From NCBI RefSeq assembly GCF_901538265.1, contig NZ_LR593886.1, positions 9,631,738 to 9,695,737 of the forward strand: 64,000 nucleotides of DNA, written 5' to 3'. Of the stretch, positions 1 to 64,000 are shown piece by piece (the first letter of the stretch is position 1; each line of letters starts with the position of its first letter). Made by a program: the position numbers and the translations under genes. The notes beneath the pieces were generated by a model that saw only the letters and a list, made by a program, of their open reading frames with translations, made no database searches and was not told the DNA's origin. The DNA comes from Gemmata massiliana. GTDB taxonomy: Bacteria > Planctomycetota > Planctomycetia > Gemmatales > Gemmataceae.

Positions 1-682
1 CCGCGTTGCCGTAGTCCATGCCCCACGACCAACCGGCCCGGTCCACGTTATCGTTCCCGGTCCCGAAGGTCGCCTTGCACACGTTCTTCTCGGCAACCGC
101 GATCGTGTTACTCGTCCCGTCGGACACCGCGACCATGTTCACGCGGCCGAAGTTGTAGGGCCGAAACACCCCCTGGCCGGCTGAGGTGGCGTAGCTGTTG
201 AAGGCGTTGCCGTAGTAGTCGATCTGGGCGATCCCGTTGGCGTTGGTCCCGTTACTGCGCCGCGAGGGGCAGGCATAAACCGGGACCGGTGTTCCTTCGA
301 TGATCGCCAGATTGGTCGCCTTGTAGACGTTATCCTGTTCGAGGTACGGGAGGATCTGGAACGCCCAGCCACCGCTGGCGTAGTTACTCCACACGGGCGG
401 CGACCCCGACACAGCGATGTTCTGGACGCTCGAATCCTGCCGCCCGTAGGGTTGGTAATTGAACCCGCCCCCGGGAAACGCATTGTTCGCGTCGTGACAA
501 GAGTGCAAGGCCAGTCCAATTTGCTTGAGGTTGTTCTGACACTTCATGCGCGCGGCCGCCTCGCGCACTTTCTGAACCGCGGGCAATAGAAGCCCGATCA
601 GAATGGCGATGATCGCAATCACGACCAGCAACTCAATGAGCGTAAAGGCGCGCCGACCCGAACGGGCCTTGGGAGAGACCAT
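1..682 (-). CDS. DUF1559 prepilin-like protein (C-terminus outside window)
   Basis: About 227 residues are visible; the gene runs off the left edge. The N-terminus has the type IV prepilin methylation and transmembrane signature ([20 protein letters not shown], residues about 13-32), followed by the planctomycete-typical [20 protein letters not shown] and [11 protein letters not shown] later [14 protein letters not shown] stretch matches the DUF1559 (SBP_bac_10) family. Such proteins are processed by prepilin peptidase and are thought to be pseudopilins or surface proteins; the exact role is unknown. ATG at 682 is the only good start before the prepilin motif. A T-tract hairpin lies about 140 bp upstream on the same strand. 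Confidence 0.9.
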
Positions 683-1056
683 TTGAACCTCACCAGAATT
701 GAAGACGACTGCGCGGCAGGCACAAACAGGGCAGAACTGCGGCATGGGCAAAAGCGGACGCAGTAATTCTAGATACCGTTTTCACGCACGGTACTTACAG
801 CAAACTCAGGAGCAAAAAAGATGAGAATCAGGCGATTCTTATCATATTTACCAAAGCGATATTGAAACCAAAAGCCCATCGTGTTTGTCGCCGCTGATGC
901 GGCCCGGTCGCCTTTACACTCGTCGGAGTGTAATCCTTGAGAATGCCCTTCGGGGCGGAACTGCAGGAACGGAAATTTCAAAAAATCGGCAACTCGCGTA
1001 TGCGATCGTCGGCGGCGTGCCTCTTCGGGGGTGAGAGGCCGATTGGCGAGGAACCC
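683..1056. other. Divergent intergenic region between DUF1559 and sigma-factor genes
   Basis: The two genes diverge here, so promoters for both are expected. I see a hairpin with a T-tract on the minus strand (814-843, listed separately) and a short inverted repeat TACCGT/ACGGTA at 774-793. Reading is also open in the sigma-factor frame back to a TTG at 937, but the better ribosome-binding site favours the ATG at 1057. Confidence 0.5.
814..843 (-). terminator. Hairpin plus T6 tract, terminator or attenuator ahead of the DUF1559 gene
   Basis: A 10-bp stem with one G-T pair (820-829 with 834-843, loop AGGC) is followed on the minus strand by six T residues (814-819), the shape of an intrinsic terminator. 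It lies in the likely 5' leader of the DUF1559 gene, so it would either block read-in from upstream or attenuate that gene. The stem is only moderately GC-rich. Confidence 0.4.
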
Positions 1057-2823
1057 ATGAGCGGATCTGCGATCAACAACTATCTGCGGGCGGTGGGCAT
1101 CGATCCGGCCGCGGCCGGACCGAGCGACGCGGAACTCGTTGCCCGGTTCAGCGCGACGCGGGACGAGTCCGCGTTCGAGTTGTTGGTGTGGCGCCACGCA
1201 CCGTTGTTACAGCGAGTGTGTCGGTCCGTGTTGAGGGACCAGCACGCGGCCGAGGACGCGACCCAGGCGACCTTCCTCGCGCTCGCGCGCAAGGCGGGCA
1301 CGTTTAGCGGGCGCGGGACCGTAGTCGGGTGGCTGTACCGCGTTGCCAGGCGGGTGTCGGTTCGGCTCGCGAAACAGCGCGCCCGGCACCCGCTAGCGAG
1401 CACGGAACTCGATCGCGTGCCCGCACCCGACGGTCTTCCCGCGCCCACAGACGGCGCGGGTCCGCTGTGCGAAGAAGTCGACCGGTTGCCGGAGCGCTAC
1501 CGCGTTCCCGTGCTGCTGTGCTTCTTTGAGGGGCTGACCCACACGGAAGCCGCGCGCCGAACCGGGCTACCGGTCGGCACAATCGCCGGTCGACTGTCAC
1601 GGGCCAAAGCGCTACTCGCGCGCCGGTTGTCCCGGCGCGGTGGCGTGCTCGCAGCCGTGGCCCTTCCGGTCGTGTCGGGTACGTTCGTCGGCTCCACCGC
1701 CCAAGCTGCGATACTGTTCGCTACCGACCGCGCCATCGCGCCTCTCGTTTCCGGTTCCGTTCTTTCACTCGCCCGAGGAGCGACCCAACCCGTGATCTCG
1801 TCACTCAAACTGACCGCCGCGGCCGTAGCCGTGGCCTGCACCGTGTCTGCAAGCGTGTGGGCTTTCAACGCCTCGGCCCCCGTTTCCATACCAAACGAGG
1901 ACACGCCCCGCGCAGCAGCGCCGACTGCGACGGAGCCACCGGCCCCGAAGTCGGACGCGCGCGTCGCCGGCGCGGTCCAACGGGCCAAGAGCGCGAACAC
2001 GCTCAAGCAGATCCTTATCGCGATTCACAACTATGAGGCCGCCTACGGCGCATTGCCGCAGGACATCGTGGACAAGAACGGCAAGCCGCTACTGAGCTGG
2101 CGCGTCGCGATCCTGCCCTTTGTCGAGCACGAGAGACTCTACAAAGAATTCAACTTGGACGAACCGTGGGATTCGGCGGCCAACAAGAAGTTACTGGCAC
2201 AGATGCCCAACCTGTTCCGCGTCGATGGCCAAGCGAAAGGCGAGATTAGAACCTACTACCGCGTGTTCTCCGGGCCGGGGGCCGCGTTCGAGCCGGGTGA
2301 AAAGATCGCCTTCGCCGGCGTCACGGACGGGCTATCGAACACGATCGGCGTGATCGAGGCCGGCCCGCCGAGTGAGTGGACCAAGCCCGGGGACATCGCT
2401 TACGATCCGAAGAAACCGTTCCCGAAGCTCGAAGGGCCGTTCAAGAACGTCGTCATGGCCGGCATGATGGACGGGTCGGTCGTGCCCTTCAAGCCGGACC
2501 TCGACGCTGCCGAGTTTCGCAAGTTCGTTGAACGGGCCGACGGCCAAGTCGTTAACATCGATAAAGCGAAAACGAACATCACCGCGCTCACGAAGGAAGA
2601 CCTGAACGCGCTCGAGAAGGTTCTGAAGGAAGACGTCGAATTGGGCACGCGCTTCTCGAAACTTTTGGCCGAACGAACGAAACTACTGGAGCAGATCGCC
2701 AAGCGCCCCGCGCCCGAGCTGGATCTCGAAAAGTTTAGTGACGAACAAACCGCACTCCGGGCGCACATTGTCCGGCTCGAAGAACAAATCGAGATTCTCA
2801 AAAAGGCTCTTGAGAATAAGTAG
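1057..2823 (+). CDS. ECF sigma factor fused through a membrane segment to a DUF1559-like domain
   Basis: 588 residues, about three times a normal ECF sigma factor. Region 2 lies at about 25-105 (AELVARFSATRDESAFELL, AAEDATQATFLALARKA) and region 4 at about 143-195 (LPERYRVPVLLCFFEG, LPVGTIAGRLSRAKALLARR). A hydrophobic segment at about 251-269 (LTAAAVAVACTVSASVWAF) is followed by a proline/alanine linker and a DUF1559-like region (about 306-475, with SANTLKQILIAIHNYEAAYG, LSWRVAILPFVEHERLY and VTDGLSNTIGVIE). A charged probable coiled coil ends the protein (about 520-588). ATG 1057 is preferred because GAGGA lies about 7 nt upstream; the frame is open to a TTG at 937. The family role is initiation of stress-type transcription. 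The inference is that the sigma is held at the membrane and controlled by its own outer domain, since no anti-sigma gene is adjacent. Confidence 0.88.
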   Translation: MSGSAINNYLRAVGIDPAAAGPSDAELVARFSATRDESAFELLVWRHAPLLQRVCRSVLRDQHAAEDATQATFLALARKAGTFSGRGTVVGWLYRVARRVSVRLAKQRARHPLASTELDRVPAPDGLPAPTDGAGPLCEEVDRLPERYRVPVLLCFFEGLTHTEAARRTGLPVGTIAGRLSRAKALLARRLSRRGGVLAAVALPVVSGTFVGSTAQAAILFATDRAIAPLVSGSVLSLARGATQPVISSLKLTAAAVAVACTVSASVWAFNASAPVSIPNEDTPRAAAPTATEPPAPKSDARVAGAVQRAKSANTLKQILIAIHNYEAAYGALPQDIVDKNGKPLLSWRVAILPFVEHERLYKEFNLDEPWDSAANKKLLAQMPNLFRVDGQAKGEIRTYYRVFSGPGAAFEPGEKIAFAGVTDGLSNTIGVIEAGPPSEWTKPGDIAYDPKKPFPKLEGPFKNVVMAGMMDGSVVPFKPDLDAAEFRKFVERADGQVVNIDKAKTNITALTKEDLNALEKVLKEDVELGTRFSKLLAERTKLLEQIAKRPAPELDLEKFSDEQTALRAHIVRLEEQIEILKKALENK

Positions 2824-2902
2824 TCTCTTAGTGGCCTGGAGTACGGTCTGCTCGCTCCGCAGGCGGATGCTATGCGGATGCTATCAGGGGACGTACTCGG
2901 TC

Positions 2903-2947
2903 AAACGGTTCGGCCGGTGGGAACGGTTCCCACCGGCCGAACCGTTT
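2903..2947. terminator. Perfect 22-bp inverted repeat, bidirectional terminator
   Basis: Arms 2903-2924 and 2926-2947 are perfectly complementary around a single central base, with AAA/TTT ends. It sits between the convergent sigma-factor and chemoreceptor genes, where a shared terminator is expected. Confidence 0.75.
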
Positions 2948-2963
2948 GCTCTGGGTCGGTGCG

Positions 2964-4961
2964 CTAGAACTCGGTGAACCCGTCACCGTCTCCGCTCCCG
3001 AGGCGGTCCAGTTCGTGTCCGCGCCCATTGCCGTTGGAGTGCCCGTTCTTGAGGGCCTTGGCGACCGCGGGCCGGGGCTTGGTCGCCGGGGCTTTGCTCC
3101 GGGGCGCGAGGCGCGGAACCGCGCGCCCGCTCTCACTGAGCTTGAACCGTGCAACGAGGTCGCGGAGTTGCGCCGCCTGGTCCGTCAGCGTTTGCGCCGT
3201 CGCCGACATCTCTTCGGTTTGCGAGGCGTTCTTCTGGGTCACGGTGTCCATCTGGGTGACGGCCTTGTTGACCTGCTCGATGCCCGTGGACTGCTCCTTA
3301 CCCGCGGCCGCGATCTCCGTGATCAGATCCGTCACGCGCTTGACCGAGGTGACGATCTCGCCGAGCGTCGTACCCGACTGGTTGACGAGTTCAGTCCCCG
3401 CGTCGACCTTCTTAACCGAGTCCTCGATCAAGGACTTGATCTCCTTCGCCGCGGTCGCGGAGCGCTGAGCGAGGTTCCGGACCTCGGACGCGACCACGGC
3501 GAACCCGCGGCCCTGTTCGCCGGCCCGGGCCGCTTCGACCGCGGCGTTCAGGGCGAGCAGGTTGGTCTGGAACGCGATCTCGTCGATCGTCGTGATGATG
3601 TCCGCAATCTTCTTCGAGGCCCCGTTGATCTCGCTCATCGCCTCGACCGCGTTGCCCACCACGCGCCCCCCGCGCTCGGCCACGTCCTTCGAGTTGCTCG
3701 CCAACTGCCGGGCTTGCTGAGCGCTGTCGGAGTTTTGCCGAACCGTGGCGGTGATCTCTTCGAGGGTACTGGCCGTTTCTTCCAGGCTGCTCGCCTGCTC
3801 CTGCGCACCAGTCGAGATCTCGTCACTGGCCGCGGACAGTTGACTCGAAGCATCGGCGAGTTGCTCGGACACTTCGCGCACGCCCTCCAAAGCCGTCCGT
3901 ACCGAAACCACGGCCTTGTTCAGGGCCGAGGCCATCTGGCCGACCTCGTCGGTTCCCAGGTCCGGAATCTCCCGCGTGAAGTCGCCCGCGGCCAGGGCCG
4001 TCACCGAGGTCGTGACCGCGCCCATTTTGCGCTGCAACTCGGCGGCCCGGGCCAGCTCCTGTTCGGTGCGCGCCCGTACTTCCGCGGCCTCGCGCTCCGT
4101 GCGTTCCCGAACCTCTGTGGCCTCGCGCTCGGCGCGCTGGCGGTCCTTCTCGACCTGATCCTTCTCCGCTTCTCGGGCCGCGACGAGCGATCCGATTGCC
4201 GTATTCAGGGCCGTGGCCATGCGCCCGAGTTCGTCCTGAGTATCGATCTCGGCGCGCTGGGTCAAATCTCCCTTCGCAACACCCTCGAGCACGGTGACGC
4301 ACCGGGTCAGCGGCGCGGTGATGAGCTGGGCGATCATGTACCCCAGCGCCAGTCCACCCACCATGCCCCCGATAACCACCGCGATCATCGTGCTCCGGGT
4401 CGAGCGATACGTTTCCGTGCCGGACTCGAACGATTGCTGGCTCACCTTGAACTTGGCCTCGGTCAGCGTGCCCATACCCGCGACTAACTGATTGGCACCC
4501 ACGATCGACGACTTGAGTACCTCAAGAGCCTCCTTGTCGCGCCCGGTTTCGGCCAGCGTGTTCGCGCTATCGAGGCGCTCGATCCACTGTGAGGCCAAAG
4601 GCTTGATTTCCGCAAACTTCTGTTTGGTTTCGGGTGTGATGAGCATTTTTTCCGAGAGATCCATACTGGTGCGCACGTTGCGTAGGTATTGGCGCGTCTG
4701 GTCCGCGTTCTTCTTGCGCTCCTCGGGCGCCTGAGCCAAGATCGTCATGCGCACGTTGCGCCCCGCGAGGGCGATGGCGGTGTTGGTCTCGTCGATCGCG
4801 TGCATCCCCTTCAGGTGCTTCTCGTACAGCGTTTCAGAGTTGTCCTGCATGGTCCCCATCCCGGAGACCGCGAGGTACCCCATACCCGCCATGATCGCTG
4901 AAAGGGTACAAAACCCGATGAGCAACTTGGTCATCGTTTGACGGTTGCGGAACCAGTTCAT
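2964..4961 (-). CDS. Methyl-accepting chemotaxis protein with two HAMP-like segments
   Basis: 665 residues. TM1 is at about 11-31 and TM2 at about 192-216, enclosing a periplasmic helical sensor of four-helix-bundle MCP type. HAMP 1 (about 214-262) is followed by a charged coiled coil rich in AERE/VRERTE repeats (about 263-313), then a second HAMP-like segment (about 314-360). The signalling domain contains the conserved hairpin tip ([20 protein letters not shown], about 461-480, then [15 protein letters not shown]). It should relay ligand occupancy to a CheA-CheW complex. cheW lies 39 bp upstream on the same strand, so the pair is probably one operon; no cheA, cheR or cheB is in the window. 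The protein ends GFTEF, which loosely resembles the CheR-tethering pentapeptide NWETF. Confidence 0.95.
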
Positions 4962-5000
4962 GGGCGTCTTTCGCAGAGAGAGTGATTGGTGCGATGCGGG

Positions 5001-5528
5001 TTAAGTGGAGAGTGAAGGTTCGTTGGTGTTGCCGACGAGTTTGTCGATGTTGAGTAGCGAGACGAGCCTCTCGCCGGTGCGCGAGATCCCGTTGAGGAAC
5101 GAGGTGTCGACGCCCGCGCCCAGGTCCGGGGCCGGGAGCTTCTCGTCGGGCTCCACGTTGAGCACGTCGGACACGGCGTCCACCACGAGCCCCACGATCT
5201 TGGCGCCCACGGTTACGACGATGATGACCGTGAACACGGTGTACTCGGCCTCGCGCATCCCCAGGCGGATGCGCAGGTCGATGACCGGGACCACGCTCCC
5301 GCGCAGGTTCATCACCCCCTTCATCTCCGAGGGCGTGTTGGGCAACGGGGTGATGCGCGAGTACCCCTTGATCTCCTGTACGCGCAGGATCTCGACCCCG
5401 TACTCCTCGTCGCCCAAACGGAACGCCAGGAACTGGCTCCCGTGACCCACGAGTTCGGTTTCGGTGTGTGAACTCACAAGCGCACTCTTCAGAAGGGAGA
5501 AGGGTTCGTTCGAACTGGTCTGGCGCAC
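5001..5528 (-). CDS. cheW: CheW-like chemotaxis adaptor protein
   Basis: 175 residues from a GTG at 5528. The CheW fold spans about residues 30-165: SQFLAFRLGDEEYGVEILRV, then MKGVMNLRGSVVPVIDLRIR, then VGLVVDAVSDVLNV. CheW bridges chemoreceptors to the histidine kinase CheA. The gene is directly upstream of the chemoreceptor gene on the same strand, supporting a dedicated receptor-adaptor pair. Start uncertain: a second GTG at 5477 has AAGAG about 7 nt upstream and would give a 158-residue protein that still holds the whole domain. Confidence 0.92.
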   Translation of the reverse strand: MRQTSSNEPFSLLKSALVSSHTETELVGHGSQFLAFRLGDEEYGVEILRVQEIKGYSRITPLPNTPSEMKGVMNLRGSVVPVIDLRIRLGMREAEYTVFTVIIVVTVGAKIVGLVVDAVSDVLNVEPDEKLPAPDLGAGVDTSFLNGISRTGERLVSLLNIDKLVGNTNEPSLST

Positions 5529-6031
5529 CGATATTTCCCAGTGCGAAAGAGTCCCGCACCAATTCGCTGTTGACTGCGAGTGCGTAGCACCGCCCGCTCA
5601 CCAGTATCATCGAGGCAGGCTGGATAAATTTGCGTGGCAATCCACGTATTTTTCGGTGCAATTTTAATATCAGATGCGGCATACCACATATTTCAGACCC
5701 AGGGAGCAATTAATCTCTCCGAGCGAACTCGGCAGCGAGACAACTTGCTTCTCTGAACCGTGATCAAAGAGTTCTTGGGAACTACGGCGGCTCTGTTAGC
5801 GAACCGGCGGTGTCGCAATGCGTGGACGGAAACTGGCCAATTTCCAATATACATTTACAATTATAATTTCGCACATAATAAGTATAATTTATATAAATAT
5901 TAATTTAATATAGTTATTATTAATAAATTTTCGCTTGATCTATCAAATATTTATCGGCACTCGCGCTGGGGCAGTTACTCCTACTCGCCGACCGGAAGGC
6001 AGAATTCGCGGAGTGTGCGGCGACTCACCTC
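5529..6031. other. Long intergenic region, AT-rich on its right side
   Basis: About 500 bp with no convincing gene. It holds the presumed cheW promoter, a small hairpin on the plus strand (CGTGG CAAT CCACG, 5633-5646) followed by TATTTTT, and the AT-rich island at 5841-5930. From 5939 to 6031 the frame of the next gene stays open without an ATG or GTG start. Confidence 0.6.
5841..5930. other. Extreme AT-rich island
   Basis: By direct count 80 of 90 bases are A or T, with runs such as ATATAAATATTAATTTAATA, in a region otherwise well over 60% GC. No transposase or gene is visible in it. Possibilities are a bent or unwinding DNA element, a strong UP-like promoter region, a binding site for nucleoid proteins, or foreign DNA. 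Confidence 0.7.
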
Positions 6032-6436
6032 ATGCCGTTGGCGGGCAATGTCGCGCAGTGGCCGGCCGCGGAACAAGGTGCCGTGAACGCCACCGTCGCG
6101 TGGGCACTGTTGCCGTTGGCCGTGGACGAGTTCGTTACCGCGTTACCGGAAGCGACCGTTCGCCGCGTGAGCGAAAAGGCAATCGAATCGAGCGACGCAG
6201 TAGACGTCAATTTTGTGTGTCTTCTGGTGCAGCGCGCGTGCGGTCGGCGGTTGAAAGACGAGAAACTGGTCGAGCGCGCCGGGGAGAGACTCGCACGCCA
6301 CCCGGCCCAAAGCCGGTGGAATTTGGCCAACGGTGAAGGCGGTACGGATACCCTGTCGCGCATCTGGGCCGCATTTTTGTCTCAGGAACTGGTTCGCGAG
6401 CACTTTGGTGCCGGCACGTTCAACGCGGCGCGCTGA
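6032..6436 (+). CDS. Hypothetical helical protein, possibly 5'-truncated
   Basis: 134 residues from ATG 6032, not recognised. The protein looks alpha-helical and alanine/leucine-rich, with a paired-helix feel (WALLPLAVDEFVTALPEA, AVDVNFVCLLVQRACGRR). Codon use is GC-rich like the neighbours, so it looks coding. The frame stays open upstream to a stop at 5936 and translates into plausible protein (LGQLLLLADRKAEFAECAAT) with no ATG or GTG. The true start may therefore be a rare codon such as CTG 5966, or the 5' end may have been lost where the AT-rich island begins. No signal peptide or known motif is seen. Confidence 0.5.
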   Translation: MPLAGNVAQWPAAEQGAVNATVAWALLPLAVDEFVTALPEATVRRVSEKAIESSDAVDVNFVCLLVQRACGRRLKDEKLVERAGERLARHPAQSRWNLANGEGGTDTLSRIWAAFLSQELVREHFGAGTFNAAR

Positions 6437-6531
6437 TGGGTGAAGTCTGTTACGCGCCGGCTCTTGCTCCGCGCGTTCCGCGTCCGGTAATCTAGAGGGC
6501 CGACTCCCACTTCCCCTCTGGGGCACTGTCA

Positions 6532-8028
6532 ATGCGGTACGCGCTTACCCTGTGTGTCTCCGCGTTTCTGGTCGCGCCCTCCGCTACCGCGCCGGTGCCG
6601 CCACCGAGTGCGCGCGAAGTTCCCCACCTCGTTGAGAAACTCGGGAGCGAAGACTTTGCCGAGCGCGAGGCCGCGACCAAGCGTCTCGACGAGTTGGGGT
6701 TACTCGCGCTGAGCGACCTCCGCGCCGCGACCCTGTCCGAGAACGCCGAAATCGCCGATCGCGCCAAAGATCTCGTGCGGAAGATCGAGCGCCGGGCCGC
6801 GAACGATCGCGCGCTCGCGCCGACCCTCGTGGACCTGGACCTAAAGGACACGCCACTCGACGCGGTACTCGCTGAGTTGTCGAAGCAGTCCGGGGGCGAG
6901 GTTGTTCTTAGTGGGGCGAAGGCCCACGAACTCGCGAGCAAAAAGGTGACCATCGCAACGGGTAAGGTGCCCTTCTGGACCGCGGTGCTGCGCGTGTGCG
7001 ACGCGGCAGAACTCCAGGTCGCCGGCGCGGGCGGATTCTTCGCCCCGGGAACCGCGCCGTATTTCGCGCGGGCTGACAAGAAAAAGGGAGACGACGTTGT
7101 GCTACGTGTCGCGACGAACCCGAATAAGGCGGTGATGCTGGAAGCCCGCGACGGCAAAAAACGGCCCGCGTCTGTTCACGGCGCGGTGTTGATCGAAGCA
7201 TTCGAGGTACCCAAAGTCGCGGCCCCCAAAATGGTCGCGACGGCCGTGCTCCAAGTGTGGCCTGAACCGAAGCTGGTGTGGCAATCCACGGCCGACGCAA
7301 AGGTGACGAAGGCGACCGACACCGAGGGCCAGAAAATCCTCCCCGACTTCACACGGGCACTCACGCGACCACAAGTTCAGCGCTTCAAGGACGGAGGCGT
7401 GGCCGTCGTTCGCAACGCGGACGGCACCGTAACCCTCGTGAACCTCAACGCCACGAACCCGATCGACGTCGGACCGAACTTCACCCCCAACGCGCGACAA
7501 GCGGTCATCAAACTGAAGACCCAAGCAACGACCGCGAGCGAACTCATCGGGGCCGTATACGGTCTAGTACGGTCCGCACCCGAGCCACTCGTGACGGTAC
7601 CGCTCAACGCGGATGCGACAACAGTGACCGGCCTCGGCGGTAGCGAAGTCACGGCGGCGCTCCGTGCCGACCCGAAAGGCAAACAGTTTGTGGACGTGAA
7701 GTTGACCTACGACCCGCTGCGTGTGGACCCGGTGCGCACGAGCGACGAACTCCCGGACGTGAAGCCCGAGGCGAGCGGGAACCAAACTGTTCACGGTCTG
7801 CGAGTTACCGACACCGATGGCAAAGCGTTTGATGCGTCCCTGGCGAAAGCTACCAACGAATTCGCCGGACGCGGGCAGCGCGTCGTGTTGACGATGCAGC
7901 TCGAATTGCCCATGACAAAGGACGGTTCCCCCGCGCCCGCGAAGCTCGTGTTCTGGGGTCACTACGCGAAATCGGTGGAAGTGCCGTTCGTGCTGAAGAA
8001 CGTACCGCTCACCGGCGGCGCGAAATAG
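6532..8028 (+). CDS. Exported protein with N-terminal HEAT-like helices
   Basis: 498 residues with a signal peptide (MRYALTLCVSAFLVAPSATA). Residues about 28-85 contain the planctomycete HEAT-like pattern (HLVEKLGSEDFAEREAATKR LDELG). The remainder is probably beta-rich and ends VPFVLKNVPLTGGAK, but I do not recognise it. The export signal places it in the periplasm or outside. It is followed after 31 bp by crcB on the same strand; the gap contains an inverted repeat (TAGCGC 8033-8038 with GCGCTA 8051-8056), so co-transcription is uncertain. Function unknown. Confidence 0.85.
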   Translation: MRYALTLCVSAFLVAPSATAPVPPPSAREVPHLVEKLGSEDFAEREAATKRLDELGLLALSDLRAATLSENAEIADRAKDLVRKIERRAANDRALAPTLVDLDLKDTPLDAVLAELSKQSGGEVVLSGAKAHELASKKVTIATGKVPFWTAVLRVCDAAELQVAGAGGFFAPGTAPYFARADKKKGDDVVLRVATNPNKAVMLEARDGKKRPASVHGAVLIEAFEVPKVAAPKMVATAVLQVWPEPKLVWQSTADAKVTKATDTEGQKILPDFTRALTRPQVQRFKDGGVAVVRNADGTVTLVNLNATNPIDVGPNFTPNARQAVIKLKTQATTASELIGAVYGLVRSAPEPLVTVPLNADATTVTGLGGSEVTAALRADPKGKQFVDVKLTYDPLRVDPVRTSDELPDVKPEASGNQTVHGLRVTDTDGKAFDASLAKATNEFAGRGQRVVLTMQLELPMTKDGSPAPAKLVFWGHYAKSVEVPFVLKNVPLTGGAK

Positions 8029-8059
8029 CCATTAGCGCTTCGCAGCGCCCGCGCTATTC

Positions 8060-8503
8060 ATGACCACTTACGCACGGTTCTCAATGCTCGATCGGTTCTT
8101 CGCGTTCGCGCTACACCCGGCTACGCTGATCGCGGTTGGAGGTGCGGTCGGGGCAAACGCCCGCTACTGGTTCGGCAAACTGGTGGCGGTTTACGTGCCC
8201 CCGGGGGAAATCACGTTCCCGTGGGCAACGTTCGCCATTAACGTGTCGGGTTCGATTATTCTGGGATTTGTCGCGTCCGCGTTCCTGAATCACCCGGACG
8301 AGTCGCGAAAGAGTTGGTACCTGCTGCTCGGCACCGGCTTCTGTGGCGGGTTCACCACGTTCTCGACGTTCAGTCTGGAAGCGCTACAACTGATGCGGGC
8401 GGAGCGCCCGGGAACCGCCGCGGTCTACGTGTTCGGTTCGGTCGCGGCGGGGTTACTCGGGGTCTGGCTCGCGACTAAGCTCGGGGCCGGCGCGTCCGAA
8501 TAG
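8060..8503 (+). CDS. crcB: Fluoride ion channel CrcB/Fluc
   Basis: 147 residues with four hydrophobic segments, normal for CrcB. Diagnostic motifs are GGAVGANARYWFG (about 27-39), FPWATFAINVSGSIILGF (about 52-69) and GTGFCGGFTTFSTFSLE (about 92-108); the last carries the phenylalanines that line the fluoride path in the family. It works as an antiparallel dimer in the inner membrane, exporting fluoride. No fluoride riboswitch is visible in the 31-bp gap upstream. ATG 8060 has no clear ribosome-binding site; an internal ATG at 8084 is possible. Confidence 0.95.
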   Translation: MTTYARFSMLDRFFAFALHPATLIAVGGAVGANARYWFGKLVAVYVPPGEITFPWATFAINVSGSIILGFVASAFLNHPDESRKSWYLLLGTGFCGGFTTFSTFSLEALQLMRAERPGTAAVYVFGSVAAGLLGVWLATKLGAGASE

Positions 8504-8510
8504 CGCCGGC
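8486..8510. terminator. GC-rich hairpin over the crcB stop codon
   Basis: GCCGGCGC (8486-8493) pairs with GCGCCGGC (8503-8510) around a 9-nt loop containing the last crcB codons. It lies in the 13-bp gap between convergent crcB and the FHA gene, so it could serve both. No T-tract follows. Confidence 0.45.
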
Positions 8511-8516
8511 TCGGCC

Positions 8517-9239
8517 TCACCCGATGGCGAGTTTCAACTGAACGGTACCGATCTGCACCACGTCGCCGGCCTTCACCTGGCGCGGCTGCCCGGCGTGAAC
8601 ACGGACCCCGTTGAGCCACGTCCCGTTGAGGCTGTTCAGGTCTTCGAGGAACACGGTCCCCTTCTCGAACATTAGCACCGCGTGCTGGCGCGAGCACCAA
8701 ATTTGCTCGAGCGATTCCTGGCTCACGAGGTCGATGTCTACGGGCTTGTCGGCGAACCGACCGACGACGTTCCGGCCGTCGTACAGCGGGTACTCGGTCC
8801 CGATCTTCATCCCGCGCAGAACCACTAGTTTGGGTTTCACGGTCGGGGTCACGGGGCCGCCGGGCGCGTGGTCGGCGCGATCGGTCGCGGGGATCGTGAC
8901 GTGAACTAGGGCTTCATCGAGTTCGTTCATCGGATGGTCCGGGAGTCCGGGGTGAGCCGGCAGCGTGGCACCGGCGACATGGGCGCGGGCCGGTTCGTGC
9001 GGCACGGTTCGGGGACGGTTCGGGAGCGCGGCCGAATCGTCGAACGGTTTGGCCAGAGCCGGCGTGGGCGGGAGCGGCTCGCAATCCAGAATATCGAGCA
9101 CCATTACCGGTTCGGTCATCGGGGCCGGCAGTGGGGCCTCCAGGTTTACCGGTGCGCTAAACAGCGGCGCGCCGCACCGAACGCACACCCGCGCACGGTT
9201 GAGAGCAGCGACTCGGCACCGGGGGCAACTGGCCACCAT
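8517..9239 (-). CDS. Zinc-ribbon and FHA-domain protein
   Basis: 240 residues from ATG 9239, chosen because GGGAG lies about 6 nt upstream; the frame remains open to 9377. A four-cysteine zinc ribbon (CPRC at 5-8, CVRC at 19-22) is followed by a proline-rich disordered linker. A C-terminal FHA domain (about 150-240) carries the expected GR, CSRQHAVLMF and LNSLNGTWLNG motifs. FHA domains bind phosphothreonine peptides, so this is probably a reader of Ser/Thr kinase signalling, which is abundant in planctomycetes. No kinase gene is adjacent. The protein looks cytosolic. Confidence 0.9.
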   Translation of the reverse strand: MVASCPRCRVAALNRARVCVRCGAPLFSAPVNLEAPLPAPMTEPVMVLDILDCEPLPPTPALAKPFDDSAALPNRPRTVPHEPARAHVAGATLPAHPGLPDHPMNELDEALVHVTIPATDRADHAPGGPVTPTVKPKLVVLRGMKIGTEYPLYDGRNVVGRFADKPVDIDLVSQESLEQIWCSRQHAVLMFEKGTVFLEDLNSLNGTWLNGVRVHAGQPRQVKAGDVVQIGTVQLKLAIG

Positions 9240-9488
9240 TGACTCTCCCTTGGGAGTCGGTTCGGTCGCGGGTGATAATGATTGGTCCGAGCGGGACCAC
9301 CGCACCCACACGTCAGATCGAATCGCGATTTCGGACCGAGTGGGCGTCGGAACGGCCGATGTGTTCGCGCAAACCACTCTAGTTCACATTTCGATTTGTC
9401 AACTTCCCCGAAGGGCGAATTGTGGTCACAAATTGCGCACCCGCGAGAAATCTGCCACTTTTGGTGTCCGAAACCGCCACAAACCCGG

Positions 9489-9782
9489 TCACGCGGACCG
9501 GATTTCCAACACTACGGCGCCGATCGGCGCCTCGGAAGCGACCGTGAACGCGACTTCGTTTCGGGGCAGGAGCAAAGAAGTGATGTCAACCGCGAACGGA
9601 TCGGGCGTTGCGACGACGGTCCCGTTGACGCGGACCTCGACAGCGCCGGGAACCTGGGCGCACACGAGCCAGACGCGCTCGTCGGCATCCAGGGTCCGCG
9701 GGCGCCCGAATTTCCGCGTGTGCCGCGTGCCACTCGGGGTCGAGGCGACGTCCCACGGTGGACCGAGGCGGATGGTGTGCAT
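9489..9782 (-). CDS. Small beta-sandwich protein, carbohydrate-binding-like
   Basis: 97 residues from ATG 9782 (MHTIRLGPPWDVA); the frame continues to 9809. The pattern RVWLVCAQVPGAVEVRVNGT followed by DPFAVDITSLLLPRNEVAFT resembles the sugar-binding jelly-roll domain of family 2 glycoside hydrolases, where a loop carrying the VNG turn is typical. No catalytic domain or signal peptide is attached, so its role is unknown. It lies about 100 bp downstream of lpd on the same strand. Confidence 0.7.
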   Translation of the reverse strand: MHTIRLGPPWDVASTPSGTRHTRKFGRPRTLDADERVWLVCAQVPGAVEVRVNGTVVATPDPFAVDITSLLLPRNEVAFTVASEAPIGAVVLEIRSA

Positions 9783-9888
9783 GGGGATCAAATCCGAAAT
9801 GCGAAACACGAAACCCGCGAGGAGGCAATTAGCCCACCCGCGGATTCTGCAGTGCTCGATTCAACAGTGATCGCGCGTTCGCACTCAC

Positions 9889-11304
9889 TCACGAGTTCAA
9901 CGGTTTCCCGGCCCATGCCATGCGTGCCGCCTCGCCAACGGCCTCGCTCAGCGTCGGGTGCGCGTGCGTGCAGCGTGCGATGTCCTCGGCGCTACCCCTA
10001 TACTCCATGATCGTCACGCACTCGGCGATCAGATCGGACGCGCGCGGGCCGAGAATGTGAACGCCCAGCACGCGATCAGTCTTCGCGTCGGCGAGCACCT
10101 TCACGAAACCGTCCTGTTCGTCCATCGCCTTCGCGCGCCCGGTGGCGCTGAACTTGAACTTACCCGTGCGGTACTCGATCCCCTTTTCCTTCAACTGTTC
10201 TTCGGTCAACCCGACGCTCGCGACCTCGGGCCAAATGTAGATGACACTCGGGATCGCGTCGTAGTTGACGTGCGGCTTCATGCCCGCGAGCGTCTCCGCG
10301 AACACGACGCCCTCTTCGCTCGCCTTGTGTGCGAGCATCGGCCCCGCGATCAGGTCGCCGATCGCGAAAATACCGGGCACCGAAGTCTGGAAGTGCCCGT
10401 CCACCTCGACGCGCCCGCTCTTCGGGTCGTACTTCACCCCGACGTCGTCCAGTCCGAGTCCCGTGGTGTACGGCCGACGCCCCACCGCCACGAGCACGCG
10501 GTCACCCTGGATGCTCAGCTCCTTGCCGTCCTTCGTCTGGGCGGTCACGGTCACCGAATCGCCCTTCACCGTGGCGCCGGTCACCTTCGTATCGAGATGG
10601 AACTCGAACCCCTGCTTCACGAGCAGCTTGTGAACTTCGTTGGCGACTTCGCCGTCGCTGATCGCCAGGATGCGAGGTAGGAACTCGATCACTGTTACTT
10701 TCGCACCGAGCCGCTTCCAAACGGAACTCAGTTCCAGACCGATGTACCCACCGCCCACGACGATGAGGTGTTTGGGCACCGGGTTGAAGCTGAGCGCTTC
10801 GGTCGAGCTAACAATGTACTTCCCGTCAAACTTCATGACCGGCAGTTCGGTGCTCTCGCTGCCGGTCGCGAGCAGCACGTTCTTCGCTTCCAGCACGCTC
10901 TTCGCGCCGTCCGCGGCGGTCACCTCGATCTTCTTTCCCGCGAGCAGTTTGGCGGAGCCGAATATCGACGTCACGCCGTACTTCTTGAACAAGAACCCGA
11001 CGCCGCCGGTCAGCTCGCTGACGACCTTGTCCTTGCGCTTGAGCATGGTGTCGAGGTCGAGCGCGACGCTGCCAACCTTGATGCCGTGGCGCGCGAGTTT
11101 GTGCGTCGTGACTTCGTACATCTCGGACGAGTCGAGCAGCGCCTTGCTCGGGATGCACCCGACGTTGAGGCACACGCCACCGAGCGCTTTGTTCGCGCGC
11201 TTCTCGACACACGCCACTTTCAATCCGAGTTGCGCCGCGCGAATCGCCGCCGTGTACCCGCCCGGTCCGCCGCCGATCACTACAAGGTCGTAACTGTCCG
11301 CCAT
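9889..11304 (-). CDS. lpd: Dihydrolipoyl dehydrogenase (E3)
   Basis: 471 residues, normal length. The FAD-binding motif VVIGGGPGGYTAAIRAAQLG is at about 8-27 and the redox disulfide motif GGVCLNVGCIPSKALL at about 42-57. The NAD-binding motif VVGGGYIGLELSSVWKRLG is at about 182-200 and the C-terminal His-Glu dyad THAHPTLSEAV at about 447-457. The enzyme reoxidises dihydrolipoamide with NAD+. It is the last gene of the sucA-sucB-lpd set and so probably serves 2-oxoglutarate dehydrogenase, and perhaps other lipoyl complexes. The start is ATG 11304. Confidence 0.97.
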   Translation of the reverse strand: MADSYDLVVIGGGPGGYTAAIRAAQLGLKVACVEKRANKALGGVCLNVGCIPSKALLDSSEMYEVTTHKLARHGIKVGSVALDLDTMLKRKDKVVSELTGGVGFLFKKYGVTSIFGSAKLLAGKKIEVTAADGAKSVLEAKNVLLATGSESTELPVMKFDGKYIVSSTEALSFNPVPKHLIVVGGGYIGLELSSVWKRLGAKVTVIEFLPRILAISDGEVANEVHKLLVKQGFEFHLDTKVTGATVKGDSVTVTAQTKDGKELSIQGDRVLVAVGRRPYTTGLGLDDVGVKYDPKSGRVEVDGHFQTSVPGIFAIGDLIAGPMLAHKASEEGVVFAETLAGMKPHVNYDAIPSVIYIWPEVASVGLTEEQLKEKGIEYRTGKFKFSATGRAKAMDEQDGFVKVLADAKTDRVLGVHILGPRASDLIAECVTIMEYRGSAEDIARCTHAHPTLSEAVGEAARMAWAGKPLNS

Positions 11305-11328
11305 GTTGTCTCCAAGAAGGACTCACCG

Positions 11329-11407
11329 CCGAGGGCACGAGAGGGCGCAGAGAGAAGACCGGATTGGATTACTCGGTTCTTTTCTCTGCGCCCTCTCGTG
11401 CCCTCGG
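11329..11407. repeat. Perfect 25-bp inverted repeat in the sucB-lpd gap (REP-like)
   Basis: Arms 11329-11353 and 11383-11407 are exact reverse complements (CCGAGGGCACGAGAGGGCGC and five more bases), separated by 29 bp that can pair partly. It fills most of the 109-bp space between sucB and lpd. Such a long stem could modulate E3 expression or protect the upstream mRNA; it also looks like a dispersed intergenic palindrome. Confidence 0.8.
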
Positions 11408-11413
11408 TGAACA

Positions 11414-12640
11414 TCAGATTTCAAACAGAATGCGTTCCGGGTTCTCCACGCACTCCTTGATGCGCACGAGGAACTGCACTGCCTCGCGGCCGTCGATCAA
11501 CCGGTGGTCGTAGCTGAGCGCGAGGTACATCATCGGCCGGATCACGATCTGATCGTTGAGCACGACCGGGCGCTTTTGAATGCTGTGCATGCCGAGAATG
11601 GCGCACTGCGGTGGGTTCAGGATCGGCGTGCTGAGCATCGAGCCGAAGATCCCGCCGTTGGTGATGGTGAACGTGCCGCCCTCCAGTTCGGGCACCGTCA
11701 CCTTCCCGTCGCGGGCGCGCTTGGCGACCGCGGCGATGGCCTTCTCGATGTCGGCGAAGCCGAGCTGGTCCGCGCCGCGGATCACCGGCACCATCAGCCC
11801 CTTCTCCGTGCTGACCGCGACGCCGATGTCGTAGAAGTGCTGGTGGACGATGTCGTTCCCGTCGAGGCGGGCGTTCACGAGCGGGAACGCCTTCAGCGCC
11901 TCGATCGCGGCCTTCACGAACACCGACATGAAGCCGATCTTCGTCCCGTGCTTCTTCTCGAACTTCTCGTTGTACTTCGCGCGCAAGTCCTGAATCGCGG
12001 TCATGTCCGCTTCGTTGAACGTCGTCAGCGTCGCGGTGGTGTTCTGGCTGTCGAGGAGCCGCGTCGCGATCGTCTTGCGGATCTTCGACATCGGTTCGCG
12101 CGTGGTGCGCGCCCCCGACTGACTCGGCACGCGGGTTGGCGCTTCGACCGCGGGCTTCTTCGCCTCGCCGTTCACAACGGGCGACGCCTTGGGCGCCGAT
12201 GCAGCCGCGACCGCGTCTTCCTTCAGGATGCGCCCGCCGGGACCGGTTCCGGCCACGTCGCCCGGCTTCACGCCGGCCTCAGCCAGCACGCGGGCCGCGG
12301 CCGGCGACGGAATCCCCTCCTGTTTGGGCGTGCTAGGCGCTTCTGCGATTTGCTGCTTCGGAGCACTCGTTTGAGCCGCGGGTGCTGCGGCCGGAGCCTT
12401 CGCGTCGGTGTCGATGTGTGCGACGGTGGCGCCGATAGTGACCGTATCGCCCTCTTTGACGAGGTGCTTCACCACGCCCGAAGCCGGGGCGACGACCTCT
12501 TGCGAAGCCTTATCAGTGCCCATCTCGAAGAGCGGCGCGTCCGCTTTCACGAAAGCGCCGTTCGCCACGAACCAGCGGTTCAGTGTGGCCTCGGTGATGG
12601 ATTCACCGGCCTTCGGCACCGTTACTTGTTCGATCGCCAT
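11414..12640 (-). CDS. sucB: Dihydrolipoyllysine succinyltransferase (E2 of 2-oxoglutarate dehydrogenase)
   Basis: 408 residues from ATG 12640 ([14 protein letters not shown]); an upstream in-frame start at 12682 would put a hairpin inside the coding sequence and is less likely. The lipoyl domain (about 1-76) has its lysine in the [10 protein letters not shown] loop. The peripheral subunit-binding domain (about 112-150) reads [20 protein letters not shown]. The catalytic domain ends with the active-site motif [13 protein letters not shown]. It transfers the succinyl group to CoA and forms the complex core. Alanine/proline linkers separate the domains as usual. It is encoded between sucA and lpd. 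Confidence 0.96.
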
Positions 12641-12666
12641 GACTGTTCCCCGCCCTGTATAGAGAC

Positions 12667-12690
12667 GCCCACGGACCACCATCCGTGGGC
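12667..12690. promoter_or_regulatory. Hairpin in the sucB leader
   Basis: GCCCACGGA (12667-12675) pairs perfectly with TCCGTGGGC (12682-12690) around a 6-nt loop, starting 27 nt upstream of the sucB start codon in the 154-bp sucA-sucB gap. It may separate expression of the two genes or mark a processing site. Confidence 0.5.
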
Positions 12691-12794
12691 GCGAGCAAAT
12701 GCCCGAATCCGCCCCTCCCCGCGTCGAGGAAAGGGCGGCGTTCCGTTGTTTTAGCCCCGCCTTGGAGAGCCGGAGAGGGAGCGTTTCCGCGCTC

Positions 12795-15686
12795 TTATGC
12801 CTTAGCCGCGTCCGTGTGCGCGCCGTGTGCGCCGTTGGATTCGACCGCGTTCCAGCCGATCCACCCCGGTCCGATCGGACCCGACGGCGTCGGCGCGAAC
12901 GCGCCGTCCACGAGCAGTTTCTGCTCGCGCTCGTGAACGTGGTGCGACCCGGTCGCGGGGCTGGCGCCGGCGTCGCGGCCGACGTACTCGAAGGGGAAGT
13001 TCATGGCCCGCAGGCGCGGCTCCACGAACGTCCACCCGCCCATGTTTTGCGGCTCTTCCTGCACCCACACGAACTCGCGAGCGCGGCGGTAGCGGCCGAG
13101 CGCGGCGGAAAGCTGTTGTTCGGGCCACGGGTACAGTTGCTCGATCCGCAGGATCGCAACCGCCTGCGTGCCGAGTTCCTCGCGCTTCTTCGCGAGGTCG
13201 TAGTACACCTTCCCGGAGCACACCAGCACGCGCGTTACCTGGTCCGGGTTGGACTTGTCATCGAGCACTTCGCGGAAGTGTTGCCCGGTCGTGAACTCGC
13301 TCACCGGCGACACCGCGGCCGGGAGCCGCAACAGGCTCTTCGGCGTCATCACCACGAGCGGCTTACGGAACTTCCGCTTCATTTGCCGGCGCAGAAGGTG
13401 GAAGTACTGCACCGGCGTGGTCGGGTACGCGACCTGGATGTTGTCTTCCGCGCACATCTGGAGGAACCGTTCGAGCCGCGCGGAGGAGTGCTCCGGTCCC
13501 TGGCCCTCGTAGGCGTGCGGGAGTAGGAGCACGATGCCGCTGGACCGGTTCCACTTCGATTCGCAAGACGTGATGAACTGGTCGATGATGACCTGCGCGC
13601 CGTTGGCGAAGTCACCGAACTGCGCCTCCCACAAAACCAGCGATTCCGGGGCATCGAGCGAGTACCCGAAATCGAACCCCATCACGGCCGCTTCGGAGAG
13701 CGAACTGTCGATCACATCGAACGGGGCCTGCTTCGGGTCGAGATTCGCCAGCGGGTAGTGCTCCGCGCCGGTTTCGTAATCGACCACGACCGAGTGCCGC
13801 TGCGTGAACGTCCCGCGCCGGCTGTCCTGGCCGCTGAGTCGCACCGGGGTGCCTTCGAGCACCAGTGAGCCGAACGCGAGCGCTTCCCCCGTGCCCCAAT
13901 CCACGGACCCGCGTTTCTTGATGTTCTCCCCGCGCGTCTGGAGCGTCTTGAGCAGATTCGGGTGAACCGTGAACCCCTCCGGGAACGTGCCCAGCGCGGT
14001 CCCGATGCGGTCCAGAACCGTGTCACTCAATCCGGTCGCAATAGGTTCGTGCGAGTATCGATTGGTGAAGTCTTTCCAGCGCCCGGAGAAGCCCTCCATC
14101 CCGCGCTTCTTGGTCTGGCCCTTCTTCACCATCTCCTTGACTTGCTTGTGCGCCGCTTCCAGTTCGTTGCGGTACGCGGCTGCGACCGTTTCGGCCTCGC
14201 GCATCGCTTCGGCGAGCTTGTCGTCGAACTCGCGAACGAGGTCCGCGACGACGTCGGGCGTCACACTCGGGTCGTCGGGGCGCCCGGCGAGTTGGGCGGC
14301 GTAGACGGTGGAGAGCGGCGGCTTCTTGGCGATCACCTTGGCCTGGAGGGGCTGCGTGTAGCCCGGGTTGTCGCCCTCGTTGTGTCCCCAGCGGCGGTAG
14401 CACACCAGGTCGATGACCACGTCCCGCTTGAACTGCTGGCGGAACTCCAGCGCGAGTTCCGCCGCCGCCACACACGCCTCCGGGTCTTCCGCGTTGACGT
14501 GGAAGATCGGCGCCTGCACGAACTTCGCGATGTCGGTGCAATACTGCGTGCTGCGGGAGTCGCGCGGGTTCGTGGTGAACCCAATCTGGTTGTTCACCAC
14601 AATGTGAATGGTCCCACCGGTGCGGTACCCCGCGAGGTTCATCAGGTTGAACGTCTCCATGATGACGCCCTGACCCGCGAACGCCGCGTCGCCGTGGATG
14701 AGCACCGGTACGCCTGTGACGCGCTCTTTATCGCCGTGCTGCCGCTGCTTGGCGCGAACCCGCCCCTCGACCACCGGCCCCACGATCTCCAGGTGGCTGG
14801 GGTTGGGCGCCACGGACATGTGAACTTTCCCGCCGTCGGCGGTTTCGATGTCCGCCGAGAACCCGAGGTGGTATTTCACGTCCCCGTCGCCGTCGTGCGT
14901 GGAGAGCGGAAGGTAGTTATCCTCAAACTCGTTGAAGATTTCGGAGAAGGGCTTGTGGAGCGTGTTCGCGAGGACGTTCAGCCGGCCGCGGTGAGCCATC
15001 CCGATGACGATCTCTTTGACGCCCAGCGAAGGGCCTTTCTCGGTGATCGCGTCCAGAACCGGGATAAGCGTTTCGCCGCCTTCGAGCGAGAACCGCTTCT
15101 GCCCGACGTACTTGGTATGCAGGAACTTCTCGAACAGCTCGGCTTCGTGCAAGGTGTTGAGAATACGGTACTTCTGTCGCAATTTGAGCATCGGTCGGTT
15201 GCAGGTCGGCTCCACACGCGACGCGATCCACCGGCGCATGTCTTGCGACTCGATGTGCATGAACTCGATGCCGGTGGTGCCACAGTACGTGGCCCGCAGC
15301 GTATCAACCAGGTCGCCCAGTTTCACCGTACCGTTCAGCCCGAAGTACATGCTCCCGTCGACGACGCGATCGAGGTCGCTGTCCGAAAGGCCGAAGTTTT
15401 CGAGCTGGAGGAGTTGGCACGGGGGAGGTGGTTGAGTCGCGAGCGGATCGATGTCAGCTTGGAGGTGTCCGGCTTGTCGGTACCAGAACACGAGCCGCAC
15501 CACACCAGTTTGGACCCGCAGGTCAGCAGAACTCACTGCTCCCCCAGAACTTGCAGCGCCGCCGGGGAGCGTCCCGGCGAACCGCATCCCCGCAAAGAAA
15601 CCCTGCCAGGTCGGTTCGACGGAGTTGGGATCTTGTTGCCAGCGGCGGAATTGCTCTTCGAGGTACTCGCCGTTCTCGCTGAACAT
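12795..15686 (-). CDS. sucA: 2-oxoglutarate dehydrogenase E1 component
   Basis: 963 residues, normal for OdhA/SucA. The thiamine diphosphate motif begins [10 protein letters not shown] and ends [11 protein letters not shown]. Other conserved stretches are [36 protein letters not shown] and [11 protein letters not shown]. The C-terminal half holds [20 protein letters not shown] and [20 protein letters not shown]. It decarboxylates 2-oxoglutarate and succinylates the E2 lipoyl group, in the TCA cycle. The N-terminal segment [20 protein letters not shown] is typical. ATG 15686 has CGGAG about 9 nt upstream. It is the first gene of the operon. Confidence 0.98.
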
Positions 15687-16200
15687 CAGAAACTCCGGAG
15701 GTGCGCGCGAGGCACAGAGCGGGGCTATCGCGGGCCGGTAAAGCTACTGATAGCCCCCCCCCACGCGCCGGGCAAGACGAGCATGCCGACCTGCCCATTA
15801 TAGGTCGCATTGGTGTGGCAAAGTGCTACCTCAATGTGCCAGAGTTGGATAGCAAGAAGATGCACAACTCCCGGGCGGAAAATCACTTCCCGCTCTAACG
15901 CGATTCGTTCGGTACGCGCCCACCGTGGCGCCGAAGCACATCTGCGTTCAAGAGAATGCGCCCTTCTGCGGCACGAATCCCCCGCAATGCGCTGGACGTG
16001 AGCAGCAGAATTAACCTCGTTCGTTCATACGCGCGGTTCGCCGAATCATCTGGGCGGCTCGAATCAACGGACGTGACGTTCTCCGTTCGTGTGGGGAAAT
16101 CGGAATCGGATGTGCCGATCGATCGGAGATCGTGTATCGTGTGTCTGGTCGGGCACTTGTGCGATTCCCGCCCAGCCCGATACCCCCATTCTGGTGCGTG
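15687..16200. other. Divergent promoter region, no gene seen
   Basis: 514 bp between sucA (minus) and a phosphatase gene (plus). It must hold the sucA promoter. A run of nine C residues lies near 15756. Short frames here are not convincing. Confidence 0.5.
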
Positions 16201-16689
16201 ATGCCGCCGCAGGGATTTTCCTGGGTCGATCGTCCGCGTCTCGCCGCGCTCGCGCGACCGCAATCGGCGGAAGACCTCCGCTGGCTCCGGCGCAACGGCA
16301 TCGACGTGCTCGTGTCGCTCACCGAAAGTCCACTCCCGCGGAATTGGGTGAACGACGCGGGCGTGATGGCCGTGTCCGTCCCGGTACCGGACATGGAAGC
16401 CCCCACCGAGCGCCAGCTCGATCACGTCATCGCCACCATCCGCCGGGCGAACGGATTGGGTATGGGTGTCGCCGTTCACTGCGCCGCGGGGTTGGGGCGC
16501 ACCGGGACCGTGCTCGCCGCGTACCTCGTCGCGTCGGGCCTCTCGGCGCGCGCGGCTCTCATCAAACTGCGCGACCTCCGCCCCGGCTCCGTGGAAACGC
16601 TCGATCAGGAACGCGCCATCGAACAGTACGCCCGCAAGCTCGCCCTCCCAGAAGGCGAACGGACCAACGATCTCACCGATCCAGAATAA
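16201..16689 (+). CDS. Dual-specificity / tyrosine-phosphatase-like protein
   Basis: 162 residues from ATG 16201; the frame is open to a GTG at 16132. The phosphatase P-loop HCAAGLGRTGT gives Cys94 as nucleophile and Arg100 as phosphate binder. An aspartate in VPVPDMEAPT (about 64) is the likely general acid. The fold resembles compact DUSP23-like cysteine phosphatases, which remove phosphate from Tyr, Ser/Thr or small molecules; the substrate cannot be told from sequence. It is followed by an alkaline-phosphatase-superfamily gene 112 bp downstream. Confidence 0.88.
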   Translation: MPPQGFSWVDRPRLAALARPQSAEDLRWLRRNGIDVLVSLTESPLPRNWVNDAGVMAVSVPVPDMEAPTERQLDHVIATIRRANGLGMGVAVHCAAGLGRTGTVLAAYLVASGLSARAALIKLRDLRPGSVETLDQERAIEQYARKLALPEGERTNDLTDPE

Positions 16690-16801
16690 ATCGATCCGTG
16701 TGAAGATTCTTTCACACATCCGTAATTACATTGAGCCGACCCCGCGCGCGTTGTACAACTCCCGCACGCGCTCCCCACTTTTTACCCCGGGTCGGCCCCC
16801 C

Positions 16802-18556
16802 ATGCGTCCCTTTCCCGCACTCGGCTCGCTCGCCGCGCTGTTCGCCGTGGCGATCGGTGCCGGCCTGTTCGTTGCGCCGCGCCCCGCGGAACCGGCCCCG
16901 GTTCCCGAGCGCAAGGTGAAGCTCGCGGTCCTCGTCATCTTCGACCAGATGCGCGGGGACTTCCTGGAGCGCTGGCGCGCGCTGTTCGGGCCGAACGGGT
17001 TCGCGCGACTCCAGCGCGACGGCGCCTGGTTCACCCACTGCCACTACCCCTACGGGACCACCACCACCGGCCCGGGCCACGCTTCGATGCTCACCGGGGC
17101 GTGCCCGGACGCGCACGGCATCGTGAACAACAGTTGGGCCGAGGGCGGCCAAGAGGCGTACTGCGCCGGTTCCCCGCGCTACAAGTTAGTTCCGCCGGCG
17201 CCCGTGTTCCCCGTCGAACCGAGCCCCAAAGACACCAAGGACAAGCCCGCGGCCAAAGTGCCGATGATCGGCTCCCCGGAGCGCCTCCAGAGCGAAACGG
17301 TGGCGGACGTGCTGAAGGAGGTCCACGGCGCGAAGTCGAAGGTGTTCGGCCTCTCGCTCAAGGACCGTTCCGCGATCCTGCCGACCGGGAAGCACCCGGA
17401 CGGCGCCTACTGGTTCTACGGTACGTTCGGAACCTCGACGTACTACGCCGATCGCGTTCACCCGTGGGTCGAGACCTTCAACCAATCAAAGTTTGCGGAC
17501 CGCTGGTTCGGACGCGACTGGAACTACTTCCGACCGGACGTGGATTACACCCGTTGGAGCGGTCAGCCGGACGACGTGCGCGGCGAGGGCGTTGGGGTCG
17601 GGCAGCGAGGTACGTTCCCGCACCCGACCACGGGAGGGAAGCCGGCCCTCGGGAAGAACTACTACGAGGCGCTCGCCAACTCGCCGTTCGGTAACGATTT
17701 GCTCCTGGAGTTCACGAAGACGTGCGTCACGGCCGAGCGCCTGGGCGCGGACGATGTGCCCGACCTCCTCGTTGTCAGTTTCTCGTCGAACGACCTGATC
17801 GGGCATACATGGGGGCCGGATTCGCACGAGGTGATGGACGTCACGCTCCGCTCGGACGCACTCATGGCCGATCTGTTAGCCTTTCTCGACACGAATGTCG
17901 GGAAAGACCGATACCTGCTCGGCATGACGGCGGACCACGGTGTCTGCCCGCTGCCGGAAATAACGTTCGGCTCGAACCCACCCCGCGGTCGAGTGAACCT
18001 TGCGGACCTCAGAACGCGCCTGGAAGCTCACCTCACGACCAAGTTCCCGACGCCCAAGCCGGCGGACGGGAAACCCGCGCGGTGGGTCGAAGAGTTCGTT
18101 TTCCCGTGGGTGTACCTGAACCCGCGGTTGGTTGCCGCAAGCGGTAAGCCACAGATAGCAATCGCGGAAGAGGCCGCGAAGTACCTCCGCGAACTCAAGG
18201 ACGGCCATGTGGCGCGGACCTTCACGCGGACCGAACTCGCGGGGACATTCCCGGAATCGGATGCGATGGCGAATCGAGTGAAGCGGTCGTTTTACCCGTC
18301 CCGCAGCGGGGACGTGTTCGTGGTGCTGGACCCGCACCACTTGCCCGCCAGCAAGCCGAATGAAACGGGCACCACGCACGGCGCCCCGTTCAGTTACGAC
18401 ACGCACGTGCCGCTGCTGGTGTACGGTCCCGGGATTCGCGGGGGCGTGCGCACCGAACCTACCACCCCACAAGCGCTCGCACGCATCTTCTCGAAATGGC
18501 TGAACGTTCGCGATCCGAAGAGCGCCGCGTTCCCGATACCGAAGACGCTCGAATAG
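16802..18556 (+). CDS. Exported alkaline-phosphatase-superfamily (PafA-like) phosphatase
   Basis: 584 residues from ATG 16802; the longer open frame upstream overlaps the preceding gene in another frame and is not coding. The signal or anchor is at about 7-25 (LGSLAALFAVAIGAGLFVA). The metal centre is visible: VIFDQMRGD (first Asp), TTTTGPGHASMLTG (threonine nucleophile), FSSNDLIGHTWGPDSHE (Asp and His ligands), MTADHGVCPLPE (Asp-His) and SYDTHVPLLVYGPG (His). This order matches type I phosphodiesterase / PafA-type phosphatases, which use two zinc ions on phosphate monoesters. The likely place of action is the periplasm. Confidence 0.88.
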   Translation: MRPFPALGSLAALFAVAIGAGLFVAPRPAEPAPVPERKVKLAVLVIFDQMRGDFLERWRALFGPNGFARLQRDGAWFTHCHYPYGTTTTGPGHASMLTGACPDAHGIVNNSWAEGGQEAYCAGSPRYKLVPPAPVFPVEPSPKDTKDKPAAKVPMIGSPERLQSETVADVLKEVHGAKSKVFGLSLKDRSAILPTGKHPDGAYWFYGTFGTSTYYADRVHPWVETFNQSKFADRWFGRDWNYFRPDVDYTRWSGQPDDVRGEGVGVGQRGTFPHPTTGGKPALGKNYYEALANSPFGNDLLLEFTKTCVTAERLGADDVPDLLVVSFSSNDLIGHTWGPDSHEVMDVTLRSDALMADLLAFLDTNVGKDRYLLGMTADHGVCPLPEITFGSNPPRGRVNLADLRTRLEAHLTTKFPTPKPADGKPARWVEEFVFPWVYLNPRLVAASGKPQIAIAEEAAKYLRELKDGHVARTFTRTELAGTFPESDAMANRVKRSFYPSRSGDVFVVLDPHHLPASKPNETGTTHGAPFSYDTHVPLLVYGPGIRGGVRTEPTTPQALARIFSKWLNVRDPKSAAFPIPKTLE

Positions 18557-18572
18557 ACGCAGTGCAGTCGGC

Positions 18573-18627
18573 AAACACGATCGGCCCGGGCACCTCACAT
18601 GATGAGGTGCCCGGGCCGATCGTGTTT
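18573..18627. terminator. Perfect 25-bp stem-loop, bidirectional terminator
   Basis: Arms 18573-18597 and 18603-18627 pair perfectly around a CATGA loop; the ends are AAA/TTT. It lies between the convergent phosphatase gene and the small exported-protein gene. Confidence 0.85.
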
Positions 18628-18636
18628 GATCCGTAA

Positions 18637-18951
18637 TCAGTTGTGCGCGTTGTGATCCGTGGTCGGCATGGTGACCGTACCGAGCGGCATGGTGAACTCG
18701 TTGATGATCGCTTCGTGCACGTTAAGCAGGAGCGCCCACAGTGAGCCACGGTCATCAAGGGTGATCGGGCCGCGTTCCGGGGCGTCTTCGTTCGCACCCG
18801 CGGGCTGTGACGGGAGGTAATACTCCCGCGTGACCGGGTCCAGTTCGCGCCCCTCGGAGTGCGGGTTCGGTTGCAGTCCCGGCGGGGCGGCCACGGTCGT
18901 TCCGCACACCACCAACGCGCCAATCGACCCCAGCAGCATTCGCCGCAGCAT
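18637..18951 (-). CDS. Small exported protein, unknown
   Basis: 104 residues from ATG 18951 (MLRRMLLGSIGALVV); the frame continues to a TTG at 18978. A signal peptide is clear (cleavage near TTVAAPPG). The mature part is short and polar: a proline-rich stretch with ELDPVTREYYLPSQPAG, then a helical segment SLWALLLNVHEAIINEF, ending in HNAHN. Not recognised; no domain or catalytic motif is visible. It is convergent with the phosphatase gene. Confidence 0.65.
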   Translation of the reverse strand: MLRRMLLGSIGALVVCGTTVAAPPGLQPNPHSEGRELDPVTREYYLPSQPAGANEDAPERGPITLDDRGSLWALLLNVHEAIINEFTMPLGTVTMPTTDHNAHN

Positions 18952-19314
18952 TCGCGTCCGTCCGTTAAGAGCAAACAACCCGATGCGGGTCCGTCGCGCA
19001 CTGGTTGTTCGGTTAGAAGGACGGCTCTATAACTGGTTCTCGGATTCCCGCAATGGGGAAACTGAGCGTCGCTTGAATTTCCACTCGCTCATTACTCTGC
19101 GGTCTGCCCATTCACCCGAAACTGCCACCGTGCCCACATTCAATTGCTTGTGACTACCGTGTGTGTCTTGCCTCGACTGCAGTAAACGATTCGCTTGACC
19201 GGTCCGAGCCGCCGGCTTACGATTATCTCCATCCCGCCAGAACGCGCCTTACCACCCGCGGGGGGCCACTGCCCCTCAACTCACCAGATTAACTCACCTC
19301 GGAGAGCCTCGACC

Positions 19315-21957
19315 ATGCGCCGGCTCGTGTTCGGCCTTGTGTGTTTCGCCGCGTCAGTCGCGATGGTCGGTTCGGCCGTGGCTCAACAACCGCCGCCCGG
19401 TCTGCCGTCCCCGCGCATTCAAAGCGTGTTCCCGAGTGGCGCGAAGGCCGGCACCAGCGTTGAAGTGACCGTGACGGGCTTCGACGTGGAGGAGCCGGAG
19501 AAGTTGCTGTTCTCGCACCCGGGCTTAAAGGGCGAGTACATCAGCCCGCCCAAAGAGGCGCCGGACCCGAAAGACCCGAAAAAAACGGTCCCGGCACCGA
19601 AGGTCAACCCGGCCGGTCCGCACAAGTTCAAAGTTACCGTCGCGCCCGATGCGCCACTCGGCGCGTTCGATGTGCGGTTCGTGGGAAAGTGGGGTGCGAG
19701 CAACCCGCGCGCGTTCGTCGTGGGCGACTTGGTTGACGTGAGCGAGAAGGAGCCGAATAACGACGTACCCGAAGCGCAACGGATCGAGATCGGGACCACG
19801 GTAAACGGCATAATCTCCAACCCCACGGACGTGGACTACACCGCGTTCACGGGGAAGAAGGGCCAGCGCGTCATCGTTTCCTGCCAGGCGTCGTCGATCG
19901 ACAGCAAAGCGGAACCGATGATCGAGATCTTCAACGCGAGCGGGCGCAAGCTCACGACCAACCGCAACTACCACGGCAACGACGCGGTCGCTGACATCGT
20001 GCTCCCTGCAGACGGCGACTACTTCGTTCGACTGTTCCAGTTCACTTACACCGCGGGCGGGCCGGATTACTTCTACCGATTGAGCGTGAGCACCGCGCCG
20101 TGGATCGACGCCGTGTTTCCACCGGTCGTCGAAGCGGGCAAGCCCACGCAGGTCACGCTCTACGGGCGCAACCTGCCCGGCGGTCAACCCGCGGAGGGTT
20201 ACACCGCGGACGGGCGCCCGCTCGAACAACTCACGGTCACGATCACCCCACCGGCCGACGCGACCGCAAACACGAAGTTGACCAGCCTCACACACGTCGA
20301 GCCGGTTGGCGCGCTTCAGGACGGCTTCGCGTACAGTTTGAAAGGGCCGAACGGTACGTCCAATCCCGTCACGATCTACTTCGCGCGCAACAAGCTCGTC
20401 GTGAAAGCGAAAGCTGCCGGATCGCCGGACGCTGCGGAGGTCGTTCCCACGGGAAGTGAAGTGGCCGGATTTCTCACAAAGAAGGGCGAGAAAGATTGGA
20501 TCGCGTTCAATGCGAAAAAGGGTGAGAAGGTCACCATCGAACTCGCGGCCGAGCGGATCGGCGCGAGCGGCGATTTCTACTTCTCGGTGCGCGACGGCAA
20601 AGACCCGAAGCGCGACCTCAGCGGCGAGCAGGACGATGACAACGACACGCTCCACCCGTTCGGGTTCTACTCGCGCAGTAGCGACCCGGGACCGCATCAG
20701 TTCACAGCGCCCGAGGACGGCAAATACCTGATCGCGGTCGCGTGCCGCGAATCGGGCTATCTGAGCGGCCCAAAAGCCATGTACCGGCTGCGGATCGGTC
20801 AACCGGTGCCGGACTTTCGTGCGGTGGTGATGTCGTACAGTCGCTTCTACCAGACCGGTTCGGCCGCGTGGCAGGGCGGCTCGCAGGCGTATTACGTGTT
20901 CGCGCAGCGCCAGGACGGTTACACGGGTGCAATCGCGGTCACGGTGGACGGTCTGCCGGCGGGTGTAACGGCACAGCCGCTCACCATCGGGCCGGCCGTG
21001 CGCTGGGGACTGTTGGTACTCGACGTCGCGCCCGGCGCCGCACCCACGACAACGGCCTTTACCGTGAAACTCACCGGTACGGACAACGCGGGCAAGACGC
21101 TCGTTCGGTCGGCGCGTCCGGCGTCGGTGACGTGGGGATTGCCACAGCCGGATCAACAGATCCCGGTGGTATCGAGACTGGACCAGTCACTCGTGATCGC
21201 GGTTCGTCCGGAGAAGGTGCCCTTCAGCATCAAAGCCGACCTCGCGAATACGGTTGTGAAGCCGGCCACGGGCAAGGAAGATAAGGTGAAAGGCCCGGTC
21301 ATCGTGATGCGCCAGGGCGACAAATCGACCGTTCCCGTGAAGGTCGAGTGGGGCGGGGCGGAGAAGCCGAACGTTACGCTCGTCGCCGAACCAATGGCCC
21401 AGAACCAACAGAGTTCGCCGGTATCCGTTCAGATCACGGCCCAACCGACCAAGGACAAGCCGGAAGTGATGGTGAACGTGGACGCGAAGTCCAACGCGGT
21501 GCCCGGCGCGTATACCGTCGTGCTTCGCGGGAACACGCAGGTGCAGTTCGCAAAAGACCCGATGGCGAAATCAAAGCCAACCATCCCGGCCGAAGCCTTC
21601 AGTACACCGATCCAGGTTCTCGTGATTCCCAGCGCGCTGGGCCGGTTCACGACGGGGCCGCTCCCGAACAACACGCTCAAACTCGGTAGCAGCACCGAAC
21701 TGCCGATCAAAGTCGAGCGGATGCACGACTTCGCGGGAGAATACAAAGTGACGTTTGTTCCCGAAAAGGATGCGACCAGTGTAACGGCCGCCGAGGTCGC
21801 CATTCCCGCGGGCAAGGACGAAGTGAAACTCGTGCTGAAGACCGCGGCCGACGCCAAGCCCGGCGCGCTGGCCGGTACCGTCGTGGTCACGGCTCTGTTC
21901 GCGGGTAAGTACCCGGTGACTTACGAGAACAAGGTGAGCTTCAATCTGGCCAAGTGA
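19315..21957 (+). CDS. Large exported protein with IPT/TIG-like and PPC-like domains
   Basis: 880 residues. ATG 19315 has GGAGAG about 8 nt upstream and begins a clear signal peptide ending near GSAVAQQ. An N-terminal IPT/TIG-like region (PRIQSVFPSGAKAGTSVEVT, about 32-51) is followed by a bacterial pre-peptidase C-terminal (PPC) domain (SEKEPNNDVPEAQRIEIGTT to about 250; DYFVRLFQFTYTAGGPDYFY). A second PPC-like block lies near 400-520 (GEKDWIAFNAKKGEKVTIEL). No protease domain is present, although the family is often named after proteases. Probably a surface or periplasmic beta-rich adhesion or scaffolding protein. The WD40/cytochrome gene follows after 79 bp and is likely co-transcribed. 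Confidence 0.85.
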   Translation: MRRLVFGLVCFAASVAMVGSAVAQQPPPGLPSPRIQSVFPSGAKAGTSVEVTVTGFDVEEPEKLLFSHPGLKGEYISPPKEAPDPKDPKKTVPAPKVNPAGPHKFKVTVAPDAPLGAFDVRFVGKWGASNPRAFVVGDLVDVSEKEPNNDVPEAQRIEIGTTVNGIISNPTDVDYTAFTGKKGQRVIVSCQASSIDSKAEPMIEIFNASGRKLTTNRNYHGNDAVADIVLPADGDYFVRLFQFTYTAGGPDYFYRLSVSTAPWIDAVFPPVVEAGKPTQVTLYGRNLPGGQPAEGYTADGRPLEQLTVTITPPADATANTKLTSLTHVEPVGALQDGFAYSLKGPNGTSNPVTIYFARNKLVVKAKAAGSPDAAEVVPTGSEVAGFLTKKGEKDWIAFNAKKGEKVTIELAAERIGASGDFYFSVRDGKDPKRDLSGEQDDDNDTLHPFGFYSRSSDPGPHQFTAPEDGKYLIAVACRESGYLSGPKAMYRLRIGQPVPDFRAVVMSYSRFYQTGSAAWQGGSQAYYVFAQRQDGYTGAIAVTVDGLPAGVTAQPLTIGPAVRWGLLVLDVAPGAAPTTTAFTVKLTGTDNAGKTLVRSARPASVTWGLPQPDQQIPVVSRLDQSLVIAVRPEKVPFSIKADLANTVVKPATGKEDKVKGPVIVMRQGDKSTVPVKVEWGGAEKPNVTLVAEPMAQNQQSSPVSVQITAQPTKDKPEVMVNVDAKSNAVPGAYTVVLRGNTQVQFAKDPMAKSKPTIPAEAFSTPIQVLVIPSALGRFTTGPLPNNTLKLGSSTELPIKVERMHDFAGEYKVTFVPEKDATSVTAAEVAIPAGKDEVKLVLKTAADAKPGALAGTVVVTALFAGKYPVTYENKVSFNLAK

Positions 21958-22036
21958 CCGGTTCCGCAGCCCGATGGGTCGCAAGGAACCGCCCGACATA
22001 CCATCCGTACATCCGAGGATCTGGAGACTCAACACC

Positions 22037-23533
22037 ATGCGCCGATCCGTTGCGCTCGTACTGGCGCTGCTGGCCGCTCCGAGCTTCGCCCAGGAACCGA
22101 AAAAGGACACCAAGAATGCGTACCCGCCGATCCCGGTGGTCGATCTGAAGCGGAAAGAGCCGGTCGAGTACGGGAAGGACATCGAGCCGATCTTCGAGAA
22201 GAAGTGCCTCGTGTGCCACTCCGGGACCGAGTTGAGCGGCAAGTACGACATGGGCACCCACGAAAAGGTGCTCAAGGGCGGGAAACGCGGGGCCGCGGTG
22301 GTGCCGGGCAAATCGGCCGAGAGCAACCTCTTCCTGCTCTGCTCGCGGCAGAAGTTGCCGATGATGCCGCCGAAGGGCGATGAGCCCCTCACCTCGCAAG
22401 AGCTGTCGCTCATCAAGTTGTGGATCGACGAGGGCGCGAAGGCTCCCACCACGATGAAGGTGAAGGAAAAGATCGTCGTAAACCTGCCGGCGGCCCTGGT
22501 GAAGCCGGTCCGGGCGCTCGCGGTTTCCCCGGACGGGAAGGCCATCGCCGCGAGCCGCGGGAACCAGATCAACGTCTTCGCGCTAAAGATCACCCCGGCC
22601 GACAAGAAGGGCGGTCCGGAGAAGAAGGAGTGGGAATACGCGAAATCGTTCTTCGACCCGCAACTGAAGACGCCGGACGGTAAACCCGCGAAGGCCGCCC
22701 ACATCTCACTCGTCGAGTCGATGGCCTTCTCCCCGGACGGGAAGACGCTCGCCACTGGCAGTTTCCAAGAGTTGACCTTGTGGGACGTCGAGAAGGGTGA
22801 GCCGAAGCAGCGGATCACCGGTTTCGTGGACCGGGTGTGCGCGATCGGGTTCTCTGCTGACGGCAAGAAGTTCGTGACCGGCGGTGGCGCCCCGACCGAG
22901 GACGGCGAGATCAAGATCTTCGATACGGCGACCGGCAAACTGATCTGGGAAATCAAGGCCGGTCACAGCGACACCGTGTTCGGCGTCGCGTTCAGTCCGG
23001 ACGGGCTGTTGCTCGCAACTTGCGGCGCGGACAAATTCGTGAAGGTGTTCGAGATGCCGCACGCGGGTTTGGGGTGGCCGTTCCCGCCCGGCCCCAAAGC
23101 CCCGCGATTCGCCAAGTCGTTCGAGGGTCACACGCACCACGTGATGGGGATCGGCTGGACGCCGGACGGCAAGAAGATCGCGAGCTGCGGCGCGGACAAC
23201 TTCGTGAAGGTGTGGGACTACGAGAAGGGCGAAAAGATCCGCGACATGCAGGGACACCAGAAGCAGGTCACGTCGCTCTTCTTCGTGGGCAAGTCGACGC
23301 AGTTCGTGACGGGCAGCGGCGACGCGAGCGTCCGCATGTGGAACGCGGACAATGGAGGAAACGTGCGATCGTTCCCCGGCGCGGCCGACTTCGTGTACGT
23401 GGTGAGCGCGAGCACGGACGGCACCGTGGTCGCGAGCGGCTGCGAGGACGGTGTCGTCCGCGTGTACAACGGTACCAACGGCACGCTGATGAAAGCGGCG
23501 CTCCCGCCCGACGCCGAACCGAAGAAGAAGTGA
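22037..23533 (+). CDS. Planctomycete cytochrome-c domain and WD40-repeat protein
   Basis: 498 residues from ATG 22037, with a signal peptide (MRRSVALVLALLAAPSFAQ). A c-type heme site CLVCH is at 57-61 in the PSCyt1-like segment (DIEPIFEKKCLVCHSG), with a candidate methionine ligand in LPMMPPKGDEPL. Residues about 170-490 form WD40 repeats (VESMAFSPDGKTLATGSFQE, VFGVAFSPDGLLLATCGADK, VMGIGWTPDGKKIASCGADN), probably one seven-blade propeller. Export plus heme suggests periplasmic electron transfer or sensing on a propeller platform; the partner is unknown. It forms a pair with the preceding PPC-domain gene. Confidence 0.93.
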   Translation: MRRSVALVLALLAAPSFAQEPKKDTKNAYPPIPVVDLKRKEPVEYGKDIEPIFEKKCLVCHSGTELSGKYDMGTHEKVLKGGKRGAAVVPGKSAESNLFLLCSRQKLPMMPPKGDEPLTSQELSLIKLWIDEGAKAPTTMKVKEKIVVNLPAALVKPVRALAVSPDGKAIAASRGNQINVFALKITPADKKGGPEKKEWEYAKSFFDPQLKTPDGKPAKAAHISLVESMAFSPDGKTLATGSFQELTLWDVEKGEPKQRITGFVDRVCAIGFSADGKKFVTGGGAPTEDGEIKIFDTATGKLIWEIKAGHSDTVFGVAFSPDGLLLATCGADKFVKVFEMPHAGLGWPFPPGPKAPRFAKSFEGHTHHVMGIGWTPDGKKIASCGADNFVKVWDYEKGEKIRDMQGHQKQVTSLFFVGKSTQFVTGSGDASVRMWNADNGGNVRSFPGAADFVYVVSASTDGTVVASGCEDGVVRVYNGTNGTLMKAALPPDAEPKKK

Positions 23534-23541
23534 TTGCTCCT

Positions 23542-23603
23542 CCGCTCGTAGGCACCCGTCGTTCGCCACAAGATCCAAGCGAACCACGAGTGCCTACGAG
23601 CGG
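23542..23603. terminator. Imperfect 24-bp inverted repeat, likely terminator
   Basis: Arms 23542-23565 and 23580-23603 (outer part CCGCTCGTAGGCAC) pair with two mismatches around a 14-nt loop, 9 bp after the WD40/cytochrome stop codon. Confidence 0.65.
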
Positions 23604-23768
23604 GCACATTTCCTCCAACCACCTCGTTTAGACGGGATCAGCTCCCTCACTTTCAAACGCCATTCGCTTGGACTTGACCCCGACACTTCTCCTTCGCTAT
23701 CCGCCTGACACACCCAGACCCGACGAACCCGACCCGAGCTTTCCCGTCACCGACCGCGGAGGTGGGCC

Positions 23769-24698
23769 TTGCGCGCGTGGAAGAAATCACCGCTGTTTCT
23801 CTTGGTCCTGCTCTGCGGGTGTACGACCGGGTTCGACCGGGCCGCGCTCGAAGAGCGCCTGAAGGACGGGTCGATTCAGATGCCCGATTCGAGCATCGCC
23901 GAGGCGCGCGGGCTGAAGCCGCAGCTCCGGTTCCCGTGCCGGATCGCGGTGTACCTCCAGCCCGACGGCCACGACTGGCGCTGGACGCCAGAAGACAAGG
24001 CCGTGATGGAATCGTGGGCCGAGACGCTCCGGAAGGAGAAGATCGCGACCGACGTGTTCCCGCTGCCCGAAATGCTCGCGGGCAAAAGCAGCAAAAGCGA
24101 CTTGAAGGATCTGCGGCTCGCGGCCGCCAAGTGCGGGGCCGACGTGCTGCTCGTGATTAACGGCGCGGCCCAAACCGACAGTTACAAGAATTTCGCGGCG
24201 GTGTTCAACCTGACCCTCGTAGGCGGCTATGTCATCCCGGGCAGCCACAAGGATTCGCTGTTCATGCTCGAAGGCGTGCTCCTTGATGTGGACAACAGCT
24301 ACATCTACACCGGCATGCAGGCTGAGGGTGTGGGGAAGATCGTGCGCCCGACGTTCGTGATCGAGGACAAGGACTCCATCGCGCTGGCGAAGACAAAAGC
24401 GCTCACGCAGTTCGGCGACGAAGTGCTGAAGCGGATGCGCCGACTCGCGGCCAACCCCGTACCTACCCCGACCATCAGCGTTCCCGTCGGCCCGACGCGC
24501 ACTGCGGAGCCAACTGCAGTGAACGCGGTCAGACCGGCGCCGGCTCCCGTCTCGGACGTTCCCGCAATCAAGCCGACACCGAGTCTCCTGCCCGGTGGCA
24601 TCTTCGCGACGGGCGCGGATGCTCCTCCACGTCGCGACCCGATCAACAACGCGGGCGGCGTCATGACCGGGATCACCGCGCCGCGCCCCAACCCGTAG
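23769..24698 (+). CDS. Lipoprotein of unknown function
   Basis: 309 residues. The start is TTG 23769, supported by a strong GGAGGTG ribosome-binding site about 8 nt upstream. The lipobox LLCGC (cysteine about 18) predicts lipid attachment. Residues about 45-200 look like an alpha/beta domain (LKPQLRFPCRIAVYLQPDGH, CGADVLLVINGAAQTDSYKN); the style resembles outer-membrane lipoproteins that assemble accessory components, but this is a guess. The C-terminal 80 residues are proline-rich and disordered. Confidence 0.78.
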   Translation: MRAWKKSPLFLLVLLCGCTTGFDRAALEERLKDGSIQMPDSSIAEARGLKPQLRFPCRIAVYLQPDGHDWRWTPEDKAVMESWAETLRKEKIATDVFPLPEMLAGKSSKSDLKDLRLAAAKCGADVLLVINGAAQTDSYKNFAAVFNLTLVGGYVIPGSHKDSLFMLEGVLLDVDNSYIYTGMQAEGVGKIVRPTFVIEDKDSIALAKTKALTQFGDEVLKRMRRLAANPVPTPTISVPVGPTRTAEPTAVNAVRPAPAPVSDVPAIKPTPSLLPGGIFATGADAPPRRDPINNAGGVMTGITAPRPNP

Positions 24699-24712
24699 TG
24701 CCTGAAAGTAAT

Positions 24713-24748
24713 GTGTCCCGTGATCGCTATGACGATCTCGGGACGCAC
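24713..24748. terminator. Hairpin between two convergent lipoprotein genes
   Basis: GTGTCCCGTGATCG (24713-24726) pairs with CGATCTCGGGACGCAC (24733-24748), with one mismatch and one bulge, around CTATGA. It lies in the 73-bp space between convergent stop codons. Confidence 0.6.
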
Positions 24749-24771
24749 GTACTACCGACGTTGAAGCCGAG

Positions 24772-25608
24772 CTAGCGCCCCATTCGCCCACCACCGCGGC
24801 CTCCTCCACCTCCTCGGCGCCCACCGCCCTGTCCACTTGGACTAGCACGTTGACTGCGTTCTGACTCACCCCCACCCAACGTGCGCCGGATCGCGTCTAA
24901 ATCCGCGCTGGTGCCGACTACGAACGACACATCAGTGCCTTCGCGCCGAACCCAGCGCAGGGCGATTTCCTCGTTCTTCGCCTCTTTCGGCAGTGGTGTA
25001 CCGTCCGCAAACTTGGCGACGATGTCTGGCCCGCTGCCCAGTCCGAACACGGCCGGGCCTTCCACCCGGACAACTCCGTTCTCGGGCACGGTGTACGAGA
25101 ATGCGCGCTGACCCGCGGGCCACGACCCGTCCGCGCGCACGCGGATCTCCGCCTTGATGGTCCCTCGGAATCCGACCGGTAGTACGAGTTCGGCCGTCGG
25201 CCGCGGCCCCGCGAACACGTCTATAGTCACCTCGAGCGGCGGCCCCGTGTACGGGTGGAATCGTTTGGTCGACGCCAGAGCGTCTACAACGTCGTGTGGT
25301 AGTGTCGTTTGCGTTGGGAGGTGATTAGGAGCAGTTACTTCAACCATCACACCGCCCTCGTCCGGCGGGGCGAGGCGCGTGTGGGCGATCCCGTCCGCGC
25401 CGGCCGTGATGGTCTGGTCCCGCTCCTCGCTGTGTGAACCGAAGCGCCAAACGCGAACGATTGCCGCGGGAACGGGCGCTTGAGTTTCCGCGTCGCGAAC
25501 GCGAACAGTAAGCGGGGTAGACGGCTGGAACGTCTGGCACCCGGTCGCGCAAGCGGCCAGGACCAGACTCAGGTGCGCCAGACAACTGGCGCGGGAACGG
25601 GTCCGCAC
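24772..25608 (-). CDS. Lipoprotein with carboxypeptidase-regulatory-like beta domain and Gly/Arg tail
   Basis: 278 residues. Start GTG 25608 has AGGAAC about 7 nt upstream and places a lipoprotein signal at the N-terminus (SLVLAACATGC; either cysteine could be lipidated). Residues about 32-110 (LTVRVRDAETQAPVPAAIVR VWR, then VMVEVTAPNHLPTQTTL) look like a carboxypeptidase-regulatory or transthyretin-like beta-sandwich. The last 25 residues are almost only Gly, Arg, Gln and Ser (RRGGGGGRGGGRMGR), an unusual charged low-complexity tail. Not otherwise recognised. Confidence 0.75.
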   Translation of the reverse strand: MRTRSRASCLAHLSLVLAACATGCQTFQPSTPLTVRVRDAETQAPVPAAIVRVWRFGSHSEERDQTITAGADGIAHTRLAPPDEGGVMVEVTAPNHLPTQTTLPHDVVDALASTKRFHPYTGPPLEVTIDVFAGPRPTAELVLPVGFRGTIKAEIRVRADGSWPAGQRAFSYTVPENGVVRVEGPAVFGLGSGPDIVAKFADGTPLPKEAKNEEIALRWVRREGTDVSFVVGTSADLDAIRRTLGGGESERSQRASPSGQGGGRRGGGGGRGGGRMGR

Positions 25609-25835
25609 GATTTGTTCCTCAACTGTTGGCGCTGAGTTCGCCCCGGTAGCATGGCGGGGCGGTAGCGGACCCAAGCGTCAACTGCCTCGAATGGCCTGCG
25701 ATATGCCGCGGATTGTGGAACCTGTCAATCCGCTGGGTGATTAAAAATGGCGACCAAAGATGAGCGCCGATTAATTAGACACCCGTGAGTCACACACGGC
25801 ACGTTCGTGGCAGTGGCTTGGCTGCCGAACATCGG

Positions 25836-28232
25836 TCACTGCTGCTCCGTAGAGAACCAGACCTTGGACCAGTATTCGCGGCTGTATTCGCCGGTCGGTT
25901 GCGTGAACGCGGTCGGTGGGAGTTTGCTGAATACGTCCTTCATCTCGTCGCGCATCCGGGCGAGTTCGGCCGGCTTGTCGAGCTTCTCGTAAGCCTTGTA
26001 CATCAGGCTCAGAATGATGAGTTCCTCGACCGTTCCCTTGTACCGGTCCCGGAGCACAGCGCCTTCAAAGAGCAAATTCTGGGCCTGCGTTCTGTCTTGC
26101 ATCTGCTGGTAGGATTGCAGCACCCGAAGCGAAGCCTGGAGCCGTAACCACGCTTCGCGATCGGTCAACTTTCCACCGCGCTTCTGAGCGGCGCTGTCAC
26201 AGTCCGTAACGATTTCTTTGAACGTGGTCACAGCATCAGTCCGCAACTTCTGCGCCTCTGGCGGGCTGAGAGTGGCCGCGCGCTGGAGCAGGCACACGCC
26301 GAGCAAGAGTTTGGCGAGCTGCGATTCCGGGCCATCCTTGTAGAGCGCGAGTTGTGCGCGGAGCCGCGCCTCCGCGTCGGCGAAGTTCTTCTGTTGGATC
26401 AGATCGTTCGCCAGTTCGGTCAGCGCGCGCTCGTGGTACTCGCGCTCGTTTGGTGCGATGTTCTGTTGCTTGGCGATCTGCTCGAACAGCGCGCGGCCCA
26501 CGGGAACCAGTCCCGGGTGCCGCGAGTCCACGAACTGCCGTGCGAGCCGGTACCGCGTGGCGGTCGAGGCGGTGCCGGGAGTAACCAGAAGCTCTCGGAA
26601 GACCTTCCACACTTCGCCGGTCTGCTTGGATTCGAGCATCGCGTCGGCCAAATCTGATAGCAGCGGTCCGAGGGCCGGTTCCGGAATTCCGGGCAGCTTC
26701 GCGGCTTCTTTTAGGCGCGTTGCGGCCAGCGCGGGTTCGTCCGCTTGACGGTACAGCGCGGCTGCCCGGCGGAGCATTTCGAGTTTGCCGTCGGTCTTGG
26801 GCTGGAACTCCGCGAGCGCGACGAACTCGTCGGCTGCGTCCTTGAGCTTCGGCTTCGCGTTGCCGTTGGATTTTTTGAGTACCGCGCCCCAGGTAGCCAG
26901 TACATCCGCGCGCCGTTCGCGGTCGCGCGGCGACGGCGCAACCGCGGCATACGTTTCCGCCACCTTGAGCGCCTGCTCGAACGCGCCGTCCGCGAGAAGC
27001 GTCGTGACGCCCAACTCGAACGCGGCCTGCACTTCCGTGACCGGCACGAGTTCGCTCTTGTACTCGGCCGCGGACTTCACCCCCCGCACCGCGTCCGTGA
27101 GCAGATCGGCCGCGAGCTTGTGGCGGCTCGGGTCCGGGGAGTGGAGGTGCAGGTCCGCGAGCTGGACCGCGGCCGCGGTCGCCTCGGCCCCCGTTCCCCT
27201 GGCTGCTTCTTCAAAATACTTGGTCGCGGCGTCGCGGTCGTTCGCCCGAATCTTGCAGAGCGCGAGGTCATAGGCGGCACCAGTGCGGTAGTACACGGGA
27301 ATGCCGGGAATAGTGCGGAGCACCTCCAGTTCCTTCGCCGCCCCGAGGAAATCACCGTCGGCCATGAGTGCGCGGGCCAGCCCCGCTTTTGCCGGCGCAA
27401 GCACTTCGGCCGGGGAGTCTCCGCCGACCTGTGCGAGCCACTTGCGCGCCTGATCGTACTCGTGAAGTTCCAGGTAGATCGCACCGAGCCGAAGGCGCGC
27501 CCGGGACAGCGCGGCCTGCGGAGTAGAGGTGCCCGCGCTCACGAGGTACTGCGTGAGCGACGTCCGTGCGAGCGCGAGGTCCTGCGGGTTCCGACGCAGG
27601 GCCAGTTCCGCGATCAGGCGCCGCGTTTCGCCGCCCTCTTCGCCCGGTGGCGGTGCTGAGAGTACCTGGATCAGCAGCGCAACGAGATCGGCATTCGGCG
27701 CTTCGGCCGGTAGCCCGATCGCGGCGCGCACCTTGGCCGACCGGAAATCGAGTTTCGGCCGGTCGGCGGAATCACGGAGCTGCTCGGATGTTACCAGAGC
27801 GAAATGCTGTTGAGCGAGGGTCCAGTACCCGCGGGCCTCGTCCGCCGATGCGGTGATCTCCGCGAGCCGCACGTACCCACTCCCGAGGTGGAACCGGCCC
27901 CGGGGCGCGTGCTCGGGGAACATTTCCACACCCGCCGCGACCTTACTCAGTTGCGATTTCAAATCAATCGGGTCCGGCGAGAGTTTCTCGTAACTGGCCT
28001 TGAGCGCGTCGATGTCTCGGGTAAACACCGACGGCGGATCGTTCCGGCCGATCGGCAACCAGCCCTTCCACGCGGACACAAACACCGCGATCCCGATCAG
28101 GAGAACGGGCAGTTGCCACAGGTGCCGCGTCGGGTCCGTGGAATGGGAAGCAGCGGTTCGACCGCCCGCCTGCGCGGGGCCGCTGAAGGCACCACTGTGG
28201 GCGGTCGGGAGCGGGGCCGTGTCCGTGGCCAT
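25836..28232 (-). CDS. Membrane-anchored TPR-repeat protein
   Basis: 798 residues. An N-terminal disordered segment precedes one transmembrane helix (about 39-58, LWQLPVLLIGIAVFVSAWKG). The rest is helical with tetratricopeptide-like repeats (LGAIYLELHEYDQARKWLAQ, AYDLALCKIRANDRDAATKY, AALYRQADEPALAATRLKEA). TPR arrays bind other proteins, so this is probably a periplasmic scaffold or assembly factor. The partner is unknown. It lies 103 bp downstream of rsmB on the same strand. Confidence 0.85.
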   Translation of the reverse strand: MATDTAPLPTAHSGAFSGPAQAGGRTAASHSTDPTRHLWQLPVLLIGIAVFVSAWKGWLPIGRNDPPSVFTRDIDALKASYEKLSPDPIDLKSQLSKVAAGVEMFPEHAPRGRFHLGSGYVRLAEITASADEARGYWTLAQQHFALVTSEQLRDSADRPKLDFRSAKVRAAIGLPAEAPNADLVALLIQVLSAPPPGEEGGETRRLIAELALRRNPQDLALARTSLTQYLVSAGTSTPQAALSRARLRLGAIYLELHEYDQARKWLAQVGGDSPAEVLAPAKAGLARALMADGDFLGAAKELEVLRTIPGIPVYYRTGAAYDLALCKIRANDRDAATKYFEEAARGTGAEATAAAVQLADLHLHSPDPSRHKLAADLLTDAVRGVKSAAEYKSELVPVTEVQAAFELGVTTLLADGAFEQALKVAETYAAVAPSPRDRERRADVLATWGAVLKKSNGNAKPKLKDAADEFVALAEFQPKTDGKLEMLRRAAALYRQADEPALAATRLKEAAKLPGIPEPALGPLLSDLADAMLESKQTGEVWKVFRELLVTPGTASTATRYRLARQFVDSRHPGLVPVGRALFEQIAKQQNIAPNEREYHERALTELANDLIQQKNFADAEARLRAQLALYKDGPESQLAKLLLGVCLLQRAATLSPPEAQKLRTDAVTTFKEIVTDCDSAAQKRGGKLTDREAWLRLQASLRVLQSYQQMQDRTQAQNLLFEGAVLRDRYKGTVEELIILSLMYKAYEKLDKPAELARMRDEMKDVFSKLPPTAFTQPTGEYSREYWSKVWFSTEQQ

Positions 28233-28335
28233 AAACGTGTCCCGTTATGGGGCGCGAAAATCCGAACCGAGAGTAGAACGGGTGAGAGCGGCGCGAGTCA
28301 AGGCCAACCGCGCGCCGATGAAGAGTGCTGAGTGC

Positions 28336-29895
28336 TTACTTCGCCTTCCGGAGCCGCGCCCAGTAGCCGCCGTCGGACGGGCGCCCGGGCACAGAGGTGT
28401 GTTCCGCTTCGAGCGCCAGGCTCCGCATTCCGCGGCACACGGCCCTCACAACGCCCTCGTTCTCGTCCGGCTCGATGCTGCACGTGGAGTACACCACCGC
28501 ACCGCCCGGCTTGACCCGTTCGGCCGCGAGAATAAGTAACCGCGTTTGCAGGCGAATGAGGTGCTCGAACTCGTTCGGCTTCAGGCGCCAACGCACTTCG
28601 GGGCGCCGACCAAGCACTCCTGTGTTGCTGCACGGCACATCGACCAGCGCGGCATCAAACAGTCCCGGGGGCAGTTCGCCATCCTCTTTGAGCAGAACCG
28701 TTTCTACGCCCTGAATCCCGAGCCGCTGGCACAGCGTGGTTACTGTTTGAAGGCGCTTCGCCTCAATGTCGCAGGCGGTGATGTGGCCCCGATTGTCCAT
28801 CAGTTCCATCAGGTGCGTCGTCTTGCCGCCGGGTGCCGCGCACGCATCGAGAACGCGCATCCCGGACTTCACCCCGAGCGCGGACGCGACAAGCATCGAC
28901 GAATGGTCCTGGACTGCGAAGTCGCCCGCAGCGAACCCCGGGAGATCACGGATCGCATGATGCTCGGGGAACAGAAGCGATTGCGGGTGCGTTCCCGGCT
29001 CCGCTTCGATCGTCTGCCCGGCGAGCTGAACGCGGTACGATTCGCGGCTCGCGTTCAGTTTGTTCACGCGAATCCACAACGGCGGAGGCGCGTTGAACCA
29101 GAACCCGAGTCGCGTGCATTCGGCCGGGCCGTAGCGCTCGATCCACCGGTTCGCGAGCCACTGTGGGAACGAGAACGCGGCCGCGAAATACCCCGTCGGG
29201 TCGGCGACGGGATCGGGAAGAACGGGCCGCGCGAGCCGGCGGTAAGAGCCGCGCCCCAATCCCTCTCCTAAGAAGCACGGCCGAGAGCCATCGACGGTTT
29301 TAAGCCCCTCTCCGTTTAGGGGAGGAGTTTGGGAGGGGTTGTTTTCAGAACCTAACCCCCCAGCCCCCTTCCCTAGGAAGGAAGGGGGAGAAAGACCTGC
29401 GTCGCGCGCCTGCTCCCCTCTGCCTGAAAAAAAAGGGGACGGGAAGGTAGGTTCCCACCCGAACGCCACGGCGTCCGCGCCCGGTTTGTCCGTAAAGTCG
29501 TCCGTCACCAACTCCGACACGCGGCGCAGCACGCCGTTCACGAAGCCTTTGGCTTTCAGCGCACCGACGTAGGGGGCGAGTTCGACCGTTTCGTTGACGG
29601 CCGCGTGCTTGGGGACGTGTGTCAGGAACGTGAGCTGGAACGCACCGAGGCGCAGCAGATCCCACACGCGCGGTTGAACCGCGTGAAACGGAAGGTGAAT
29701 GAACGGCTTCAGAATCGCGTCGAGCGTTCCGCTGCGCCGGATCACGCCGAATACCAGTTGCGTGACAAAGCGGCGATCCTGGGCCGTGAGGCTCGCCTTG
29801 CTGAGTACGTCGTCGATGAGTTCTGCGGCAAACCCGTCACGCGAGCGCGAGCGGTTCAGTACGTCGGCAGCGACCTGCCGGGCGGTAATCGTCAT
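28336..29895 (-). CDS. rsmB: 16S rRNA (cytosine-967-C5)-methyltransferase RsmB with an in-frame repeat insertion
   Basis: 519 residues; the family is usually about 430-450. The N-terminal NusB-like RNA-binding domain (about 1-140) contains DRRFVTQLVFGVIRRSGTLD. The SAM-dependent catalytic domain has VLDACAAPGGKTTHLMELMD (motif I), DVPCSNTGVLGRRPEVRW (motif IV cysteine) and VVYSTCSIEPDENEG (motif VI catalytic cysteine). It methylates C967 of 16S rRNA. Residues about 148-216 (29248-29454) are low-complexity sequence encoded by palindromic repeat DNA; without them the protein is about 450 residues. Its first codons overlap the fmt stop by 4 bp, so translation is coupled. Confidence 0.95.
   Translation of the reverse strand: MTITARQVAADVLNRSRSRDGFAAELIDDVLSKASLTAQDRRFVTQLVFGVIRRSGTLDAILKPFIHLPFHAVQPRVWDLLRLGAFQLTFLTHVPKHAAVNETVELAPYVGALKAKGFVNGVLRRVSELVTDDFTDKPGADAVAFGWEPTFPSPFFSGRGEQARDAGLSPPSFLGKGAGGLGSENNPSQTPPLNGEGLKTVDGSRPCFLGEGLGRGSYRRLARPVLPDPVADPTGYFAAAFSFPQWLANRWIERYGPAECTRLGFWFNAPPPLWIRVNKLNASRESYRVQLAGQTIEAEPGTHPQSLLFPEHHAIRDLPGFAAGDFAVQDHSSMLVASALGVKSGMRVLDACAAPGGKTTHLMELMDNRGHITACDIEAKRLQTVTTLCQRLGIQGVETVLLKEDGELPPGLFDAALVDVPCSNTGVLGRRPEVRWRLKPNEFEHLIRLQTRLLILAAERVKPGGAVVYSTCSIEPDENEGVVRAVCRGMRSLALEAEHTSVPGRPSDGGYWARLRKAK
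29248..29454. repeat. RPE-like palindromic repeat inserted in frame in rsmB
   Basis: About 207 bp of G- and C-tract palindromes interrupt rsmB without breaking its frame. Examples are CCCCTCTCCGTTTAGGGGAGG (29305-29325) and CCCCCTTCCCTAGGAAGGAAG followed by GGGG (about 29363-29388). The segment AACCTAACCCCCCAGCCCCC at 29349-29368 and GGAAGGGGGAGAAA at 29381-29394 recur, slightly changed, in the element at 61618-61762. The encoded peptide (SPPSFLGKGAGGLGS, TPPLNGEGLKT) is proline/glycine-rich. Confidence 0.8.
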
Positions 29896-30896
29896 ACCAG
29901 CACTTCCGGGCCGAACCGCATGCCCTCAACGATGGGATACCCGCGCAAGAACTCTTCCGCCGTCATCTTCTTCTTTCCGGCCGGCTGAAGCTCCTGGACT
30001 TCCAACACAGAACGTTCCCCAGAACTCAATTGCCCTCCAACGACAAAGAGGGACTGTGGGAACTTCGCATCCACGAACGGTCGGCCGGCGGGTACTTCCA
30101 GGGCGGAACGTACTGGAAACTCGGTCGCGGTAGTGACAATCACCCGCATCGGTTCCTTACCCGGTCGATGCAAGAACGTGTACGCGGTGGGCCAGGGTTG
30201 CATCCCGCGGACGTGACGCTCGGTGTAGTCCGCGGGCTTCGTCCAGTCGATCAAACCAAATTCCTTCTTGATCTTCGGCGCCTTCGTCACCAGTGCCGGG
30301 TCTTGCTTCACGCCCTCCACCGGACCACCGGTCGCGTACTTGCGCGTGGCCTCGACCGCCATGTGTGCACCGAGCGTCGACAAGCGTGCTTCGAGGCTCC
30401 CCGTCGTGTCGGTCGGGAGGATATCGAGCGATTCCTGAAGGATCATGTCGCCGGAGTCGAGGCCGGGCGTCACCTTGATGATGGTCACGCCGGTTTGCTG
30501 CTCGCCGCTGAGGATCGCATACGCGACCGGAGCTGCGCCGCGGTACTTCGGCAACAGTGATGCGTGAACGTTGATCGTGCCGCGTGTGGGGACCGTGAGT
30601 ACGTCGCGCGAGAGGATCTGACCGTAAGCCGCCACAACGAGCAAGTCGGGCTGCATTCCGCGGAGCAGTACCAAGCCTTCGGGTGTGTTGATGCTCTCGG
30701 GCTGAGCCACTGAGATGTTCGCGGCTCGTGCAATGTTCGCCATGCCCTTTCCGGTCTGGCGCGTGCTCCCGCGCTTGTTGCCGGCGTCGCGCTCGGGCTG
30801 CGTCACCAGTCCCACAACGTCGTTACCGAACGCGGCGATTAGCGCCTCGAACGTCGGCTCCGCGAACGTTCCCGTCCCCATCATCACTATTCGCAT
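29892..30896 (-). CDS. fmt: Methionyl-tRNA formyltransferase
   Basis: 334 residues. The N-terminal formyltransferase fold starts MRIVMMGTGTFAEPTFEAL. The catalytic region reads INVHASLLPKYRGAAPV (about 107-123), with the active-site Asn and His, and later GLDSGDMILQ with the catalytic Asp. The C-terminal OB-like tRNA-binding domain follows (about 205-334). It formylates initiator Met-tRNA using 10-formyl-THF. The gene order def-fmt-rsmB is the classic bacterial arrangement; the formyl group is later removed by Def, encoded just upstream. Confidence 0.97.
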   Translation of the reverse strand: MRIVMMGTGTFAEPTFEALIAAFGNDVVGLVTQPERDAGNKRGSTRQTGKGMANIARAANISVAQPESINTPEGLVLLRGMQPDLLVVAAYGQILSRDVLTVPTRGTINVHASLLPKYRGAAPVAYAILSGEQQTGVTIIKVTPGLDSGDMILQESLDILPTDTTGSLEARLSTLGAHMAVEATRKYATGGPVEGVKQDPALVTKAPKIKKEFGLIDWTKPADYTERHVRGMQPWPTAYTFLHRPGKEPMRVIVTTATEFPVRSALEVPAGRPFVDAKFPQSLFVVGGQLSSGERSVLEVQELQPAGKKKMTAEEFLRGYPIVEGMRFGPEVLV

Positions 30897-30978
30897 GCAG
30901 CACTCCGGGCACCTCTACCCCCGCGGGCAGAACGATTCACACTCAACAGCCCCACCGCTTTTATGGGCGGAATTGACG

Positions 30979-31533
30979 TTACATCTTCGGTTCCAGGTCC
31001 GGCGGCAGGTCGCCCTTCTTCTTGTCCTTCTCGAAGTCCGCGACGAACTTCTCCAGGTCGCGCTGGCTGCGCGACAGTCCGAGCGAGCCCATTTTGTCGA
31101 TGAACAGCGTGCCTTGCAGGTGATCGATCTCGTGCTGCCACACGCGGGCCGCGAGGTCATGGAACACCATCTCGAACTTCTCGCCCTTTAGGTTGTACGC
31201 CGCAACGTGTACGGTCTTCGCCCGCCGCACGTTCTGGTACAGCCCTGGGAAGCTCAAACACCCCTCGCGGTCGTTAACCGTGCCGCCCTTCGATTCCAGG
31301 ATCACCGGGTTGATGGCGACCACTTCCTGATCGGGGCGATCGGCCTCGCCCATAAAATTCATCACGATCATCTGGTAATCGAGCGTGACTTGCGGCGCGG
31401 CGAGGCCAAGCCCCTCGCTCTTGTACATCAGTTCCAGCATCTCGGCAGCAGCCTTTTGGATGTCCGCGTCGATGGCGGTTACGGGCCGTGCTTTGACGCG
31501 GAGTGCCGGGTGCGGGTATCTCACAATCTTCAT
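30979..31533 (-). CDS. def: Peptide deformylase
   Basis: 184 residues. The three family motifs are present: GLGLAAPQV (41-49), EGCLSFPG (90-97, Cys92 metal ligand) and QHEIDHLQG (133-141, two His ligands and the catalytic Glu). It removes the N-formyl group from nascent proteins. A lysine-rich tail (KDKKKGDLPPDLEPKM) follows. It is the first gene of the def-fmt-rsmB operon, with 82 bp before fmt. Confidence 0.97.
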   Translation of the reverse strand: MKIVRYPHPALRVKARPVTAIDADIQKAAAEMLELMYKSEGLGLAAPQVTLDYQMIVMNFMGEADRPDQEVVAINPVILESKGGTVNDREGCLSFPGLYQNVRRAKTVHVAAYNLKGEKFEMVFHDLAARVWQHEIDHLQGTLFIDKMGSLGLSRSQRDLEKFVADFEKDKKKGDLPPDLEPKM

Positions 31534-31693
31534 TTCGCGCCTGCCCCAAACCTCGGTGCGTTAACGGTGATAGATCGATTATAGCAGGCCCGACAGAATT
31601 TAGCCGCGCGCCGACGACCGGCACGGAAAACCGTGGACATCGCTTCGCCGGCGCGGTGTCATGGGCGACGTTCCGACCCCGAAGGAGCCACCC

Positions 31694-34105
31694 ATGCCCC
31701 GCCTCTTCCTCGCGCTCTTCGCGCTTTTCGCGGCCACGAGTGCCGCGGGCGCCGCGGACGTCCCCGTAATCGACGACGTCGAAGGACAGCCGCTCGCGGC
31801 GAACGCGGAGCGCCTCGTGAAAGCGCTCGACTTCCTCGGCGCCTCGCTTCCCGAAGAGGCCGGGAAGCAGCTCGCGAAGGCCATCGAAAACAAGGACGCG
31901 AAGAAGGTCCAGGAGGTTCTCGATAAACGGGTACTGTTCGCGATCACGATTAACCCGGAAGCGCGCCTCAAGGTCGCAAAGGGGCCGGGGGACGCCATAA
32001 TTCAGCAGGCCGGGTGGACGCCGGTGCTCGTGAAGATCATGAACGACAGCACCGTGAAGAAACAGTTGCGCGTCATGAGCGCCCAGGCCGGCCCCGTGTA
32101 CAGCGGTCCGGGTCAGGACGCCAAAGGTGCAAAGGCCGATCCGAAAATTGTCGAGCGGTTCCTCGGGGCCGAACTGTTTAGTGCTCCACCGATGACGGAC
32201 ACGCTCAGCGGGCTCAAGGTCGAATACGCGATCGTGCTCCTCTATTCGTCGGAGAGCGGTCGGCGCGAAGCGACCATCGGGTTCGACATCGGGCAGGGGA
32301 ACCAGGATCTCGGGTTCCGCGGGGAAACGCCGGTGCTGTTCGAGGTGAAGCCAGCGGTCGCGGTGAAGGTAAATGTCACGGACTTCGACGGCAAGCCCCC
32401 GCCCGGGCGGTTCCTCATCACGGACGCGAGCGGGCACATCTCCCCGCCCCAAGCGAAGCGGCTCGCACCGGACCTCTTCTTCCAGCGGCAAGTTTACCGG
32501 CACGACGGGGGCACCATTCTGCTCCCGCCGGGCAAGTTCCTCGTGCAGTACGGGCGCGGGCCGGAGTACGCACTGAAGACGACGGAACTCCTCGTCCCGG
32601 AACCCCGTGAGCGCCGAACCGCGACGCTCGAAGCCAAACTCGAGCGATGGATCAACCCGGCCGACTTCGGGTTCTTTAGCGGCGACCACCACATCCACGC
32701 GGCCGGGTGCGCGCACTACACGAACCCCACCGAGGGCGTGCTCCCCGAAGACATGTTCCTGCATGTCAAGGGCGAGGGGTTGAACGTCGGCTGCTGCCTA
32801 ACCTGGGGGCCGTGCTACGACTACCAGCGCAAGTTCTTCGAGGCGAAACCGTGGCAAAAGAGCGAGCCGTTCACGATTCTCAAATACGACGTGGAAGTGA
32901 GCGGTTTCGGCTCGCAGGCGCTCGGCCACGTCTGCCTGCTCAACCTGCGCGACCAAACGTACCCCGGCTCTGATGGGACCAAACTCAAGGGTTGGCCGAC
33001 GTGGACAACCCCACTGATGAAGTGGGGGAAGGATCAGGGAGCAGTGACCGGCTACGCGCACTCCGCGAACGGCCTGGGTGTGAACCCGAAAGAGGCCGCG
33101 AAGCGCTTATTTGACGCGCTCGACGCCAACCAAGATGGGGGCATAAGTCTGGACGAAGCGAGGGCCGGGAAGTTACCACTCCCGGAACTGTTCGCCACCA
33201 TTGATACGAACAGCGACGGTAAGCTCAGCGCGGCCGAGTTACTCAAGAGCACCGAGAAAACAGCCAACACGCTGCCTAACCTGAACGTCCCGGAAATGAA
33301 CGGCATCGGTGCGCAGGAAGTCTGCGTCACCACCGCGATGGGCGTGTGCGACTTCATCTCCGCAATGGACACGGCGCGCACACCCGAATGGAATTGCTGG
33401 TACCACATCATGAATTGCGGATTCCCGCTGAAAGCGAGCGGCGAAACCGACTTCCCGTGCATTTCCGGGAGCCGCGTCGGGCAGGGGCGCGTATACGTGC
33501 AGCTCGGCAAGAAGACGGACATGGTCGATTACAGTGCGTGGTGCAAGGGCATCGCGCAGGGGCGCTCCTACGTCTCCGACGGCTACGCTCACGCCCTCGA
33601 ATTCGCGGTGAACGGCACGTCCGCCGGCTTCGGCGACGTGAAACTCGATGCCGCCGGTATGGTGAAGGTGACCGCGAAGGTCGCGTTCGCAAAAGACGTA
33701 TCACTCGGTACCGCGCCCGGCGCGCAAGCTCCCGTCGGCCCTACACGAACGCTCGAACTCGTGGTCAACGGGAAAGTCGTGCAGTCGAAAGAGATCGCGG
33801 CCGACGACAAGGCCCACGACGTGAGCTTCGACGTGAACGTCAGCAGTAGTTCGTGGGTTGCAATCCGGCACTTTCCGCAGATGCACACGAACCCGGTGAA
33901 CGTGGTCGTGGCCGGCAAGCCGATCCGCGCCAGCAAAGCGAGCGCGAAGTGGTGCGTCGGTGTGATCGAACAACTGTGGCGCGTGCGCGGCCCCGGCATC
34001 AAGGACACCGAGCGCGCGGAAGCCGAGAAGACGTTCAAGAAGGCGCTGGACATGTACAAGAAGATCGCGGACGAATCCGCCGACGATTTGAGGAAAGTGG
34101 ACTGA
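31694..34105 (+). CDS. Exported CehA/McbA-like PHP metallohydrolase with two EF-hands
   Basis: 803 residues from ATG 31694 (AAGGAG about 7 nt upstream), with a signal peptide ending near SAAGAAD. The metallohydrolase core has FFSGDHHIHAAGCAHY (about 327-342), the PHP-type HxH metal motif, as in CehA/McbA carbaryl hydrolases. At about 474-515 lie two canonical EF-hand loops, DANQDGGISLDE and DTNSDGKLSAAE, each with the DxNxDG(x)(I/L)xxxE pattern; the metallohydrolase sequence appears to resume after them (CVTTAMGVCDFISAMDTART). The substrate is unknown. It is divergent from def. Confidence 0.87.
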   Translation: MPRLFLALFALFAATSAAGAADVPVIDDVEGQPLAANAERLVKALDFLGASLPEEAGKQLAKAIENKDAKKVQEVLDKRVLFAITINPEARLKVAKGPGDAIIQQAGWTPVLVKIMNDSTVKKQLRVMSAQAGPVYSGPGQDAKGAKADPKIVERFLGAELFSAPPMTDTLSGLKVEYAIVLLYSSESGRREATIGFDIGQGNQDLGFRGETPVLFEVKPAVAVKVNVTDFDGKPPPGRFLITDASGHISPPQAKRLAPDLFFQRQVYRHDGGTILLPPGKFLVQYGRGPEYALKTTELLVPEPRERRTATLEAKLERWINPADFGFFSGDHHIHAAGCAHYTNPTEGVLPEDMFLHVKGEGLNVGCCLTWGPCYDYQRKFFEAKPWQKSEPFTILKYDVEVSGFGSQALGHVCLLNLRDQTYPGSDGTKLKGWPTWTTPLMKWGKDQGAVTGYAHSANGLGVNPKEAAKRLFDALDANQDGGISLDEARAGKLPLPELFATIDTNSDGKLSAAELLKSTEKTANTLPNLNVPEMNGIGAQEVCVTTAMGVCDFISAMDTARTPEWNCWYHIMNCGFPLKASGETDFPCISGSRVGQGRVYVQLGKKTDMVDYSAWCKGIAQGRSYVSDGYAHALEFAVNGTSAGFGDVKLDAAGMVKVTAKVAFAKDVSLGTAPGAQAPVGPTRTLELVVNGKVVQSKEIAADDKAHDVSFDVNVSSSSWVAIRHFPQMHTNPVNVVVAGKPIRASKASAKWCVGVIEQLWRVRGPGIKDTERAEAEKTFKKALDMYKKIADESADDLRKVD

Positions 34106-34124
34106 GAACAAAGAACAAGAAGCA

Positions 34125-34291
34125 GAGCCGCGGATAACGCCGATCACGCGGATCAAGACCACGAATAAAGATCAGAAAGCAGAGTGTTGTTTTGTAGCCC
34201 TACCGGGGTTTAAAACCAACACACGCCTGTTCTCTATTTTCTAATCCCCATTCATGCTTCTGATCCGCGTGATCGGCGTTATCCGCGGCTC
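34125..34291. repeat. MITE-like element with perfect 31-bp terminal inverted repeats
   Basis: Arms 34125-34155 and 34261-34291 are exact reverse complements (starting GAGCCGCGGATAACGCCGAT) around 105 bp. The inner flanks remain similar with small gaps (GATCAAGACCACGAAT versus the complement of ATTCATGCTTCTGATC). No gene lies inside. It sits between convergent genes, so it may also work as a terminator or mRNA stabiliser. Confidence 0.75.
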
Positions 34292-34301
34292 TCCAAACTC
34301 T

Positions 34302-34532
34302 CTACCGTGGCGGTGGCTTCTTGCCCGCATCTTTCCACATGCGGTCCCAGTTCGCGCGGTCGATCTCGTCGGCCGACTTGAACGTCTCCATGAACTTCTC
34401 GGGGGGCGCGCCCGGTGGTTGCGTTTCTCCCATGACGTTGTTCACCGTCCACCAGACGGAGAGGGCGCCCGCGACCAGGATCGCCCCGATCCCCATCCAC
34501 TGCCCCCACGACCGCGATTTAGTAGTCTCCAC
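34302..34532 (-). CDS. Small single-pass membrane protein downstream of DUF1559 gene
   Basis: 76 residues from GTG 34532, with GGGGAGG about 7-8 nt upstream. One transmembrane helix (about 9-28, [20 protein letters not shown]) is followed by a charged tail ([32 protein letters not shown]). Its start overlaps the last 14 bp of the DUF1559 gene, so the two are very likely translated together. This suggests it helps assemble or anchor the pseudopilin-like protein, but that is inference. Confidence 0.78.
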
Positions 34533-35520
34533 TGGCAACCTCCCCGCCGTCACGTGTGGCCAGCGCGCGGAACATCGCCCCGGACGCATTGACGTTCACC
34601 GGCCCCCGACTCGGGGCCGCGGTCCCGGCCGGGTACTGGTACCCGGGGGCGGCATCGGCGTTAATTCGGTCCGTGATGAACCGCACCGACCCGTCCGCGA
34701 GCGTGAAATTGCACCCGCCGGTGTGCCCGGAGCGGAACGCATGGAAGTAGCTCCCCCAGAACACGCCAACACTGTTAGTGACGTGGGTGTTCATCTTGTT
34801 GCCGGCCAGAGTCGCCAGCGTCGCGTAGGTGTCGGTCCACGTGGGCGGGTAAATGTGCGAGGTGGGCGCGCCCGTAGTCTCGTCGCGAACGATACCCCAC
34901 TTTTCGCCAAACGCCAGAGTGTTGGATGTGCCGTCCGCGATACTCGACAGGCTGATTACCTGACCGCCCCCGCGGTAACTGCACGACGCCGAGAAATCGA
35001 AGATCCCGTCGAAGTATTGCCGGTCCTTCGGGTAGTACACGCAGTAGTAGGCGGCCGGATCGGTCCCGGCGCAGTTCCAGGCCCACCCGTAGTTAATGGA
35101 CCCCGAGTTGATGCCGTATGACAGGTACGTCGCCGCGGCCCCGGCCGGGGGAATATCGGACGGGCAGAGGTACATTGCGATCGACTTTGTGCGGATCTCT
35201 GTGTTGGTCTCGTAGTTCGGCTGCTCGATGTACGGCAGCAGTAGCATGAACGGGTTCCGTCCGGCAGGGCACCCGCCCGCCGTGGCTGGGGCCGGACTGA
35301 ACTTGCGGAAGTGGGGCAACGCGCCCTGCTGATCGTGGAAATTGTGGAGCGCGACACCGAGTTGTTTGAGGTTGTTCTGACACTTCATTCGCGCTGCTGC
35401 TTCGCGGACCTTTTGAACCGCGGGCAGAAGCAATCCGATGAGGATCGCAATAATCGCGATCACGACCAACAGTTCAATCAATGTAAAAGCGCGACGGGGC
35501 GGGGCCGATGTTCGGCGCAT
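34519..35520 (-). CDS. DUF1559 prepilin-like protein
   Basis: 333 residues, complete. The N-terminal prepilin motif is [20 protein letters not shown], followed by [20 protein letters not shown]. The DUF1559 body has [34 protein letters not shown] and the hallmark H-x9-DG motif [13 protein letters not shown] near the C-terminus. Several cysteines in the middle may form disulfides outside the cell. After removal of the leader by prepilin peptidase it would be a pseudopilin-like or surface protein. It precedes and overlaps a small membrane protein gene. Confidence 0.94.
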
Positions 35521-35628
35521 AGCAACACTCTCCGGTAGGGAAGCGAGTATCGGACCAGGAGATGCGTTGCGAACGTGGCTTGCTCGGGTAGAGCGTAGCT
35601 GCGGGTGCGGAGCGATCTCGTAGCGGAC

Positions 35629-35649
35629 TATTGAGATTAAATCTCAATA
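35629..35649. promoter_or_regulatory. 21-bp AT-rich palindrome, candidate operator
   Basis: TATTGAGAT (35629-35637) and ATCTCAATA (35641-35649) form a perfect palindrome around TAA, about 110 bp upstream of the DUF1559 start. The symmetry fits a dimeric repressor site; no cognate regulator is identified. Confidence 0.4.
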
Positions 35650-35700
35650 CTGCGGAGGTGATACTATGCCTGGCTCATCGCATTGCAAGGGTAAAAAGCA

Positions 35701-35740
35701 CAAAGCGGGTGCGGATCTCCATTGATCTGCACCCGCTTTG
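35701..35740. terminator. 17-bp stem-loop downstream of the second ECF gene
   Basis: Arms 35701-35717 and 35724-35740 (CAAAGCGGGTGC...) pair with a single mismatch around TCCATT, 54 bp after the stop codon of the minus-strand sigma gene. Confidence 0.7.
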
Positions 35741-35794
35741 GTAACCACCGATCTTCCAATGTGATGCGACTCGACCACATCACGGAGCGCCAAT

Positions 35795-38305
35795 TCAGCG
35801 CGCGGGCGGCTTCATGACTTCAGCGAGCAGCGCCTCGGTCGCGGAAGCACTCAGCTTTGCCGCAGCGAGTTTGCGCAGCTCTTTTGGTCCCTCTTCGTTT
35901 CGGCCGTGAACGTTCGGAGTCGGCCGGTACAGCCCGCGCAGTTGCAGCACGAGTGTGTTGCGCCGCTGGACCAGATCGCGGACAAATTTCGCCTCCCGGC
36001 GTGCTTCCATTTGGACCGCTTGTTGAGTACGTATCCGAGCCGCTTCGACCGGATCGTTTTCAAGTTCGCCGCCAATTCGGTTCACAGCGGGTAGCTCCGG
36101 GGCCTCGGCCGGCAACTCTTGAGCGAGCGCTTCGGCGAACCCGGTAAGCAACACGTCTGCCGCGAGCCGCCGGCGTTCTTCGAACGTTTTGAGCGTGCGA
36201 TCGACTTCCGCGGCGCTGGCGAGGTAGCTGTAAACGGTGCCGCGTGCGACGGGGTCGCGGCTCTGTTCGAGCACCTTTTGGCCGTACTCACGAACCCGCG
36301 CGATTTGTGTGTCGATGCGACTTTGTGCCGCGACATGGGCCACCTGAAAGTAGATGTGCCCCCGGTCGTCTTGGCCCGGGTACTTCTTCAGCCACTCGCC
36401 CGCGGTGCGTTCCAGTTCGGCGAATTTTTCATCGGACCCGTGGCGAAACGCTGTGTCCCATCGCGCGAGTTCGGCCTGTAAATTGGGTTCCGGATCGGGC
36501 ACGCGGCCGAGTTTCTTCGGCGGGTCGGCAGGTTTCTTTTGCTTCTCGACCACAAGCACGCGGACCTTTTGTTTTTCGAGCTTGAGCGTCAGCCCGGTCT
36601 GGTCCGCCACGTTCTTCAAGACTTGTACGGGGTCGGCGTCTTCGGCCCGCGTTTTGGCAGTAATCGGGTACCGGAGGTGGTGCCGAATCGTGACCCAAAC
36701 GGCGGCCGATTTCAGATTCGATTCGTCGATGACCGGTAGCCCCAGGAACTGCGCCAGTTGCGAAGGTAGTTGTTTGGTGTCGGTGTGGATGCCGTTGGAG
36801 TGCTCCTCGCGGGCCTTCGCGTAGAAATGCACGACTGCTGCATCATCATGTAACCGCGAGGGATTTGCAGCCGGGGATACCAGTGTGTGCTTACCGGTAA
36901 TTCGCACCACTTCGGTTTCGACTTCCGCGAACTCCAAACGCAAGTCGATGCCGCATTTCGTTTTCAACTCGTCGCGTAGCGCCGGGATCAGTTTGTCGAG
37001 GGCTGCGTTCTTCTGGAGTACCACGTCCGCGTCGAGGATTACAGACTCCAACAGGTGGTCGCGGTCCAGCACGTTCGCCATGTCGACGTTCAGCGGGTAT
37101 TCGAGGAAAGCGGCGAGCGGCTTCCCGTTCTCGGTCGTGCCGGGCGATGAGCGGTCGGTGAATGCGTTCGCCGATACGGGCGTACCACCGTTCGTGTAGA
37201 CCGCCATCAGGCGCGTTTCGGACGGGGGAGGGGGCTGAAATGCTTTCGCGGCCTCGAACTTCATGTACAACCGGTCGCGTTCCTCTGGGAACGGCGCGCG
37301 GACGAGCTTCAGCACCGCGCCTTCCTTGAGCGCGTACTCGGAGGGGCTAGTCGCTTTCTTTTGGTTGTCCCCCGGTGATTCACCTTTGGACAAGGTGGGC
37401 CGCTCAGGGGGAGCCCCGGGACCGCGGTTCTGGAAGGAACCCGCAGACAATCCGATCCCGCCCGCGGCCAGCGCTGCGACTACAACTAGCCCGGCCAGAA
37501 CGGTGGTTTTCTTGACGGTCATTGTTGTGACGCCCTCAATCAAGGCGGCGACCGCGGGCGGAATGGTGTCCGCACCTTGGCCCGCAGTCGTGAGTAAGCC
37601 GGCAATTCGTGCCGTTGATGCGCTTAAAGTTGGGGGCACCGCTATCTCGAAGAGAGCACCGGCCGTCAGTGCAACGGCGGGCGCGATCCCGCGGCGCGTG
37701 AGCCGGTCCTGGAGCATTTGGCGCGCTCGGGCTAACCGACTGGACACGGTGCCCTCGGTACACGACAGTTCGACCGCGGCTTCCGGTCGCGTTCGGCCTT
37801 CGAGACAGCACAGCACAAAGGCTCCGCGGAACGGTTCCGGCACGCGCGCGAGTTCTTCGTCGAGAGCGCCTTGAAGTTCCGTCAGAGATGCCGCAGTTGC
37901 AGGTTCGGTGGTGAATTCCGTCGGCCGATCGGACGCCGCGAATTGCTCGTGTTTGGTGCGCCGCGACCGACTCTTCCGAGCGTTCAGGGCGACCCGGCGA
38001 GCGACCCCGTGAAGCCAACTCGCCACGGACGCGGTGTTACGAATTTCTCCGACCCTCAGCGCCAGAAACAGGAACGTGGCCTGAAATGCGTCTTCGGCGT
38101 CCGGTCCCGCGGTCAGGATTCGGCGACACACACCGAGAACCATCGAACCGTGCCGCCGAACGAGTTCCGCGAACGCACTTTCGTCGCGAACGCGGGCGAA
38201 GTGCTGCACGAGTTGCTCGTCCGGAACGGCGGACAAGCCCCGAATGCCCGATCGGGCGAGTAAATCGATAGTTGCTGCTAATCGTTGATTGGCCACGACT
38301 CGCAT
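35795..38305 (-). CDS. ECF sigma factor fused through a membrane segment to a DUF3738-like domain
   Basis: 836 residues from ATG 38305; GTG 38320 is a possible earlier start. Sigma region 2 (VRDESAFAELVRRHGSMVLG, DAEDAFQATFLFLA) and region 4 (VPEPFRGAFVLCCLEG, TEGTVSSRLARARQMLQDRL) occupy about residues 30-205. A transmembrane helix lies at about 267-288 (TTVLAGLVVVAALAAGGIGL). The outer part contains LPSQLAQFLGLPVIDESNLK and, after a gap, VLKNVADQTGLTLKLEKQKV plus RVLVVEKQKKP, a pattern of the DUF3738 family of Acidobacteria and planctomycetes. A helical 200-residue C-terminus follows. Regulation by the built-in outer domain is inferred; no anti-sigma gene is adjacent. Confidence 0.85.
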   Translation of the reverse strand: MRVVANQRLAATIDLLARSGIRGLSAVPDEQLVQHFARVRDESAFAELVRRHGSMVLGVCRRILTAGPDAEDAFQATFLFLALRVGEIRNTASVASWLHGVARRVALNARKSRSRRTKHEQFAASDRPTEFTTEPATAASLTELQGALDEELARVPEPFRGAFVLCCLEGRTRPEAAVELSCTEGTVSSRLARARQMLQDRLTRRGIAPAVALTAGALFEIAVPPTLSASTARIAGLLTTAGQGADTIPPAVAALIEGVTTMTVKKTTVLAGLVVVAALAAGGIGLSAGSFQNRGPGAPPERPTLSKGESPGDNQKKATSPSEYALKEGAVLKLVRAPFPEERDRLYMKFEAAKAFQPPPPSETRLMAVYTNGGTPVSANAFTDRSSPGTTENGKPLAAFLEYPLNVDMANVLDRDHLLESVILDADVVLQKNAALDKLIPALRDELKTKCGIDLRLEFAEVETEVVRITGKHTLVSPAANPSRLHDDAAVVHFYAKAREEHSNGIHTDTKQLPSQLAQFLGLPVIDESNLKSAAVWVTIRHHLRYPITAKTRAEDADPVQVLKNVADQTGLTLKLEKQKVRVLVVEKQKKPADPPKKLGRVPDPEPNLQAELARWDTAFRHGSDEKFAELERTAGEWLKKYPGQDDRGHIYFQVAHVAAQSRIDTQIARVREYGQKVLEQSRDPVARGTVYSYLASAAEVDRTLKTFEERRRLAADVLLTGFAEALAQELPAEAPELPAVNRIGGELENDPVEAARIRTQQAVQMEARREAKFVRDLVQRRNTLVLQLRGLYRPTPNVHGRNEEGPKELRKLAAAKLSASATEALLAEVMKPPAR

Positions 38306-38611
38306 TCCTCTGCCGACCACTCAATTGCTCGCCCCGACATTTAGTGTCCCACGAAGCTGAAACCCGTCCCAGCATTTTGCCCTGTATGGCATCCACGCTT
38401 ATAGAAGTGAGCCGAACTGGAACCGTTCGTGCCACTGCTGATCCGCGCGCCGGGTGTCAGATGCGTGTCGCGCTGGTAAGTTACCCGCGTCGATCCGAAA
38501 AAGCTCTGATAGCGGTCGGCACACGAGTTGCGATACGCCGTCGAAACCGATCGGCCGGTGCGAACGAGTACTCTCCCTACGCTGCGAATGGCCCCGTCAC
38601 ACGAGGAACCC
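38306..38611. other. Divergent intergenic region
   Basis: About 300 bp between the sigma gene and emrA-like gene. The emrA frame is open from 38528, but ATG 38612 with its GAGGAACCC ribosome-binding site is the better start. I see no strong hairpin or repeat. Confidence 0.4.
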
Positions 38612-40099
38612 ATGAGTACGAGTGCGAGTCCCGCACCGGAACAACCGGGCGCGCAGAAGACCACAGAGGCTCCCCACCCCACCGCTCCTTCGGCCCATCC
38701 CCGGCACGGGAAGCGGTGGATCATCGGGGCCGTGGTGCTGGTCGTGTTGGTAGTCGGGGTCGTGCTCGCCGTTCCCACGATCGAAACCGCTCTGAACACG
38801 GTTTCAACCGACGACGCTTACGTGAATGGGCACGTTACATTCGTGGCCCCACGGGTGTCGGGGCAGGTGAAGCGGGTGCTCGTAGACGACAACGTCCGGG
38901 TCAAGACGGGCGACCTGTTGGTCGAACTGGACCCGGAGCCATATCAGATTCAGGTCAACATTAAGCGGGCGGCCCTGACCGCGGCGGAAGCGGACCAGCG
39001 GGCGGCCGAGTCCGAGGTCCGCGGGCTGCTCGCGCAGCTCCGGGGCCAGCGGTGGAAGCTCCAGACAACAATGGAGCAAGTTGACAACCAAATTGCCCTT
39101 CTGAACGCTCGTGTGTCAGCGCTGCGTAGCAAGGAGGCGATCCAGGTGCGCGCGAAGTCCGACTTCACGCGGGTCAAAGAAACGTTCGAGAAGGGCGTCG
39201 GAAGCAAGCAGGAATACGACGCCGCGGTCGAGTCTTTCGGCGTCTCGGAAGCCCAAGTCAAGCAAGCCCTTCAGGAAGTGTACGAGGCCCGCGTCAGCCT
39301 CGGGCTGGAACCGCAACCCACCAAAGGTGCTCTAACCGACGTTCCGCCCGACCTGAACCAGACGTTCTCGACGGTTCGCCAAGCGGTTGCGGACCTGATC
39401 CGCATTGCAGCGCAAGTGGGATTGCCGCTCTCCAAGTCCGAAGCCACCCCCAAGCAGGTACTCGACGAGTTCCGCGCACGCGACGCGCAGCGAGACGTGG
39501 ACCGCATCTTCACGGCGCTGGTCCCGGAAGCCCCCGCGGTGAAGCAGTCGGAGGCGAAATTGCTCCAGGCGCGCCGGGATCTCGAACAGGCCGAACTCAA
39601 TCTGCGCTACTGCCGGGTGGTCGCCGAGGTTGATGGGGTGATAACGCGGCGGAATGTAAATCCCGGCAACAATCTGCAAGCCGGGCAGCAAGTATTGGCC
39701 ATCCGGTCCCTGACCGAGATCTGGATCGACGCCAACTTTAAGGAAACGCAGCTCACGCAGCTCAAGATCGGTCAGCGGGTCGAGGTCTTCGCGGACACTT
39801 ACGGGAGCCGCCGCGTGTTCCACGGGCGCATCACCGGGTTCACCTACGGGACCGGTTCGACGCTGGCCTTGCTCCCCGCTCAAAACGCAACCGGGAACTT
39901 CGTCAAAGTCGTTCAGCGGCTCCCGGTTCGGGTCGAACTGGAAGACTACGATCCGGAGGCCGACACGCTGTACGCGGGACTGTCGGTGACGCCCTACGTG
40001 TACTTCAAAGAGGCCCCGACGGGACCGAACGCCGGGCGCCGGCTCCAGGAACTCGCACGCTCGGGCGCGCCGACCGCACCGACCGGGGGTAAGCCATGA
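38612..40099 (+). CDS. EmrA/HlyD-family membrane fusion protein
   Basis: 495 residues. A cytoplasmic proline-rich N-terminus and one TM helix (about 38-58, WIIGAVVLVVLVVGVVLAVP) precede the periplasmic adaptor. STDDAYVNGHVTFVAPRVSG is the biotinyl-lipoyl start typical of EmrA. A long alpha hairpin follows (about 120-335) and then VDGVITRRNVNPGNNLQAGQ and the beta-barrel (WIDANFKETQLTQLKIGQRV). It links an inner-membrane MFS pump to an outer-membrane channel. Its stop overlaps the start of the emrB-like gene by 4 bp (ATGA). Confidence 0.93.
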   Translation: MSTSASPAPEQPGAQKTTEAPHPTAPSAHPRHGKRWIIGAVVLVVLVVGVVLAVPTIETALNTVSTDDAYVNGHVTFVAPRVSGQVKRVLVDDNVRVKTGDLLVELDPEPYQIQVNIKRAALTAAEADQRAAESEVRGLLAQLRGQRWKLQTTMEQVDNQIALLNARVSALRSKEAIQVRAKSDFTRVKETFEKGVGSKQEYDAAVESFGVSEAQVKQALQEVYEARVSLGLEPQPTKGALTDVPPDLNQTFSTVRQAVADLIRIAAQVGLPLSKSEATPKQVLDEFRARDAQRDVDRIFTALVPEAPAVKQSEAKLLQARRDLEQAELNLRYCRVVAEVDGVITRRNVNPGNNLQAGQQVLAIRSLTEIWIDANFKETQLTQLKIGQRVEVFADTYGSRRVFHGRITGFTYGTGSTLALLPAQNATGNFVKVVQRLPVRVELEDYDPEADTLYAGLSVTPYVYFKEAPTGPNAGRRLQELARSGAPTAPTGGKP

Positions 40100-41682
40100 G
40101 TGGCCCCACGCGCAGCCCCAACCACTGGCTGATCGCGGTCGCCGTGGTGATCCCGACCTTTATGGAGGTTCTGGACACCACCATCGCTAATGTCGCGCTG
40201 CGGTACATGGCCGGGAGTCTCTCGGCTGCCGAGGTCGACAGCGAGTGGGTCATTACGAGCTACTTGGCCGCGAACGCGATCGTGCTCCCGATGTCCGGAT
40301 GGCTCCTCACGCGACTCGGGCGCCGGAACTATTTTCTGCTCTCGGTCGCGGGGTTCACTGTTAGTTCTCTGCTGTGCGGGTTGGCGACCAGCCTGGATCA
40401 ACTGATCCTGTTCCGCGTGCTCCAGGGGCTTTTCGGTGGCGGACTTCAGCCGTGTACCCAGGGCATCTTGCTCGACACGTTCCCGAAGGAAAAACAGGGG
40501 CAGGGCCTTACGGTGTTCGCGCTGGCCGCGCTCGTGGCCCCGGTGATTGGGCCGACGCTCGGCGGGGACATCACCGACAACTACTCCTGGCGCTGGATCT
40601 TCTTCATCAACGTCCCGATCGGGCTACTCGCACTCGTTGCGTGTTACGTGCTGGTTGAAGACCCGCCGTACCTGGTGGCGGCGCGGGCCGCGGATCGGAA
40701 CAACCCGGTCGGGTTCGACACAATCGGCCTGGGGCTGCTCGTGATTGTGATGGTGACCTGGGAAGTAGTGCTGAGCAAGGGGCAAGAGTGGGACTGGTTC
40801 GGTGACCCGTTCTACCGCGTTCAGACGCTGTCGGCTCTGTTCGTCGCGTGCCTCGTGGGGCTGATCGTCTGGGAACTTCGGCGCCCGTCGCCACTCGTCG
40901 ATTTTCGCCCGCTCGCCGATCGTAATTTCGCGGTCGGGGCGATCGCAATCGCGTGCGCGTTTGCCGTTCTCTACGGCCAGACGGTTTCGCTCCCCGGGAT
41001 GCTCCAAACGCTGTTCGGGTACGACGCCACGCACTCGGGATTAGTGCTGTCGCCCGCGGGGATCTGCGCGGTGCTGCTCCTGCCAATTGTGGCACTGCTC
41101 TTGGGCCGAGGTGCGGACGCGCGCTGGTTGGTGGTAGCCGGATTAGCGCTCATGGCGATCGGGAACTACTGGCTGAGCCAGATGAACCTGGACATCGGTC
41201 CGTGGGACGTGGTGTGGCCGCGTGTAGTCACGATCGCGGGGCTTTCGCTACTGATTACTCCGCTGAACGTGGCCGTGTACCAGAACGTTCCGCTCCACAT
41301 GCGCGGCGCCGCGGTCGGACTGTTCAGCTTGCTCCGCAACGAGGGCGGGAGCGTCGGCACGTCGGTCGCGCAGACGATTCGGGAGCGGCGGGAACAGTTC
41401 CACTTGCTGCGGTTGAACGAGTATTTGGACCCTCTGAACCCGACGCTACAAGAGTACCTTACCGGTATCCAGGCGGCCCTCTCCCCGCTCACCGGTGACC
41501 CGGCCACGACGAAGGTGATGAGCGCCCAAATCATCGACAATTTGCGCCAGCAGCAGGCACTGTCGCTGGCGTACTTCGACGTCTTTTGGGTGTTCGCCGG
41601 GGTCGCCGTTGGGTTGATCTTCCTCGTGCTTCTGATGCGCAGGTCGGTCGCCGAAAAAGGGGCGCACCTCGCGGCGGATTGA
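40096..41682 (+). CDS. DHA2-family MFS multidrug transporter (EmrB-like)
   Basis: 528 residues with about 14 hydrophobic segments. Conserved parts include VVIPTFMEVLDTTIANVALR at the N-terminus, SEWVITSYLAANAIVLPMSG (motif D1 region), LTRLGRRNYFLLSVAGF (motif A region) and PVIGPTLGGDITDNYSWRWI (motif C). It should export hydrophobic toxicants using the proton gradient, with the EmrA-like adaptor encoded immediately upstream (4-bp overlap). No TolC homologue is next to it; the outer-membrane factor at 52748 may serve. Confidence 0.94.
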   Translation: MSGPTRSPNHWLIAVAVVIPTFMEVLDTTIANVALRYMAGSLSAAEVDSEWVITSYLAANAIVLPMSGWLLTRLGRRNYFLLSVAGFTVSSLLCGLATSLDQLILFRVLQGLFGGGLQPCTQGILLDTFPKEKQGQGLTVFALAALVAPVIGPTLGGDITDNYSWRWIFFINVPIGLLALVACYVLVEDPPYLVAARAADRNNPVGFDTIGLGLLVIVMVTWEVVLSKGQEWDWFGDPFYRVQTLSALFVACLVGLIVWELRRPSPLVDFRPLADRNFAVGAIAIACAFAVLYGQTVSLPGMLQTLFGYDATHSGLVLSPAGICAVLLLPIVALLLGRGADARWLVVAGLALMAIGNYWLSQMNLDIGPWDVVWPRVVTIAGLSLLITPLNVAVYQNVPLHMRGAAVGLFSLLRNEGGSVGTSVAQTIRERREQFHLLRLNEYLDPLNPTLQEYLTGIQAALSPLTGDPATTKVMSAQIIDNLRQQQALSLAYFDVFWVFAGVAVGLIFLVLLMRRSVAEKGAHLAAD

Positions 41683-41721
41683 GTGGTTGTGTTGTTGAGA
41701 GAGTTTCCTGGGAGAATTCAG

Positions 41722-42153
41722 ATGAAGATCAAGCGCAAAGGTTCGGCGGCGTGGCAGGGCGGCATCAAGGACGGCAAAGGTGCGCTCTCGACCGAGAGCG
41801 GCGCACTGACAGCCTACCCCTACGGCTTCGCCAGCCGGTTCGAGGGACAGCGCGGGAGTAACCCCGAGGAACTGATCGCCGCGGCCCACGCGGGTTGCTT
41901 CACAATGGCTCTGTCGCTGATTTTGGGTGAAGCCAAACTCACCGCGGAGCAGATGGACACGTCCGCAGAAGTCACGCTGGAGCAAGTAGAAGGCGGGTTC
42001 GCGATCACCGCCGTTCACCTGACGCTGAAGGCCAAGATTCCCGGCGCGGACCAGGCAACGTTCGAGAAACTCACCGGTATGGCAAAGGCCGGGTGCCCGG
42101 TGTCCAAGCTCCTCAAAGCCGAGATCACCCTGGACGCAACCCTCGTGAGCTGA
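41722..42153 (+). CDS. OsmC-family peroxiredoxin
   Basis: 143 residues from ATG 41722 (GGGAG about 7 nt upstream). The family cysteines are present: Cys59 in LIAAAHAGCFTMALSLIL and Cys125 in MAKAGCPVSKLL. The N-terminal SAAWQGGIKDGKGALSTESG is typical of the OsmC subgroup rather than Ohr. It reduces organic hydroperoxides in the cytosol. It lies 39 bp after the emrB-like gene and is followed by a terminator hairpin, then a disulfide reductase gene that may provide reducing power. Confidence 0.95.
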   Translation: MKIKRKGSAAWQGGIKDGKGALSTESGALTAYPYGFASRFEGQRGSNPEELIAAAHAGCFTMALSLILGEAKLTAEQMDTSAEVTLEQVEGGFAITAVHLTLKAKIPGADQATFEKLTGMAKAGCPVSKLLKAEITLDATLVS

Positions 42154-42163
42154 ATCGTTCGAT

Positions 42164-42206
42164 ACCGAACGCCCCCGCGCCCTCAGTGCGCAGGGGCGTG
42201 TTCGGT
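42164..42206 (+). terminator. Hairpin after osmC-like gene
   Basis: ACCGAACGCCCCCGCGC (42164-42180) pairs with GTGCGCAGGGGCGTGTTCGGT (42186-42206), with a small bulge, starting 10 bp after the stop codon. No T-run follows. Confidence 0.65.
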
Positions 42207-42265
42207 GTGACGACAATGTAAATCGAATTGACCGTATCCGTACCAACTCCGACCGCGAGGGTACC

Positions 42266-43660
42266 ATGTCGAAGCCGGAAGAATACGACCTCGTTGTTCT
42301 CGGGAGCGGGGAACCAGGGAAGTACCTGGCCTGGACCTTCGCCGCACGCGGCCAGCGCGCGGTCGTCATCGAGCGGAAATACATCGGCGGGTCGTGCCCG
42401 AACATCGCGTGCCTGCCGAGCAAGAACATCATTCACTCCGCAAAGGTCGCGTCCTACTTCCACCGGAGCGCAGAATTCGGAATCACGGCCGGCGAGTGGA
42501 AGATCGATATGGCCGCGGTGCGCGAGCGCAAGCGGAAGATGGTTGAGGGACTGGTGCAGGTTCACCTCGGCAAGTTCAAATCGAGTGGCGCGGAGCTGGT
42601 AATGGGACACGGCCGGTTCACCGGTCCCAAGACGGTCGAGGTGGCACTACGGGACGGCGGAACGCGCGTGTTTCATGGTACGAACGTCATCATCAACACC
42701 GGGTCGCGCGCCAAGATCGATGCGACTCCCGGTCTGAAGGACGCCAATCCTCTCACGCACATTGAGGCCCTCGAACTGGACCGCGTGCCCGAGCACCTCA
42801 TCGTTCTTGGCGGCGGGTACATCGGGCTGGAACTGGCTCAAGCATTTCGCCGGTTCGGGAGCCGGGTCACGGTTGTCGAACGGAACTCGGCGCTGGTCCA
42901 CCGTGAAGACGCGGACGTGTCCGAAGCGATGGAGCAACTCTTCCGCGACGAGGGGATTGCCGTATCCACTGATACGGTCCTTGATCGCGTAACGGGAACG
43001 TCGGGGCAAGCCGTTCAGCTCCACGCCAAGCGCGCGAGGGCCGAAGTGGTGATCGAGGGCACGCACCTGTTGGCTGCGGCAGGGCGCACACCCAACACGG
43101 CCGGGATCGGGCTGGAAACGGCCGGTGTGGAACTGGACGCACGCGGCTCTGTGAAGGTCGATGACCATCTCCGAACCACGGCGGAAGGCGTTTGGGCGGT
43201 GGGCGACTGCGCCGGTAGCCCGCAATTCACGCACATCGGGTTCGATGACTTCCGCATTGTCCGGGACAATCTCTCGGGCGGTCACCGTGTCACAACCGGG
43301 CGCCAGGTGCCGTCTTGTATGTTCACCGATCCCGAATTGGCTCGAATCGGCCTGAGCGAGCGCGAAGCGAAAGAGCGCGGTATCGCCTACCGGCTCGCGA
43401 AGATCCCGATGGGGCAGGTGCTGCGCACGCAAACACTGTCCGAAACACGGGGATTCTTCAAAGCGCTGATCGAGAAAGACGGCGACCGAGTTCTCGGGTT
43501 CACCGCGTTCGGTGTCGAAGCCGGAGAAGTGATGGCGGTTGTTCAGACCGCGATGAGCGCGGGGCTACCGTACACGGCCCTTCGTGACATGGTGCTAACG
43601 CACCCGACCATCGCCGAAGGGCTGATCATACTGTTCTCGGCGGTCACCCCAAAAACGTGA
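42266..43660 (+). CDS. FAD-dependent pyridine nucleotide-disulfide oxidoreductase (mercuric-reductase-like)
   Basis: 464 residues. The FAD motif is VVLGSGEPGKYLAWTFAARG (a variant, with Glu-Pro in place of the usual G-P/A). The redox disulfide is GGSCPNIACLPSKN (Cys44, Cys49). The NAD(P) motif is VLGGGYIGLELAQAFRRFG and the C-terminal catalytic pair is in LTHPTIAEGL. It groups with lipoamide dehydrogenase / mercuric reductase enzymes, but has no heavy-metal-binding N-terminal domain or C-terminal CC pair, so mercury reduction is unlikely. Context next to an OsmC peroxidase suggests thiol redox balance. Confidence 0.9.
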   Translation: MSKPEEYDLVVLGSGEPGKYLAWTFAARGQRAVVIERKYIGGSCPNIACLPSKNIIHSAKVASYFHRSAEFGITAGEWKIDMAAVRERKRKMVEGLVQVHLGKFKSSGAELVMGHGRFTGPKTVEVALRDGGTRVFHGTNVIINTGSRAKIDATPGLKDANPLTHIEALELDRVPEHLIVLGGGYIGLELAQAFRRFGSRVTVVERNSALVHREDADVSEAMEQLFRDEGIAVSTDTVLDRVTGTSGQAVQLHAKRARAEVVIEGTHLLAAAGRTPNTAGIGLETAGVELDARGSVKVDDHLRTTAEGVWAVGDCAGSPQFTHIGFDDFRIVRDNLSGGHRVTTGRQVPSCMFTDPELARIGLSEREAKERGIAYRLAKIPMGQVLRTQTLSETRGFFKALIEKDGDRVLGFTAFGVEAGEVMAVVQTAMSAGLPYTALRDMVLTHPTIAEGLIILFSAVTPKT

Positions 43661-43769
43661 GCGAGGTGCGGATCATTCGCGGGCGTTGGGGTGCTGTAAA
43701 TTGTCTGACCGAACACAATCTCATCAACCCACTCGGAGAATCAGCAGCGCCTCGATGACCGGACGGCGA

Positions 43770-44297
43770 TTAACGTCGTTCCGGCAATTCTCGCAATACT
43801 TGATCGTTTGGGAAGATCGCTTGAATGGCCCGCAGGAGTTCCGGGCGCGTCGGCTCGAAGTACCCGCTCCCTACCTTCGTCCCGTTCAGGCTCACCGATA
43901 GTTCGTCGCACTGAAAGCAGAACAATACATCAACGCGGTCGGCGCCGCGATAAAAGGAAAGGCGTACACCCCAAACGGGCTTGCACACCTTCGCGTAACT
44001 CCACTCGTAGCAGTCGTGCGATGACAAAACAGAAACGAGCGATTCGGCAACGGCCCCTGAAACCGCGACCGGCCCTTCCGTCACAGTCGGTCTTTGGCCA
44101 GAAGAGTGATTGAGTCGAAAGGCTTCGATCTTATCTGCTCCCCGAATCACTGCCAGCCCTTCGGGACCACCAAACAACTTCAGCAGTTCAGGGGTCGATC
44201 CAGAGGCAGCCGGCGCACGAGTCACAAGGAACCACAAGACTCCGGCAGTCACAGCCGCGATCACTCCAAAGACCATTACCGTCTTGATTTTCACCAC
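43770..44297 (-). CDS. Membrane-anchored protein of unknown function with CxxC
   Basis: 175 residues from GTG 44297 (GGAG about 7 nt upstream); the frame reaches 44312. One N-terminal hydrophobic helix (VMVFGVIAAVTAGVLWFLVT) anchors it. The soluble part contains KVCKPVWGVRLSFYRGADRV and a FCFQCDEL CxxC pair, followed by a beta-strand-like SVSLNGTKVGSGYFEPTRPE. The cysteines could form a disulfide or bind metal. Not recognised. Confidence 0.72.
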   Translation of the reverse strand: MVKIKTVMVFGVIAAVTAGVLWFLVTRAPAASGSTPELLKLFGGPEGLAVIRGADKIEAFRLNHSSGQRPTVTEGPVAVSGAVAESLVSVLSSHDCYEWSYAKVCKPVWGVRLSFYRGADRVDVLFCFQCDELSVSLNGTKVGSGYFEPTRPELLRAIQAIFPNDQVLRELPERR

Positions 44298-44405
44298 GCC
44301 ACGCTCCGCCACCGATCAAGTAAGCTCACTGGTTCAGCCAGGATACCAGCCTGCCCACGCCGAGCGCAGTGAGTAACACCGAACACGTTACACAGCCGGG
44401 CCAAA

Positions 44406-45170
44406 TCACGCGGTGGGGACGCACACCACTTCGACCCCGATTTCCGTAAGCGCCGTTACCAGAGGTTCATTTGGGGCCGCGTCCGTGACCAAAGTCCCAA
44501 CGGCGGTTGCCGGGGCGACCAAAAACGGTTCGGCGGTTCCGAGTTTGGTTCGCGTCGCCACCGCGACCACGCTTGCTGATCGCTCCACCATCACCGCTTT
44601 GACGAACGCCTCGTCCCGGTCGGGCACCGTTAACCCGGCTTGAGGGTCGAGGCTGCACACCCCGAGAACGCACACGTCGAACCGATACCGGCGCAGCGCC
44701 TCCACCACATCCGGTCCGACCACCGTGTGAGAAAAGCCACGGACCCGCCCACCGATCTGAATCACTTCGATCTCGGTGCGGGCCGCGAGTTCGGTGGCGA
44801 CCGGCAGGCTCACTGTCACGACCGTTCCCCGGAACTCTGGCGGAAGCAGACGCGCGACTTCCAGAACCGTCGTTCCACCGTCCAGACACACCGCACGCAG
44901 AGACGCAAGCCGACCGGCCGTTCGCGCCGCGATCCGCTGTTTGACGACCGGTTGCTGTTCGAGTCGCTCGCCGTAGGGGATCGCAGCAGGGGAGCGCGGC
45001 AGCGCTCCGCCGTGTACCCGGCGCACGAGTCCGCGGTCCGCCAGCGCCCGGAGATCGCGTCGGATGCTGTCCTCAGATACTCCGAACCGTGCTGCGAGAT
45101 CGGCGGGGGTCGACGGCTCTCCGCTGTCGACCAGTGCGACGATCTGCGTGCGGCGTTCTTTGGGAGTCAC
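44406..45170 (-). CDS. DeoR/GlpR-family transcriptional regulator
   Basis: 254 residues from GTG 45170 (AAGGG about 9 nt upstream); the frame extends to a TTG at 45200. The N-terminal helix-turn-helix STPADLAARFGVSEDSIRRD (about 20-39) is followed by RGLVRRVHGGALPRSP. The C-terminal DeoRC sensor domain contains CLDGGTTVLEVARLL, VVGPDVVEALRRYRFDVCVL and DRDEAFVKAVMVERSA. The family represses sugar genes and is released by a sugar phosphate. It is divergent from the MFS-HAD gene, with paired direct repeats between them, so that gene is the likely target. Confidence 0.93.
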   Translation of the reverse strand: MTPKERRTQIVALVDSGEPSTPADLAARFGVSEDSIRRDLRALADRGLVRRVHGGALPRSPAAIPYGERLEQQPVVKQRIAARTAGRLASLRAVCLDGGTTVLEVARLLPPEFRGTVVTVSLPVATELAARTEIEVIQIGGRVRGFSHTVVGPDVVEALRRYRFDVCVLGVCSLDPQAGLTVPDRDEAFVKAVMVERSASVVAVATRTKLGTAEPFLVAPATAVGTLVTDAAPNEPLVTALTEIGVEVVCVPTA

Positions 45171-45218
45171 GATTTTGGCCCTTCGCTCACTTCTCACCAA
45201 ACGCGACTTGTAATGCCC

Positions 45219-45250
45219 ATATCGGCAATGTAAATTCCAATATAGGCAAT
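45219..45250. promoter_or_regulatory. Direct repeats 21 bp apart, candidate DeoR operator
   Basis: ATATCGGCAAT (45219-45229) and ATATAGGCAAT (45240-45250) match at 10 of 11 positions and start exactly 21 bp apart, two helical turns. A weaker similar segment starts a further 21 bp on (AAATGGGACAA, 45261). They lie between the divergent DeoR and MFS-HAD genes in an AT-rich spacer. Confidence 0.6.
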
Positions 45251-45275
45251 ATATAATCCTAAATGGGACAAAATT

Positions 45276-47077
45276 GTGGCTGCGAAAGGGGAATCGGCGG
45301 CAAAATCTAGGGTGGCGGTATCAGGTTGGTTCTTGCTGAACGGGTTCGTTGTTGCTTCCTGGGTGGCTCACATCCCGCGGCAAGCGACCGCACTGGAAAT
45401 ACCACCGGACACACTCGGGCTGGTGCTTCTCGGAATGGCGGTGGGATCGATACTGGGAATGACTGCCGCTCCCCTGCGATCCGTCGCATCGGGGCCGATC
45501 GTGCGGCGTGGATCACTGGAGTTATCTTCGCCCTGCTGATTCCACTCCCCATTCTGGCTGGCTCGATCACTTTTCTTGGCGTCTCACTCGTCGTACTTGG
45601 AGCGTTTCACGGTCTGCTGGATGTCACCATGAACGCCGCCGCAGCGCGGTGCGAACGTGCCCTCGGGCGACCGGTGATGTCCGCGTTCCACGGCTGGTTC
45701 AGTGTCGGTATGGTGGTGGGGGTGACGGGCGGCTCCGCGTTACTGGCTGTGGGCCTTACCCCATTGGGGCACGCGGTTTTAGTAGTCGGAATTGGCGTGC
45801 TCTTGGTGTCCACGTGTCGCCCGGCCGCGCGTCCCCAATCCGACGCGCCAGCCGTCGCGCATGCGCCTCATCGCGACACAATCAATCACCGTGTTTACAC
45901 GCTGGCAGCCATCGCGTTTGTGTGCCTGTTCCTTGAAGGTGCGATGGCGGACTGGGCCGGGCTGCTCGCGGTCGCGTTCGGGGCGGGACCGGCAATCGCG
46001 CCGCTCGCCTACGCGGCCTTCACTGCGACCTGGGCCGGCGGTCGGTTCCTCGGGGACCGGTTGACCGCGTCGGTCGGGGACGTCGTGATCGTTCGAGTTG
46101 GGGGGCTTCTGGCGGCGATCGGTGTCGGGCTGGCTCTCCTTGCAGGTTCGCCGGTCGGTGTGGCAATCGGCTGTGCGGTGGCCGGGTTCGGGCTAGCGAA
46201 CGCGGTTCCGCTCCTCTTTCGCGCCGCGGCGGGAACAGACTCGGCCGGACGTGGACTCGCTCTGGTGACCGGAATCGGGTACACCGGCTTTCTGGTCGGT
46301 CCGCCACTCGTGGGGTTCACCGCCGCGGCGGTCGGTTTACCTCGCGCGATGCTCTTGGTCGTTGCCGGCGGGGTGCTCTTATCCCTCGGGGCGCACGCGC
46401 TCCGGCGGCGCAAAGCGACCGCAGCGCCGACGCAGATCGACTGCCGGGCGGTTCTCTTCGACATGGACGGGACGCTGGTCGATTCGACGGTCGCGTGCGA
46501 GGTGCTGTGGCGCGAATGGGCGGCCCGCGTCGGGGTCGATCCCGACCCGATCCTCGCAGTTCACCACGGTCGGCGCCCCGAAGAAACTCTGCGCCTGACT
46601 TACCCGGAACACGCGACACCGGAAACCGCCGAATGGGTACAGACCCGACAGATCGGCGTGACGGACGGTCTGAAACCCGTTGCCGGTGCGGAGGCACTTC
46701 TCGACGCACTCGCCGGTCGACCGTGGGCGGTAGTCACATCGGCGTCGCGGGCGCTGGCTGAAAGTCGGCTCCGAGCGGTTGGCCTATGGCGCGAGGGATT
46801 ATTGATCGGAGCCGACGATGTGACCGAGGGGAAACCGTCGCCGGAAGGATACCTGGCAGCAGCTAAGGCGCTGGGTGTGGCTCCCGGTGAGTGTGTGGTG
46901 GTGGAGGACGCACCGGCCGGCATAGAAGCGGGCACACGAGCGGGGATGGCGGTCATCGCGGTGACTACCACTCACGCGCCCGCTGCTCTAGCGACCCCGC
47001 ACGTGGTACGCGACCTCGCGGCGGTCTCGGCCACACTCGGGCACGCGGGCGGTATTCGGCTCGTGCTGACCGGGTGA
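45276..47077 (+). pseudogene. MFS transporter fused to a HAD phosphatase, with one frameshift
   Basis: Starts GTG 45276. Residues 1-67 (SGWFLLNGFVVASWVAHIPR, LGLVLLGMAVGSILGM) are the start of a YbjJ-like MFS protein. The frame then stops at 45539, but the transporter continues in another frame from about 45478 (AIRRIGADRAAWITG, then FHGLLDVTMNAAAARCERAL and MSAFHGWFSVGMVVGV). Adding one base near 45476 restores one reading frame of about 600 residues. After the last membrane helix a linker leads directly into a HAD hydrolase (from about 46443): VLFDMDGTLVDST, VTSASRALAESRLRA, EGKPSPEGYLAAAK and CVVVEDAPAGIEAG, all four HAD motifs. Either a recent pseudogene or a sequencing error. The fusion suggests sugar transport linked to sugar-phosphate dephosphorylation. 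Confidence 0.85.
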
Positions 47078-47765
47078 CGAGTCGCAGACTAACCTGATTG
47101 CGCTTATATTCGCCCAGCAGCTCGTTTCTCATCAATCCGAGCGACTGAGACCATACAGTCGCCCGGTCCTACTCTTTCAATCAAGCTCAAAAAATTACGT
47201 TTGTTGCCTTTGTTTCCCACTTCGTTTCGCTGCCCGCAGAGCAAATCCCTCCCTGCCCGCACACCCGCTCAAAGATCGCGGGTGTGCCAGCCTGATCGTC
47301 CAACGGCCAGCTACTTTTAGCTCGGCGCAGATCACACAAAACCTAAACAATTGGCCATACCACGCCCCATAAGCCCAGAAACTGTGCAATCGAATCGGGT
47401 CAAAACAGAAACCACAGTTTCACGCGGGCTGGAAAAGAGAAGGGCTGTGTGACACGTCATCCGGGTTCCGAAGCCCTCTTTTCGTGGCGTTCGCAAATAC
47501 TGTGCGCAACACACTTGCGCGAGCAGAAGGTGCCGGGAATTACCAATCGCATCTCCGTCTCAACGGGTTTCTTTATCGAATGAAATTCAAGCGAGGCGCC
47601 AGATTTAGAAGCAGGCCGCTCGGAACAGCCGGATCGACCACAACAAATCGTATTGGTCCGAAGATTGCATTACCCAAAACGCTCGAAGCCGAATCGTTGA
47701 TTCCCGCAGCCTCCCTTACTCGGCGCCCGAATTAGCGCACTAGATAAGTACGAGGCAACTAACAA
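47078..47765. other. Long intergenic region of lower GC with two structured segments
   Basis: About 690 bp without a convincing gene; the GC content is visibly lower than in the flanks. A perfect 10-bp stem GCACACCCGC / GCGGGTGTGC (47259-47268, 47278-47287) and a second hairpin (47432-47446 with 47471-47483, GAAAAGAGAAGGGCT with AAGCCCTCTTTTC) are present. The second has the A-tract/T-tract shape of an intrinsic terminator. The region may hold a small RNA or the RND operon promoter. Confidence 0.5.
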
Positions 47766-48908
47766 GTGAAAAAATCTATGAAAGTTTCGCCGATTCTGGC
47801 CGTCGCCCTGGCGCTAACGTCCCTCTCCCTACCCGCCTGCCACCAAACGCACGCACAGGAAAAAGAAGAGTCCCACCACGAGCACCAGAAGATCGTGGTC
47901 ACCAGTCCCGAGGCAAAGGACGTGGTCGTCACCGAGCAGTACGTCTGCCAGATCCGCTCCCAGCGCAACATCGAAGTCCGGGCCTTGCAGGAAGGGTACC
48001 TCGAGCCGATCCCAGTCAAAGAAGGTCAGATGGTGAAAACGGGCGATGTGTTGTTCAGCGTGGTGCCCACGCTGTACAAGGCGCGGTTAGAGGCGGAACA
48101 GGCCGAGGCTCAGTTCGCGCGGGTGGAGCGCGACAACGCCAAGAGGCTGTACGACCAGAAAGTCATCTCGATTCAGGAAGTTGCGCTCTACGACGCCAAA
48201 CTCGCGAAGGCCGAGGCCAAGGCCGCGCAGGCGCTGGCCGAACTGAACTTCACCGTGGTCACCGCGCGGTTCGACGGCATCATCGACCGCCTCAACCAGC
48301 AGCAGGGCAGTCTGGTGAAAAAGGAGGATCTCCTCACCACCTTGTCCGACAACAGCGTGATGTGGGTTTACTTCAACGTGCCCGAGGCCCGGTACCTCGA
48401 CTACAGGGCTCACCAGGGCAAAAGTCAGGACAACGGGCAACTCAAACTCTTGGATTCGCGAATCGAGCTCGTGCTGGCGGACGGCAGCAAGTTCGATCAA
48501 TCCGGCGGCGACACCGTCACCGTCGAGGGGAAATTCAACAACGAGACCGGGAACATCCCCTTCCGTGCGGACTTTCAGAACCCGCAGCGCCTGCTCCGCC
48601 ACGGTCAGACCGGCAACATCTTGGTCCACCACACGCTGCACAACGCCATCGTGATTCCCCAGCGGGCGACGTTCGAGGTTCTCGACAAGCGGTATGTGTA
48701 CGTCATTGGCGCGGATCACGTGGTGCACCAGCGCCTGATCACCATCCAGCACGAAATGGACGACATCTTTATCATCAAGAGCGGAATCGGTGTGGACGAG
48801 AAGATCGTACTCGAGGGGGGCCGGCAGGTTCACGAGGGCGAGAAGGTGGAGTACGAGTTCCGTAAGTCGGCAGAGGCTCTGGCGAGCCAAAAAAATCACG
48901 CGGAATAG
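47766..48908 (+). CDS. RND efflux periplasmic adaptor (AcrA-like lipoprotein)
   Basis: 380 residues. Start GTG 47766 with GAGG about 10 nt upstream; ATG 47778 is the alternative. A lipoprotein signal ends SLSLPAC. The adaptor parts are in order: lipoyl half (IEVRALQEGYLEPIPVKEGQ), a short alpha hairpin (ARLEAEQAEAQFARVERDNA), second lipoyl half (FTVVTARFDGIIDRLNQQQG), beta-barrel (VMWVYFNVPEARYLDY) and membrane-proximal domain. It connects the inner-membrane pump to the outer-membrane channel. It is the first gene of a three-gene efflux operon. Confidence 0.95.
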   Translation: MKKSMKVSPILAVALALTSLSLPACHQTHAQEKEESHHEHQKIVVTSPEAKDVVVTEQYVCQIRSQRNIEVRALQEGYLEPIPVKEGQMVKTGDVLFSVVPTLYKARLEAEQAEAQFARVERDNAKRLYDQKVISIQEVALYDAKLAKAEAKAAQALAELNFTVVTARFDGIIDRLNQQQGSLVKKEDLLTTLSDNSVMWVYFNVPEARYLDYRAHQGKSQDNGQLKLLDSRIELVLADGSKFDQSGGDTVTVEGKFNNETGNIPFRADFQNPQRLLRHGQTGNILVHHTLHNAIVIPQRATFEVLDKRYVYVIGADHVVHQRLITIQHEMDDIFIIKSGIGVDEKIVLEGGRQVHEGEKVEYEFRKSAEALASQKNHAE

Positions 48909-48961
48909 TACCCCTTCCCGCCGCTCCCTGGTACGGAACCTAACGAGACTACGTCAGAACC

Positions 48962-51900
48962 ATGTTCACACAGATCCTCCACCGGCCGGCACTGGCGATT
49001 GTTATTTCGATCCTTCTCTTGTTCCTGGGGGTGCTGGGAATCAAGACCCTTCCGGTCGCCCAGTTCCCCAACGTCGCGCCGCCGACCGTTCAGGTCTCCA
49101 TTGCGTACCCGGGCGCCAGTGCCAACGTGTTGGTCGATTCGGTTCTGATTCCGTTGGAGCAGTCCATCAACGGCGTCCAGAACATGCGGTACATGGTCTC
49201 CTCCGCCACCAGCGCGGGTGAGGCGGCGATCCTGATCTACTTCGAGCCGGGCACGGACCCCGACATCAACGTCGTGAACGTGCAGAACCGGGTCAACATC
49301 ATGCTGAGCCGGCTCCCCCCGCTGGTGGTGCGGGAGGGGATCCTCGTCAGCCAGGTCGTGCCCAGCATGCTGATGTACGTGAACATTTTCAGCACGGACC
49401 CGAACGCCGACCAGAAAGACCTCTTTAACTTCACCAACGTCAACGTCATGCCCGTGCTCAAGCGGATCCCGGGCATGGGCATCCCCAGGAACCTCGGCAA
49501 CCGCACGTTCGCCATGCGGGTCTGGCTGAATCCCGACCTCATGCGCGCCCGCGCGATATCCACCGAAGATGTCATGAAGGCCCTGGCGGAGCAGAGCATA
49601 ATCGGCTCGCCCGGGCGAATCGGCCAAGCGACGGGTCAGACGTCGCAGTCCATCGAGTACGTCTTGACCTACAAGGGCCGCTACAGCAAGGCGGAAGAGT
49701 ACGCAAACATCATCCTGAGGGCGAACGCCAACGGCGAGATCCTGCGACTCGGGCAGGTCTGCGGCATCCCGGACCCGATCAAGGCCCGCCAGGCACTGCC
49801 GGCCGTCATCGGAGGGGCCGGCGCTGCGGCGCTACCCAAGGCGCCACCGCCCGGCATCGAACTGGGTTCCGAGTTCTTCGATATTTACTCGGACATCAAC
49901 GGGCACCCCGCGGCGTCCATCATTCTCAAACAAAGCCCCGGCTCCAACGCTGCAGTGGTCATTAAGGAAATCAAGAAGGAACTCGATCGGATCAAGAGAG
50001 AATCGTTCCCGCCCGGCATGGACTACGAACTCGCCTACGACGTTTCCAGCTTCCTCGACGCCTCTATCGAGAAGGTGCTGCACACCCTGCTCGAGGCGTT
50101 CATTTTGGTGTCCCTGGTGGTTTACATGTTTCTCGGGGACTTGCGGTCCACGCTGATCCCGATCCTCGCGGTTCCGGTGTCTCTCGTCGGGACGTTCTTC
50201 GTTTTGCAGTTGATGGGCCTGTCGATCAACCTGATCACGCTCTTCGCGCTGGTCCTCGCGATCGGGGTCGTGGTGGACGACGCGATCGTGGTGGTCGAAG
50301 CGGTACACGCGAAGATGGCCGACAAGCACCTGTCGCCGTACCGGGCGACGATGGAAGTGCTCCACGAGATCAGCGGCGCGATTATCGCCATCACCCTGGT
50401 GATGACGGCCGTCTTCGTTCCGGTGACGTTCATTCCCGGGCCGGTCGGCACCTTCTACCGCCAGTTCGGGATCACGATGGCCACGTCCATCGTCCTCTCC
50501 GGTCTGGTGGCCCTGACGCTGACGCCCGTACTCTGTGCGATGATCCTCAAGCCCCACGCCGGCGGCCACTCGAGCCACACGACCCACGCAAAAAAGCGGC
50601 TCGGGCTGCAAGTCGTACTGCTGTACGTTGCGGGCGGGGTGCTGGTCCTGGCGCCAATAACTTATCTGGCGTACCACTTGTGGGGGGCGGTCGGCTTCCT
50701 GTTCATTCTGCTGCCCTTTGTGCGGGGGCCGTTCGACCGCGCCGTCGAGAAGGTCACGAGCGGCTACGCCGGGTTCCTCCGGCACATCGTGACGCGCCGC
50801 GCGTTGAGCATGGCCGTCGTCGGGGGCTTCGCCGCCGGCATCGTCGTTGTCAACACGAAGCTCCCGACCGGCTTCATCCCGGGCGAGGACCAGGGCATCA
50901 TCTACGCGGTCATCCAGACCCCGCCGGGCTCGACACTCGAGTACACCAACGCCAAGTCCCACGAACTCGAGGAGATCGCCAAGGAGGTCGAAGAAGTCAC
51001 CTCCGTGACTTCGTTGGCCGGATACGAGGTGCTAACCGAGGGCCGGGGCTCGAACGCGGGAACCTGCATCATCAACCTGAAAAACTGGACCGACCGGAAG
51101 CGAACCGCGCGAGAGATTATTGAAGAGCTCGAGCACAAATGCCGCCGGATGTCCAACGTCAACCTCGAGTTCTTTGAGCCCCCCGCGGTCCCCGGCTTCG
51201 GCGCGGCCGGGGGCGTCTCCGTGGTGCTCCTCGACAAGACGAACACGTCCGATTACCAGCGGCTCGGAGAGGTTAACAACAAGTTCATGGCCGCCCTGAA
51301 GGAGCGCAAGGAGTTGACCAACCTGTTCACCTTCTTCGCCACCGACTATCCGCAATACGAACTGATCATCAACGACGACGTGCTCTACCAGAAGGGACTA
51401 ACGAAGTCCAAAGTGCTAGACAATCTTAATATCCAAATCGGTAGCACTTACGAGCAGGGTTTCATTCTCTTCAACCAGTTCTACAAGGTCTACGTCCAGG
51501 CGTCGCCGGAGTTCCGGCGGCTCCCCAAGGATTTGAAGGACATGTTCGTCAAGAGCGAACGCGAGATCGAGGTCAAGAACGAAAAAACTGGGAAAATGGA
51601 AAAGGTCCGCGTGGAAGGGGAAATGGTTCCCTACTCCGCGTTCATGGAGCTCAAGAAAAAGCAAGGGTTGAACGAGATCACCCGGTACAACCTGTACCCC
51701 TCGGCCACCATTCAAGGCGCCCCCGCTCCCGGCTACAGCAGCGGACAAGCGATCAAGGCGATCCAGGAGGTCGCGGCCCAGACGCTGCCGCGCGGTTACG
51801 GGGTCGACTGGGCCGGGCTCTCTTACGACGAGTCGAAAAAGGGGAACGAGGCGATCTACATCTTCCTGGTCGTCGTTGCCTTCGTCTACCTTGTGCTCGT

Positions 51901-52522
51901 CGGTCAGTACGAGAGCTTCATCCTGCCACTGGCCGTGATCCTGTCGCTGCCGATCGGGGTCTTCGGCTCCTTCTTCTGCCTCCAGGCGATGGGGCTGGCG
52001 AACGACGTGTACGCCCAGATCGGTCTCATCATGCTGGTCGGTCTGCTCGGCAAGAACGCGATCCTAATCGTCGAGTTCGCGGTCCAGCGGCGCCAGGAGG
52101 GGCTGTCACTCAAGGAAGCGGCCATTGAAGGGGGGAAGTTGCGGTTTCGCCCGATTCAGATGACGTCCTTCGCCTTCATCGCGGGACTCCTTCCGTTGGT
52201 GCTCGCCACCGGCGCCGGGGCGATCGGGAACCGAACCATCGGCACCACGGGGGCCGGCGGGATGCTCGTGGGCACCGTGGTCGGGGTTCTGATTATTCCC
52301 GGCCTGTACTACTTGTTTGGCAAGATGGCCGACGGGCGCAAACTCCTCAAGGACGAGTCGGCCGGGCCTCTTAGTGAGATTTTTGAGCGCACTCCGTTAG
52401 AACCGCAGCACGACGAGAGCGACCACTTGCCGTTCGATGCCGGTCCCGCCAACCCGACACACCCCGAGCCTCCGCCCCACCATCCGCCGTCGGACCCGCA
52501 TTCCCCGTCGGACGGAGCTTAA
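48962..52522 (+). CDS. RND multidrug efflux pump (AcrB/MexB-like)
   Basis: 1186 residues, slightly longer than the usual 1040 owing to extra loops and a C-terminal tail rich in Pro, His and Ser. The N-terminus has PALAIVISILLLFLGVLGIK. The proton-relay aspartates are in LAIGVVVDDAIVVVEAVHAK (TM4), and the conserved lysine in MLVGLLGKNAILIVEFAVQR (TM10). VKSEREIEVKNEKTGKMEKV looks like an unusual charged insertion in the second porter region. It forms a trimer in the inner membrane and exports drugs or lipophilic compounds through the adjacent adaptor and channel. It is encoded 53 bp after the adaptor gene. Confidence 0.96.
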   Translation: MFTQILHRPALAIVISILLLFLGVLGIKTLPVAQFPNVAPPTVQVSIAYPGASANVLVDSVLIPLEQSINGVQNMRYMVSSATSAGEAAILIYFEPGTDPDINVVNVQNRVNIMLSRLPPLVVREGILVSQVVPSMLMYVNIFSTDPNADQKDLFNFTNVNVMPVLKRIPGMGIPRNLGNRTFAMRVWLNPDLMRARAISTEDVMKALAEQSIIGSPGRIGQATGQTSQSIEYVLTYKGRYSKAEEYANIILRANANGEILRLGQVCGIPDPIKARQALPAVIGGAGAAALPKAPPPGIELGSEFFDIYSDINGHPAASIILKQSPGSNAAVVIKEIKKELDRIKRESFPPGMDYELAYDVSSFLDASIEKVLHTLLEAFILVSLVVYMFLGDLRSTLIPILAVPVSLVGTFFVLQLMGLSINLITLFALVLAIGVVVDDAIVVVEAVHAKMADKHLSPYRATMEVLHEISGAIIAITLVMTAVFVPVTFIPGPVGTFYRQFGITMATSIVLSGLVALTLTPVLCAMILKPHAGGHSSHTTHAKKRLGLQVVLLYVAGGVLVLAPITYLAYHLWGAVGFLFILLPFVRGPFDRAVEKVTSGYAGFLRHIVTRRALSMAVVGGFAAGIVVVNTKLPTGFIPGEDQGIIYAVIQTPPGSTLEYTNAKSHELEEIAKEVEEVTSVTSLAGYEVLTEGRGSNAGTCIINLKNWTDRKRTAREIIEELEHKCRRMSNVNLEFFEPPAVPGFGAAGGVSVVLLDKTNTSDYQRLGEVNNKFMAALKERKELTNLFTFFATDYPQYELIINDDVLYQKGLTKSKVLDNLNIQIGSTYEQGFILFNQFYKVYVQASPEFRRLPKDLKDMFVKSEREIEVKNEKTGKMEKVRVEGEMVPYSAFMELKKKQGLNEITRYNLYPSATIQGAPAPGYSSGQAIKAIQEVAAQTLPRGYGVDWAGLSYDESKKGNEAIYIFLVVVAFVYLVLVGQYESFILPLAVILSLPIGVFGSFFCLQAMGLANDVYAQIGLIMLVGLLGKNAILIVEFAVQRRQEGLSLKEAAIEGGKLRFRPIQMTSFAFIAGLLPLVLATGAGAIGNRTIGTTGAGGMLVGTVVGVLIIPGLYYLFGKMADGRKLLKDESAGPLSEIFERTPLEPQHDESDHLPFDAGPANPTHPEPPPHHPPSDPHSPSDGA

Positions 52523-52642
52523 AGCAGATCGGCTGGCCGGCTCCATTCGAGGAACGACCGGTTCGAGGCAGAAGCGCTTCACAATGCCCCGGAGTCGACC
52601 ACGGATTGATGGATCAGCCCGTAGTCGACCCAGATTCCGAAG

Positions 52643-52770
52643 ATCCTGATTATAGCGCCTGGATCGCCTAATACTGTCAGGCAAGATTGCCGACTATGTA
52701 AGTATGTGGGATCCGACCAGGCGCTAAACTCCTCAAGGATGAGGCGGATGAATCTCTTAGTGCGATTTCC
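52643..52770 (+). pseudogene. Decayed copy of the 3' end of an RND pump gene
   Basis: Blocks of the pump's own 3' end recur in the same order: CTGATTAT (52289 and 52646), GGCAAGATGGCCGAC (52319; 52680 with one change), AAACTCCTCAAGGA (52340 and 52726) and CTCTTAGTG (52368 and 52754). Offsets are 357, 361, 386 and 386 bp. One frame still reads AKLLKDEADESLSAIS, against RKLLKDESAGPLSEIF in the intact gene. This is the tail of a lost or duplicated pump gene; it overlaps the start of the next gene. Confidence 0.7.
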
Positions 52771-54352
52771 GAATATAAAGCGCCAGAAGTACACGATCGC
52801 GAGAGTGATCGCGTGCGGCGCGCTAATTTTGCCGTCTTGTCGGATCCCCGAACTCCGTCAGGCGGACCCGGGACCGGTTCTGCCGGCGAGCTTCACCGGG
52901 GCGATCAACGAGGCGCCCAGTGGAACGGTTAGCGGAACGATCAGTGAAGCGGCCAGCGGGACGGTTAGCGGGCTGGTCGGTCCGTCGATCAGCCCGGACA
53001 GCTCGGGCCAGCTCGGGGTCGAAGAGTTTTACAAAGACCGGGTGCTCACGCAATTGATCGACCAGGCACTGGTCAACAATCGTGAGCTGAAAGTCCTGAA
53101 CGAAGAGGTCCAGGTCGCCCGGAGCGAGGTTCTGGCGCGACAAGGGGCGTACCTCCCCTTTGTCACCGCCGGGGGCGGCACGGGACTGGATCTGTCCAGC
53201 CGCTTCACACGCGACGGGGCCGTCGACAGCCAGCTCGACATTCGCCCCAACCAGCCCATTCACAACCCGCTGCCCGATTTCCGGATGGGTCTCAACCTGT
53301 TCTGGCGACTGGACATCTGGCGGGCGCTGCGTAACGCGCGGGACGCGGCAGCCCAGCGTTACATCGCCGCTAGTGAGAAGCGGAACGACTTCGTGACCCG
53401 CCTCGTCGCCGAAATCGCCGAGAACTACTACGGGCTGGTGGCGCTCGACAAGCGACTCGAAACGCTGAACAAAACCATCGAACTTCAGCAGCAGAGCCTC
53501 GAAATCGCTATCGCCAAGAAGGACGCAGGGCGCGGCACCGAGCTGGCCGTTCAGCGCTTCCAGGCTGAAGTGCGGAAGAACCAGAGCGAAAAGCTGATTA
53601 CGCTGCAGGACATCATCGAGACCGAGAACCGGATCAACTTCCGCCTCAACCGCGTACCGATGTCGGTCGAGCGCACGTCCGCGGACTTCTACGATCTCAA
53701 CATCAACACCCTGAGTTTGGGCGTACCCTCGCAACTGCTCCAGAACCGCCCCGACATCCGCCAGGCCGAGCGCGAGTTGCAGGCCGCCGGACTCGATGTG
53801 AAGGTCGCACGCGCCCACTTCTTCCCGGACCTGACCATCAGCGCCGGCGTCGGCTACCAAGCATTCAATCCCAAATACCTGTTCAACACTCCGGAAGCTC
53901 TAGCCGCCAACGTCGCCGGTGACCTGGTCACGCCGCTGATCAACAAGAAGGCGATTCGGGCCGAGTACCTCAGCGCGAACGCCAAGCAGTTGGAGAGCGT
54001 CTACAACTACCAGCGCGTGGTCCTCAACGCCTTCACCGAGGTCATCAACCGCGTGTCGATGGTGGAGAACTACCGCAAAAGCATCGAGATCAAGAAACAG
54101 CAGTTGGCCGCACTCGAAGCCTCGGTCGACTCCGCCAGCAAGCTGTTCCAGAACGCCCGTGCGGAGTACGTGGAAGTCCTGTTGGCGCAGCGCGACTTCA
54201 TGGACGCGCGAATGGTCCTGATCGACACGAAGAGGCAACAACTGGGCGCCGTCGTAAACGCATACCAGGCCCTCGGTGGCGGCAACTCGTTGTCGGTTCC
54301 GCCCGGACCGGCCCTGCCGCCCCACCGGTGGAGGAAGCAACCCCAACCCTAG
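52748..54352 (+). CDS. Outer-membrane efflux channel lipoprotein (OprM/NodT-like)
   Basis: 534 residues from ATG 52748 (AAGGA 8 nt upstream); ATG 52739 and GTG 52706 are alternatives. The lipoprotein signal ends ALILPSC. A tandem 12-residue repeat follows (EAPSGTVSGTIS, EAASGTVSGLVG). The channel consists of two repeated coiled-coil/beta halves: LIDQALVNNRELKVLNEEVQ to VPSQLLQNRPDIRQAERELQ, then LDVKVARAHFFPDLTISAGV to VLLAQRDFMDARMVLIDTKR. It forms the trimeric outer-membrane duct for the RND pump. Its first codons are read out of frame through the pump-tail relic. Confidence 0.93.
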   Translation: MNLLVRFPNIKRQKYTIARVIACGALILPSCRIPELRQADPGPVLPASFTGAINEAPSGTVSGTISEAASGTVSGLVGPSISPDSSGQLGVEEFYKDRVLTQLIDQALVNNRELKVLNEEVQVARSEVLARQGAYLPFVTAGGGTGLDLSSRFTRDGAVDSQLDIRPNQPIHNPLPDFRMGLNLFWRLDIWRALRNARDAAAQRYIAASEKRNDFVTRLVAEIAENYYGLVALDKRLETLNKTIELQQQSLEIAIAKKDAGRGTELAVQRFQAEVRKNQSEKLITLQDIIETENRINFRLNRVPMSVERTSADFYDLNINTLSLGVPSQLLQNRPDIRQAERELQAAGLDVKVARAHFFPDLTISAGVGYQAFNPKYLFNTPEALAANVAGDLVTPLINKKAIRAEYLSANAKQLESVYNYQRVVLNAFTEVINRVSMVENYRKSIEIKKQQLAALEASVDSASKLFQNARAEYVEVLLAQRDFMDARMVLIDTKRQQLGAVVNAYQALGGGNSLSVPPGPALPPHRWRKQPQP

Positions 54353-54398
54353 CGACCGGAGTCGGGTGAACTTCAACTCGACGGTACAAACCGTCTTC

Positions 54399-54424
54399 AA
54401 GACCGCCGGTAACCCGGCGGTCTT
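54399..54424 (+). terminator. 11-bp GC-rich stem-loop after efflux operon
   Basis: AAGACCGCCGG (54399-54409) pairs perfectly with CCGGCGGTCTT (54414-54424) around TAAC, 46 bp after the outer-membrane factor stop codon. Confidence 0.75.
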
Positions 54425-54579
54425 CGCGTTGACGGACCAGCACGGTCTAAACTCGCGCTACCGCTCCCGCGACGGTGCTTCTAATTCGGTCGCGCGTTGC
54501 ACGGCGCCCCGCCCCACGCTACACTCTTCACTACCCTCCCAGCGCCCGCCCGCCTCTACTCCGTAACGGAGTTCTGTCG

Positions 54580-55905
54580 ATGCTCACCGTTCTCGGCACC
54601 CCGACCCGCTACTGCGACGGGCTCTCGCGCCGGTCGTTTCTCAAGGTCGGGGCACTCGGTGTCGGCGGACTCACGCTCCCGCACCTCATGCGCGCGGAAG
54701 CCGCGGTCGGGAAGAAGAGCCACAAGTCGGTCATCATGGTCTACCTGACCGGTGGGATGGCGCACCAGGACACGTTCGACCTGAAGCCAAACGGCCCGGC
54801 CGAACTTAGGGGCGAGTTCAAGCCGATCCCCACGAACGTGCCTGGCATCCAGTTCGGCGAGCACCTGCCCAAACTCGCGAAGTGCGCGGACAAACTCGCC
54901 GTCATCCGCTCGCTCGTCGGGCAGCGCGACGAGCACAGTTCGTGGCAGAGCTACACCGGCACCGTGATGGACGTCGCCAAGCGCGACAACAAGCCGCACT
55001 TCGGGAGCGTCGTGGCGCGGATGCAGGGCCAGACCGACCCGACCGTGCCGAGCTTCGTCGACCTCGCGCCCACGATGCAGCACAAGCCCTACAACACGCC
55101 CGGCCCCGCGAACCTCGGGCGCTCGGCCGCGCCCGCGAAGGTCGATGGCGACGAACTCGCGGTGATGAAGAACCTCGCCGTGACGCCCGGCGAACTCCAG
55201 GACCGCAAGGCGCTGCTCGAACGAATGGATGCGTTCCGCAAGTCCGCGGGGCAGAGCAACAGCGTGAGCGCCGATACGTTCCACGACCGCGCGTTCGACG
55301 TACTGACGTCGAGCAAGCTGGTGGAGGCGCTCGACGTGACGAAAGAACCCGAGCGCACGCGCCAGCGGTACGGGAAGGGTTCCCCCAAGCACCTCGGGGA
55401 CGGCGCGCCGCAGTGGAACGACCAGCTCCTGATGGCCCGCCGACTCGTCGAAGCGGGGTGCCGCGTCGTGACGGTCGCCTACGGGTTCTGGGACACGCAC
55501 GGCAACAACTTCAAGTACCTGAAGGACCAGCTCCCGCTGTTCGACACCGGGATCTCGGCGCTGGTGGAAGACATTTACGCACGCGGGCTGGAGAACGACG
55601 TCACGGTGTGCGTGTGGGGCGAGTTCGGTCGCACCCCGAAAATCAATAAAGATGCGGGACGCGACCACTGGGCCAGGGTGAACTTCGCGCTGCTCTCCGG
55701 CGGCGGCATGAAGACCGGTCAGGTGATCGGCAGTACCGACAGCGCCGCGGGCGAAGCGAAGGACGACCCGGTCCCGTACCCGAGCGTACTCGCCTCGGTG
55801 TACAAGAACCTGGGGCTCGACCCGCACGCGATGGTTTACGACGTGTCGAACCGCCCCAACCCGATCCTGCCCGGCGGCATTCTCCCAGTCGACAAACTGT
55901 ACTGA
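54580..55905 (+). CDS. TAT-exported DUF1501 protein
   Basis: 441 residues from ATG 54580 (GGAG about 9 nt upstream); the frame is open to 54475. The twin-arginine signal SRRSFLKVGALGVGGLTLPH is followed by VIMVYLTGGMAHQDTFDLKP, the start of the DUF1501 sulfatase-like fold. Other conserved parts are LAVIRSLVGQRDEHSSWQSY, VTVAYGFWDTHGNNFKYLKD and VTVCVWGEFGRTPKINKDAG RDHW. DUF1501 proteins are abundant in planctomycetes, usually paired with cytochrome-type partners; the substrate is unknown. Here the next gene is a small exported concanavalin-like protein, 26 bp away. Confidence 0.94.
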   Translation: MLTVLGTPTRYCDGLSRRSFLKVGALGVGGLTLPHLMRAEAAVGKKSHKSVIMVYLTGGMAHQDTFDLKPNGPAELRGEFKPIPTNVPGIQFGEHLPKLAKCADKLAVIRSLVGQRDEHSSWQSYTGTVMDVAKRDNKPHFGSVVARMQGQTDPTVPSFVDLAPTMQHKPYNTPGPANLGRSAAPAKVDGDELAVMKNLAVTPGELQDRKALLERMDAFRKSAGQSNSVSADTFHDRAFDVLTSSKLVEALDVTKEPERTRQRYGKGSPKHLGDGAPQWNDQLLMARRLVEAGCRVVTVAYGFWDTHGNNFKYLKDQLPLFDTGISALVEDIYARGLENDVTVCVWGEFGRTPKINKDAGRDHWARVNFALLSGGGMKTGQVIGSTDSAAGEAKDDPVPYPSVLASVYKNLGLDPHAMVYDVSNRPNPILPGGILPVDKLY

Positions 55906-55931
55906 GCCGCATTCCCACCGAGGCCCTACTC

Positions 55932-56654
55932 ATGATTCGCGCCGCGGCCGTCGTCGCGTTCGTTGTTACTGCCGTCGGTGTCAGCGCGGCGCCGGTGCCG
56001 CCGCCAACCGAAAAGGAACTGCTCACGAAGTATTGGGGCAAGACCGAGGGCCAGGGCGAGTTTGAACTCGCGGGCAAGCAGCTCACGGTGCGCACAGTTG
56101 GCCAACCGGCCCGTGGGATGCTTTACGGGAAAAACGCGAACATGCCCCGCGCTACAAAACCCGTAACCGGTGACTTTGAAGTGACGGTAAAGCTCGGGGA
56201 CGCGACCCCGCCGAACCCGAAGAACCAGCACGAAGACTCCTGGCCGGGATCGCGGGCCGGGCTGATCGTTTCCGGCGACGGGTACAGTATCGAGTTCCAC
56301 CTGTACCAGTACCACACGAAGCGCAACGGTGAGGTGCTGGACAAGCTGAACCGGGTCGTGTGGGTCGATACCTGGTTCCCGGGCGGCGGAGCGGGCGGCT
56401 CGCGGGAACAGGTTCCGGTGGGCAAATCGACCTATCTCCGGATCACGCGCAAAGACAAGACCGTCTCCGTGTCACACAGCTTCGACGGCAAGGAATGGTC
56501 CGTGCCGCATGTGCCGCGCCAGGATCTGGCGTTCCCGGACGACGTGTCGGTGGGAGTGTTCTACTCCCACTCCACGTACCAAATCGCAACGGCCACGTTC
56601 GACGAATTGACCATCACGAAACCCAAAGCGGAACCGAAGGACGCGGTAAAATAA
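55932..56654 (+). CDS. Exported concanavalin-like (DUF1349-type) protein
   Basis: 240 residues with a signal peptide (MIRAAAVVAFVVTAVGVSAA). The mature part is beta-rich: VTGDFEVTVKLGDATPPNPK, RAGLIVSGDGYSIEFHLYQY, YLRITRKDKTVSVSHSFDGK and DVSVGVFYSHSTYQIATATF. This pattern of strands resembles DUF1349 / laminin-G-like lectin sandwiches. It may bind carbohydrate in the periplasm. It is probably in one transcript with the DUF1501 gene. Confidence 0.8.
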   Translation: MIRAAAVVAFVVTAVGVSAAPVPPPTEKELLTKYWGKTEGQGEFELAGKQLTVRTVGQPARGMLYGKNANMPRATKPVTGDFEVTVKLGDATPPNPKNQHEDSWPGSRAGLIVSGDGYSIEFHLYQYHTKRNGEVLDKLNRVVWVDTWFPGGGAGGSREQVPVGKSTYLRITRKDKTVSVSHSFDGKEWSVPHVPRQDLAFPDDVSVGVFYSHSTYQIATATFDELTITKPKAEPKDAVK

Positions 56655-56667
56655 CCCGCGGGTTCCC

Positions 56668-57531
56668 TCACGAGTCCAAGTCCCAAACGACCACGCGCCC
56701 GCTATCGCCCGCGACCGCGGCGCGCGCACCGTCGGGCGCAACGGCCACCGCGTGCAGCGGACCAACGTTCCACGCGAACGACCGCTCGCACGCCCACGTC
56801 GCGGTGTCCCACACGTGCGTCGTACCTTCCTTGCCCACGGTGACCATTCGGCGCCCGTCCGGGGTGAACGTGGCGTCCGTGTAACACTTCGTTTCGAGTT
56901 GTAACTGCGCTATTTCACGAGCAGAAGTAGCGTCCCACACGAACAGCGTGCGCCCGGCCGAGTACACGAGCGTGCGCCCGTCCGGGGCGAAAGCCAGCGC
57001 GAACGTGCCGCTAGAAAATGCTCGCTGGGCGTCGGTCGCGAGTACCTCGAAACTGTGGGCCGCGAGCAGGTGAAGCCGTTTGGAGCCGAGCACGGCCAGC
57101 AACTTCCCGTCCGGCGACACCACGCTACGAGTGATCGCGCCGGATTCGAGTTCGACCTCGGCGTGCGCGGAACCCGTTTCCAGATCGTACCGCCGGACAA
57201 GATCCTGATACCCGCCGTCCGCCACGAACGCGGTGCGCCCGTCCGGTGCCAGTGCGAACGACTGGCACCACTCCCCACACCGCCGCAACTCGGCCCCCGT
57301 GTTCGCCGCGCGCACCGAAACGCCGCTCTGCCGACAGAGCACAGATCCGCCCGGCCCGAACGCGAGGGAGAGCCCGAATCGGCACTTGGCGCCCACGGTC
57401 CAGAGCCGGTGACCGGTGTCCGATCGGATGACCCGGCACCCGAGGTGGTACCCACTCAGGGCCAGCGCCCGCCCGTCCGGGGCGAACGCCAGTGCGTCGA
57501 TCCTCCGTGAGTACGCCTCCCAGATTAGCAT
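56668..57531 (-). CDS. WD40-repeat protein, last of the tandem array
   Basis: 287 residues. Repeats include IDALAFAPDGRALALSGYHL, ALAFAPDGRTLVYSAGRTLF and DATFTPDGRRMVTVGKEGTT, ending DSGRVVVWDLDS. About six or seven WD40 units form a propeller for protein binding; no other domain or signal is seen. It is the most divergent of four neighbouring paralogues. ATG 57531 is 54 bp downstream of the previous WD40 gene. Confidence 0.88.
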   Translation of the reverse strand: MLIWEAYSRRIDALAFAPDGRALALSGYHLGCRVIRSDTGHRLWTVGAKCRFGLSLAFGPGGSVLCRQSGVSVRAANTGAELRRCGEWCQSFALAPDGRTAFVADGGYQDLVRRYDLETGSAHAEVELESGAITRSVVSPDGKLLAVLGSKRLHLLAAHSFEVLATDAQRAFSSGTFALAFAPDGRTLVYSAGRTLFVWDATSAREIAQLQLETKCYTDATFTPDGRRMVTVGKEGTTHVWDTATWACERSFAWNVGPLHAVAVAPDGARAAVAGDSGRVVVWDLDS

Positions 57532-57585
57532 CCGCGCACCGCGAGATTCGGAATCAATCCGCTCATGATATGCGCGAAAGACCGA

Positions 57586-58509
57586 TCAGACGTCTACGTC
57601 CCACACGACAACTTTGCCGTCCTCCGTTCCGGCCGCGGCGAGGGCGCCGTCCGGGGCGAATGCAACGGACACGAGCTTCCCCGCTTTCCAGTCGAACGTG
57701 CGGATCTGCTCCCGCTTCTCCGCGTCCCAAAACGTGACCGTGCCGTTCGTGCGCGCACACGCCACGATCCCACACGGGTGGACCGCGATGCCCGTGACAT
57801 ATGGCCGCCCGGGGTGAACCAGTTCGCCCACGGCCGCGCCGGTGGTCGCGTCGAACATTTGCACCGTGCGGCTACCAGTGGGAACAAGTAGCTTCATACC
57901 GTCAGCAGTAAACACGAACCCAGCTTTAGGGTCCGTAGGGTCGAGTGGAATGACGCCGGAGAATTTCCCTTGTGCGTCATAAAACTGGATGTGCTGGCTC
58001 GGGCGACCGCCCGGCCCGCCGTAGACCGTATCTGCGACCAGCGCCGCTCGCGTCCCATCACGGTTCAGCGCTGGAGCATAGTGCTCACGCCAGTCCGACT
58101 GGCCTGACCAGACGAGCGAAAAATGCGCTCCCGCCCCGATAGCAAAACATTCCACGGCGTTGTTGTTTTGGTTTACAACCACAAGCCGAGTTCCGTCCGC
58201 AGAGAGAACGAAATCGGGCGAACTGCCAGCGAATCTTGATACCGCGGTTTTGCCCCCGCTGTGTAGATCGATTACCGTTATTCCTGCCGTTGCACCAACA
58301 AATAGGAACCGCCCATCTGATGTAAACGCGATACACTCGGTTTCACGATCCGGAATGTGGTGAATGCACTGGCGCGTCCCGGTTCCAGCGTCCCACACCT
58401 CCACATCGCCAGGGGCGTCGAACACGAACGTGGAGGCCGCAACCAACCCACCCGGACCAACCGCTAATAGGTCTAGCGGGCGCGGATTGTCGCTCTGAAT
58501 AATTCGCAT
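57586..58509 (-). CDS. WD40-repeat protein, third of the array
   Basis: 307 residues from ATG 58509 (MRIIQSDNPRPLDLLAVGPG); the longer open frame is shadow from the neighbour. Repeat motifs include ETECIAFTSDGRFLFVGATA, GFVFTADGMKLLVPTGSRTV and LVSVAFAPDGALAAAGTEDG, ending KVVVWDVDV like its neighbours. Likely a cytosolic propeller. It is 34 bp after the preceding WD40 gene, so transcription is probably shared. Confidence 0.9.
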   Translation of the reverse strand: MRIIQSDNPRPLDLLAVGPGGLVAASTFVFDAPGDVEVWDAGTGTRQCIHHIPDRETECIAFTSDGRFLFVGATAGITVIDLHSGGKTAVSRFAGSSPDFVLSADGTRLVVVNQNNNAVECFAIGAGAHFSLVWSGQSDWREHYAPALNRDGTRAALVADTVYGGPGGRPSQHIQFYDAQGKFSGVIPLDPTDPKAGFVFTADGMKLLVPTGSRTVQMFDATTGAAVGELVHPGRPYVTGIAVHPCGIVACARTNGTVTFWDAEKREQIRTFDWKAGKLVSVAFAPDGALAAAGTEDGKVVVWDVDV

Positions 58510-58543
58510 TACACGCTCGCCGTTCGCCCGCTCGTTTCGTGCT

Positions 58544-59497
58544 TCACAAGTCCACGTCCCACACGACCACTTTACCCGTATCGCTACCTGCGGCCGCGAG
58601 CGTGCCGTCGGGGGAGAAAGCAACGGAGCGCACCCGGCCGATGTCCCAGGTGTACGTGTGCTCGACCTTCCAGGTGGCGGTGTCGTACACCTTCACGGTC
58701 GCGTCGTTACTGGTCGCCGCGAGGTACTTGCCCAACGGGTGAAACGCGGCCCCCGTAAAGTGGCGCCGGGTGTCGCTCCGCACCTCGCGCGGGGTGCCCA
58801 GGGTTTCGGTCGACCAGATGTTAATGATGTGCGCGCGGCACGTCACGAAGTGGTGCCCGTCCGGGGCGAACGCGAGCGCGGGGATCGTTCCGGACGGGAG
58901 CTTCGCGAACCGGAGCACCTCGCCGTTTTTTACGGACCGCAGGCTCACGCGGAGCGGTTGAATCGTCCACGTGATGCGGTCGCGGACTCCGGTCAGCGTC
59001 ACGAACGTTTTCCCATCCGGACTGATCCGAATCAGGGCCGTGTCGAGCGCCTCGCGGGACCGGGACGAGATCCGTTCGAGCGGCGCCCCCCACACCGGGC
59101 TCAACGGTTTCTTCGCGCGCCAGCGGTAGCGCCGCATCTGGTAGCCGTCGGCCGTTCGCGCGTGGGCGATGCACGACCGACCGTCCGGGGTCATCGCCAA
59201 CGGATTCAGCCACTCGTGATAGTTTGGAGTGGGGTGGAGGTGAATCGCTTCCGTATTTGTGTCGATCACCGCGAGCGAGTGATTGGCACAAGTGAAGCAC
59301 AGCGGCTCGGTGGGGTGGAAGGCACTCGGCGAATTGAGGAACTGGATCTGCCTTATGTAGTAGCGCCCCCACTTGCGGCCGGAGTGGACCTCCCACATCT
59401 CCAGTCCGCGGTCCCCGCCCCCGGCAGCGAGGAGTTTCCCGTTCGGTGAGAACGCGAGTTCGGTTACGTCTCCAGGTGCTCCAGTTAAGACGAGCAT
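58544..59497 (-). CDS. WD40-repeat protein, second of the array
   Basis: 317 residues from ATG 59497 (MLVLTGAPGDVTELAFSPNG). Repeats include TELAFSPNGKLLAAGGGDRG, IPALAFAPDGHHFVTCRAHI, FHPLGKYLAATSNDATVKVY and RSVAFSPDGTLAAAGSDTGK, ending VVVWDVDL. Its last two repeats are almost identical to those of the next gene upstream (59863-60781), while the N-terminal parts differ, pointing to recent duplication or gene conversion of the 3' end. Confidence 0.9.
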   Translation of the reverse strand: MLVLTGAPGDVTELAFSPNGKLLAAGGGDRGLEMWEVHSGRKWGRYYIRQIQFLNSPSAFHPTEPLCFTCANHSLAVIDTNTEAIHLHPTPNYHEWLNPLAMTPDGRSCIAHARTADGYQMRRYRWRAKKPLSPVWGAPLERISSRSREALDTALIRISPDGKTFVTLTGVRDRITWTIQPLRVSLRSVKNGEVLRFAKLPSGTIPALAFAPDGHHFVTCRAHIINIWSTETLGTPREVRSDTRRHFTGAAFHPLGKYLAATSNDATVKVYDTATWKVEHTYTWDIGRVRSVAFSPDGTLAAAGSDTGKVVVWDVDL

Positions 59498-59862
59498 GGG
59501 CGGCCCTCGGTCACAGATCCACGTTCTCAGCGACAGTGTTGCGCGTCGCGCTGTCAGCGCGGTTCGCCCCGTCAGAGAGAGGGGATTGAATTGCGCAAAA
59601 CTCGCCCGCTTCTTCTTCAACAGGCGGTGCGCTGGCAAAATTTAGTTGCGCGCCCGTGTGGTGCGAATCGGGCGCCGAATAAATCAGTGCGAGTATCAGT
59701 AACCACTTCAAGTGAACGGATCGCTCCCGCGCACGCGGTGGTACTGTGAAATGCGGTCCCGGAACAACAAATAGGACGTAAGTTCCGCACGAGTTTTTAC
59801 TTCGCAACGGCCCGTTGAGGTACCAGATTAATTTCAGCTCGTTGGGCCGGCACCACAGCCAC
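59498..59862. other. Spacer between WD40 genes, no gene seen
   Basis: 365 bp on the minus-strand array. Only non-conserved short frames are present, and I see no strong hairpin; it could hold an internal promoter. Confidence 0.4.
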
Positions 59863-60781
59863 TCAAAGATCCACGTCCCAAACGACGACTTTACCCGCAT
59901 CACCCCCCGCGGCTGCAAGTGCACCATCGGGTGAGAACGCGATGCTCCTCATGCGCCCGATGTTCCAGGTGAACGTGCGCGACAATTCCCAGGTGGTGGT
60001 GTCGTACACCTTTACGGTTGCGTCGTTGCTCGTGGCGGCGAGATACTTGCCCGACGGGGTGGAACGCGACACCAGTAAAGTGCCGTCGGCCGCTGTTTTT
60101 CAGAACCGCGGCGGGTTTCGAGAGATCTTCTACGGACAGAACAATGACCCGCGCGTTCAACAATCCCACTAGTAACTGACCGTCGGGCGAAGCGACCGGC
60201 GAAAACCAATCGATTTCCGGGCCTTCGACTGCGGTCAGAACTTCACCCGTTGTGACCGAACGAACAACGTATCGGAACACGCTCCGGAGAAGGTTTTGAT
60301 CCCACCAACTTTCGGTTAGTACGAAGCGCTCGTCTGCCACGCACGTCACACTTCCCCGCGTATGCCGTTCAAGCTCCCGCGACCACACAATGGGATGTGC
60401 GGGTCCGTCTAACGAACGGCACCCGACCCATCCGGCGGGCGAACCGCGATTGTTTTGTGCGACGACAAGATGGTGCCCGTTAGCAGCCAAGTCGAAGCCG
60501 CAACTGAATCGCTCCCACAGTTCGATTTGCTGCGACGTGCCGTCGGCAAGTGCCGTGACGGTCACGGTACTGTGGGCCGTTAAAAGGTACCGACCGTCAG
60601 GAGTAATTCGCGCGCGTTCCACGCGCCCGAGATGCGGGAGCGTTTGCCGAGAGCCGGTGCCCATGAGGTTATGCCAAAGAAACGTCCCGTTGTAACTCGA
60701 AGTGAGTAATGGCAGCCCGTCTGGTAAGAACGTTACCAAATCGATTCTTTCGCGCTCGCCCTTCTTTCGCAGCACGATCAC
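59863..60781 (-). pseudogene. WD40-repeat protein, first of the array, frameshifted near its end
   Basis: Starts GTG 60781 with GAGG about 6 nt upstream, only 8 bp after the panB stop, so it is probably coupled to panB. The main frame reads WD40-like repeats to GRRHFTGVAFHPVG, then goes out of frame. The correct continuation GKYLAATSNDATVKVYDTTT to KVVVWDVDL lies in the next frame (59863 to about 60055). The intact paralogue has CCCG where this gene has CCCCG, so one extra base in the G4 run at 60056-60059 (plus strand) explains the break. Genuine mutation or sequencing error in a homopolymer. Confidence 0.82.
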
Positions 60782-60789
60782 GATTCACC

Positions 60790-61596
60790 TCACCGGAACG
60801 TGTGCTCCGCCGCCGGGAAGCTCCCGTCGCGCACTTCGCGGCAGTACGACTCCACGGCCGTCTTCACCGCGGTGCCGAGATCCGCGTAGCGCTTCGCGAA
60901 CTTCGGTTTGAAGTCCGGATACAGTCCGAGCATGTCGTGGAACACCAGCACCTGACCGTCGCAGTTCGGTCCCGCGCCGATGCCGATGGTCGGAATCGTT
61001 ACCGCGACCGTCAGTTTAGCGCCCAAATCGGCCGGGACGCTCTCGACCACCACCGCGAACCCGCCCGCTTCCTCCACCGCGGTAGTGTCGGCCAGAAGTT
61101 GGTCCGCGTCGCGTTGCACTTTGAAGCCGCCCATCTGGTGAACGGATTGCGGCGTCAGCCCGACGTGCCCCATCACCGGGATGCCCGCTTCGACGCACGC
61201 TCGGATCGCAGGACGCATCCGCACGCCGCCTTCGAGTTTCACCGCGTGCGCGCCGGCTTCCTTCATGAGTCGCCCCGCGCTGCGAACGGCCTGACGCGGA
61301 CTCACTTGGTACGTCATGAACGGCAGGTCCACCACAACCAGCGCCCGCCGCGCCCCGCGCATCACACACTTGGTGTGATAAATCATCTCGTCGAGCGTGA
61401 CCGGAAGCGATGTCGGGTGCCCCTGCACCACCATCCCGACCGAATCGCCGACGAGGATGCAATCGACCCCGGCTTCGTCACACAATCGCGCGGAAACGTA
61501 GTCGTAAGCCGTGACAACGGCGAGTTTTGCACCGCGCGCCTTCGCCGAACGGAATTCGGGGACAGTGACCTGCTTGGAGGGAGTTACTGCGCTCAT
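60790..61596 (-). CDS. panB: 3-methyl-2-oxobutanoate hydroxymethyltransferase
   Basis: 268 residues from ATG 61596 (GGAG 7 nt upstream). Family motifs: LAVVTAYDYVSARLCDEAG, CILVGDSVGMVVQGHPT (metal-binding Asp), LPFMTYQVSPRQAVRSA, AHAVKLEGG (substrate lysine and glutamate region), IPVMGHVGLTPQSVHQMGGF and VVVESVPADLG. It adds a hydroxymethyl group from methylene-THF to 2-oxoisovalerate, the first committed step of pantothenate and CoA synthesis. No panC or panD is nearby. The tandem WD40 array follows directly on the same strand. Confidence 0.97.
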   Translation of the reverse strand: MSAVTPSKQVTVPEFRSAKARGAKLAVVTAYDYVSARLCDEAGVDCILVGDSVGMVVQGHPTSLPVTLDEMIYHTKCVMRGARRALVVVDLPFMTYQVSPRQAVRSAGRLMKEAGAHAVKLEGGVRMRPAIRACVEAGIPVMGHVGLTPQSVHQMGGFKVQRDADQLLADTTAVEEAGGFAVVVESVPADLGAKLTVAVTIPTIGIGAGPNCDGQVLVFHDMLGLYPDFKPKFAKRYADLGTAVKTAVESYCREVRDGSFPAAEHTFR

Positions 61597-61617
61597 GAGA
61601 AGCTCCACTCTGAAAAG

Positions 61618-61762
61618 AACCTAACTCCCCCAACCCCCTTCGCCTCCGTTCGCGCCGGTCCTGTCAGCGGAGTTTCTCGCGGACCGGCGACGAAGGAAGG
61701 GGGAGAAAAGAGCCAGTTCTGTTCCCCCTTCCTTCTCAGGAAAGGGGGTTGGGGGGTTAGGT
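61618..61762. repeat. C/G-tract palindromic element, same family as the insert in rsmB
   Basis: Outer arms 61618-61640 (AACCTAACTCCCCCAACCCC) and 61741-61762 are near-complementary. Inside are GAAGGAAGGGGGAGAAAAG (61692-61710) with the facing CCCCCTTCCTTCTC, and GCGCCGGTCC / GGACCGGCG (about 61652-61689). It lies just upstream of the panB start on the minus strand, so it is in the panB leader or promoter. Confidence 0.8.
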
Positions 61763-61861
61763 CTTCGCGCTCATCGCGTTCTTGCCACATTGTACTGTGT
61801 TGGATTTCCCCCGCATCGGCGGTATCTGGGGTAGAATGCTCTTGTTCACTGGGAGAACGCC

Positions 61862-62344
61862 ATGAGCATCGCCGAAGCGCCCGCCGCGCCGAAAACTCTC
61901 GAAGTCGACCCCGCGCCGGGCAAAGGCATTGTGCTCTACGACGGCATGTGCGCGTTGTGTCAGCGCGGGGTTCGCATGCTGAAGGGACTCGACTGGCTCA
62001 ACCGATTGCACTTCCAGGATTGCCGCGACAAAGCCCAGTGGCCACCGTCCGCGGTGCCGCTCGAAATGAAGCGATTGCTCGAAGAAATGCACGTCGTGAC
62101 ACCCGATCGCCAGCGTGCCCCGGCTGGGTACCGGGCGTTTCAGTGGATGGCGTGGCGCCTGCCGCTCACACTCCCGTTCGCGCCGCTCATGTACGTTCCC
62201 GGCGTAACCTGGCTCGGGAACAAGATTTATCTGTGGGTCGCCCGGAACCGTTACGACTTGGTGCCGTGTCACGACGGCGCGTGCCAGCTCGATTTGAAGA
62301 AGATGGCGGCCCAAAAGGGAGCGGAATCGGGAGACAGAAAGTAA
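61862..62344 (+). CDS. DUF393 (DCC family) thiol-disulfide-like protein
   Basis: 160 residues from ATG 61862 (GGAGAACGCC upstream). The defining motif is IVLYDGMCALCQRGVRMLKG (DGxCxxC, about 22-41), followed by LHFQDCRD. RYDLVPCHDGACQLD near the C-terminus adds a further cysteine pair. A hydrophobic stretch (LPLTLPFAPLMYVPGVTWLG) is present as usual. The family has a thioredoxin-like fold; the substrate is unknown. Confidence 0.9.
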   Translation: MSIAEAPAAPKTLEVDPAPGKGIVLYDGMCALCQRGVRMLKGLDWLNRLHFQDCRDKAQWPPSAVPLEMKRLLEEMHVVTPDRQRAPAGYRAFQWMAWRLPLTLPFAPLMYVPGVTWLGNKIYLWVARNRYDLVPCHDGACQLDLKKMAAQKGAESGDRK

Positions 62345-62428
62345 CAGGTGCGGGAAGATACGTTAGCCCGCGCCGTATGTTGACTCTTCTGGCTTTCTGT
62401 TTTCCGACTTCTGATAAGGCTCCTCCAA

Positions 62429-63433
62429 ATGTCCCGCCGTTTTGTCGATCAGCTCCGCGACGGAGATAACCTCGAAGACGTCTATTTGGTCACGGACAAG
62501 CAACTCCGCGCGAACCGGAACGGCAATCCCTACCTCCTTTTGGAACTGCGGGACCGCACCGGGGGGATTCAGGGGCGGATGTGGAACGCGGGCGACCACG
62601 TCGCCCGGGGGTTCGATCCGGGCGATTTCCTGTTCGCCACCGGCAAGGTGCAGATGTTCCAGGGCGCTCTCCAGGTCATTCTCACTTCGGTGGAGCGAGT
62701 GGAATCGCAAAAGGTCGAGTTCACGGACTTCCTGCCGCAAACCGAGCAGAGCATCCCGAAGCTCACGGAGCGGCTCCGGAACTACCTGTTGCGGCTCGGC
62801 AACCCGCACCTGCGGGCGCTCGCCGAGTGCTTCCTGATGGACGACGCTTTCATGCGTGCGTTCTCCACCTGCCCGGCCGGGGTGAAATTGCACCACGCCT
62901 ACGTGGGCGGGTTGCTCGAACACACGCTCTCCATGATGGACGCGGCCGACAAGGTGTTGCCGCTCTACCCCGTCGTGGACCGCGACCTCGTGCTGATGGG
63001 GATCTTCCTGCACGATGCCGGAAAGACCCGGGAACTGACGTTCTCCCGCGCCTTCGGGTATTCCGACGAGGGGCAACTGGTCGGCCACATCCCCATCGCG
63101 GTGGCGATGCTGGCGGAAACCGCGACGCGGGTGCCGGACCTGACCGGGGAACCGTTCCCGCGGGAACTGATGCTCCGCATCCAGCACATGATTTTGAGTC
63201 ACCACGGGGAACTGTCCTACGGCAGCCCGAAGGTGCCGATGACCCCGGAAGCGATGCTGTTGCACTTGATCGATCTCATGGATACGCGAATGCACATGGT
63301 GCTGCGCGATCTGAAGGACGACCGCAACAACCCGACCGCGTGGACCCCGTACAACCACAACCTCGGCCGCCGCATTTACAAGGGCGGCGCCCACGGCGAC
63401 CTCTACGGCGAGGGCGGCGGGGGTTACGATTAA
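62429..63433 (+). CDS. YhaM-like 3'-5' exoribonuclease (OB fold and HD domain)
   Basis: 334 residues. An N-terminal OB-fold (LRANRNGNPYLLLELRDRTG, ARGFDPGDFLFATGKVQMFQ) is followed by an HD metal-dependent nuclease domain: KLHHAYVGGLLEHTLSMMDA, LVLMGIFLHDAGKTRELTFS (the HD pair) and MLRIQHMILSHHGELSYGSP. This is the YhaM/Cbf1 arrangement; the enzyme degrades RNA or single-stranded DNA 3' to 5'. The C-terminus is Gly-rich (GDLYGEGGGGYD). The next gene is RNase R, suggesting an RNA-decay neighbourhood. Confidence 0.92.
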   Translation: MSRRFVDQLRDGDNLEDVYLVTDKQLRANRNGNPYLLLELRDRTGGIQGRMWNAGDHVARGFDPGDFLFATGKVQMFQGALQVILTSVERVESQKVEFTDFLPQTEQSIPKLTERLRNYLLRLGNPHLRALAECFLMDDAFMRAFSTCPAGVKLHHAYVGGLLEHTLSMMDAADKVLPLYPVVDRDLVLMGIFLHDAGKTRELTFSRAFGYSDEGQLVGHIPIAVAMLAETATRVPDLTGEPFPRELMLRIQHMILSHHGELSYGSPKVPMTPEAMLLHLIDLMDTRMHMVLRDLKDDRNNPTAWTPYNHNLGRRIYKGGAHGDLYGEGGGGYD

Positions 63434-63623
63434 CACTGGCAAACGACCGGCGCAAGCCGACCGGTTGTACTGATGAAGCGGTGAGGTTTGACTTCGCGAC
63501 ACGGGTTAGAAGCTGTGTTACGATAACAAAAACTTCCACCGCTTCGGTACACCGGCGAGCCCTTGTACTCTGCCGCAGTCGTTCGCCTTACCAGCCGGGT
63601 CACGCCGGCCGTTCGCCAAATCT

Positions 63624-64000
63624 ATGTCTGATCTGCTCTCAAAAATTCTGCACGCTGTCACCGCAAAGAGCTACGTCCCGCTCAAGGCCAAGCCGCTGTT
63701 CAAGCGACTGAACTTGCCCGAAGACGAGTATCCCGCGTTCCGCAAAACGGTGCGCGAACTCGTTCGCACGGGGCGGCTCGCGCTCGCACGAAACAACACG
63801 CTCCGCGCCGCGGACATCCACGGCACGGTCACCGGCGTGTACCGGCGCGTGACGTCCGGGCACGGATTCGTCCGGCCGCACACGGTCGACGGCACGTTCA
63901 AGCCGGAAATCTTTATCCGCGAGGACAAGGGACTCGACGCCGCGACCGGCGACGAAGTCATGGTCCGTGTGACGCGCGAGGCCACGCGCCTCAAGGACGC
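63624..64000 (+). CDS. rnr: Ribonuclease R, N-terminal part (truncated by the window)
   Basis: 125 complete codons are visible from ATG 63624; the gene runs off the right edge. The N-terminal winged-helix region (YVPLKAKPLFKRLNLPEDEY, FRKTVRELVRTGRLALARNN) leads into the first cold-shock/OB domain (GTVTGVYRRVTSGHGFVRP, EIFIREDKGLDAATGDEVMV). This matches the start of RNase R/VacB, a processive 3'-5' exoribonuclease for structured RNA. The catalytic RNB domain is outside the window. A weak hairpin-like segment lies in the gap after the preceding gene (about 63441-63470). Confidence 0.88.
   Translation, partial: MSDLLSKILHAVTAKSYVPLKAKPLFKRLNLPEDEYPAFRKTVRELVRTGRLALARNNTLRAADIHGTVTGVYRRVTSGHGFVRPHTVDGTFKPEIFIREDKGLDAATGDEVMVRVTREATRLKD

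What the first reader, a model, noticed from the sequence alone, without database searches (positions are those of the whole stretch)
29248..29454. Palindromic repeat expressed in frame inside rsmB
About 69 residues of proline/glycine-rich low-complexity sequence interrupt RsmB between the NusB-like domain and the catalytic core. The DNA consists of C/G-tract palindromes related to the intergenic element at 61618-61762. Without it the protein has the normal length of about 450 residues. This resembles the Rickettsia palindromic elements that insert into genes as in-frame peptides, which to my knowledge are not a standard feature of planctomycetes. Its position in a linker would explain tolerance.
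Basis: partly seen in the sequence, partly recalled or inferred. Interest (0 to 1): 0.72.

Follow-up and report, generated by a model that had tools for sequence, protein, structure and literature searches.

The report
Mobile palindromes translated inside Gemmata genes
A dispersed DNA palindrome of a planctomycete bacterium sits in frame inside an RNA-modifying enzyme gene, and repeats like it do the same in many other genes of this genus, apparently as stop-free linker cassettes, much as in Rickettsia.

Summary
RsmB (28336-29895, minus strand) carries a 68-69-residue P/G-rich insert between its NusB and ferredoxin-like domains. Its DNA belongs to a dispersed palindrome family of modules A, B and C, whose core patterns match 69, 60 and 80 times in the 10.1 Mb genome. 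In 61 sampled stretches (40 strictly systematic) I class 29 clusters as 18 in frame inside genes, 1 in-gene but frame-shifted, 10 intergenic. In related genomes the RsmB linker is short or holds other inserts, mostly palindromic, in frame in 10 of 11. Modules A and B are open in one frame only on each strand. Pair spacings keep one codon phase (28 of 29; 24 of 24). In relative G001 this holds in genes (8 of 8) but not between them (2 of 6); in G013 in-gene copies form a subfamily (5 of 6 against 0 of 12); G016 shows no such pattern. AlphaFold leaves the insert disordered. It works like Rickettsia palindromic elements but kinship is not shown. No RAYT, target-site duplication or mobiliser was found; translation is inferred. 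The rsmB copy is decayed: its folding does not clearly beat shuffles.

The parts
28336..29895 (-). rsmB, 519 aa, 16S rRNA (cytosine 967-C5)-methyltransferase, interrupted in frame
   Evidence: AlphaFold2 model: residues 146-213 have pLDDT below 50
29295..29340 (-). module B copy (reads NPSQTPPLNGEGLKTV in RsmB)
   Evidence: (28.3 bits, matched 29295-29339; end extended by one base to model position 1); one search lists it with 2 mismatches
29349..29391 (+). module A copy (antisense to rsmB; reads SPPSFLGKGAGGLGS in RsmB)
   Evidence: (22.6 bits, matched 29350-29391; start extended by one base to model position 1)
29341..29348 (.). 8-nt spacer between the outward ends of modules B and A (GGTT-N8-AACC)
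   Evidence: by inspection; 9 of 10 spacers found by a strict pattern in the sample are 8 nt (this copy is too degenerate for that pattern and is not among them)
29348..29454 (.). imperfect palindrome: arms 29348-29370 and 29432-29454, 74% complementary; second arm degenerate
61619..61762 (.). intergenic member of the family, outer arms of module-A type, with extra internal hairpins
   Evidence: module A at 61716-61762; between ORFs; z -8.40

Best explanation
The insert is a decayed copy of a dispersed palindromic element (outward AACC...GGTT ends, hairpin modules A, B and C used in head-to-head pairs of about 100-132 bp) that entered the NusB/catalytic-domain linker of rsmB and is translated as a disordered P/G-rich loop. 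Shown by computation: family membership, many dispersed matches, in-frame residence in unrelated ORFs, short-linker relatives, other palindromes in the same linker in relatives, frame preservation, one open frame per strand in modules A and B. Inferred: translation itself; that the elements are mobile; that copies breaking the frame or hitting folded cores are purged, so that survivors sit in linkers and loops; and that genic copies are a main source of new copies, which would explain the triplet-locked spacing and the genic subfamily. The mobilising enzyme is unknown.
For: Copies: 93 matches of the segment; core patterns A 69, B 60, C 80 matches in the genome, 0 for the reversed-pattern controls. 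Context: of 29 clusters in 61 stretches I class 18 as in-gene in frame, 1 as in-gene frame-shifted (PSD1 domain split across a pair of 133 nt where 132 is usual), 10 as intergenic; in the 40 strictly systematic stretches 4, 1 and 3 of 8. Of the 18, one Pfam match spans the element in 4 (penicillin amidase, AMP-binding, SMC hinge, Methyltransf_11), domains lie on both sides in 8, in 2 the match has two stretches whose second place is not shown, in 3 domains show on one side only, 1 has no Pfam match. Frame: modules A and B have 1 of 3 frames open per strand, C 2 of 3; on average 2.3 of 6 placements of a sampled cluster are stop-free. Phase: A-B spacings 28 of 29 equal to 1 mod 3 over 7 values, C-C 24 of 24 equal to 0 mod 3 over 3 values. 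G001: in phase 8 of 8 in genes, 2 of 6 outside, 6 of 6 unclear; G013: genic subfamily 5 of 6 in-gene, 0 of 12 outside, 0 of 2 unclear. RsmB linker: 10 of 11 insert-bearing genomes of the genus in frame. Five other in-gene sites: 19 of 19 orthologous readings outside G009 in frame without stops, about 12 of them with an insert, the rest short linkers. dN/dS of the rsmB insert about 0.46 against 0.07 and 0.05 in the flanks, at similar dS (one species pair). AlphaFold: the only segments of 3 or more residues below pLDDT 50 are 146-213 and 424-433.
Against: No protein or RNA evidence. The rsmB copy is not significantly more foldable than shuffles (whole linker z -0.29). G009, the nearest relative, shows frameshifts or stops at 4 of 5 tested in-gene sites; I read these as draft errors in homopolymers and gaps (N runs are present), but that is not shown. 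G013 rsmB is out of frame by one base. The in-frame count is partly circular: 'in-gene in frame' needs a spanning ORF, and a gene broken by an element is counted as intergenic unless noticed; I looked at ORFs around the other clusters but ran Pfam on both neighbours of two of them only. 0 of 17 clusters show a direct repeat of 2 nt or more, no RAYT in the genome and no autonomous partner seen, so mobility rests on dispersal and species differences. In G000 intergenic pairs are also in phase (A-B 4 of 5, C-C 2 of 2), which selection on genic copies explains only if they descend from genic ones. In G016 the spacing is not triplet-locked by the measure used. Spacings and clusters are not independent, because copies share ancestry.
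Confidence: 0.83

Rival explanations
1. REP/REPIN elements mobilised by a RAYT (Y1 HUH transposase), some of which happen to lie inside genes.
For: Paired hairpins, no target-site duplication; Y1_Tnp matches in 16 of 19 genus genomes, and two of the three genomes without it (G011, G017) also lack module A and B matches.
Against: No Y1_Tnp match in this genome although it has many copies. G002, G006, G008, G013 and G014 have Y1_Tnp but no A or B match. Of 20 Y1_Tnp loci read in 8 genomes (about 3 kb each side, less at one contig end; part of the matches listed), none has a match to modules A-C or to the G016, G005 and G004 inserts nearer than 2.6 kb; some have other hairpins beside them. Families peculiar to G002 and G010 were not tested. 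The module ends do not begin with the GTAG or CGTC tag described for REPs (by inspection; PMC3733652).
Confidence: 0.12
2. An ancient insertion in the rsmB linker that is overwritten in each species by ectopic gene conversion from that species' own palindromes, rather than repeated independent insertion.
For: Several sites hold some insert in most of the compared species but of different sequence; G004, G001 and G018 share one insert type.
Against: Short linkers in G015 (grouped with G004/G001), G003, G014 and the outgroups G023, G028, G029 would require losses; conversion tracts were not tested.
Confidence: 0.3
3. Ordinary low-complexity linker that varies by slippage, with no mobile element.
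For: P/G-rich and disordered; G010 has a 120-nt linker without palindromic signal (z 0.91), and G017 and G011 have 75-nt linkers whose peptide does not look like the repeat (not folded).
Against: The segment has 93 matches in the genome, up to 94% identical, in unrelated genes and between genes; inserts of G016, G005 and G004 are dispersed repeats in their genomes.
Confidence: 0.03
4. The insert is not translated: ribosomes bypass the hairpin, or the RNA segment is removed, as described for some mitochondrial elements (recalled).
For: Strong GC hairpins in many copies.
Against: Bypass or removal would need neither a multiple of 3 nor freedom from stops, yet most in-gene copies examined have both.
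Confidence: 0.04
5. The elements are kept because the linkers are useful (spacers, or a pool of exchangeable linkers), not merely tolerated.
For: Insert dN/dS of about 0.46 is below 1; some slots hold an insert in several species.
Against: Relatives do without them at the same sites; hosts are unrelated proteins; 0.46 from 68 codons of one species pair is weak evidence.
Confidence: 0.12

Closest known systems
Rickettsia palindromic elements (RPE)
   Same: Palindromes of about 150 bp in ten families, 44 copies first reported in R. conorii, nearly half inserted in genes, in frame (review PMC10969869, passages read; original papers not read).
   Different: Different phylum, GC-rich C/G-tract modules, paired modular design with codon-locked spacing. 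Kinship not tested directly; no RPE model is among the NCBIfam matches of RsmB (that NCBIfam holds such a model is recalled).
Intragenic GTAG/CGTC REPs (e.g. Opitutus terrae, Rickettsia conorii)
   Same: Hairpin repeats and dimers lying within genes; different REPs at about the same place of recB in two Xanthomonas species; tolerance in flexible linkers proposed (PMC3733652, section 15 and passages).
   Different: Most of those REPs are intergenic and tagged; here 18 of 29 sampled clusters are in genes, no tag at the module ends, no RAYT match in the genome.
MITEs / enterobacterial RU (ERIC) elements
   Same: Small non-autonomous repeats with inverted ends, sometimes intragenic with ORFs (PMC10969869 passages; PMC2759123 abstract start in the search listing only).
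   Different: No target-site duplication seen; no parent transposon found, with about 12% of the genome read.

Membership tests
Rickettsia palindromic elements | in-frame insertion into many unrelated protein genes | tested here: met
   18 of 29 sampled clusters
Rickettsia palindromic elements | palindromic repeat of about 150 bp in many copies | tested here: met
   pairs of 97-133 bp and longer arrays, many matches; the rsmB copy itself is decayed
Rickettsia palindromic elements | sequence kinship with RPE families | not tested
   no RPE sequence was compared; one search lists no RPE model for RsmB
Rickettsia palindromic elements | host in Rickettsiales | tested here: not met
REP/REPIN | RAYT (PF01797) in the genome | tested here: not met
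   0 matches in G000; the control rings in 5 of 14 named genomes
REP/REPIN | association with the RAYT gene in related genomes | tested here: not met
   0 of 20 Y1_Tnp loci within 2.6 kb of a match to the six queries used
REP/REPIN | GTAG or CGTC tag 5' of the stem | tested here: not met
   module ends AACCTAA, AACCCCT, AACCTAC (by inspection); GTAG occurs only at the 3' side of module C
REP/REPIN | mostly extragenic | tested here: not met
   10 of 29 clusters intergenic; 3 of 8 in the 40 systematic stretches
MITE | terminal inverted repeats | tested here: met
MITE | target-site duplication | tested here: not met
   0 of 17 clusters with both ends show 2 nt or more
MITE | related autonomous element | tested here: inconclusive
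   no dedicated search; none seen in the about 12% of the genome that was read

The most novel reading that the evidence does not exclude
Gemmata carries palindromic mobile elements specialised for life inside genes: stop-free in one frame on each strand, internal spacing changing only in steps of three bases, and genic subfamilies that copy from gene to gene through fixed linker slots, so that the element spreads as a translated peptide cassette.
Probability: 0.4. Interest if true: 0.87.

Novelty: new variant of a known kind. Interest (0 to 1): 0.72.

Why it matters
Palindromes that insert in frame into genes are known best from Rickettsia; a second lineage, GC-rich and far away (free-living as far as I recall), with many sequenced species makes it testable whether such elements adapt to being translated. 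The codon-locked spacing and the contrast between in-gene and intergenic copies (G001, G013) would be a direct signature of selection on the reading frame of a small repeat. It also suggests a route by which conserved proteins (SMC, RsmB, a CheA-type kinase) gain disordered linkers, and it warns annotators that frame breaks at these C/G tracts may be sequencing errors.

Tried and rejected
RAYT hypothesis: PF01797 sought in the own genome and in the genus, 20 Y1 loci read (L175 and L176, fetched, were not examined); no link. Target-site duplications: none. Rfam at gathering thresholds: no match in the window. Folding z-score as proof of the rsmB palindrome: rejected, not significant. Spacing test in G016: no triplet pattern with the anchors used, so the phase claim is limited to A-B pairs of G000, G009 and G012, C-C pairs of G000, G001, and partly G013. 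A strict regular expression for linker anchors failed on most rows and was replaced. Rows dropped: G006 and L167 (one flank only) from the RsmB count and tree; site L103:16337-16596 from the orthologue frame count, because it proved intergenic (there G012 is in frame, G009 and G015 are not). Literature: ten searches listed, among the 10-20 rows shown of each, no paper on such repeats in Gemmata; many matching papers were not listed and the library lacks most subscription papers. PMC3733652 was read in passages and one section, PMC10969869 in passages; all other papers only as search listings.

Full report
What is there. The minus-strand ORF 28336-29895 encodes a 519-aa RsmB. Pfam places NusB at 4-127, the ferredoxin-like domain at 243-308 and the methyltransferase at 339-496; NCBIfam scores it over two RsmB equivalog cut-offs. 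Against E. coli RsmB (1sqf) the stretch between residues 127 and 239 stands where the E. coli chain has 14 residues (127-140). Relatives without an insert fix its limits at residues 149-216. In an AlphaFold2 model from 18 sequences (mean pLDDT 74.9) the segments of 3 or more residues below 50 are 146-213 and 424-433.

The family. The 207-bp segment gives 93 BLASTN matches in its own genome, from 40 scored of 105 candidate places. Reading 30 of these places and scanning 61 stretches (60 of 20 kb plus the window) shows three related modules, A, B and C, each a pyrimidine-tract hairpin with an outward AACC end. They form head-to-head pairs, B with A (97-126 bp) and C with C (132-133 bp), and arrays in which the ends face each other across 8 nt, GGTT-N8-AACC (9 of 10 spacers found). 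Whole-genome core-pattern matches are A 69 (up to 1 mismatch; 39 listed, a nearly symmetric site could count on both strands), B 60 (up to 3 mismatches) and C 80 (up to 1 mismatch), with 0 for the reversed controls. The rsmB copy holds B (29295-29340) and A (29349-29391); the element at 61619-61762 is of the A type with extra hairpins. Folding alone does not single out the rsmB copy (z -1.80 and -1.84), unlike the intergenic one (z -8.40).

Where copies lie. The 61 stretches hold 64 modules in 29 clusters. Using spanning ORFs, codon scores and Pfam I class 18 as in-gene in frame, 10 as intergenic and 1 as in-gene but out of frame. This is a judgement from ORFs, not an annotation, and a gene broken by an element may pass as intergenic. 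Only 40 stretches were strictly systematic (every 101,352 bp of the first 4 Mb): 8 clusters, of which 4, 3 and 1. The hosts include penicillin amidase, two AMP-binding enzymes, a Methyltransf_11 enzyme, the SMC hinge, a CheA-type kinase with two clusters, an M16 peptidase, an amine oxidase, a DegT aminotransferase, a type III polyketide synthase, a QueG-like protein and a 2340-aa polyketide-synthase-like protein with three clusters; one host ORF (L083) has no Pfam match. In the frame-shifted case the PSD1 domain continues in another frame (profile positions 1-63 and 64-241) across a C-C pair of 133 instead of 132 nt.

Frame evidence. Modules A and B each have exactly one open frame of three on each strand, C two. 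On average 2.3 of 6 placements of a sampled cluster are stop-free; by a simple binomial model 18 of 19 in frame is not expected, but that model treats clusters as independent and the in-gene class itself favours open frames. Core-to-core spacing is codon-locked: A-B pairs 28 of 29 equal to 1 mod 3 (43, 46, 49, 64, 67, 70, 73; exception 65), C-C pairs 24 of 24 equal to 0 mod 3 (78, 81, 84); A-B in G012 15 of 16 and in G009 11 of 12. These pairs come from listed places: for A 39 of 69, 39 of 84 and 39 of 64 in G000, G009 and G012, for B all in G000 and G009 and 34 of 44 in G012. In the sampled stretches in-gene A-B pairs are in phase in 11 of 12; intergenic ones in 4 of 5, C-C 2 of 2. In the relative G001 the hairpin spacing is in phase in 8 of 8 in-gene copies, 6 of 6 unclear copies and 2 of 6 intergenic copies (Fisher p 0.015 without the unclear ones). 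In G013 a subfamily marked by one sequence variant makes up 5 of 6 in-gene, 0 of 12 intergenic and 0 of 2 unclear copies, p 0.0007; the marker was chosen after seeing the sequences. G016 shows no phase with the anchors used. The 60 copies read in these three genomes were taken from the hit lists, mostly their upper parts, not at random; 22 are in-gene in frame, 27 outside, 11 unclear.

The same slot in relatives. Of 19 genus genomes 18 gave both RsmB flanks (G006 did not). The linker is 9-15 nt in G015, G003 and G014, 33-75 nt in G008, G002, G017 and G011, and 120-255 nt in 11 genomes, in frame in 10 (G009 with a run of N); G013 is out of frame by one base. Structure beyond shuffles is clear in G004, G016, G005, G012, G001, G018 and G013 (z -3.5 to -9.5), weaker in G007 (-2.4), absent in G010 (0.9) and in the window's own linker (-0.3); G009 was not folded. 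The inserts of G016, G005 and G004 are dispersed repeats: 86 matches in G016 and 68 in G007; 129 in G005 and 141 in G013; 104, 90 and 67 in G004, G001 and G018 (matches, many of one element on both strands). The flank tree groups short-linker G015 with G004 and G001. Five further in-gene sites were compared in G009, G012, G004, G001 and G015: 19 of 19 readings outside G009 are in frame without stops (G015 missing at one site), about 12 of them with an insert, often another palindrome; G009 is broken at 4 of 5, which I attribute, without proof, to its draft sequence (N runs and shortened homopolymers). Between G000 and G009 the rsmB insert has dN 0.161 and dS 0.348, the flanks dN 0.020 and 0.011 with dS 0.263 and 0.209: shared, frame-keeping, loosely constrained.

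How it most likely works. A hairpin-ended element lands in genes and between genes. Because it is open in one frame on each strand and encodes a P/G-rich disordered peptide, a fraction of insertions into linkers and loops leave a working protein and survive; others are lost. Codon-locked spacing, and a genic subfamily in G013, suggest that surviving genic copies seed new ones (inference). How copies move is unknown: no Y1 transposase match in this genome, none of 20 Y1 loci of relatives near a match to the families tested, no target-site duplication. The module A core matches in 19 of 102 genomes of the order, all in one family, in 7 of 44 genera, patchily.

Known relatives. Rickettsia palindromic elements do the same thing (PMC10969869, passages), and tagged REPs lie within genes of several bacteria, including one case of different REPs at about the same place in two species (PMC3733652, section 15). 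Neither account, as far as I read it, describes codon-locked spacing, genic subfamilies or Gemmata. I therefore rate it a new variant of a known kind.

Noticed in passing
L080:9618-11313 (own genome about 1.936 Mb): A PSD1/PSCyt2 gene is split into two frames at a C-C element that is one base longer than usual: a recent pseudogene or a homopolymer error.
   Followed up: partly
L105:7774-14793: A 2340-aa polyketide-synthase-like protein carries three separate palindrome clusters in frame.
   Followed up: partly
L108:5390-9214: An SMC protein has a C/A/B array inside the hinge domain match.
   Followed up: no
G105: Another genus of the family (g52) has 269 matches of the module A core in G105 and 63 in G109, and none in its four other genomes: patchy spread.
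   Followed up: no
L141, L146 (G009, matching Gemmata sp. IIL30): Frameshifts, stops and an N run lie at palindromes, probably draft errors in C/G tracts.
   Followed up: partly
genus survey: Y1_Tnp matches are in 16 of 19 genomes and missing from G000, G011 and G017; G011 and G017 also lack module A and B matches.
   Followed up: partly
L185 (G016), about 3.2-3.6 kb: A Y1 transposase gene has matching hairpins of another kind on both sides, a possible REP/RAYT unit of its own.
   Followed up: no
window 61640-61690; also L009 and L010: A-type modules whose tip carries a second long hairpin (GCCGGTCC...GGACCGGC), a nested variant.
   Followed up: no
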